A stretch of DNA of 29,397 nucleotides from a virus: positions 1 to 29,397 of IMG/VR virus record IMGVR_UViG_3300008221_001418; one strand, 5' to 3'. Within the stretch, counting starts at the first letter, position 1. Every line of letters starts with the position of its first letter. Below, piece by piece: positions 1 to 29,397 of this stretch. The notes under the pieces were generated by a model, which was not told the origin of the DNA, searched no databases, and saw only the letters and a program-made list of their open reading frames with translations. Position numbers and translations under genes: made by a program.

Positions 1-1794
<1,794 letters not shown>

Positions 1795-1817
1795 ACCGCG
1801 ACCTAGGTCGCAGACGA

Positions 1818-1850
1818 AACGCCGCCGACACGCCTGTCGGCGGCGTTTTC
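1818..1850 (+). terminator. Rho-independent terminator of lon
   Basis: A perfect 13-bp stem (1818-1830 pairing with 1835-1847) with a four-base loop begins 24 bases after the lon stop. The 3' arm ends in TT and is followed by TTC and a short T-rich stretch to 1856. Confidence 0.9.
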
Positions 1851-1854
1851 GCTT

Positions 1855-1883
1855 TTGACGCAACCGCCGATCCGCCCTTTACT
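1855..1883 (+). promoter_or_regulatory. Probable sigma-70 promoter of hup
   Basis: TTGACG (1855-1860) and TTTACT (1878-1883) are 17 bp apart, just after the lon terminator. A clear ribosome binding site, GGGAGGA at 1893-1899, precedes the ATG at 1904. The match is seen in sequence; promoter activity is inferred. Confidence 0.55.
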
Positions 1884-1903
1884 GGTTCGCTTGGGAGGAT
1901 GAC

Positions 1904-2179
1904 ATGACGAAAGCCGAACTTATCGGCCGTATGGCGACGGCCGCGAACATCAGCCGCGATCAGGCCAAGACGGCGCTCGAAGCCTTCACCGACGGCGTGG
2001 TGGAAGCCCTGACCCAGGGTCGGGACGTCAAGCTGATCGGCTTCGGCAGTTTCACCCCTGTCGATCGCAAGGCCGGCGTCGCCCGCAACCCCCAGACAGG
2101 TCAGGCCGTGGCCCGGCCCGCCTCCCGCACCGCGCGCTTTCGCCCCGGCGAAGGCTTGAAAAGCGCCTTGAACGGTTGA
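1904..2179 (+). CDS. hup: HU family DNA-binding protein
   Basis: This 91-residue protein has the usual HU/IHF length and layout. The N-terminal helical pair MTKAELIGRMA...SRDQAKTALEAFTDG forms the dimer core. The signature VKLIGFGSFTPVDRKAG leads into the DNA-binding arm around RNPQTGQ, with the proline that intercalates into bent DNA in the following stretch. HU is an abundant nucleoid protein that bends DNA. The start is fixed by GGGAGGA five bases upstream. Its place after lon matches the common alphaproteobacterial order (family knowledge). HU or IHF is also a usual host factor for tyrosine-integrase phages, which is a suggestive but incidental neighbour relation here. Confidence 0.95.
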   Translation: MTKAELIGRMATAANISRDQAKTALEAFTDGVVEALTQGRDVKLIGFGSFTPVDRKAGVARNPQTGQAVARPASRTARFRPGEGLKSALNG

Positions 2180-2225
2180 AGCCCAACGGGCATAAGCCCC
2201 GCTCCGGTTTCCACTTCGGTTTCTT

Positions 2226-2302
2226 GGGCGGCTAGCTCAGCTGGTCAGAGCATCTCGTTTACACCGAGAGGGTCGGCGGTTCGAACCCGTCGCCGCCTAC
2301 CA
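2226..2302 (+). tRNA. tRNA-Val (UAC anticodon), prophage integration site
   Basis: The 77-base gene folds fully: acceptor GGGCGGC with GCCGCCT, D stem GCTC/GAGC, anticodon stem TCTCG/CGAGA around loop TTTACAC (anticodon TAC, valine), T arm with TTCGAAC, discriminator A and an encoded CCA at 2300-2302. The integrase gene lies immediately downstream on the opposite strand, the typical layout of tRNA-targeted prophages, so the 3' half of this tRNA probably contains the left attachment core. The gene remains complete. Confidence 0.97.
2255..2302. other. Probable attL core within the tRNA-Val 3' half
   Basis: Inferred from position. The prophage begins just beyond the tRNA, and tyrosine integrases usually recombine in the anticodon or T arm and restore the 3' end. 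The matching attR copy must lie beyond the window, so exact limits cannot be set. Confidence 0.4.
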
Positions 2303-2312
2303 ACCTTTCCGG

Positions 2313-2363
2313 GGTTTCTGGGGACTGCCGTGCGGCAATTTCCCAGAAATGTTCCCAGAAACC
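2313..2363. repeat. Inverted and direct 8-10 bp repeats between tRNA and integrase
   Basis: GGTTTCTGGG at 2313-2322 is the exact inverse of CCCAGAAACC at 2354-2363. A further direct copy, CCCAGAAA, lies at 2342-2349. A GCCG/CGGC mini-hairpin (about 2327-2336) sits between. The repeats could be arm-type integrase binding sites of the att region, or a terminator for the leftward integrase transcript. Confidence 0.6.
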
Positions 2364-2364
2364 G

Positions 2365-3602
2365 TCACCCGAACTTGTCGGCGACGTCGTTCTGATAGTC
2401 CGGCCGATGGTGGCCGTAGTGCTTCAGCAGCGTCGTTGGAGACATGCCGAGGAAGCCGGCGGCGTCCCAGATATCGACGTTGCGCTCCACAACCAGGTCG
2501 CGCAGGTGTGGCGCAGATAGTGCGGTGACACGCCCTTATCGAGCCCGGCGTCGCTGACGCAGCTGGCGAAGCTCTTCTTGACCCGCAACACCGGCTCGCC
2601 GCCGAAGTGGATAACGGCGGTGACGCCCGCCTTCTCGTCGAGACGTCGCCATCTTTCCATATGGGCCTGCAGGCGCTTCGGAAACTTCACGACGGGGCGG
2701 CGCTTGGTTCGCTTGTCGCGCTGTCCTCGAGCGCGACGGTACATGACGCCGGCGTCGACGTTCGCCCAAGGATGCGCCGGGCTCTCTTCCCAAAGCGCGG
2801 CGGCCGTCACCCCCGAGCGAGAGCCGGTGTAGAGAGAGATCAGGATGAACCGACGCAGGTGCATCCGGTTGGTCCGCGCATTGGTCGACGGCCTCACCCA
2901 GCGGCCAGGCGCGCCGGTTCTGGGGTCCGTCGCCTGTTCGTCCCAGCGCCAGCCCATCGAAGCCCAGAGCAGCCGAGCGGCCTCGCGGCGGCTGAGGGCG
3001 TCGCGGGGCGATTCCGATTTCGCAGGCAAGACGACCTTGGGGACGACGCGGAGGTGATGCTCCTCGTGCCACTTCCCGATCGCCGTCGATAAGCACTCCA
3101 ACTCGCGCCTGGCGGTCTGGTCGCTGACGCGAGGGGCGTTGGCGGGATCCTTGGTGTAGGATTTGATCGGGTCCAGGATCCGCGTCTCGACATACGCCTC
3201 GGTGCTTGAGCGCCGAACATCGGACAACACCTTGCCCTCCCACCTGGGGAGCAGGGTGGCGATGAAGCTCGCCTCCTTGGCCGGATTGGATAGGCGTGTG
3301 GCGGGGCCGGCCGCGTATTCGGCCAGGACCTCCGCTACGTAGACCTGATCTGGATCACTCTTGCGGCGTCGTTCGACCTCCCGATCTGTGGGCTGCTCGA
3401 TGGCGCTGGCGTTCTTTTGGAGGATGTAGAGGGCGAGCTGCTCGTCCGCTCCGCCAGGGCCCTCACGGCGATCAGGGCCGCAGCCTGTGCCGATCTCGAC
3501 CGTGCCGTCTCTAATGCAGTAGACGTCGGGGATGGTGACGCCGTCGGGCCGCCGCCTGCCTTTTCGAAGATAGAGGCGCGGGCCTTTCGAGGGACGGGGC
3601 AT
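2365..3602 (-). pseudogene. int: Tyrosine-type phage integrase, frameshifted near the C-terminus
   Basis: This is a tyrosine recombinase that would integrate the phage at tRNA-Val. It starts MPRPSKGPRLYL at 3602. An N-terminal core-binding region is followed by the catalytic domain, with a TGSR arginine motif and the box HYLRHTCATW. The unbroken frame then turns to nonsense and ends at 2424. One base earlier in frame, the DNA reads VERNVDIWDAAGFLGM and then TTLLKHYGHHRPDYQ, stopping at 2365-2367; this tail contains the nucleophilic tyrosine (codon 2416-2418). Restoring a single G near 2488-2494 would give one continuous 411-412 residue protein of normal family length. So the gene is either inactivated by a recent one-base deletion or the base is a sequencing error. 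It is the last gene of the leftward operon and overlaps the excisionase-like gene by 268 bases. Confidence 0.88.
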
Positions 3603-3823
3603 GCAAAAAGAGCCTTGAGATTCGCTGGGGTGACGTAATAGGCGCCGCCGACATACGAGGCCGTCAAGCGTTCTCGTCCAATCTCGAGGCGCAGGGTGGA
3701 CACCGTGCAGGGGTATCGTTCAGCGAAAACTGCGACGATTTCCGGCAGGGTCATTGGGTCATCGTCGGCCCAATCCTCGGGCCGGGGCCGGTCTGTTGAC
3801 CGGTCACGACGTCTGCTGGTCAC
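3335..3823 (-). CDS. Excisionase-like / helix-turn-helix protein overlapping int
   Basis: This 162-residue frame has an N-terminal part (about residues 24-90, MTLPEIVAVFAERYPCTVS then YYVTPANLKALFACP) resembling small winged HTH proteins encoded next to integrases, which act as recombination directionality factors. Its GTG start at 3823 overlaps the stop of the upstream gene (GTGA). The last 88 codons are also read as the integrase N-terminus in another frame. That tail is Ser/Thr/Ala rich (ARSRSAQAAALIAVRALAER) and ends VIQIRST. I recall similar tails in such proteins from other alphaproteobacterial elements, but cannot verify it here. The N-terminal HTH reading is fairly secure; the function of the overlapping tail is not. 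Confidence 0.65.
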   Translation of the reverse strand: MTSRRRDRSTDRPRPEDWADDDPMTLPEIVAVFAERYPCTVSTLRLEIGRERLTASYVGGAYYVTPANLKALFACPVPRKARASIFEKAGGGPTASPSPTSTALETARSRSAQAAALIAVRALAERTSSSPSTSSKRTPAPSSSPQIGRSNDAARVIQIRST

Positions 3824-4203
3824 AGCTGCAGCCCCTCGCCTTGAGCCCGTCGCACACGCAGCCGGCCGAGAGGCGTAAGGCGCCAGCCGTAGCCCTCGAC
3901 TGTTTCGATGGCGTCGCCGCCGACCTTTTCGCGGATCTCGGCCATGCAGAGATCGGGGGTGCGGGGACTCAGGTTCACGACCTGTCCGCGCCTACCGAGC
4001 ACGCGCTTCGCCTCCGATGGCGAGATCGGGTCGCTGGTTCTGGCCTGGGCCAGCTGGTCGAGCAGACAGGCCGCATCCCGGCGTAGGCCGTAGGCGCTGA
4101 AATAGCGGGCGACGCGGCGGTCGGCCTCCAAACGCTCGTCCATCGAGGGGCCGCCGATAATCAAGGTCACCAACTCGGACAGGCGTGGGATGTCGATGTG
4201 CAT
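3820..4203 (-). CDS. Winged-helix DNA-binding protein, phage early operon
   Basis: This 127-residue protein starts MHIDIPRLSELV at 4203. The start was chosen because the ATG overlaps the preceding stop (TGATG); a longer upstream reading would run through the neighbour gene. The C-terminal half (SPSEAKRVLG... to GGDAIETVEGYGWRLTPLG) resembles the recognition helix and wing of OmpR/PhoB-type effector domains, which usually read IETVRGVGYRL, but there is no receiver domain. It is probably a phage regulator or excision-control protein. Its stop overlaps the GTG of the excisionase-like gene, suggesting coupled translation. The exact role is unknown. Confidence 0.7.
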   Translation of the reverse strand: MHIDIPRLSELVTLIIGGPSMDERLEADRRVARYFSAYGLRRDAACLLDQLAQARTSDPISPSEAKRVLGRRGQVVNLSPRTPDLCMAEIREKVGGDAIETVEGYGWRLTPLGRLRVRRAQGEGLQL

Positions 4204-4415
4204 CACGCGGTCTCCTGGAAAAGATCGGGGTGGCTGCTGGTCTCGAGGCCGTACCGGATGCTGAGGCTCTGATCGGCCCAGGTCCGGTGTCCGGTGGCGT
4301 CGTGGTGGCGGGCAGCGACGGCCATGGCGTTCTTGCCGGTCCATATGGCGTCGGAGCCTTTGCAGACGAAGCATCCGGCCATGATGGTGCTCGATGTCGA
4401 GGTCGAGCGGCTCAT
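4203..4415 (-). CDS. Small zinc-finger-like protein (CxxC ... HH-x4-H)
   Basis: This 70-residue protein carries CFVC near residue 15 and, about 20 residues later, the stretch ARHHDATGHRTW. The spacing resembles a C2H2 zinc finger ending in HxxxTGH, so a metal-stabilised nucleic-acid-binding fold is plausible. It overlaps both neighbours by stop/start bases (ATGA at 4412-4415 and TGATG at 4201-4205), which supports its reality and start. No specific family is recognised. Confidence 0.6.
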   Translation of the reverse strand: MSRSTSTSSTIMAGCFVCKGSDAIWTGKNAMAVAARHHDATGHRTWADQSLSIRYGLETSSHPDLFQETA

Positions 4416-4618
4416 GAGCCGAGCCGTTTCACGCGCTCACCCGTCGCGATCTCCAGCTTCTGGCCGATCTCCGCCAGGCGGATCAGCTCGCTGACGAAAG
4501 CGGCAGGGTCATCATCGATGGCGAGTTGGCCGGCCGGCGTCTCATTGGTCACAAGGCGAAGCCCTTTGAACAGGTGCTGTCTCTTCAGCCATACAAAGTC
4601 GATGCGGGGGCGCGACAT
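4412..4618 (-). CDS. Small hypothetical phage protein
   Basis: This 68-residue protein begins MSRPRIDFVWLKRQHLFKGL. It appears mixed beta and alpha, with an acidic centre (AIDDDPAAFVSELIRLAEIG) and a basic C-terminus. There are no membrane segments or cysteine motifs, and no family is recognised. Its ATG lies in a TGATG overlap with the upstream 47-codon gene, and its stop overlaps the next ATG. Confidence 0.65.
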   Translation of the reverse strand: MSRPRIDFVWLKRQHLFKGLRLVTNETPAGQLAIDDDPAAFVSELIRLAEIGQKLEIATGERVKRLGS

Positions 4619-4761
4619 CAGGGTTCAATCCCCGCTTCGATCAGCGTGCCCAGGTCGGTGTTGAACAGGACGGCGATGTCGCGCGCCCGATAGCCGGCGC
4701 GGCGGAACCAGGTCGCCCAGATGATCAGGCGCGGATGGTGGCCGGGAATCGGATCGAACAT
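4618..4761 (-). CDS. 47-residue protein with HTH-like segment
   Basis: A short gene reading MFDPIPGHHPRLIIWATWF then RRAGYRARDIAVLFNTDLG and ending EAGIEP. The RAGYRARDIAVLFNT stretch looks like the first two helices of a homeodomain-like or sigma-region-4 HTH. Its start overlaps the stop of the upstream gene at 4761, and its stop (4618-4620) overlaps the next ATG, both as TGATG. These two coupled junctions are the main reason to accept so short a gene. Confidence 0.65.
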   Translation of the reverse strand: MFDPIPGHHPRLIIWATWFRRAGYRARDIAVLFNTDLGTLIEAGIEP

Positions 4762-5132
4762 CAGGCGGCCAGCCTCCGTTCGTTCAGCAGCTCGGCCGCC
4801 TGGGCATAGGCGAAGCCGGTCAGCATCTCTTCATCGCCCACGAACAGACGCGGCCCGACATAGCGCCCGGCCTTGTCGTGCCGTGTGACCAGGACGACGG
4901 AAGGGAACTCGACGGCGACGTGCAGCCGGTCCTCTCCGTTGTCGTCGGTGATGACGGAGCGCAGCTCCATCGTGGCGCATTCCAGATGCGCCGCGCGGAT
5001 GGGAAGCCTGAGCGCAGCATCGGGGCAGGCGCTGCAGCGGTCGGCCGACAACCAGGCGCAACCGCTTTCGCAGGCATGGAGCTCCCAGCACCCGCAGGCG
5101 CGGCAGATCCGGACGTCGGCCGGCGCGCGCAT
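4761..5132 (-). CDS. Phage protein with N-terminal cysteine-rich zinc-ribbon-like domain
   Basis: This 123-residue protein opens with a dense cysteine motif at residues 9-36: CRACGCWELHAC, then ESGCAWLSADRCSACP. The pattern C-x2-CGC-x5-C-x3-GC-x-W-x6-C-x2-C is a recurrent small domain in phage early regions (recalled, not searched) and probably binds zinc. The remainder is beta-rich (HVAVEFPSVVLVTRHD) and ends in a helix, AQAAELLNERRLAA. The function is unknown; nucleic-acid or protein binding is likely. The ATG overlaps the stop of the XRE gene (TGATG). Confidence 0.8.
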   Translation of the reverse strand: MRAPADVRICRACGCWELHACESGCAWLSADRCSACPDAALRLPIRAAHLECATMELRSVITDDNGEDRLHVAVEFPSVVLVTRHDKAGRYVGPRLFVGDEEMLTGFAYAQAAELLNERRLAA

Positions 5133-5530
5133 CAGGCGGCCGCCATCCGGGCCAGGTCGCCGGCCGACGGGCCGGCCATGGCGCGAACGATATTGATCAG
5201 CGACCGGCGGTGATCCTCGGACATCCTGACGAAGCTGTCGGCCAGCTCGAGGCCGTCATGGGTGCGACGGAGTTGGCTCAGCGGGTCGCCGGCGTCCGCC
5301 GCCTGGTCGGCCTGGCCGTAGAAGTCGGCCGGGTGCGCTTGCAGGAAGGCCGCGATCTGCGCGAGCCGTGCTGCGCTGACGCGGTTCACGCCGCGCTCGT
5401 ACTTCTGAATCTGCTGGAACGTCACCTCTGCGGCGGCCGCGAGCTGGGCCTGAGTGACCTTCAGCGCCTCGCGCCGTTTACGGATACGCGCGCCGAGCGC
5501 GACGTCGAAGGGATCGTGTGAGTCGGACAT
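5132..5530 (-). CDS. XRE-family transcriptional regulator (SinR-like)
   Basis: This 132-residue protein has an N-terminal five-helix XRE domain: ARIRKRREALKVTQAQLAAA, TFQQIQKYERGVNRVSAARL, then AQIAAFLQAHPADFY. A C-terminal helical tail (SFVRMSEDHRRSLINIVRAM) is typical of alphaproteobacterial SinR-like regulators with a dimerisation helix. A strong ribosome binding site, AGAGGT, precedes the ATG at 5530, three bases after the small upstream gene. Because the operon has a separate repressor at its head, this is probably a second-tier regulator rather than the immunity repressor; that division of labour is inferred. Confidence 0.9.
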   Translation of the reverse strand: MSDSHDPFDVALGARIRKRREALKVTQAQLAAAAEVTFQQIQKYERGVNRVSAARLAQIAAFLQAHPADFYGQADQAADAGDPLSQLRRTHDGLELADSFVRMSEDHRRSLINIVRAMAGPSAGDLARMAAA

Positions 5531-5533
5531 GGT

Positions 5534-5620
5534 CTACCTCTGGAGTTGAAGAATGAGCGCCACGGCGATCGCGGCGCAGTAGGCGAGAACGAAGGTCAGC
5601 AGGACGCGACGGCGGCGCAT
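5534..5620 (-). CDS. 28-residue membrane miniprotein
   Basis: The ORF reads MRRRRVLLTFVLAYCAAIAV then ALILQLQR: four arginines, one transmembrane helix and a short tail. Its ATG (5618-5620) overlaps the stop of the upstream membrane gene (TGATG), and its stop lies three bases before the XRE start, with the XRE ribosome binding site inside its last codons. The basic N-terminus predicts an N-in orientation. No family is recognised. Confidence 0.6.
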   Translation of the reverse strand: MRRRRVLLTFVLAYCAAIAVALILQLQR

Positions 5621-5856
5621 CAGCGGCTCGGCCAGAAGCACCAGACCAGGAAGCCCGCCCCGACCAGGACGAGGCACAGCGGCTGTCCGAGGGCGACGTC
5701 GGCCAGGCCGGCCACGACGCCGACGCCGGCGACAGCCATGTGCGACTTGATGACCAAGCTGATGGGAGCGCGCCGCCGGCGACCACTGCCCGTGCGGATC
5801 TGGATGTGCGCAAGTGGCCGGTCGGCCTCGCTGCGGATGATGTTATGGTGGGTCAT
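5620..5856 (-). CDS. Small two-helix membrane protein
   Basis: A 78-residue protein with a polar, basic N-terminal third (TGSGRRRRAP) and two hydrophobic stretches, SLVIKSHMAVAGVGVVAGLA and ALGQPLCLVLVGAGFLVWCF. It starts by ATGA overlap with the J-domain gene and ends in a TGATG overlap with the 28-residue gene, so the three were probably translated in series. Two adjacent phage membrane proteins could act in superinfection exclusion, but nothing in the sequence proves it. Confidence 0.7.
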   Translation of the reverse strand: MTHHNIIRSEADRPLAHIQIRTGSGRRRRAPISLVIKSHMAVAGVGVVAGLADVALGQPLCLVLVGAGFLVWCFWPSR

Positions 5857-6485
5857 TGCGCGTCTAGCTCCGCAAAGGCCGCATCCTTGGCGGCGTTGAG
5901 TTCGGCGGCGGCGGCGTCCGAGCCGCCCTTGTCGGGATGGGCCGCCTGCAGGCGGGTCTTGTGGCGGACGGTGATCGTCGCCTTGGCCTCGGCCGCCGAA
6001 AGTTCGCCAGGGAACAGCGGGTCGAAGCCCAGCACGTCTCGCCAGCTCCGGACGCCGCTCGATGGCGGGGGCAGGGCGCTGAAGGCCTGAAGCGTCTCGG
6101 CCGCGCTGGCGACGCCGTAGCGAGTGATCGCCCGCGTGGACTCCAGGTGCGCCGCCAGGGCGCCGATGTTCTGCGCGGCCTCAGTGTAGGTGTCGCAGGC
6201 CAGGGCGAACGGCTGGTTCTTCAGCGTGAAATAGAGGCAGACGCCGGGGTCGGCCGGAGCGGCGCGATCGGCACGCGGACGTCCGTCCAGTCGCAGCTCG
6301 AGGTTTGAGGACAGGACCGGCAGCCAGCCGCCTATGCGTTCGAGCTCGTTCTCGACCCGCGCCATGGCCTCGGCCGGCGACAGCAGTTTGCCGGATTTCT
6401 TGAACTGTCCCTGCCGGCGCTGGGCTGCCGGAGTCCTGGGGCGGTGCACTGGCCAGGCCAGCGGGAAGCGGTCGGGCGTCTTCAT
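5853..6485 (-). CDS. Phage protein with C-terminal J-domain
   Basis: This 210-residue protein starts MKTPDRFPLAWP at 6485. The start is supported by the TGATG overlap with the GapR-like gene; a longer open frame upstream is only that gene out of frame. The middle (residues about 45-140) is a conserved-looking domain with LYFTLKNQPFALACDTYT. The last 65 residues form a J-domain, with WRDVLGFDP, a helix rich in Arg/Lys, and the diagnostic HPDKGGSD. J-domains stimulate the ATPase of Hsp70 (DnaK), so the phage may recruit host chaperones for replication or repressor handling, as lambda does (inference). There are no zinc-finger or Gly/Phe regions, so it is not a full DnaJ. Confidence 0.85.
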   Translation of the reverse strand: MKTPDRFPLAWPVHRPRTPAAQRRQGQFKKSGKLLSPAEAMARVENELERIGGWLPVLSSNLELRLDGRPRADRAAPADPGVCLYFTLKNQPFALACDTYTEAAQNIGALAAHLESTRAITRYGVASAAETLQAFSALPPPSSGVRSWRDVLGFDPLFPGELSAAEAKATITVRHKTRLQAAHPDKGGSDAAAAELNAAKDAAFAELDAQ

Positions 6486-6760
6486 CACAGCTCTCCCAGG
6501 GCGGAGAGGTAGAGATCGAGGATCGCGTCCTCTTCCTGGCGCTTCGCCTTGTCCTGCTTCCGGATCCGGATGACCTTGCGCAGGATCTTGATATCGTAGC
6601 CCTCGCCCTTGGCTTCGGCGAAGACCTCCTTCATGTCGGCCATGACGGCTTGCTTGTCCTCCTCGAGGCGCTCGAGACGCTCGATGATGGTGCGCAGGCG
6701 GCCCTGGGCCGTCGCGGTGAGGACGTCGGGATCGTTGGGGAGGTGGTGTGCATCGGTCAC
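6485..6760 (-). CDS. gapR: GapR-family (DUF2312) nucleoid-associated protein, phage copy
   Basis: This 91-residue protein matches the GapR family along its length: an N-terminal coiled-coil (LRTIIERLERLEEDKQAVMA, then DMKEVFAEAKGEGYD) and a basic helix (ILRKVIRIRKQDKAKRQEEDA), ending ILDLYLSALGEL. In Caulobacter the chromosomal GapR is an essential protein that encloses overtwisted DNA and stimulates topoisomerases (established knowledge). The gene starts at a GTG that overlaps the previous stop (GTGA). A phage copy could act on phage replication or interfere with host GapR, since the family forms oligomers through this coiled-coil. Confidence 0.92.
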   Translation of the reverse strand: MTDAHHLPNDPDVLTATAQGRLRTIIERLERLEEDKQAVMADMKEVFAEAKGEGYDIKILRKVIRIRKQDKAKRQEEDAILDLYLSALGEL

Positions 6761-7113
6761 GAGGCCACACCCAGAACAGCCAGCGCTTCCATTACCGCCG
6801 GTGCTGTCAGGGCGCGGACTGTCGCCGCCTGTTCAGCCTGGTACTTCTCGCGGGAGGCCTTGGCCTCGAGAGCGGCCAGCGCCTGGGTGGGCGTCTTGCC
6901 CAGCATGGTGTCCAGGGCGACGTTGGCGCGGTGAAGCGTTTCGCCCACTTCGGCCGCAGCGGTGGACAGGGATCCGTGTTCCCGCATGGCCAGCTTCAGC
7001 CGGCTCAGCTTGCCGACGGTCCAGCCGCTCAGCGTGCGGGGCAGACTGCAGCGGCAAATCCGCTCCAGGTCGCAGCTGCAGTACCGGCGGATCAAGAAGG
7101 GCGTCGCGGTCAT
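6757..7113 (-). CDS. Hypothetical phage early protein with HTH-like centre
   Basis: This 118-residue protein starts MTATPFLIRRYCSCDLERIC at 7113. The start is fixed by an ATGA overlap with the upstream stop; the 35 earlier open codons overlap that gene out of frame. Four cysteines lie near the N-terminus (CSC, CRC). The segment HGSLSTAAAEVGETLHRANV has the spacing of a helix-turn-helix, followed by long Ala-rich helices. No family is recognised. It may bind DNA, with zinc possible at the cysteines. Confidence 0.7.
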   Translation of the reverse strand: MTATPFLIRRYCSCDLERICRCSLPRTLSGWTVGKLSRLKLAMREHGSLSTAAAEVGETLHRANVALDTMLGKTPTQALAALEAKASREKYQAEQAATVRALTAPAVMEALAVLGVAS

Positions 7114-7319
7114 TGCCCGTCGCCCAGGTCGATGTTGGCGATGCTGCGCTCGAGCGCGTCGAGGTCGCTCAGAAGGGCGTAGGTATGCCCGTCCATCGTC
7201 TGGCTCAGCGACTTCCACTCGTGGCGGAGCCGGAGCAAGGCTTGTCGCGCCTGTTCTACGTCATCCCTCGCCGCCCGTTTGGCGATGGTCATGAACGTCA
7301 TGCTTCTGGTTGCAGGCAA
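7110..7319 (-). CDS. Small coiled-coil protein, first gene of the leftward operon
   Basis: A 69-residue, mostly helical protein (AARDDVEQARQALLRLRHEW, then LLSDLDALERSIANIDLG). The frame opens with TTG at 7319, preceded by a good ribosome binding site (GGGAGA, six to seven bases upstream), whereas the in-frame ATG at 7301 has AGAAG too close to it. TTG is therefore the better start, with ATG the alternative. The function is unknown. The gene lies directly downstream of the operator-flanked promoter near 7364. Confidence 0.65.
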   Translation of the reverse strand: MPATRSMTFMTIAKRAARDDVEQARQALLRLRHEWKSLSQTMDGHTYALLSDLDALERSIANIDLGDGQ

Positions 7320-7346
7320 CGGCTCTCTCCCTCAATCGTGAGGGGA

Positions 7347-7363
7347 GTTTGGCAAATCCAAAC
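7347..7363. promoter_or_regulatory. Operator-like dyad O1
   Basis: GTTTGG-CAAAT-CCAAAC is a perfect 6-5-6 inverted repeat. It sits directly downstream of a leftward -10 candidate (CATAAT, 7364-7369 on the minus strand), so a bound protein would cover the transcription start of the early operon. Confidence 0.7.
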
Positions 7364-7369
7364 ATTATG
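7364..7369 (-). promoter_or_regulatory. -10 candidate for the leftward early operon
   Basis: CATAAT on the minus strand lies between operators O1 and O2, about 45 bases before the TTG start at 7319. No good -35 hexamer is visible at the expected distance; that region is covered by O2. Confidence 0.45.
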
Positions 7370-7382
7370 AGTCAACTACAAA

Positions 7383-7399
7383 GTTTGGAAAAACCAACC
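7383..7399. promoter_or_regulatory. Operator-like dyad O2
   Basis: GTTTGG-AAAAA-CCAACC has the same 6-5-6 layout as O1 with one mismatch between arms. Its centre is 36 bp from that of O1, on the upstream side of the leftward -10 candidate. Confidence 0.65.
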
Positions 7400-7530
7400 C
7401 AGATAGTGGGGCCGCGAATCCAGTATCAATTCGACACAACCGACGCGCTGCCACGGAGCGCTGATTCACGGCTCAGCGGATGCGCTCATTCAGTGTGAGT
7501 TAGCTGCGCTACGGTAGTGCTGGCGAAAGG

Positions 7531-7917
7531 CTAGGCGGCTTTGACCGAGGGCTTTGTGCGGCGGGCGTTAGGCGTGCGTCCAGGCTTGGGTGCGGGATCC
7601 GTGGAGGCGGGGAGTGGTGATCCTTCCGAGATGGATCGCGCTGCGGCACGCAGGTATCTAATGGCGATGGCCTCTTGGGGGTCCATGAGAAGTTCGTAAG
7701 GCTCGATCTGAAGCCAAGCGGCGATCTCATTGACCAGGTCGCGTCGGTAGGGCTGCTTCCCGTGATAGACGAAGTTGGCTCGAGATTTGTCCCAGCCGAG
7801 CTCATTTACCAGCGACGCCTGCCGCTTGTCGAAGTGGTCGAGCCACTGCTGAAGGAACCAGTTCTTCTCCACCAAACGAGTCTGGCCTGTTCGGTGACGG
7901 CGGTCGTTTGTGATCAT
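7531..7917 (-). CDS. Phage repressor candidate (HTH)
   Basis: This protein reads about 128 residues from MITNDRRHRTGQ at 7917; the frame is open to 7956, but a start there would cover the intergenic dyad. The central part (LVEKNWFLQQWLDHFDKRQA, SLVNELGWDKSRANFVYHGK, then YRRDLVNEIAAWLQIEPYEL) is an XRE-type HTH of a kind common in alphaproteobacterial prophages. The tail is basic and Pro/Ser-rich (GRTPNARRTKPSVKAA). It lacks a LexA-type peptidase domain, so induction would not be by self-cleavage. It is divergent from a Cro-like gene and next to three similar 17-bp dyads, the usual arrangement of an immunity switch; that role is inferred. Confidence 0.8.
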   Translation of the reverse strand: MITNDRRHRTGQTRLVEKNWFLQQWLDHFDKRQASLVNELGWDKSRANFVYHGKQPYRRDLVNEIAAWLQIEPYELLMDPQEAIAIRYLRAAARSISEGSPLPASTDPAPKPGRTPNARRTKPSVKAA

Positions 7918-7941
7918 CTCAACAATTCCGCTTGACTCGCA

Positions 7942-7958
7942 GTTGAGAAAAACCAAAC
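7942..7958. promoter_or_regulatory. Operator-like dyad O3 and rightward promoter region
   Basis: GTTGAG-AAAAA-CCAAAC has the same spacing as O1 and O2, with a degenerate left arm. A TTGACT at 7932-7937 could be a -35 for the Cro-like gene, and the dyad lies in its spacer. A further inverted pair, CTCAAC (7918-7923) and GTTGAG (7942-7947), overlaps it. Confidence 0.5.
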
Positions 7959-7968
7959 TTCCGCCCTT

Positions 7969-8214
7969 ATGGACTTACCATCGTGGCGAAAATCAAAGGG
8001 TTGGACGCAAAGCGTCCTCGCTGACCGACTCGGGTTGAGGTCGAAGGCGCATGTCTCACGTCTCGAGACTAAGCGTGAACGGGTCTCGGCAGAGCTGGCG
8101 ATCGCCATTGATCGGCTGACCACTGGCGCGGTGCGTGTCGCGGATCTTCGCCCAGATCTGCATGATGTCCGTGTGGTCCGGCCCGCTCCTGCCGATGGCG
8201 GGCTATCCGCATGA
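7969..8214 (+). CDS. Cro-like XRE/YdaS-type HTH protein
   Basis: An 81-residue protein with a compact XRE fold: LPSWRKSKGWTQSVLADRLG, LRSKAHVSRLETKRERVSAE, then LAIAIDRLTTGAV. The end LTTGAVRVADLRPDL is typical of the YdaS/Cro group of phage regulators. It is divergent from the repressor with only about 50 bp between them. No ribosome binding site is visible before the ATG, so it may be translated from a very short leader. It is probably the antagonist of the repressor and first gene of the rightward early transcript. Confidence 0.85.
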   Translation: MDLPSWRKSKGWTQSVLADRLGLRSKAHVSRLETKRERVSAELAIAIDRLTTGAVRVADLRPDLHDVRVVRPAPADGGLSA

Positions 8215-8438
8215 CGCCGCTGGAGCCCGCCTTCGCCGCCATCGCGCTGTTCGCCGCCTTCGGCCTGGGCGCCCTGGCGCGTCCGGCGCTGAAGCACCTT
8301 TTCGAAACCGGCGTCCGCCGCAAGGCGATTCGCCTCCACGCCCAGAACTGGACCCACGGCCAGATCGCCCATGAGCTGGGCCGCGACCCCCGCGACGTCG
8401 CCAAATGGCTCGCCGAAGCCGACAGGGCAGGGGGCTAG
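8211..8438 (+). CDS. Small protein with one membrane helix and an HTH-like tail
   Basis: This 75-residue protein starts in an ATGA overlap with the Cro-like gene. An N-terminal hydrophobic helix (AFAAIALFAAFGLGALA) is followed by a basic linker and a helix-turn-helix-like segment (AIRLHAQNWTHGQIAHELGR, then DPRDVAKWLAEADR). A membrane-anchored DNA-binding protein would be unusual; the hydrophobic stretch could instead be buried. The function is unknown. Confidence 0.75.
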   Translation: MTPLEPAFAAIALFAAFGLGALARPALKHLFETGVRRKAIRLHAQNWTHGQIAHELGRDPRDVAKWLAEADRAGG

Positions 8439-8441
8439 GCC

Positions 8442-8687
8442 ATGTTCTCGGGGGAGGGCTTCCAGACCATCGGGGCGATTTGCGGCGTCGGGGCGCTGTT
8501 GTGGCGATTGGTCGACCAGGTCAAACCGCGCGGTCTGCAGCGCCGCCTGCATGCGGTTTTCATGAAGGAGGCGCTTCGACGGGTAGAACAGGCTCGGCGC
8601 CCCGTCTTCAAGGGAGACGCCGATCCCGTTGGCGGCTTCGACTTCAGCCCTCCTGGGGCGACCGGCGGTCCATCTCATCATGGATAG
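8442..8687 (+). CDS. Hypothetical phage early protein
   Basis: An 81-residue protein starting MFSGEGFQTIGAICGVGALL three bases after the preceding stop. It has a weak hydrophobic N-terminal helix, then a basic helix (RRLHAVFMKEALRRVEQARR) and a disordered Gly/Pro tail. No family is recognised. Its last 44 bases overlap the 3' end of the convergent gene at 8644-8898. Confidence 0.6.
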   Translation: MFSGEGFQTIGAICGVGALLWRLVDQVKPRGLQRRLHAVFMKEALRRVEQARRPVFKGDADPVGGFDFSPPGATGGPSHHG

Positions 8688-8898
8688 CGCCCACGACCCG
8701 ATGCAGGGCAGCATAAGCGTTCGCAACTGCGTCTTCGCCGGTTTGCGAGCACGCAAACTCGACCTCGACAGGAATTCTACCGGCGCCGCCCGCTTTGATC
8801 GTGAACTCCGCGCGAGCGAGGACCGGCCCGGCTCCGACGTGTTCGTCGTCGGGATTGAAGCGGATCGCAGCAAGTCTGATTTCGGCCGTTTGAGCCAT
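8644..8898 (-). CDS. Hypothetical 84-residue protein, opposite strand
   Basis: This gene has a near-perfect ribosome binding site (AAGGAGAG) about seven bases before its ATG at 8898, which is the main support. The protein looks like a small alpha/beta domain: beta segments (EIRLAAIRF, VLARAEFTIKAG, IPVEVEFA) and a C-terminal helix (DAVANAYAALHRVVGAIHDE). It lies against the direction of the early genes. It could be a late or lysogenic accessory gene; no family is recognised. Confidence 0.7.
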   Translation of the reverse strand: MAQTAEIRLAAIRFNPDDEHVGAGPVLARAEFTIKAGGAGRIPVEVEFACSQTGEDAVANAYAALHRVVGAIHDEMDRRSPQEG

Positions 8899-9917
8899 TC
8901 GAATCTCTCCTTGGGGTGTGTTGCAACAACCAAGGTAGAGCGATCCGTCGTCCCGTCTAGGCTGGGGAGTTTAGCCAGGGACGGCGGATCAACCCTCTGC
9001 GATGACTGTGCCTGGCCGGACTGCTCGAGCGCTGGCCTGTGCATCCGGCCGTTCGTTTCGCCAGTTGCCCTCCTGGGGCTCGATGTCACGCCGCTTGAGG
9101 CCGTCCAGATCCTGGATGAGATCGCCGCCGCCCCACCCAAGCTAGTCTTCCTCGGTGTGGATCTCGGCGCGCCCGATCTCCGCGCCGTCGCCCAGCTCGC
9201 CACCGTCAGCCTGACCGGCGCTGGTGAGAGCCCCGTCATCGCAACCGCCATGCCAGCGGCCCCCCTCCGGAGCGATGACGGGGACCTTCTTTCTGAGATC
9301 TCGACGCGTGAGCCGCCTCTCTCCGTGATCGAGCGTCCCGTCGCTGAAGCCGGAACAGCCATTGCGCCTTTCGGCGACGGGACATCCTCGTCCAGTACCG
9401 CGTCCCCCGCCCACGTAGGGACACAGTGCTGAGCCGCCGCGAGATCCTTTCGCACCACGGCGCCGGTCTGATTCACGACAGTTCCCGATTCGTCCCGAAG
9501 GTTAACGAGACATGCCTGCGCGGCCGATCGCGGCTGCTCGGCCGACGCCGCTCCGCGCGTCTCACCGCTCTCCGTCACCAGCTCCTGGCGAGGCTGTGCC
9601 TGGACCGAGAACGACGTCCGGCCCCCCAGCGTGATCAGCGCCAGACCCACATCGGCAAAGCACCCGCTTCGCCCGCCTGACGGCCATGCCGGACAGCCCT
9701 GTGAACCCGCCGGGGGCGGATTTCTGCAGCGCTGATCGTGATCGCCAGAGGCGGCGCGTGCGGACGGCTTGCCCCCATCACAGCCAACCATGGCCGCCAT
9801 ACGGACGGTCATCGGGATTGCTCATGTCTAACGCCGGGCGGGAAGCGCTTCGGCGAACGCATGTCTGCGCCCCGAAAGGACCGGCCGTCAGGCGGATTCG
9901 CAAGGACCGAATCCACC
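8899..9917. other. Stretch with no securely assigned gene
   Basis: Several frames on both strands stay open here with similar codon bias, and none has both a good start signal and a recognisable domain. The best rightward frame is listed separately. On the minus strand, about 9635-9430 reads like an exported protein (VGLALITLGGRTSFSVQAQP, later VNQTGAVVRKDLAAA) but lacks a clean start and runs into other frames. A second minus frame, 9414-8985, is interrupted by one TAG at 9142-9144. This may be a decayed gene pair. Confidence 0.5.
8911..9432 (+). CDS. Uncertain ORF with a four-cysteine motif
   Basis: The frame is open to 9432 and reads CDDCAWPDCSSAGLCIRPF, then a well-behaved helix/strand region (VTPLEAVQILDEIAAAPPKL, VFLGVDLGAPDLRAVAQLAT) and a low-complexity Ser/Thr tail. 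The four cysteines could bind zinc. There is no ATG or GTG between 8899 and the cysteine motif; TTG at 8911 is the first possible start and lacks a ribosome binding site. The opposite strand is also open, so the call is tentative. Confidence 0.3.
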   Translation: MGCVATTKVERSVVPSRLGSLARDGGSTLCDDCAWPDCSSAGLCIRPFVSPVALLGLDVTPLEAVQILDEIAAAPPKLVFLGVDLGAPDLRAVAQLATVSLTGAGESPVIATAMPAAPLRSDDGDLLSEISTREPPLSVIERPVAEAGTAIAPFGDGTSSSSTASPAHVGTQC

Positions 9918-10364
9918 ATGAACGCACGACAGCACACCCTGCTGGCGCGCCTGCTTATCGACGCCTGCGGCGGCGTTGATGCATGCTGCAAGCCGATAAC
10001 GCGGGTCGAACGATCCGCCCTCTATGCGTACCGTGACTATGAGAAGCCGGCCTTCATGCCGGCCGACGTCATCGAGGCGCTGGAAAAGAAGTGCGGGAAT
10101 CCGGTCTACTCCGGCTTCCTTTTTGAGATGGCGAAAGAGTCAAGCCGGGCCGACGCTCTCGCCTGCGTGGGCGCCTCGGCGGACCGGGTGCATATCTCAG
10201 CCTTCCGTTTGTGGGAGGCGGCCAAGGACGCCCTTGCGGACGGCGATCTAAGCGAGATCGAGAAGCGCGAACTGGCCGCCGGCCTTCAGAAGCTCGAGGA
10301 CGCGGCGCGCTCCATGCGATCGTCCCTGGATGCCGAGCCCCTGGTCGAAGGTGAGCCGACATGA
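9918..10364 (+). CDS. CII-like phage regulatory protein
   Basis: This 148-residue protein starts MNARQHTLLARLLIDACGGV at 9918, with AAGGA upstream. A longer frame upstream (ATG at 9861) is possible but does not look conserved. Residues about 10-70 resemble the phage CII/CP76 regulatory domain (CKPITRVERSALYAYRDYEK, then PADVIEALEKKCGNPVYSGF). In P2-like and related phages such proteins act in early transcription control and the lysis-lysogeny choice. The C-terminal part is a long helix (LSEIEKRELAAGLQKLEDAA). Its stop overlaps the next start (ATGA), indicating one transcript with the replication gene. Confidence 0.75.
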   Translation: MNARQHTLLARLLIDACGGVDACCKPITRVERSALYAYRDYEKPAFMPADVIEALEKKCGNPVYSGFLFEMAKESSRADALACVGASADRVHISAFRLWEAAKDALADGDLSEIEKRELAAGLQKLEDAARSMRSSLDAEPLVEGEPT

Positions 10365-11029
10365 CGGCCGTCCCGATCGACCACAGCCACCGGCGTCGAC
10401 GGCCCGAGCCCGAGTACCGCCGCACCCTGTCCCCCGTTCGCCGCAATAGCCAGGCCGCCGGCGGCGAGAACTGGCGCCCGATCAGCTGGTCCGAGGGCCG
10501 GAAGATCCTTCTGGCCCTGCGGATCCACGCCGAAAAGCAGCGGCGAAAGGGCGAGCGCACGGGCTGCGCGCCCAGGAACAAGGCCGACGCCGGCGGGATC
10601 AGCTTCGGCGCCATCCGCCTGGCCGAGGTTCTGGTCGGCATCGCCACCAAACGAAACGGCCGGTTGGAGCCTTCGGTGAGGTGGCTGGCCAAGGCCCTGA
10701 ACGTCCCCCTGAAAACCATCCACGCCTGGAAGGCTCAGCTCAAACGCCACGGCTTCCTGGACTGGCGCCGCCGCTGGGTCTTCACCGGCCGGGAGGGCGC
10801 GCGCGGCGACCAGGTCCAGCAGACGTCGAACGCCTATTGGGTGAAGGCCCCCCTGGAGGCCCTGGAGGCGGCCGCCAAGGTGCTTGCGCCCCGCAAGGTC
10901 GAAGAGGACGACGAGGCCCGCTGGGCGTCCATGCCAGAGGAAATGCAGGCCAGCCTCCGCGCCATGAAGGCCTCGGCCGCGCGGCGAAGCGAGCGCGGAT
11001 CGCAGGCTGGTCGATTAAGTCGGACATGA
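10361..11029 (+). CDS. Probable phage replication/DNA-binding protein
   Basis: This 222-residue protein is basic at the N-terminus. A central winged-helix region follows (VLVGIATKRNGRLEPSVRWL, AKALNVPLKTIHAWKAQLKR, then HGFLDWRRRWVFTG) ending TSNAYWVKAPLEA. This layout, an HTH with a wing followed by a 'YW' motif, is common in plasmid and phage replication-initiation accessory proteins. The tail is helical and charged. A palindrome-rich non-coding region follows directly and could contain its target. It is not a P2 gpA-type nickase: no HUH motif is seen. Confidence 0.6.
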   Translation: MTAVPIDHSHRRRRPEPEYRRTLSPVRRNSQAAGGENWRPISWSEGRKILLALRIHAEKQRRKGERTGCAPRNKADAGGISFGAIRLAEVLVGIATKRNGRLEPSVRWLAKALNVPLKTIHAWKAQLKRHGFLDWRRRWVFTGREGARGDQVQQTSNAYWVKAPLEALEAAAKVLAPRKVEEDDEARWASMPEEMQASLRAMKASAARRSERGSQAGRLSRT

Positions 11030-11157
11030 ATCACCTGGGGGGTCTGAATCCGGCCTCTCTCAGATTTAGAAGGCGTCGAGCTGGTCGCTCGACCACATGA
11101 TCAAGGGATGAAGGCGTCGCGCTAGGACGCGCGACAACATTTCCCGGGATCACAACG

Positions 11158-11176
11158 ACCGCCAACGGCGGTTTTC
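11158..11176 (+). terminator. Terminator after the rightward early genes
   Basis: ACCGCC-AAC-GGCGGT followed by TTT, 130 bases after the replication gene stop. The stem is short (six pairs) but GC-rich. Confidence 0.6.
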
Positions 11177-11194
11177 CTCCCCCTCACAACAGGG

Positions 11195-11213
11195 GGCCGA
11201 GCAGTGCTCGGCC
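11195..11213. repeat. 19-base palindrome
   Basis: GGCCGAGCA-G-TGCTCGGCC: nine-base perfect arms around a single base. Without a following T-run it is more likely a protein-binding site or origin element than a terminator. Confidence 0.6.
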
Positions 11214-11395
11214 TCATCGACCCACGCTGTCGCGTGCCAACCGGCCGCCGACGGCGTCTGCTCGCTCGTATGTGGGCTAGGCGAGGGCAGTGGGGTTTTG
11301 ACTTTTAGCGATCACCGTACAGGAAAGGCGGATCTGAGCGCCGGCGTCACGCGATATCGCTGGACATCGATCGGGCCAACCGTTGATCTACGGGC

Positions 11396-11881
11396 ATGTC
11401 TGCTCTTTTGACCGCCGCATTGCTCCTTATCCAGTCGGGCACGCCCTGGGACTTGAAGGTGTTCCCGATTCCGAAGGCGGAGCCGGCATCATCGACTAGG
11501 ACGGGCTGGGCTGAAGCCGCCGGAGACGGCGTGATCCGTTTCGACGTTTATCGCCTGGGCGCCGGGCCCGCCGAGCAGACCGTCGTTCGCCGCCAGGGGA
11601 CGAAGGGCGATGTACTCTGGGCGACAAGCGCGAGCTGCCCTGGCGTGGCGAGCGCAATGGCCGAGCTTAATCAGCTGCCTCTCAAGATCGATGCGCCGTT
11701 TTCGCAATGGGAGGGCTCTGTCATGCTGTCCCCTGTCACTTCGCAGCGGTGGATATGGGGCCGCGGCGCCGCGTCTCAGAACACGATCACCGTCACGGCC
11801 GATGCAGGCCCCGTTCGCGATTTCACCAACAACGCGAGAGCCGCTCTTCATGCCTGCTGGAGCGCCGATCAGCCCTCGTGA
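11396..11881 (+). CDS. Exported protein of unknown function
   Basis: A 161-residue protein with a short hydrophobic N-terminus (MSALLTAALLLIQSGTPWDL) that looks like a signal peptide, though the n-region has no positive charge. The mature part is beta-rich with Trp and Thr clusters (SQRWIWGRGAASQNTITVTA) and two cysteines that could pair (near residues 81 and 154). It lies alone between the early region and hicB and is convergent with hicB five bases away. Isolated secreted proteins in prophages are often lysogenic-conversion genes; here that is only a guess. Confidence 0.65.
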   Translation: MSALLTAALLLIQSGTPWDLKVFPIPKAEPASSTRTGWAEAAGDGVIRFDVYRLGAGPAEQTVVRRQGTKGDVLWATSASCPGVASAMAELNQLPLKIDAPFSQWEGSVMLSPVTSQRWIWGRGAASQNTITVTADAGPVRDFTNNARAALHACWSADQPS

Positions 11882-11886
11882 TCTGA

Positions 11887-12324
11887 TCAGGCGGCTGCGC
11901 GGTCGCCACCAATCGAAAGGGCGGGCCTGATCCCCAACGCGCGCAGAGCCTCGAGCGCCGCGTCGACCGTGGCCTTGCCCTGCAGGATCCGGCGGACGTT
12001 CTTCTCATCCTTGCCCAGGCGTTCCGCCAAGGCGCGGCCGGACACATGCTGGCGGTCCATTGCCATGACCAGCATCAGGCGCGCGGCGACGGCAGGTGAA
12101 AGCGGGACCAGGACTTCGCCATCCTCGGCCGGGCTGGGCGAGGGGACGTCACGGGTGTCGAGCATCAAGCCCTCGACGGCGACGTCCAGGGCGTCGGCCG
12201 CCAGCTGATACGATTCCTCGACCGTCGCACCGCCGGTGATGGCCTCCGGGATATCGCGGAAGGTGACGAGGAACTCCCCAGGGGCTTCCTCGACAATGCG
12301 GGCGGGATAGGTGAAGGCGGTCAT
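11887..12324 (-). CDS. hicB: HicB antitoxin
   Basis: This 145-residue protein has the partial RNase-H-like HicB domain at residues 1-60 (FTYPARIVEEAPGEFLVTFR, DIPEAITGGATVEESYQLAA) and a C-terminal HTH (MDRQHVSGRALAERLGKDEK, NVRRILQGKATVDAALEALR). HicB binds and neutralises HicA and represses its own operon through the HTH. It is encoded 60 bases after hicA, the classic toxin-first HicAB order. The pair can stabilise the prophage or act against phages (family knowledge). Confidence 0.92.
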   Translation of the reverse strand: MTAFTYPARIVEEAPGEFLVTFRDIPEAITGGATVEESYQLAADALDVAVEGLMLDTRDVPSPSPAEDGEVLVPLSPAVAARLMLVMAMDRQHVSGRALAERLGKDEKNVRRILQGKATVDAALEALRALGIRPALSIGGDRAAA

Positions 12325-12384
12325 GTCTCGATCTCTCTTGAGGATTGGCCGTTGGCGCGGCCGCAGCGTTGGGTGTGGACGCCT

Positions 12385-12591
12385 TCAGAAGGCGTCCTTT
12401 GGTAGTCCGAGCTGTTTGAGCAGCCCCTGTTTGACGACGTTGCTGATCTCGCCGTGCTTTACCGTGGTGAAGGCGTCTCCGACGTAGACCCGGCCGTGGC
12501 CGCCTTTGCCGTGCGCCGCGTCGAACCGGTAGGGAAGCCCTGCTTTCTTGCAGTAGGCTCGGAGGTCACGAAGGAAGGTGTCGCGGTTCAT
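12385..12591 (-). CDS. hicA: HicA toxin (mRNA interferase)
   Basis: This 68-residue protein is of normal HicA length. It starts MNRDTFLRDLRAYCKKAGLP and contains the dsRBD-like core with KGGHGRVYVGDAFTTVKHGE; the histidine in GGHG (residue 32) is the likely catalytic one. It ends with the helix NVVKQGLLKQLGL. The start at 12591 was chosen over one 60 bases upstream because the longer form would translate through the promoter and operator. HicA cleaves mRNA to stop growth when HicB is lost. Confidence 0.92.
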   Translation of the reverse strand: MNRDTFLRDLRAYCKKAGLPYRFDAAHGKGGHGRVYVGDAFTTVKHGEISNVVKQGLLKQLGLPKDAF

Positions 12592-12597
12592 GTGTTT

Positions 12598-12626
12598 CTT
12601 ATGCGGACATTTTGGTCCGCAGTCAA
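12598..12626 (-). promoter_or_regulatory. hicAB promoter with HicB operator
   Basis: On the minus strand TTGACT (12621-12626) and CATAAG (12598-12603) are 17 bp apart. The spacer holds the dyad TGCGGAC-ATTTTG-GTCCGCA (12602-12621), a likely HicB operator; a further half-site GTCCGCA lies at 12644-12650. The predicted start of transcription falls at or next to the hicA ATG (12591), with no ribosome binding site, so a leaderless mRNA is likely. Confidence 0.65.
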
Positions 12627-12664
12627 GCGGCGCGGTCAAAATAGTCCGCACTTGGCTACCAATC

Positions 12665-12736
12665 AGCTATCAACTAGCTATTAGCTATCGACTAGCCGTC
12701 GGCTATCCACTAGCTGTTAGCTATCCACTAGCTGAA
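12665..12736 (+). repeat. Four tandem 18-bp repeats, candidate centromere (parS)
   Basis: Units begin at 12665, 12683, 12701 and 12719 and read AGCTATCAACTAGCTATT, AGCTATCGACTAGCCGTC, GGCTATCCACTAGCTGTT and AGCTATCCACTAGCTGAA. Each holds an internal dyad AGCTA-N5-TAGCT, perfect in units 1 and 4. They lie directly upstream of the parA-like gene, where type Ib partition systems keep their centromere and operator. Confidence 0.85.
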
Positions 12737-12747
12737 AGGTATTTGCC

Positions 12748-13428
12748 GTGCCGGTCATCACCATGTCGTCGCCCAAGGGCGGCGCCGGAAAGACAACGTC
12801 GCTCGCCATTCTCGCGACCCAGCTGGCGCGCAACGCTCCAGTCGCGATCATCGATGCTGACAAGAACCAGCCCATCGTGACCTGGTCGAAGGCGCCGGGT
12901 TTCCCCGCGAATATCGAGGTGATCTCCGACGTTACGGACGCCAACTTCTATGACCGCCTGGACGACGTCGCGCGCCGGACACCGTTCGTCCTCATCGATC
13001 CCGAGGGCACCGCGAACGTGATCTCCTCACTGGCGATCAGCGCGGCCGACCTGGTCATCATCCCCCTGCAGGCGTCACAGCTTGACGCGGACCAAGCTCA
13101 ACGCGCTCTCGTCCAGGTCACGAACCAGGAGCGTGCCGCGCGCCGGCGGATCGCGACGCGGATCCTTTTCACGCGCACCTCGACCGCCATCCAGACCCGC
13201 ACCCTCCGCCACCTGAAAGTCGAGCTCGCTGACGCCGGCGTCGCCACCTTCGACACCCAACTGGTCGAGAGGGAGGCGTTCAAGGCCATGTTCAGTTTCG
13301 GCGGCACGCTTGAGCTACTGGATAGCCGTCAGGTATCCAGTCCAGACAAGGCCGTCGCCAACGCCCGCGCCTTTGCGGCCGAGGTTGTCCAGGTGCTGAA
13401 GGATCTCGAGCATGAACGAGCGGCGTAA
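12748..13428 (+). CDS. parA: ParA-family partition ATPase (type Ib / VirC1-like)
   Basis: This 226-residue protein is the short ParA type without an N-terminal HTH. It opens MPVITMSSPKGGAGKTTSLA with the deviant Walker A (signature lysine 10, nucleotide lysine 15). The following VAIIDADKNQPIVTWSKAPG and FVLIDPEG, then ADLVIIPLQ, are the usual ParA landmarks. The C-terminus (FGGTLELLDSRQVSSPDKAV) matches what I recall of VirC1-like ParA proteins. These ATPases pattern on nucleoid DNA and segregate plasmids. The GTG start has AAAGG eight bases upstream, and the 18-bp repeats end 12 bases before it. The next gene overlaps by 17 bases. Confidence 0.9.
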   Translation: MPVITMSSPKGGAGKTTSLAILATQLARNAPVAIIDADKNQPIVTWSKAPGFPANIEVISDVTDANFYDRLDDVARRTPFVLIDPEGTANVISSLAISAADLVIIPLQASQLDADQAQRALVQVTNQERAARRRIATRILFTRTSTAIQTRTLRHLKVELADAGVATFDTQLVEREAFKAMFSFGGTLELLDSRQVSSPDKAVANARAFAAEVVQVLKDLEHERAA

Positions 13429-13732
13429 AACCTTCGGCCCGGACGCCGGATTGACCGATGACGTGGGGGCCGGCGACTTCAAGCCGCGCCCGATCACCCG
13501 GCCCGATCCCGAGGCCGCGCGCCGCGTCGCGGAGGAGGGAGGCTACACCTCCGGCGCCTCCATCCGCGCCCCCAGCGATACCCAGCGCCGCTACCGCACC
13601 GGCCGCACGGCCCAGCTCAACTTGAAGGTCACGCCGGAAAACAAGGCTCGCTTCGCCGAGATGGCGGACGCCGCCGGCGTCAGTTTGAACGTCCTGTTTG
13701 AGCGCGCCCTGAAGTCACTCGAAGAGTCTTAG
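13412..13732 (+). CDS. Ribbon-helix-helix partner of ParA (ParB/VirC2-like)
   Basis: A 106-residue protein: a disordered, charged N-terminal 65 residues and a C-terminal ribbon-helix-helix (RTAQLNLKVTPENKARFAEM, then ADAAGVSLNVLFERALKSLE). In type Ib partition systems the small second protein is an RHH dimer that binds the centromere through this fold and stimulates ParA with its basic flexible N-terminus; length and order fit well. The likely target is the 18-bp repeats upstream of parA. Confidence 0.8.
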   Translation: MNERRKTFGPDAGLTDDVGAGDFKPRPITRPDPEAARRVAEEGGYTSGASIRAPSDTQRRYRTGRTAQLNLKVTPENKARFAEMADAAGVSLNVLFERALKSLEES

Positions 13733-13764
13733 GACGAAGAGCGTAGCTAGGAAGTGACGTCTCC

Positions 13765-13820
13765 TTGACTCAATCCGAACCCACGTCCACATGTTGCCAA
13801 AGTTAAGAGCTTTCTTAACT
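13765..13820 (+). promoter_or_regulatory. Promoter region and palindromic operator of the toxin-antitoxin-chaperone module
   Basis: AGTTAAGA-GCTT-TCTTAACT (13801-13820) is a perfect dyad 13 bases before the toxin ATG and is the likely antitoxin binding site. TTGACT at 13765-13770 could be a -35 box; the matching -10 is unclear (CATGTT at 13790-13795 is 19 bp away). Confidence 0.6.
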
Positions 13821-13833
13821 CGATGGATGGAAC

Positions 13834-14250
13834 ATGGCTGCCGAACCCGCGCTAACCAAACTGGAGTTCGAGGTGCTGTCCAGCACCGACAACGCCTGTG
13901 TGGCTATCGATGCGGATCTGCTGAAGGAGCTCAATGAGATCGATGAGAAGAAACTCGCTAGATTGGTTCGCATCATGGAGTTGTGGTGCGGCGGTCAGCA
14001 ACTGACGGCTGAGCAGTACAACGGCAATGAAGGGCGCGCGAAGCGCGGCGACCTCAACGTGATGCTGCAAGCGTTCAAGACACACAAAGTCCGATTGTTC
14101 GGAATCGTGATGAGGATTGACCGAAAGCGGACGTTCCTCATCGTCGATCTCGACCCTGCAAAGAAGCAGAACAAAGCGGACCCGAAAATTCTCAAGCGGG
14201 CATACGGCCGCGCGCTTGATTTGACTGAGAAAGCCGGAGAACTGAAATGA
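13834..14250 (+). CDS. Toxin candidate, HigB/RelE-like, of a three-gene TAC module
   Basis: A 138-residue protein. Its C-terminal half (AFKTHKVRLFGIVMRIDRKR, TFLIVDLDPAKKQNKADPKI, then LKRAYGRALDL) has the shape of HigB/RelE-type mRNA interferases: an Arg-rich strand pair, then a Lys-rich loop KKQNK and a helix beginning PKILKRA. The N-terminal half is less typical (VAIDADLLKELNEIDEKKLA). The call leans on context: an XRE antitoxin follows with an ATGA overlap, then a SecB-like gene. GC is clearly lower than in the structural genes, a sign of separate origin. Toxicity is inferred. Confidence 0.65.
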   Translation: MAAEPALTKLEFEVLSSTDNACVAIDADLLKELNEIDEKKLARLVRIMELWCGGQQLTAEQYNGNEGRAKRGDLNVMLQAFKTHKVRLFGIVMRIDRKRTFLIVDLDPAKKQNKADPKILKRAYGRALDLTEKAGELK

Positions 14251-14696
14251 ATACCGCCATTAATGCCCTGAAGAATTCGAGCGTCTACGCCGAAGAGGCG
14301 CTGGTGGTCGATCTGCAGTCGTTGTTGCATACCGTTATGGTGGAGAAAGGCTTCACCAGATCGCAGCTGGCTGCTGCAATGGGCGTGAGTAAGGCTCGTG
14401 TTACGCAACTTTTCTCGGACGATTGCAGTAACTTCACTGTCCGAATGTTGGCTCGAGCCCTCTTCGCCTTGGGCGAACAGTTGGAAGTGTCCTGTCCCAC
14501 GATGAAGAAAGCCCAAGCGCGGATTGAGGCCTTCGAAAGTCTTGAGCAGCTTGCATGGCCTGCCCATGGGGATGGGCAGTGGCAAATGCATGCCAACGAA
14601 AATGAGCGGCGGGAAATCGCCTCGAGCACGGGGCGGACGAGTGGGATGATCGCGCGTGCGATGAGCAGGTTCTCTGACGAACGGCTTGCCGCATGA
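14247..14696 (+). CDS. XRE-family antitoxin (HigA-like) with C-terminal extension
   Basis: A 149-residue protein whose central XRE domain reads LHTVMVEKGFTRSQLAAAMG, VSKARVTQLFSDDCSNFTVR, then MLARALFALGEQLEV. A 55-residue extension follows, including WPAHGDGQWQMHANENERRE. In characterised toxin-antitoxin-chaperone systems such as M. tuberculosis HigBA-SecB, an antitoxin C-terminal 'chaperone addiction' segment rich in aromatics binds the SecB-like chaperone (established knowledge); the Trp-containing tail here is a candidate. The gene overlaps both neighbours by four bases. Confidence 0.8.
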   Translation: MNTAINALKNSSVYAEEALVVDLQSLLHTVMVEKGFTRSQLAAAMGVSKARVTQLFSDDCSNFTVRMLARALFALGEQLEVSCPTMKKAQARIEAFESLEQLAWPAHGDGQWQMHANENERREIASSTGRTSGMIARAMSRFSDERLAA

Positions 14697-15202
14697 CGAA
14701 GAAGCGAGATCCGAAACCTGTCACGAAACTCCTCGAAGACGGCATTGCTCCGGAGAAATACAATCAGGTCGTCGATAATGCGACGCTTGTGACGATCCAG
14801 CTGCGTAAGCACGACTTCGATGTTAAGGCGGAGTTCTATGACCCCACCTCGGCCAAGAAGCTGGGTTTCGAACGCGAATGCGTGGGTGCAATCTATGATG
14901 CCGATAGCCGTGTGGTGGCGGCCACGTATCAGTTCGTCATCAGCGCAAAAGCGGCACGTCGGGTCGTGCTGAAAAGCGTCGCCGAATACCTTGTGATGTA
15001 CGAGTTTGAAGGGGCTGTTGATCAGCAGGCTGCTGAGGCGTTCTGCAAGAGGATCGGGCTTTACGCTGCCTATCCCTACTATCGAGCGTTGGTCTCCCAA
15101 CTGTCTGCTGCCGCCAATCTCAACCTTCCGACTCTTCCGATGATCGCCACCCGAGGCTCGAGATTGCCGGTCACGACTCCCGCAGCCGTGATCGAGCAAT
15201 AA
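14693..15202 (+). CDS. SecB-like chaperone of the toxin-antitoxin module
   Basis: A 169-residue protein with the SecB fold pattern. Four beta segments (TLVTIQLRKHDFDVKAEFYD, then CVGAIYDADSRVVAATYQFV and VLKSVAEYLVMYEFEGAV) are followed by the helix AAEAFCKRIG and the SecB landmark AAYPYYRALVSQLSAAANLN, then LPTLPMI. In SecB the same place reads like FPYARELISNLVxxGGFPPL..AP. It follows the antitoxin with an ATGA overlap, the order of TAC systems, where the dedicated chaperone protects the antitoxin from proteolysis. It is unlikely to be the housekeeping SecB because of low similarity and context. Confidence 0.8.
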   Translation: MTKKRDPKPVTKLLEDGIAPEKYNQVVDNATLVTIQLRKHDFDVKAEFYDPTSAKKLGFERECVGAIYDADSRVVAATYQFVISAKAARRVVLKSVAEYLVMYEFEGAVDQQAAEAFCKRIGLYAAYPYYRALVSQLSAAANLNLPTLPMIATRGSRLPVTTPAAVIEQ

Positions 15203-15259
15203 TCTGCCTGGCTGCAAGAAACCGCACTGCTGAAGTCGCGTCGCGGGACGGACGTTGAG

Positions 15260-15284
15260 CCCGGCTGGCATTGGGTCAGCCGGG
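15260..15284. terminator. Hairpin after the SecB-like gene
   Basis: CCCGGCTG (15260-15267) pairs with CAGCCGGG (15277-15284) around a nine-base loop, 58 bases after the stop. No T-run follows, so termination is uncertain. Confidence 0.4.
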
Positions 15285-15397
15285 TGACGCCAAATGCAAG
15301 GATTGCGACCCATAAAGCGCGCAGGCGAGGTGGGGGAATGAGCGCGGCTCTTGGGAGCTAGGCCCCCTGCCACCCCTGCCGACCCTCGCGCGCCCGG

Positions 15398-15976
15398 CTA
15401 CGGGGCGGGGTAGACCTTCTCGACGGTCAGTGCGCCGGCCGGGGAGGGGATGAGCAGCTCGGCTTCGGGCAACCGAAGGTCAAGCCAGTCCATCGCCTGG
15501 TCGCGGCGCAGCAGGACGATCTGCCGATCATGGTAGGGGGCGATGTCCGGCCCTGGTTCGGTCGTCAGCATGGCCCAGGCGCCGTTCTTGACCAGGCCCG
15601 CGACCCAGAACCACGGCTCGTTCTGGAGCGCGAACCGCCACTTGGTTTTGCGCTTGTGGCCAGGCTCGGCCGCCGTGAACTCATAGAAGGCGTCGGCGGG
15701 GATCAGGCAGCGGTCGGAGCCGGCGAAGCTGCGGCCGTCCGAGCGGAAGTTGAACACGGGCTTTCCGCCCGGTCCTTTCCAGGCCCAGGTCATCTGACGA
15801 AGCAACGGGCCGGCCTCGGTGCGCGTGACGATAGGCGCGACGTCGCCGATGCGGACGTCGTCGCGTGGCTCCAGGTTCGGAACCGCCTCGCCGTCGAAGC
15901 GCATCGGGACGTCCGTCTCGCTGAAGGCCTCCGCGATCTGGTTCGCTGACAGATGGGAGCTGTAGTTGTTGCACAT
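15398..15976 (-). CDS. SOS-response-associated peptidase (SRAP, YedK/HMCES family)
   Basis: This 192-residue protein starts MCNNYSSHL, so Cys2 becomes the N-terminal nucleophile after methionine removal. Other active-site residues are in place: Asn76 (VFNFRSDG), Glu99 (DAFYEF) and His149 (APYHDRQ). SRAP proteins form a covalent thiazolidine link with abasic sites in single-stranded DNA and shield them from error-prone processing (established knowledge). The gene lies 43 bases after umuC on the same strand with no separate SOS box seen, so it is probably the third gene of the SOS operon. Confidence 0.95.
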   Translation of the reverse strand: MCNNYSSHLSANQIAEAFSETDVPMRFDGEAVPNLEPRDDVRIGDVAPIVTRTEAGPLLRQMTWAWKGPGGKPVFNFRSDGRSFAGSDRCLIPADAFYEFTAAEPGHKRKTKWRFALQNEPWFWVAGLVKNGAWAMLTTEPGPDIAPYHDRQIVLLRRDQAMDWLDLRLPEAELLIPSPAGALTVEKVYPAP

Positions 15977-16019
15977 GGTTCGCCAGCGTCACGAGAGCCG
16001 ACTGGTTCCGCAAGCCTGA

Positions 16020-17282
16020 TCAGGCGCGCGCGATCGGGGTCTCCGAGAGCCTGGTCGTATAGGCCGGGCTGCGCATGTCGGCCTTGGTCGCCCACCGCTT
16101 GGCCAGCCCGGCCCGCGCGGGCACGAGGGCGCCGCGTCCGTGCCGGCGGTTGACATGGTCGAGCGCGGCCATCAGCTGGTCGCGGCGCGAATCCGCAGCG
16201 GTGAGCAGATCGCCCGTCGTCGCGCCCGGCCGCACCAGGTCATCGAGCATGACGCCCGCCTTGGCGTATCGGAACCCCGGAGCCCACAGCCGGCGCACGA
16301 CGGCCGACGCCGCCGCGATCATCGCGGTCGTGTCACAGCTGGGCGACCACAACGCCGCCCGGCCGCTGACCGAGCGCGCCGGCCCCGCCGCATGGGCGCC
16401 GGTGTGGAAGAAGATCGTCATGTCGGCCGAGGCCAGCCCATGCAGACGCAGCTTCTCTCCCGCCCTGGACACATAGGTCGCGACCGCCTCCAGCATATCG
16501 TCCAGGTCGGTGATCGGCCGCCCGAACATGCGGGTCACTGCGATTCCCTTCCGCACCGGCGGCGTCATCTCCAGATCCTGGCAAAGGACGCCGCCCAGCT
16601 CGAGGACCAGCCGCTCGCCCGTAACGGTCAGCAGGGCGCGTGCGGCGCGCGGATCCATAGCGCGCAGATCCGCCGCCGTCGTCACGCCCACGGCCCTCAG
16701 CTTGGCGGCCGACGCCCGGCCCACGCCCCACACGTCCGCTACCTCGACGCTCTGCAACAGGGCGTCGCGCCGGGCCGGGTCAGTCAGGTCGCAGACGCCG
16801 TCGAGCTCCGGCCGCTTCTTCGCCAGATGGTTCGCCACCTTGGCCAGCGTTCGCGTAGGGCCCAGCCCCACACAGGTCGGAATTCCGGTCCAACGACGGA
16901 CCGTCGCCCGCATCTCCCGCGCCTGGCCGGCCGCGTCCGCGTCGCCGGTGAAGTCCAGGAAGCTCTCGTCGATCGAGTAAATCTCGACGTCCCGCGCAAA
17001 GCGCCGATAGACGTCGTTCACCCGCCGGCTCATGTCGCCGTACAGGACGTAGTTGGATGACCGCGCCACGACGCCGGCGGCCGTCGCCTGGTCGCGGATC
17101 TTGAACCAGGGGTCGCCTATCTGGATCCCGAGCGCCTTGGCCTCGGGCGTGCGGGCGATGGCGCAGCCGTCGTTGTTCGAGAGGACGATGACCGGCCGCC
17201 CCTCGAGCGCGGGATCGAACACCCGCTCGCAGGAGCAGTAGAAGCTGTTCCCGTCCGACAGGGCGAAGATCCGGCCCGTCAT
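16020..17282 (-). CDS. umuC: Y-family DNA polymerase V catalytic subunit
   Basis: A 420-residue protein of UmuC length (E. coli 422). It starts MTGRIFALSDGNSFYCSCER at 17282 by ATGA overlap with umuD. Metal ligands are visible as Asp10 (ALSDGNSFY) and Asp105-Glu106 (YSIDESFLDF). The helix-hairpin-helix region (VADVWGVGRASAAKLRAVG) and the little-finger domain follow. With UmuD' it forms translesion polymerase V, which copies damaged DNA with low fidelity. Caulobacter hosts mainly use ImuAB-DnaE2 for this task, so a phage umuDC adds a second mutagenic pathway to the lysogen (inference). Confidence 0.95.
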   Translation of the reverse strand: MTGRIFALSDGNSFYCSCERVFDPALEGRPVIVLSNNDGCAIARTPEAKALGIQIGDPWFKIRDQATAAGVVARSSNYVLYGDMSRRVNDVYRRFARDVEIYSIDESFLDFTGDADAAGQAREMRATVRRWTGIPTCVGLGPTRTLAKVANHLAKKRPELDGVCDLTDPARRDALLQSVEVADVWGVGRASAAKLRAVGVTTAADLRAMDPRAARALLTVTGERLVLELGGVLCQDLEMTPPVRKGIAVTRMFGRPITDLDDMLEAVATYVSRAGEKLRLHGLASADMTIFFHTGAHAAGPARSVSGRAALWSPSCDTTAMIAAASAVVRRLWAPGFRYAKAGVMLDDLVRPGATTGDLLTAADSRRDQLMAALDHVNRRHGRGALVPARAGLAKRWATKADMRSPAYTTRLSETPIARA

Positions 17283-17722
17283 CGCGGCGCCGGCCGGTGC
17301 GGCGTCAGCGACCAGGTGATGACGCCCCAGATCGAGGCCTCCGACGCTTCGTCCAGGACCAGCGGCGACATGGCCGGATTGTCGAAGTCCAGGGCCAGCC
17401 GGCCGCCTCTCAGGCGGATGACGCGCTTGGCGCTGGGCTGGCCATCGATGACGGCGACCACGGCGTCGTCCGCGCGCGGCGCCAGGGATCGATCTACCAC
17501 GACATAGTCGCCGTCGTTGATGCCCCGGCCGATCATGCTGCGGCCGGTCACGCGCCAGACGAAGGTGGCGGTCGGGTTGGTCACGATCAGCTGGGCCGGG
17601 TCCAAGGCCTCTTCCAGATAGTCGTCCGCCGGCGAGGGAAACCCCGCACATAGGCTGGCCCCCATGAAGGGCAGGGGCTGCCCCTCGCCCAGCCTGACTG
17701 AAACCCCGATCCTCGTCGCCAT
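17279..17722 (-). CDS. umuD: UmuD, self-cleaving polymerase V accessory subunit
   Basis: A 147-residue protein starting MATRIGVSVRLGEGQPLPFM. The 41 codons open upstream would run through the SOS box and are excluded. The RecA-stimulated cleavage site is Ala26-Gly27 (CAGFPSPADDY), with catalytic Ser62 (GRSMIGRGI) and Lys99 (PSAKRVIR), nearly the E. coli spacing (24/25, 60, 97). There is no DNA-binding domain, which separates it from LexA and phage repressors. It is the first gene of the umuD-umuC-SRAP operon, 77 bp from the LexA box. Confidence 0.95.
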   Translation of the reverse strand: MATRIGVSVRLGEGQPLPFMGASLCAGFPSPADDYLEEALDPAQLIVTNPTATFVWRVTGRSMIGRGINDGDYVVVDRSLAPRADDAVVAVIDGQPSAKRVIRLRGGRLALDFDNPAMSPLVLDEASEASIWGVITWSLTPHRPAPR

Positions 17723-17799
17723 GCCTACGGTTCGCTCTCGATCGCCAACCGACCCTCTGGGCGCCTTACGCGGCTGGTGATGTGAGGAAAAGGAAAAAT

Positions 17800-17814
17800 G
17801 TTCGCGGAATGTTC
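17800..17814. promoter_or_regulatory. LexA-binding SOS box shared by umuD and the divergent gene
   Basis: GTTC-GCGGAAT-GTTC is an exact match to the alphaproteobacterial LexA motif GTTC-N7-GTTC. It lies between umuD (start 17722) and the rightward gene (start 17834), 19 bases before the latter ATG. Confidence 0.9.
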
Positions 17815-17833
17815 CTAATTTGTGGAAGGTGAT

Positions 17834-18658
17834 ATGAAGCTGCACGGTGTCGTGTGGCTACGACTGGGAATAGTCAGTTCAGAGCGATTCGAAGTCGCTG
17901 GAGGGGAAGCGTTGGGGAATAAGAACGGGCGCTGCGTCGTGTGTGGGAACAGCCCGACGGTGAAGTCGCACCTCTTTCCGCGCGCAATGATGCTGGATAT
18001 GCGGACAGATGATCGGCCGCTGCTCGAGGCTAGTCGACACCGGACAGGCTATGTCGAGAGGCAAAACGGCATTTGGGATGATCGTTTCCTCTGTAAGACA
18101 CATGAAGACGCAGCGGGGGGCGGCGACGACTACGCGGTCAGGCTAAGCCGCCGGATGATAGAGAAGAGTTGGCGACACCCGGATGGCGACGCGTTTCAGA
18201 TCGATAATCCGCAGCCAGAGCTCCTTCAGCGCTTTGTCTACGGCACGGTTTGGCGTCATTTCGCTGCACCGATTTCAGCTCCCTCCAAGCTGAGGCTAGG
18301 GCCGTATCAAGATCGGATAGAACGCGCCCTCTTCAATGATGGGCTATTTGACCTGCCCATCGTTGCCGCGATCACGAACGTCACTGGACATGCCGGACGC
18401 CTCGTGCCGATGGCTCTCGCACCCTACCGAACGAAGCTCAAGGACGCATGGGTCTGGCACTTCGTCGTCGGCTATTTCGACGTCATGCTGAAGACTGATG
18501 CACGTCCTTGGCCTCCCGAATGGCGCCCATACTTGGCTGACCGCGATCCGCTGACTCTCTTCCAGGCCGATAGGGTAGATCTTGCGACGGTGCCCTTCTT
18601 GAGGGAACTGACAGACAGAGTGCGAGCGTCGCCATATCGTGGAAAGCAAAAGGGCTGA
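17834..18658 (+). CDS. Cys/His-rich protein, possibly HNH-like, SOS-linked
   Basis: A 274-residue protein of unknown function. Near the N-terminus CVVC (Cys34, Cys37) is followed by SHLFPRAM (His46) and later CKTH (Cys87, His90), the layout of a treble-clef zinc knuckle as in HNH-type nucleases, whose first motif often reads C-x2-C...SHxxP. The rest is helical with many Trp residues and no membrane helix. ATG at 17834 is preceded by GGAAGG; an upstream GTG at 17822 is less likely. The LexA box 19 bases upstream suggests induction on DNA damage. GC is lower than in the surrounding genes, suggesting a cargo gene. A defence or damage-response nuclease role is possible but unproven. Confidence 0.65.
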   Translation: MKLHGVVWLRLGIVSSERFEVAGGEALGNKNGRCVVCGNSPTVKSHLFPRAMMLDMRTDDRPLLEASRHRTGYVERQNGIWDDRFLCKTHEDAAGGGDDYAVRLSRRMIEKSWRHPDGDAFQIDNPQPELLQRFVYGTVWRHFAAPISAPSKLRLGPYQDRIERALFNDGLFDLPIVAAITNVTGHAGRLVPMALAPYRTKLKDAWVWHFVVGYFDVMLKTDARPWPPEWRPYLADRDPLTLFQADRVDLATVPFLRELTDRVRASPYRGKQKG

Positions 18659-18698
18659 TCGCTCCCCGATCTCCATGGACAGGGAACGACGCGCGCCG

Positions 18699-19505
18699 TC
18701 AGTTGCCGCCGGTGATGATCACCTCCGACGCTGCCTGAGATCCACGGCCGGCGAGGCCGTAGTGCGTGCCGACGGTCTCGACCTGGAAACGCGCGAAGAT
18801 CTCCCGCACCTGCGGCCGGTCGTTGAGGGAGAGGATGAAACGCCCCTTCAGCCCCGCCAACTGCTCAGCCATGGCGTCGAACTCCTGGCGGCCGAACATG
18901 CCGTCGCCATAGTCGTCCTCGCAGCCGTAGTAGGGCGGATCGAGATAGAACAGCACGTCCGGCCGGTCATAGCGGGCGATGAAATCCGACCAGCCGAGCT
19001 GTTCGATCGTCACGCCCTCGAGGCGCTTGGCGGCAGCGAGCAGGTCGTCGCCCACGGCGCTGGCCTGGAAACGGGCCGGACGGCCCAGGCTGACTCCGAA
19101 GTGTCGCCCGTTCACCTTCCCACCAAACGCGGTCTTCTGCAGATAGACGAACCGAGCGGCCCGCTGCAGATCCGTCAACGCCGTTGGATCCTCGCGCACG
19201 GTCCGGTCGAACTCTGCTCGGGAGTGAAGCTGAAGCGCTACCAGGTCAACAAGGGCGCCGGGGTGGGCGCGCATGCACCGGAACAGGTTGGCGACGTCAC
19301 CCGACCAATCGTTGATCAACTCGCACTTCGGCCGGGACTGCCGGCGGAAGAAGACGCCCCCCATGCCGACGAAGGCCTCGGCGTATGTGGTGTGAGGCGT
19401 GGCCTCGATCAGGGCGCACAGACGGCGCGCCAGGTTGCGCTTGCCGCCGACGTAGGGCGCGATCGGACGCACCGGCGAGACTGGGGAAAGGGTCATTGCG
19501 TTCAT
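18699..19505 (-). CDS. dam: DNA adenine methyltransferase (D12 class, Dam-like)
   Basis: A 268-residue protein starting MNAMTLSPVSPVRPIAPYVG; a second ATG three codons on is an alternative. The SAM-binding motif I is in IAPYVGGKRNL and YAEAFVGMGG, and the catalytic motif is DPPY (residues 189-192). Length and motif order fit the D12 class that methylates N6-adenine, usually in GATC. P2-like phages often carry such a gene. GATC methylation would be foreign to a Caulobacterales host, whose CcrM uses GANTC, so protection from restriction or late-gene timing are possible roles (inference). Confidence 0.92.
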   Translation of the reverse strand: MNAMTLSPVSPVRPIAPYVGGKRNLARRLCALIEATPHTTYAEAFVGMGGVFFRRQSRPKCELINDWSGDVANLFRCMRAHPGALVDLVALQLHSRAEFDRTVREDPTALTDLQRAARFVYLQKTAFGGKVNGRHFGVSLGRPARFQASAVGDDLLAAAKRLEGVTIEQLGWSDFIARYDRPDVLFYLDPPYYGCEDDYGDGMFGRQEFDAMAEQLAGLKGRFILSLNDRPQVREIFARFQVETVGTHYGLAGRGSQAASEVIITGGN

Positions 19506-19618
19506 GGTCGACTCAACAGCATTTGCGCCGCGCCGGTCAGGCCGGTGGCGGGGCGAAAGGGGCGTGCACCCCTGGACGTGCTGAGTTACGGCTCGGCGGC
19601 TCGGGCGCGGCAAACGCT

Positions 19619-19643
19619 CGGCCCCCGCCTACTAGGCGCGGGG
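19619..19643. repeat. GC-rich hairpin upstream of dam
   Basis: GCCCCCGC and GCGGGGGC face each other around CTACTAGGC, between the divergent dam and membrane-protein genes. Without a T-run it is probably structural or a binding site rather than a terminator. Confidence 0.45.
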
Positions 19644-19713
19644 GCATCGTTCAGATTGAGAGTACCTAAGCAAATAGATACGCAAAGCCGTTGTGCGGTG
19701 CGGTGGTGACAAC

Positions 19714-20538
19714 ATGAAGCGCGCAAAAGAAATTGCTATTTCGATCGCCGTCGTGTGGGCAGCGCTCTGGATTTTGTTCGGCATAGCTAGGTGGGGTTGT
19801 TTGCCGACATCTGAGCAATGCGTCCTTAGCTTTTGGCGCGGATTTGAACGGCTGGTACTCTTCCTTTGGGTGACCGACCCTGAAGCCCTTATCTCAGCTT
19901 TGCTAGCTGTGGGGGCAGCGAGTGTGGGTGCCATCTTTCTCAACCGCCAAATTCGACAAGCAAACCGGCACGAGAGCCGCCGCCTGAAGCGGAAGAACCG
20001 TGCTGCTAAAGCCGTGATGCCCCATACCCTCAGTGCTGTCTGCGACTACGCTACGGCGAGCGCGAGAGCCTATTTGGCTTTGATTGCAGGGTCTGATGCG
20101 CGTGGTGGGATTAGGTTGAACCCAGAAAATTTCGGGCGACCGCCTACGCTGGCCTCAAGCCATATTGCGGCCATGCAGGCGATGATCGAGGCATCGCCGT
20201 CTGAGGTCGCTCAGCCAATCATCCATCTCTTGGCAGATCTTCAAGTGCACGAAACGCGTTGGCGAGGCGTAGCGAACGCCGCAGCGGGCCACGATCCGAC
20301 ACTCTACCTGGCCAGCAACTTTGAGGGGGAAATATGCGAAGCGGCAGACATATATGCCCAGGCCACGGATATGTTCGGAATGGTGCGCCCCTCCGATGAT
20401 GCTGAGCCGGCACAAGAGGGGAGGACCACCCTCGTAACAGCGCTGCTCCTAATGGGCGTGAGAGGCATCGACTCCATTGATCGCTTGGCGGCGGCGCGGG
20501 AAGTTAGGCGCCCGGCATCTCTCGTGCCTGGAATTTAA
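19714..20538 (+). CDS. Two-helix membrane protein, likely accessory (moron) gene
   Basis: A 274-residue protein starting MKRAKEIAISIAVVWAALWI at 19714. There are two membrane segments (about residues 5-25 and 48-75: LFLWVTDPEALISALLAVGA, ASVGAIFLNRQI), then a very basic helix (QANRHESRRLKRKNRAAKAV) and a soluble helical domain of about 170 residues. No family is recognised. It opposes the structural genes, ends inside the 3' end of the portal gene (35-base overlap) and has lower GC, all typical of a cargo gene expressed in the lysogen, for example for superinfection exclusion or defence (inference). Confidence 0.7.
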   Translation: MKRAKEIAISIAVVWAALWILFGIARWGCLPTSEQCVLSFWRGFERLVLFLWVTDPEALISALLAVGAASVGAIFLNRQIRQANRHESRRLKRKNRAAKAVMPHTLSAVCDYATASARAYLALIAGSDARGGIRLNPENFGRPPTLASSHIAAMQAMIEASPSEVAQPIIHLLADLQVHETRWRGVANAAAGHDPTLYLASNFEGEICEAADIYAQATDMFGMVRPSDDAEPAQEGRTTLVTALLLMGVRGIDSIDRLAAAREVRRPASLVPGI

Positions 20539-21571
20539 CGACTTCAATCCCCAACCAGTCATTCAGAGCCATGAACTCCTGCTGCAGCGGCACCGTCTCG
20601 TTGCGATAATAGACCGCATCGGCCTTCTCCGGATCGCCCAGGCCGCCGGCGTTCGTCGGCACCACGCCGATAAGCGACGGCGGCATCCGGTGCGCCGCCA
20701 GGATGTCGTCTCGGGTCGTTCCCTTCACGCCGATGAACTCGTCCTTGGCGGCGGCCTCACCGGGGTGGATCAGCTGGACCCCTTTTTCCTTTCCGCCTGG
20801 GATGTGCAGGAAGAAGTTGCGGAAGTTGCCCGGTCCCTTCGACCGCTCGAGCGCGTTTTCGATTTCGTCGGCGTCGGCCTCGCTGAGCTTCTCCTCGTTG
20901 ACGTACATGATGAAGCCGGCATGGCTGCCATTCAGATAGTACTTGCGCCGGAAGAGCACCGCCGCCTCGTTCAGAAAGGCCGACTGCAAGCAGCTCAGAT
21001 AGTCCGGTACGCCATAGATCTCCTGGTCCAGGCCGAGGCGCGCCAGGTGGAACACGGAGCCAGGCTCGAACGCATGGATGTCGCGGCCATTGGGCACGTA
21101 GAAGAACTCGCCGTCGACCAGGCCGCGACGGGTGTACTTGGCCAGGCTGTTCTTCAGCCTCGCGATGCCGCCGATCCGGTTGGGCACGACCTCCATATAG
21201 CCGTTGCCGGTGACGGCGTAGTTGTGAGCCAAGGCGGCGAACGTCGGCCGGTCCAACAGCCGATGCGGGATGAAGTCCTTGGCCAGCTGCTTGACCTTGT
21301 AGGCGATGGCGCTGGCGTGGTGAGGGCTGACGTTCTCGGCGCGGGTGAGGGCGGCCATCGGGATGGGCGGCTCGTAGTATCGGCCGTTGTTCCAGCACTC
21401 GAGGTAGTCGATCAGCTCGCGCCGCGACATGATCGGCTCGGGATCCCCGAACGAGAACGACCGACCCGAGATGGTCGAGGTCGTGGACGTCGATGCCGGC
21501 ATGCCGCTGGCGCTGAAGTCGTATCGACCACGCGCGATTGCACGGGCACGTCGGGATGCGGTCATGGTCAT
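20504..21571 (-). CDS. Q: P2-like portal protein (gpQ)
   Basis: A 355-residue protein, close to P2 gpQ (344). It starts MTMTASRRARAIARG at 21571 by ATGA overlap with the terminase gene. Recognisable portal stretches include YLECWNNGRYYEPPIPMAAL, KYYLNGSHAGFIMYVNEEKL, then FLHIPGGKEKGVQLI and HRMPPSLIGVVPTNAGGLGD. Portals form the dodecameric DNA channel at one capsid vertex and dock the terminase. It is the second gene of the leftward late pair, as in P2. Confidence 0.95.
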   Translation of the reverse strand: MTMTASRRARAIARGRYDFSASGMPASTSTTSTISGRSFSFGDPEPIMSRRELIDYLECWNNGRYYEPPIPMAALTRAENVSPHHASAIAYKVKQLAKDFIPHRLLDRPTFAALAHNYAVTGNGYMEVVPNRIGGIARLKNSLAKYTRRGLVDGEFFYVPNGRDIHAFEPGSVFHLARLGLDQEIYGVPDYLSCLQSAFLNEAAVLFRRKYYLNGSHAGFIMYVNEEKLSEADADEIENALERSKGPGNFRNFFLHIPGGKEKGVQLIHPGEAAAKDEFIGVKGTTRDDILAAHRMPPSLIGVVPTNAGGLGDPEKADAVYYRNETVPLQQEFMALNDWLGIEVVKFQAREMPGA

Positions 21572-23469
21572 TGGTCGTAGATCCTCACGCGGGATTTGCG
21601 CTCGATGCCGATGCCGGCCTCCAGCGGTTCGTTGTCGAGCGCCTGGAACAGCGCCCAGGCCAGGTCGCCGTGTCCGCTCTGGCGGGTGCGCGGCGCTTCG
21701 TAGGTCAGATGGCGGCCGGAGCCGGTCAGCGTCCGGCGGATCGACATCAGGGCGCTGGTCAGGTCGATCCACTCGACCAGGTACTCGAGACGCTTCTTGC
21801 TGATGACGTCCAGGGCCTTGTGGACCATGCGTGTCTTGGTCAGCGGGTCGTAGCGATGACCCCGCGCCCAGGGCTTCTTCTGGACGACCAGCTGCAGCAC
21901 GGCCTTGCCGAGGCCCGTCTCATCGATGTCGATCTTCGTGACGTTGTATCGCTCGCACAGCGCCAGGATCCGCAGGGCCTGTTCGGTGAAGTCGGACCCC
22001 CGGAACTGCTCTTTCCAGATCACGCGGAACTTGCCGACGCCTGGCGTCTCCGGCGGCGCCACCAGCACCAGGCCGGCGTTGTCCGCATTCTCGCCGTCAC
22101 CGTTCGGGTCGTAGGACAGCCAGACCTCGCCGGCGTATGGCCGACCGAAGCCCAGCAGCTGGCGCCCGAAATCGACGTCGGTCCAGGCGTCGTGATCGAC
22201 CTGGCACGGCCGCAACGCCGCCATCGGGAAGACAGACATGCTGTCGTCCACGAACTGGCACATGTAGAGGTTCGCCCAGGCGGCGGCCGACTTGCGCAGC
22301 CGCAGGCCTGCGACGTCGAAGAACGGATAGCCCATGGCCACCGCGTCCTCGATCGTGACGATGTGGCGCCAGATCCCGTCTTCGCACAGGCGACCGTCGC
22401 GCAGGGCGGCATGCGTGACGTCGAAATCGAACCGCTCGGACTTCGGCCGGTCGGCATTCCAGGCCTTGCCCGTCCAGAACGGATAGGCCTCGTCATTGAT
22501 CGAGCTGGGCGTCGAGAAGTAGGTCAGCCGGTATTGCTTGTGCGACGCCATGCCCGAGGCGACATCTTCAAGCTTCTTGAAGCCGTGGACCCAGAAGAAC
22601 TCATCGAAATACAGGTCGCCGTGATAGCTTTGCGCGGTGCGACTGTTGGTCCCGAGGAAGTATAGCGTCGGCTGGGTCTTCAGCTGGCCGGTCTCGCCGT
22701 CTTCCCCACGGTCGATGGTGATGTGCTCGCCGGTCAGATCGACGCCGATCGTCAGCTTCACGAACTCGACGATGTAGGTGCGGAACACCTGGGCCTGGCT
22801 CTTGGAGGCCGACAGGTTGATCTGGTTGTTCCCCGTGTCCAGGGCGTGGATCAACTGCTCGCGGGCGAAGTAGAAGGTCGCGCCGATCTGGCGCGACTTC
22901 AGGATCATCCGGTGCCGCTGTAGGCGATGCTCGTGCCACACCTTCTGGTGACCGATCATCTCGTCCAGGTGCCGCTGGCGCAGGATCTCCAGCTGCTCTT
23001 CGGTGATGACGTTGCGGCGCGGCTTCTTCTTCTCGCCGGCGTTCCGGTTGGCGACCTTGTCGTTCAGATGACCGCTATGACCGCCGGGCTGCTCGTAGCG
23101 CCGGATCTTGGCGAAGGTGATCGCCTCCCGGCCAAGCAGATCGATTTCCTTGAAGTCGCGGCCGTCCTTGACGTTCTTCAGAACGAGCGCAATGAAGCGC
23201 GCCTCTACGGCGCCCTCCATACGCTCGAGCGGGGAGGCGACGTCCCAAGCATCGCGCCGTTTCCAACTGGCGATGGTGTTTTCAGATTCGCCCAACAGCT
23301 CGGCGATGTCGCAGGGCCGCCAGAAGCTCCAGTACAGAAACTTCGCCGCCCTGCGTCCGTCCAGGCTGGCGGTCACGGGGAAGCCGAAGCCGCCGTTGCG
23401 GCTGATCAGGGCGCCGATGTCATCGTCGCCGCCGTGCGGTTCTTCCTGCTTTTCGGGGCGCTTCCTCAT
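21568..23469 (-). CDS. P: P2-like terminase large subunit, ATPase (gpP)
   Basis: A 633-residue protein. The N-terminal HTH region (ASLDGRRAAKFLYWSFWRPC, DIAELLGESENTIASWKRRD) is the usual gpP DNA-recognition part. The ATPase domain has a Walker-A-like KSRQIGATFYFAREQ and Walker B LYFDEFFW. The C-terminal nuclease-like fold contains VWLSYDPNGDGENADNAGLV and KIDIDETGLGKAV. With the small subunit (gpM) it cuts and packages phage DNA through the portal. It is transcribed leftward from the divergent late promoter region at 23470-23634. Confidence 0.96.
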   Translation of the reverse strand: MRKRPEKQEEPHGGDDDIGALISRNGGFGFPVTASLDGRRAAKFLYWSFWRPCDIAELLGESENTIASWKRRDAWDVASPLERMEGAVEARFIALVLKNVKDGRDFKEIDLLGREAITFAKIRRYEQPGGHSGHLNDKVANRNAGEKKKPRRNVITEEQLEILRQRHLDEMIGHQKVWHEHRLQRHRMILKSRQIGATFYFAREQLIHALDTGNNQINLSASKSQAQVFRTYIVEFVKLTIGVDLTGEHITIDRGEDGETGQLKTQPTLYFLGTNSRTAQSYHGDLYFDEFFWVHGFKKLEDVASGMASHKQYRLTYFSTPSSINDEAYPFWTGKAWNADRPKSERFDFDVTHAALRDGRLCEDGIWRHIVTIEDAVAMGYPFFDVAGLRLRKSAAAWANLYMCQFVDDSMSVFPMAALRPCQVDHDAWTDVDFGRQLLGFGRPYAGEVWLSYDPNGDGENADNAGLVLVAPPETPGVGKFRVIWKEQFRGSDFTEQALRILALCERYNVTKIDIDETGLGKAVLQLVVQKKPWARGHRYDPLTKTRMVHKALDVISKKRLEYLVEWIDLTSALMSIRRTLTGSGRHLTYEAPRTRQSGHGDLAWALFQALDNEPLEAGIGIERKSRVRIYDQ

Positions 23470-23510
23470 CGCGGCGGACGCTAACCGCGCGATCGCGCGC
23501 GACCCGCCTC

Positions 23511-23546
23511 GGGCCTGTTGTCAGGACCGCACCGCACAACAGGCCC
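23511..23546. promoter_or_regulatory. Inverted repeat between divergent late genes P and O, candidate activator site
   Basis: GGGCCTGTTGT (23511-23521) and ACAACAGGCCC (23536-23546) are perfect 11-base arms with a 14-base spacer. In P2 the late activator Ogr binds TGT-N12-ACA sites near -55 of late promoters in this same interval. The inner TGT...ACA spacing here is 14, so a homologous but altered activator is possible. The rest of 23470-23634 shows no gene. Confidence 0.55.
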
Positions 23547-23634
23547 GCCTTGAGAAAGCGCGCCTCAAAGCGGTGATCTGCAGCCTCATTCGCTGGGTCG
23601 TCCAGCCGTCCTGCAGATCGCCACCGAGGCCTGA

Positions 23635-24504
23635 ATGTCCAAGACCAAGTTCTTCCGCATCGCCGTCGAAGGCCAGACCGCTACCGATGGTCGGACGATC
23701 ACCCCTGAAATGATCAACGAGTGCGTCGAGACCTTCAATCCCGACACTTACGGCGTGCGCATCAACATGGAGCACCTGCGGGGCTTCAGCGCCGAGCCGC
23801 CGTTCAACGCCTATGGCGACGTCGTTGCGCTGAAGGCCCAGGAAGACACCCTGAAGATCGCCGGCAAGGATGAACGCCGCCTCGCGCTCTACGCCCAGCT
23901 CGATCCCACCGATGCCCTGGTCGCCATCAACAAGAAGCGCCAGAAAATCTACACCTCGATCGAGCCGCAGCCGGATTTCGGCGGCACCGGCAAGTTCGGC
24001 CTGGTCGGCCTGGCCGTGACCGACAGCCCTGCGTCGCTCGGCACCCAACGCCTCGAGTTCAGCATCAAGAAGGACGATCCCGTCGCGGCCGAGATCAAAG
24101 CCGACCTGGATCGTCGCAAGTCTTCCGCCACCAGCTTCTTCTCGTCGGCCTACGAAACCGCCTTCGAGCTTGAAGTTGAGCAGGCGAACGAACCGAGCGC
24201 GCTGGACAAGCTGGTCGAGCTCTTCTCGGGCCTGGCTCCAAAGAAGGAAGAGCCGAAGAAGGTCGAGACCCCTGCCACGCCGCCGGCTGCCGCCGACAAC
24301 GGTTTCGCCGCCGCCATGCAGGCCTTCACCGTCGCCCTCGCCACCGATCGCAAGGCCGACAAGGCGGCGTCGGACCAAAAGTTCGCAGCGCTCGAGAAGA
24401 AGCTGGGCGACCTGCAGACCTCGATCGAGGCCGAGCCGAGCCGCCAATACACCGCCCGCAAGCCGGCGAGCGGTGGCGACGGTCGCGTCCGCGCTGACTG
24501 CTGA
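23635..24504 (+). CDS. O: P2-like capsid scaffolding protein and protease (gpO)
   Basis: A 289-residue protein, near P2 gpO (284). The N-terminal half is the serine protease domain, with the likely catalytic His in NMEHLRGF, Ser in YTSIEPQP and Asp in TDSPASLG, all in the family order. The C-terminal half is a Lys/Glu/Ala-rich helical scaffold (LVELFSGLAPKKEEPKKVET...ASDQKFAALEKKLGDLQTSI). It directs capsid assembly, then cleaves itself and the capsid protein. It is the first gene of the rightward late operon. Confidence 0.94.
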   Translation: MSKTKFFRIAVEGQTATDGRTITPEMINECVETFNPDTYGVRINMEHLRGFSAEPPFNAYGDVVALKAQEDTLKIAGKDERRLALYAQLDPTDALVAINKKRQKIYTSIEPQPDFGGTGKFGLVGLAVTDSPASLGTQRLEFSIKKDDPVAAEIKADLDRRKSSATSFFSSAYETAFELEVEQANEPSALDKLVELFSGLAPKKEEPKKVETPATPPAAADNGFAAAMQAFTVALATDRKADKAASDQKFAALEKKLGDLQTSIEAEPSRQYTARKPASGGDGRVRADC

Positions 24505-24557
24505 TCCCCGACCTGACCCCGTCCCCTCGTAGCGCCACAGCCCCCCGGACCTGACAC

Positions 24558-25613
24558 ATGCAAGACTCCACCCGCGAACTTCTCGAGCAGTACCTGACTG
24601 ACCAGGCAGAGCTGAACGGCGTGAGCGCAGCCGCCGCAGTCGCCGGCAAGGCCTTCACCATCTCCAACCAGTTCGCTGCCGGCGCGCCGTCGGTCCAGCA
24701 ACGCCTGATCGATAAGCAGCAGGAAGATTCCGGTTTCCTCGGCAAGATCAACATCGTCCTGGTCGATGAAATGAAGGGTGAGAAGCTGGGCCTGGGCGTG
24801 TCCGGTCCGCTGGCCAGCCGCACTCAGACCAACGTTAACGGCTCGGTCGGTCGCAAGACGACCGACATCTCGGGAGTCGACGTCGAAGGCTACGAATGCC
24901 GCAAGACCAACTCCGATACCCACATCATGTACAGCAAGCTGGACATGTGGGCGAAGTTCCCTGACTTCCAGACCAAGCTCAGCAACCATATCCGCGAGCG
25001 CCAGGCGCTGGACCGGATCATGATCGGTTTCAACGGCACCTCGGCCGCCGCGAATACGGACAAGGACGTCAACCCGCTGCTCCAGGACGTCAACATCGGT
25101 TGGCTCCAGAAGTATCGCACCAATCGCCCTGACGCTGTCCTGTCGTCCGGCGGCACGGCCGGCAAGGTCATCGTGAAGGCCAGTGGTGGCGGTGACTATC
25201 GCAACATCCACGCGCTCGTGATGGATGCCGTGCACAATCTGATGCCCAGCTGGGCGCAGAACGATCCCGGCCTGGTCGCTATCCTGGGCAACGACCTGCA
25301 GCACGACATCTTTTTCCCCCTGATCAACGGCGAGAACAAGCCGACCGAGATGATCGCTGCGGATCTGATCCTGGGCGCCAAGCGGGTCGGCGGCAAGCAA
25401 CCGGCGACCGCGCCGTTCATGCTGCCCAAGTCGCTGTTCATCACCAAACTGTCGAACCTGTCGATCTACGAGCAGGCCGGCAAGCGTCGTCGCACCGTCC
25501 GTGAGGATCCCGACTTCGACTGCATCCGCACGTTCGAGTCCACGAACGACGACTATGTGGTCGAGGACTACGACTACGGCTGCCTGGTCGAGAACATCGA
25601 GTTCGCCGACTGA
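24558..25613 (+). CDS. N: P2-like major capsid protein (gpN)
   Basis: A 351-residue protein (P2 gpN has 357). It starts MQDSTRELLEQYLTDQAELN, the N-terminal helix normally removed by the gpO protease. Family stretches include GFLGKINIVLVDEMKGEKLG, MWAKFPDFQTKLSNHIRERQ, DRIMIGFNGTSAAANTD and LFITKLSNLSIYEQAGKRRR. It has an HK97-type fold and forms the head shell. It lies 53 bases after gpO, with no strong ribosome binding site seen, and ahead of gpM as in P2. Confidence 0.96.
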   Translation: MQDSTRELLEQYLTDQAELNGVSAAAAVAGKAFTISNQFAAGAPSVQQRLIDKQQEDSGFLGKINIVLVDEMKGEKLGLGVSGPLASRTQTNVNGSVGRKTTDISGVDVEGYECRKTNSDTHIMYSKLDMWAKFPDFQTKLSNHIRERQALDRIMIGFNGTSAAANTDKDVNPLLQDVNIGWLQKYRTNRPDAVLSSGGTAGKVIVKASGGGDYRNIHALVMDAVHNLMPSWAQNDPGLVAILGNDLQHDIFFPLINGENKPTEMIAADLILGAKRVGGKQPATAPFMLPKSLFITKLSNLSIYEQAGKRRRTVREDPDFDCIRTFESTNDDYVVEDYDYGCLVENIEFAD

Positions 25614-25662
25614 TCGGGGCGGCTCCGGCCGCCCCGTCTCCTTCCCACATTTCGAGATCCCG

Positions 25663-26577
25663 ATGTCCTTGATCGCCAAAATTCGAGCCTTACAAGCCGC
25701 CGGCGAGGCGGTGACGCCTGAAGCCCTGGGCCAGGTCGTGACGGTCGAGAAGGTCTCGGCCGTGACCGCCCACGACGCGGAAGTCCCGCCGGTGATCGAA
25801 TCGCCCGCGCTCTCGCCGGCGCGCCGTCATCGCCAGCTGATCCTTGGTCGGATCATGGCCGCTTCAGGCAGTGGCTTCGGCGTCGAGCTTACTCCGATCG
25901 GTGACAACGACGACCTGTCGCCAGCCGATCGAGAGGTCATGCAGCTCAAGATCATGCTGATCGACCACCAGCAAACCCTGAAGGCGACCAAGTCTCAGGA
26001 GACCAAGATCGCGATCAAGCGCGAGTTCGCGCCCCTCTATGCGAACTGGATCAAGGGCGTGCTCGAGGCGGATGCGGCTCCGCAGCGCGAGCAGGCGGCC
26101 GAGCTGATCGCCACCATGATGATCTGGGCGATCGACTGCGGCGAGTATCACGACGCTCTGCCGCTGGTCGAGTACGTGCTGAAACACAAAGTCCCCATGC
26201 CGGCGCGCTTCGACCGCGACGTCGCGACCTTCGTGACTGACCAAGTCTCCGAGGCGGCCATTGCCGCCTACGAAAAGGCCGAGCCTGGCGTGGAAGCCTT
26301 CCCGCTCGAGATCCTTGGCCGGGTAGAGGACCTGGTCGCGGACGCGGACATGCACGACCAGGTGAAGGCCAAGCTGCAGAAGGCGATCGGCCGCGCCCTG
26401 GCGTCGGACACCGGCGACGAAAGCCGTATCCGCCAGGAAGAGACCTTGAAGCGCTATCAGCGCGCCCTCGAACTCAACCCGTCCGTGGGCGTGAAGAAGG
26501 ACATCGAGCGTCTGCAGTCGGCGCTGAAGAAGACGGCCAAACCTGACGCCGCCAACCAGGAACAGACCAATGCCTGA
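25663..26577 (+). CDS. M: P2-like terminase small subunit, endonuclease (gpM)
   Basis: A 304-residue protein, longer than P2 gpM (247). It starts MSLIAKIRALQAAGEAVTPE at 25663; codons open upstream belong to the capsid overlap. The conserved core begins SPARRHRQLILGRIMAAS and continues KIAIKREFAPLYANWIKGVL, MMIWAIDCGEYHDALPLVEY, then KHKVPMPARFDRDVATFVTD. The extra length is an Ala/Val-rich N-terminal insertion (about residues 10-50) and a helical C-terminus with a TPR-like stretch (EETLKRYQRALELNPSVGVK). It acts with gpP in cos cleavage and packaging. Confidence 0.92.
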   Translation: MSLIAKIRALQAAGEAVTPEALGQVVTVEKVSAVTAHDAEVPPVIESPALSPARRHRQLILGRIMAASGSGFGVELTPIGDNDDLSPADREVMQLKIMLIDHQQTLKATKSQETKIAIKREFAPLYANWIKGVLEADAAPQREQAAELIATMMIWAIDCGEYHDALPLVEYVLKHKVPMPARFDRDVATFVTDQVSEAAIAAYEKAEPGVEAFPLEILGRVEDLVADADMHDQVKAKLQKAIGRALASDTGDESRIRQEETLKRYQRALELNPSVGVKKDIERLQSALKKTAKPDAANQEQTNA

Positions 26578-27004
26578 CCGCCCGTCCACCGTTTTGCGCG
26601 CCGCTGTCCGGCTGACCCTCCACCTGCTTGGCGTCGTCGCCGGCGTCGCCGCCATTGTCTTCATGCGCGCCTATGGGGAGCGGTCGGGAATCGGCGGCGT
26701 GCAACTCGTCTTGGTCGCGGCGCTGGTACTGGCTGCTCTGCGGATCATCCCTTCTGTCCACCGCGCGGCCGAGGAAGCCAAGTATCCCACGTCCTACCGC
26801 TTCCAGGTCGCGGCCATTGTGACCGTCGCCCTGTTGGTCTTCGGCTTCGCCGCCTTCGGATCATTCGACGCTGTCGCCGGCCTGGTCGCCTCGCTGATCT
26901 TCTGGAACGGCTGGCTGCCCATGCTCAAGGCACTGATCCCGCTGAAGGGCGCCGGCGCGGCGCTGAAGCCGAAGAACATTCGATGCGGAGCTGCCTCCGC
27001 CTAA
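26570..27004 (+). CDS. Four-helix membrane protein inserted between M and L
   Basis: A 144-residue protein starting MPDRPSTVLRAAVRLTLHLL; its ATG lies inside the last codons of gpM (eight-base overlap). It has about four membrane segments (LLGVVAGVAAIVFMRA, VQLVLVAALVLAALRIIP, FQVAAIVTVALLVFGFAAFG, VAGLVASLIFWNGWLPML). P2 has nothing between M and L, so this is an insertion in the head operon. It could serve lysis or exclusion; no family is recognised. Confidence 0.75.
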   Translation: MPDRPSTVLRAAVRLTLHLLGVVAGVAAIVFMRAYGERSGIGGVQLVLVAALVLAALRIIPSVHRAAEEAKYPTSYRFQVAAIVTVALLVFGFAAFGSFDAVAGLVASLIFWNGWLPMLKALIPLKGAGAALKPKNIRCGAASA

Positions 27005-27164
27005 CCCATCGCCCCCCGGCGCTCGGCGGCGGAGGTCGGTCCGACACCAACGGGTTCGCCCGCCTGATGTCCGATCGGCCTCCCCACCGCCGTAACCGGG
27101 AGGGTGGAACCCACGAAAGTGAAGCCAGCAGGCGGCACCCTTCAGGAAATCCCTCGCTAGCGCC

Positions 27165-27668
27165 ATGTCAGGCTTCACTTTCAATCCTCCGAACACCGAT
27201 GCGGCGGCGCCGGCCGAACCGCCGGCCGCCGATGTGGTCGGCGCCGGGGGCTGGTGGCCCGACGTCAACATCACCGGCGTGCGCCAGGCCGTCGATCTCA
27301 ACACCAAGGTCACGGCCGAACGCGTCCGCGACGCCGTCCGCCAGGCCATCGTGGATCTCGCTTCCGAACCCGCCATGTGCGCCTGGCGCGCTGACCAGGT
27401 CGCGAAGGGGTGGAGCCGCCTTGCGGACATCCCCTCGCGCGACATCGAGGTCGATGGCCAGAGTGACTATTGCCTGCGCTGGTCGCGCGCCGTCTATTCC
27501 CTGGTCGCGGCCGATCTCGGCGAACGCCTGCTTGGCCAGGGCCTGACCAGCACAGGCGCAGAACGGGCCGAAGCGCTCGGGTCCGAAGTCGGGCTTCACC
27601 AGCGCAACGTCACCTTCGCCGTCCGGGACTTCCTCGGCCGTCCCCGTATCCGCGCGAGGATGATCTGA
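27165..27668 (+). CDS. L: P2-like head completion protein (gpL)
   Basis: A 167-residue protein (P2 gpL 169). Typical family features are an N-terminal disordered Pro/Ala stretch, then WWPDVNITGVRQAVDLNTKV, TAERVRDAVRQAIVDLAS, a LRWSRAVYSLVAADLGERLL helix and an end with VRDFLGRPRIRARMI. It closes the filled head and forms the connector for the tail. 160 bases without a gene (27005-27164) precede it. Its TGA overlaps the next ATG. Confidence 0.88.
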   Translation: MSGFTFNPPNTDAAAPAEPPAADVVGAGGWWPDVNITGVRQAVDLNTKVTAERVRDAVRQAIVDLASEPAMCAWRADQVAKGWSRLADIPSRDIEVDGQSDYCLRWSRAVYSLVAADLGERLLGQGLTSTGAERAEALGSEVGLHQRNVTFAVRDFLGRPRIRARMI

Positions 27669-27895
27669 TGGCTCGGCTCACCGCGCCCATGACCGTGTTC
27701 GCCCTAGCGGGCGAAACCGTCGATGCCTTGGTCTGGCGTGTCCTCGGCCTTGGGGCTTCTGCCGTCGAACAGGTGTTCGAGGCCAACCCCAATCTCGCGG
27801 ACGGGGGCCTCTTCCTGGCGCGCGACCAGCGCGTGGTCTTGCCGGTGTCGGCGACCGCGCCGGCCGCCACGCCGCTCGTCCAGCTCTGGGACTGA
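27668..27895 (+). CDS. X: P2-like tail protein X (LysM-like)
   Basis: A 75-residue protein, the size of P2 gpX (67). It starts MARLTAPMTVFALAGETVDA in a TGATG overlap with gpL. The pattern GETVDALVWRVLG...VEQVFEANPNLAD...LPVSATAPAATPLVQLWD matches the LysM-like gpX fold and its usual LWD ending. It is a small baseplate/tail component. Confidence 0.88.
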   Translation: MARLTAPMTVFALAGETVDALVWRVLGLGASAVEQVFEANPNLADGGLFLARDQRVVLPVSATAPAATPLVQLWD

Positions 27896-27897
27896 CC

Positions 27898-28152
27898 ATG
27901 ACTGCTCAACCGCTGCCTCATTCAAACATGCCGACCAGCACCGTGAACTGGGCGATGATCGCCGTCGGCGTGACCTTGCTGGTCCAGTTCGCCGGCGCCG
28001 TCGCCTATGGATCGCGCGTCCAGGCCCAGGTCAGCAATCTCCAGGAGATCACCCAGCCCCTGAAGGATGGCCAGCTGGTCGAGATCCGCACCAACGTCGC
28101 CTGGATCCGCGCCGAGCTCGAGCGCGAACGCGAGCGGGGGAGGGCGCAATGA
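27898..28152 (+). CDS. Holin-like / small membrane coiled-coil protein
   Basis: An 84-residue protein with one membrane helix (NWAMIAVGVTLLVQFAGAVA) and a C-terminal charged coiled-coil (LVEIRTNVAWIRAELERERE). It sits in the lysis cassette two bases after tail X and overlaps the next gene by ATGA. This shape is seen in phage lysis regions next to a holin; it may be an antiholin or accessory. Confidence 0.65.
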   Translation: MTAQPLPHSNMPTSTVNWAMIAVGVTLLVQFAGAVAYGSRVQAQVSNLQEITQPLKDGQLVEIRTNVAWIRAELERERERGRAQ

Positions 28153-28427
28153 CCCTAAACCCCCAGGATCCTCTGCCCGAAGGCCAATGGCTGTTCCGGC
28201 GCATCTTCACCTGGACCTTGTCGGTCGCGCTTCTGGCCCTGTTGGCATGGATCTCGTGGCGCATGCCGCCGGAAGCCCTGCAGCTGGTCGCCCTCTGGAT
28301 CATCGGCCTGCTCGCCCTGGTCGTCACCTATTACCTGCTCGCGCCCAGCGCGGCCGAGCTGGCGCGAATCTTCGCCGAAATCCGCGGTCGTTTGCCGTTC
28401 GCTCGCTCATCTGGAGATCCATCGTGA
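28149..28427 (+). CDS. Probable holin (two membrane helices)
   Basis: A 92-residue protein with two membrane helices (IFTWTLSVALLALLAWISW and LQLVALWIIGLLALVVTYYL) and a basic C-terminal tail ending RSSGDPS. It lies just upstream of the endolysin gene, overlapping it by GTGA, as expected of a holin that forms the membrane lesion. The role is assigned mainly from position and topology. Confidence 0.7.
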   Translation: MTLNPQDPLPEGQWLFRRIFTWTLSVALLALLAWISWRMPPEALQLVALWIIGLLALVVTYYLLAPSAAELARIFAEIRGRLPFARSSGDPS

Positions 28428-28804
28428 ATCGTCTGTCCACCCGATCGCGCACCCGATTGAAGGGCGTCCACCCCGCCTTGGTCGCCGTGGTCGAACTTGC
28501 AATAACCAAGTCTCCGGTCGATTTCATGATCACCGAAGGGCTCCGGACACCCGAACGTCAGGCGAGCCTGGTCAAGGCCGGCGCCAGCCAAACCCTAAAG
28601 TCGCGCCACCTCACCGGCCATGCCGTCGATGTCGCCGCCCTCGTCGATGGCCAGGTCCGCTGGGACTGGCCCCTGTATGGGCGGATCTCGGCCGCCTTCA
28701 AATCGGCCGCTGCCGAGCTGAAGACACCCGTCATTTGGGGCGGCGACTGGAGGACGTTGCGCGACGGCCCCCACTTCGAACTCGACCGCAAGGTCTTCCC
28801 GTGA
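28424..28804 (+). CDS. Endolysin, M15 family D-Ala-D-Ala / L-Ala-D-Glu peptidase
   Basis: A 126-residue protein starting at GTG 28424 (GGAG eight bases upstream; GTGA overlap with the holin stop). It has the compact M15 zinc peptidase fold: GLRTPERQASLVKAGASQT, zinc ligands His66 and Asp69 in RHLTGHAVDVAA, and the third ligand His117 in GPHFELD, with DWR before it. It cleaves cell-wall cross-links or stem peptides for lysis. There is no signal peptide, so release depends on the holin. Confidence 0.93.
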   Translation: MNRLSTRSRTRLKGVHPALVAVVELAITKSPVDFMITEGLRTPERQASLVKAGASQTLKSRHLTGHAVDVAALVDGQVRWDWPLYGRISAAFKSAAAELKTPVIWGGDWRTLRDGPHFELDRKVFP

Positions 28805-29250
28805 AGACCCTGACCCGCACCTTCAATTTCGCCTCGCCATGGGGTTGGGCCTTGGCTGTCCTGGCGCTGCTTGCGTTCGGTTGGCTGGTTGTCGTCGCCC
28901 TGGGCGGCGTCGGCTTCCGCTTCGATCCCTTCAACTCGGCCGAGAAGCGGGCGGATGCGGCCGAGACCCGCGCGGCGACGGCGACGATCGACGCCGGAGC
29001 CAGAACCCAGGAGGTCGCCGGCGCCCGCGACACGACCGCGAAAGTCGAGCGCACGCTCGACCAGGTCCGACGCGCCGAAACCATCGCCGTCGATCTCACC
29101 ACTCAAGCCAGGGCTGCACCCGATGCGAACCAAGACATTGATCCTGACCGCCGCGCTCGTCTGCGCAGCGAGTACGAGCGCCTGTGCGACGCGCGTCCTG
29201 CCGTCTGCCCTCCCGACCCCGCCGCGTCGGGAGATGCCCCAGACCGCTAA
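28801..29250 (+). CDS. Inner-membrane spanin (Rz-like)
   Basis: A 149-residue protein starting at GTG 28801 in a GTGA overlap with the endolysin stop. It has an N-terminal membrane helix (PWGWALAVLALLAFGWLVVV), then a long periplasmic coiled-coil (AEKRADAAETRAATATIDAG, ARDTTAKVERTLDQVRRAET) and a Cys-containing C-terminus (YERLCDARPAVCPPDP). The topology and position match i-spanins. Its last 128 bases contain the start of another gene in a different frame. Confidence 0.75.
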   Translation: MKTLTRTFNFASPWGWALAVLALLAFGWLVVVALGGVGFRFDPFNSAEKRADAAETRAATATIDAGARTQEVAGARDTTAKVERTLDQVRRAETIAVDLTTQARAAPDANQDIDPDRRARLRSEYERLCDARPAVCPPDPAASGDAPDR

Positions 29251-29397
29251 GGCGCCCTGCGTCCTGCCGCGCCTGCCCGATCTGCCGACCTACGCGGATC
29301 TTGAGGCGGCCTTCTACGCCAGGGGCGTGGTCATCGTCGCCTGTGACGCCGCGCGTCAGCTTGCCGTCGACGTCCATCAGGGCGAACACGATGACGA
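29123..29397 (+). CDS. Outer-membrane spanin-like protein (Rz1-like), nested start, cut by window end
   Basis: ATG at 29123 opens a second frame inside the Rz-like gene and stays open to the window edge (91 codons). It reads MRTKTLILTAALVCAASTSA, then CATRVLPSALPTPPR: an export signal, a possible lipidation cysteine after TSA, and a Pro-rich segment, the hallmarks of Rz1. The remainder (LPDLPTYADLEAAFYARGVV...) is longer than classical Rz1. The lipobox is imperfect (Thr at -3). Nested Rz/Rz1 frames are well known in phages. Confidence 0.7.
   Translation, partial: MRTKTLILTAALVCAASTSACATRVLPSALPTPPRREMPQTAKAPCVLPRLPDLPTYADLEAAFYARGVVIVACDAARQLAVDVHQGEHDD

Follow-up and report, generated by a model that had tools for sequence, protein, structure and literature searches.

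A plasmid-type partition cassette coexisting with integration genes in a family of P2-like prophages

In a 29,397-bp fragment taken from an IMG/VR viral record, which is the whole stretch of DNA analysed here and is called the window below, we describe a repeat array followed by a parA gene and a small overlapping gene, and partition is very likely the function of this cassette to judge from its sequence. The interpretation that we consider reasonably probable is that the three parts form a complete partition cassette (array, ParA and ribbon-helix-helix (RHH) type binder), acquired from an alphaproteobacterial plasmid, which would segregate the circular, non-integrated form of the phage genome. 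Similar partition kits are known in plasmids, in some phages and in some mobile islands, and rarely beside a working integrase. At the left end of the window are the host genes, namely a Lon-like protease ORF, an HU-family gene and tRNA-Val, and rightward from these come the integrase, then the early region, the accessory genes and the P2-type head genes. The features needed for the argument are as follows.

2226..2302, plus strand: tRNA-Val, with the attachment core (attL side) in the 3' half of the gene
2424..3602, minus strand: tyrosine integrase, whose reading frame is disrupted close to the C terminus in the window copy
10361..11029, plus strand: ORF222, last in the early operon, encoding a winged-helix protein that is a candidate to initiate replication of the circular form
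11887..12324, minus strand: HicB-like antitoxin gene, divergent from par
12385..12591, minus strand: small ORF of 68 aa in the HicA position, so described from position and appearance only
12655..12741, no strand assigned: putative parS/operator of alternating AGCTA and TAGCT half-sites
12748..13428, plus strand: parA, encoding a 226-aa ParF/VirC1-type ATPase, GTG start
13412..13732, plus strand: parB-like gene, encoding a 106-aa putative RHH centromere-binding protein, with a 17-bp overlap with parA

The array consists of four in-phase 18-bp units at 12665-12736, with outlying half-sites at 12655 and 12737. The initial annotation had described four such repeats, each with an AGCTA-N5-TAGCT dyad, and this description holds, except that only units 1 and 4 have the exact dyad, units 2 and 3 each having a version with one mismatch. 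On a finer view there are 9-10 AGCTAT-type half-sites, the first at 12655, with a spacing that alternates between 11 and 7 bp. TRF reported the array at 12665-12734/36 with a period of 18, 3.9 copies and a score of 98, the highest of any tandem repeat in the window, and a chance origin of the repeats was ruled out, since the maximum score among 200 dinucleotide-preserving shuffles of the window was 71 and none of the 200 reached 98. The position upstream of parA and the 18-bp period are kept in all six near relatives, a set that includes the window itself along with B. intermedia, E21, ASV9, V13 and V14 (ParA 84-99% identical to the window's), and the array is also conserved in the more distant G026, where ParA is 58% identical to the window's. 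Upstream of parA, the core TAGCTATC is over-represented in G026 and the six near relatives, as it is in the majority of the plasmid relatives tested. A scan of the window for consensus promoters and terminators found nothing, the consensus being uninformative for the window's host. Inside parA, at 13319..13339, a dyad TGGATA ... TATCCA (TGGATAGC ... GTATCCA) resembles the array half-sites and is suggestive of a possible secondary site; it is intact in five of the six near relatives (ASV9 is one base off) and nearly so in G026. As a second centromere, this dyad was rejected: run tests gave about 0.03 for the six sequences, which were a post hoc choice, and became non-significant with G026 added.

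The short ParA with a deviant Walker A motif that had been noted earlier is borne out, as the 226-aa product has PKGGAGKT at residues 9-16 and is without an N-terminal HTH. Its first Pfam match is VirC1 (2e-18), with AAA_31 matched as well, while PHROGs places it in PHROG 164, 'ParA-like partition protein' (8e-26), and NCBIfam gives ParA_partition at 5e-29, which is under that model's cut-off. When a profile of 12 relatives was compared to the PDB, ParF of TP228 was the top match (9e-29). The small gene was also correctly said to follow parA: it is the 106-aa ORF overlapping parA, and the order of the two genes is identical across all relatives. Family searches with its product gave zero matches, and its homologues on plasmids, which lie beside ParA, are annotated as 'stability/partitioning determinant' or as hypothetical protein. 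The conserved motif of the protein is RRYRTGRxxQLNLKVT. Its profile found ParG in the PDB at a weak E of 0.54; the AlphaFold2 model (mean pLDDT 69) has a C-terminal helix-helix unit, with the strand not modelled, and Foldseek on this model returned Arc, ParG and CopG with weak scores, E above 3. The sequence pattern and the predicted helix-helix model fit an RHH fold, which is likely for this protein. For parA pairwise dN/dS is 0.02-0.23, and for the small gene, on which the constraint is weaker, it is 0.12-0.29; as these values are well below 1, they indicate that both genes are maintained by purifying selection.

The seven phage sequences cluster together in the ParA tree (support 88/82), and this clade stands beside plasmids of Asticcacaulis, Cereibacter and Shinella (85/82), with moderate support for the deeper forks; the ParA of the P2-like Burkholderia phage KS14 is distant and on a long branch. 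The nesting of the phage clade among plasmid ParAs supports a plasmid ancestry of the cassette, and the tree fits a single acquisition, unconnected with KS14, in which the donor was an alphaproteobacterial plasmid. In plasmids this gene pair usually lies near a replication initiator gene, and in the Asticcacaulis loci, with ORFs read by eye, an initiator-like gene is directly downstream. In most plasmids tested the number of RGCTA/TAGCY half-sites in the 250 bp preceding parA is far above expectation, e.g. 13 in Sphingopyxis, where 0.5 would be expected, and 15 in Cereibacter, where the expected number is 0.4; in the same 250 bp no enrichment was found in Niveispirillum, in the Aurantimonas phage AmM-1 or in KS14. 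The plasmids in which the TAGCTATC core recurs ahead of parA include those of alpha-, beta- and gammaproteobacteria. Since the core is shared with homologous plasmids, it belongs to the partition family, beyond the window phage alone, and TAGCTATC is probably the family-wide centromere/operator motif. The cassettes of Asticcacaulis, of Cereibacter sphaeroides p.C and of Sphingopyxis pRW412b have the same gene pair and order, a ParA about 45-55% identical and the same core. They differ from the phage cassettes in that rep genes adjoin them and the spacing is mostly 11 bp (an 11-bp half-site period was seen in several plasmids, against 18 in the phages), whereas in the phages 11 and 7 bp alternate to give 18 and no rep gene was recognised. 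No record in the plasmid collection had a ParA at least 60% identical to the window's. The proposal of the initial annotation that a plasmid-type 'Ib' cassette had been captured by a P2-like phage is thus supported, relatives of the cassette adjoining plasmid rep genes and sharing the repeat core. The type Ib system ParF/ParG/parH of TP228 (PMC7308502) is alike in its short HTH-less ParA, its small downstream RHH-type protein and its upstream array, likely both operator and centromere; it differs in repeat sequence, the small protein of the window is only weakly ParG-like, and the window cassette is carried by an integrating phage.

The P2-like nature claimed for the element was confirmed through Pfam and PHROG matches of its head genes, namely a P2-type capsid (PF05125, 8.5e-120) and a portal, terminase and scaffold matched by PHROGs, and further P2-type tail genes are present in relatives. 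The gpA rolling-circle replication initiator (PF05840) is missing in V13, V14 and the window, of which V14 and the window are fragments. The likeness to P2 is confined to the virion genes, and the early region is unlike P2. Several other genes of the element are recorded here for their own sake. A phage-encoded GapR-like DNA-binding protein (6485-6760; PF10073, 5e-32) occurs in Brevundimonas P2-like prophages with and without par; a SRAP protein with UmuC- and UmuD-like genes (15398-17845) makes up an SOS-type accessory set found in some relatives only; and a D12-class adenine DNA methyltransferase (18699-19613) adjoins the head genes, with many related prophages having one. Between G026 and the window, the early and late blocks are inverted relative to each other.

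On the other side of the array, the HicB-like gene (Pfam HicB_lk_antitox 6e-6, just under the cut-off) is present in most par-bearing relatives, namely E21, B. intermedia (INT), V13 and V14, and the 68-aa ORF beside it gave no HicA profile or family match. Two imperfect repeats at 12603-12650 (GCGGACATTTTGGTCCGCA / GCGGTCAAAATAGTCCGCA) may be the operator of these two genes. Directly 3' of par, at 13834-14696, is a two-gene unit with an HTH_37 protein, possibly a toxin-antitoxin pair. For ORF222 the AlphaFold2 model has winged-helix order, PHROG 270 'replication initiation protein' was matched weakly in three of seven homologues, and the search for iterons nearby gave two-copy matches only; a replicating circle driven by this candidate initiator is plausible.

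At least seven P2-like prophages or contigs, which come from Brevundimonas or from related viruses, have the cassette, the six near relatives being joined by G026, which also has P2-type genes; in ASV9 the P2 capsid sits on another contig of the same genome. All seven encode a tyrosine integrase, of at least four different kinds. The prophage of B. intermedia VKM B-1499 lies in tRNA-Val, bounded by 55-bp repeats about 39 kb apart, the E21 prophage lies at tRNA-Leu, bounded by 39-bp repeats, and the G026 element is located within a 2.6-Mb contig. In the V14 contig the late gene D is joined to the integrase across the att core, the same core as at the tRNA-Val site, and this attP junction is the only sign of a free circle among the par-bearing elements. 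Past the end of the par-bearing prophage, the ASV9 contig has another integrase and a large primase-like ORF, which suggests a second element alongside. The integrase frame is indeed broken in the window, as had been read earlier, and a tie between the cassette and this frameshift had been suggested; this tie does not stand, as B. intermedia and V14 carry closely related par genes together with intact 412-aa integrase homologues, other par-bearing relatives have different integrases, and the conservation of par is no different in elements with an intact integrase. The integrase being broken only in the window copy, par did not replace integration, and the two coexist. Among 131 Brevundimonas genomes the P2 capsid family was found in nine, and four of these nine have the cassette. 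The five capsid-bearing prophages in which no recognisable copy was found still have GapR, Cro/CI-like genes, a 168-aa gene, ORF222 and an integrase, and the cassette is therefore optional. In the 25 IMG/VR records with a related ParA that were checked, the P2 capsid family was found in V13 only, V14 being P2-like by other genes, and seven more IMG/VR records with a related ParA encode tyrosine integrases.

In ParF/ParG systems, the array becomes coated with RHH protein, which represses the operon, and nucleoid-bound ParA-ATP moves the resulting complexes (PMC7308502). By analogy with these and related systems, the likely mechanism is that putative RHH dimers coat the AGCTAT half-sites, such that a par promoter inside or beside the array would be repressed and a partition complex would be formed, which ATP-bound ParA on the nucleoid would then capture and move, so that neither daughter cell would be left without a copy of the circular phage genome. 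Since att sites and a working integrase are retained in the relatives, the stage at which the cassette acts is most likely a transient circle, either after infection and before integration or after spontaneous excision. The cassette may also cooperate with the adjacent HicB-like toxin-antitoxin pair, since integrative elements such as R391 are stabilised by partition and toxin-antitoxin systems. Against partition of a circle stand the facts that no plasmid-type replication initiator was identified in the element, ORF222 being a candidate only and present in the phages without par as well, that five related Brevundimonas prophages lack par, that the scores for the RHH fold are weak, and that the plasmid collection has no ParA at or above 60% identity.

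Precedents for parts of this arrangement are found in KS14, R391, PAPI-1 and the cluster A mycobacteriophages. KS14 is P2-like, encodes ParA and was shown to have a plasmid prophage (PMC3091744); it is alike in its P2-type virion genes and in having ParA with a small downstream protein, and differs in its distantly related ParA, its RepB initiator, its lack of a tyrosine integrase and its maintenance as a plasmid. The statement made earlier that P2-like phages do not need segregation was therefore too strong, given that KS14 is kept as a plasmid and that the window element is P2-like in its virion genes only. AmM-1 is likewise an alphaproteobacterial myovirus; its ParA, about 47% identical along most of the protein, is followed by a small gene, but in the stretch viewed it has no annotated integrase, and it has unrelated 40-bp repeats upstream and a different early region. 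The 40-bp tandem repeat, upstream of parA at about 19800-19990 of that stretch, is possibly its own centromere. In R391 (srpMRC) and PAPI-1 (soj), partition genes stabilise elements that are normally integrated, and R391 also has a toxin-antitoxin system (PMC4489591); SXT/R391 and PAPI-1 are conjugative elements and not phages, and srpMRC is type II (actin-like). In the temperate cluster A mycobacteriophages, parABS takes the place of the integration cassette (PMC7157519), so that partition is found there instead of integration, whereas both are present here.

A different possibility, which we regard as unlikely though worth keeping in view, is that these are dual-lifestyle phage-plasmids, in line with the plasmid stage considered in the initial annotation: some hosts, or a fraction of the population, would stably inherit the prophage as a low-copy plasmid, with integration as the alternative. 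The combination of a full par cassette and a probable toxin-antitoxin system next to it is typical of plasmids, the partition genes are homologous to plasmid ones, KS14 illustrates that a phage with P2-type virions can have a plasmid prophage, and both the joined attP of V14 and the possible initiator role of ORF222 would agree with it. However, the B. intermedia and E21 prophages are fully att-bounded in chromosomal contigs, G026 lies in its 2.6-Mb contig, the integrases of the relatives are intact, no plasmid replicon was recognised, and any lytic cycle would also yield an attP junction. It is improbable that the main role of the RHH protein and the array is autorepression, or interference with resident plasmids sharing the TAGCTATC core, rather than segregation. 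The core is common to plasmids of Asticcacaulis, Sphingopyxis, Cereibacter and others, and partition proteins are able to cause incompatibility, but the phage spacing (11/7) is unlike that of most plasmids (11), and the stronger constraint on parA would be unnecessary for repression alone. That the cassette is a relic or passenger with no present function is very improbable: it is optional within the prophage family, and the window copy comes from a viral-record fragment with a broken integrase, yet both genes are under purifying selection and the array with its 18-bp period is conserved in all near relatives. A VirC1/VirC2-like role in conjugative DNA processing, named in the initial annotation as a refuting alternative and favoured by the first Pfam match of the ATPase, was rejected as barely credible, since the NCBIfam VirC1 equivalog scored 68 bits against a cut-off of 313, no relaxase or transfer genes were seen in the element or near the cassette, the plasmid relatives adjoin rep genes, and an iterated array lies upstream of parA.

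Returning to partition of the circular phage genome, we have here one phage family in which partition is retained while the integrase changes, and the retention of a borrowed plasmid kit suggests that the free circle of the phage must survive cell division. A more speculative extension, to which we give little weight, would be a regular two-state lysogeny in this integrating P2-like family, chromosomal on the one hand and a partitioned circle on the other, with the centromere carrying the circle through division and possibly competing with resident plasmids that have the TAGCTATC core. This core may also serve as a sequence marker for the centromeres of a large and little-studied plasmid partition family. 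As sister prophages with and without par exist in nature, the need for segregation of the circular form of integrating phages is directly testable.
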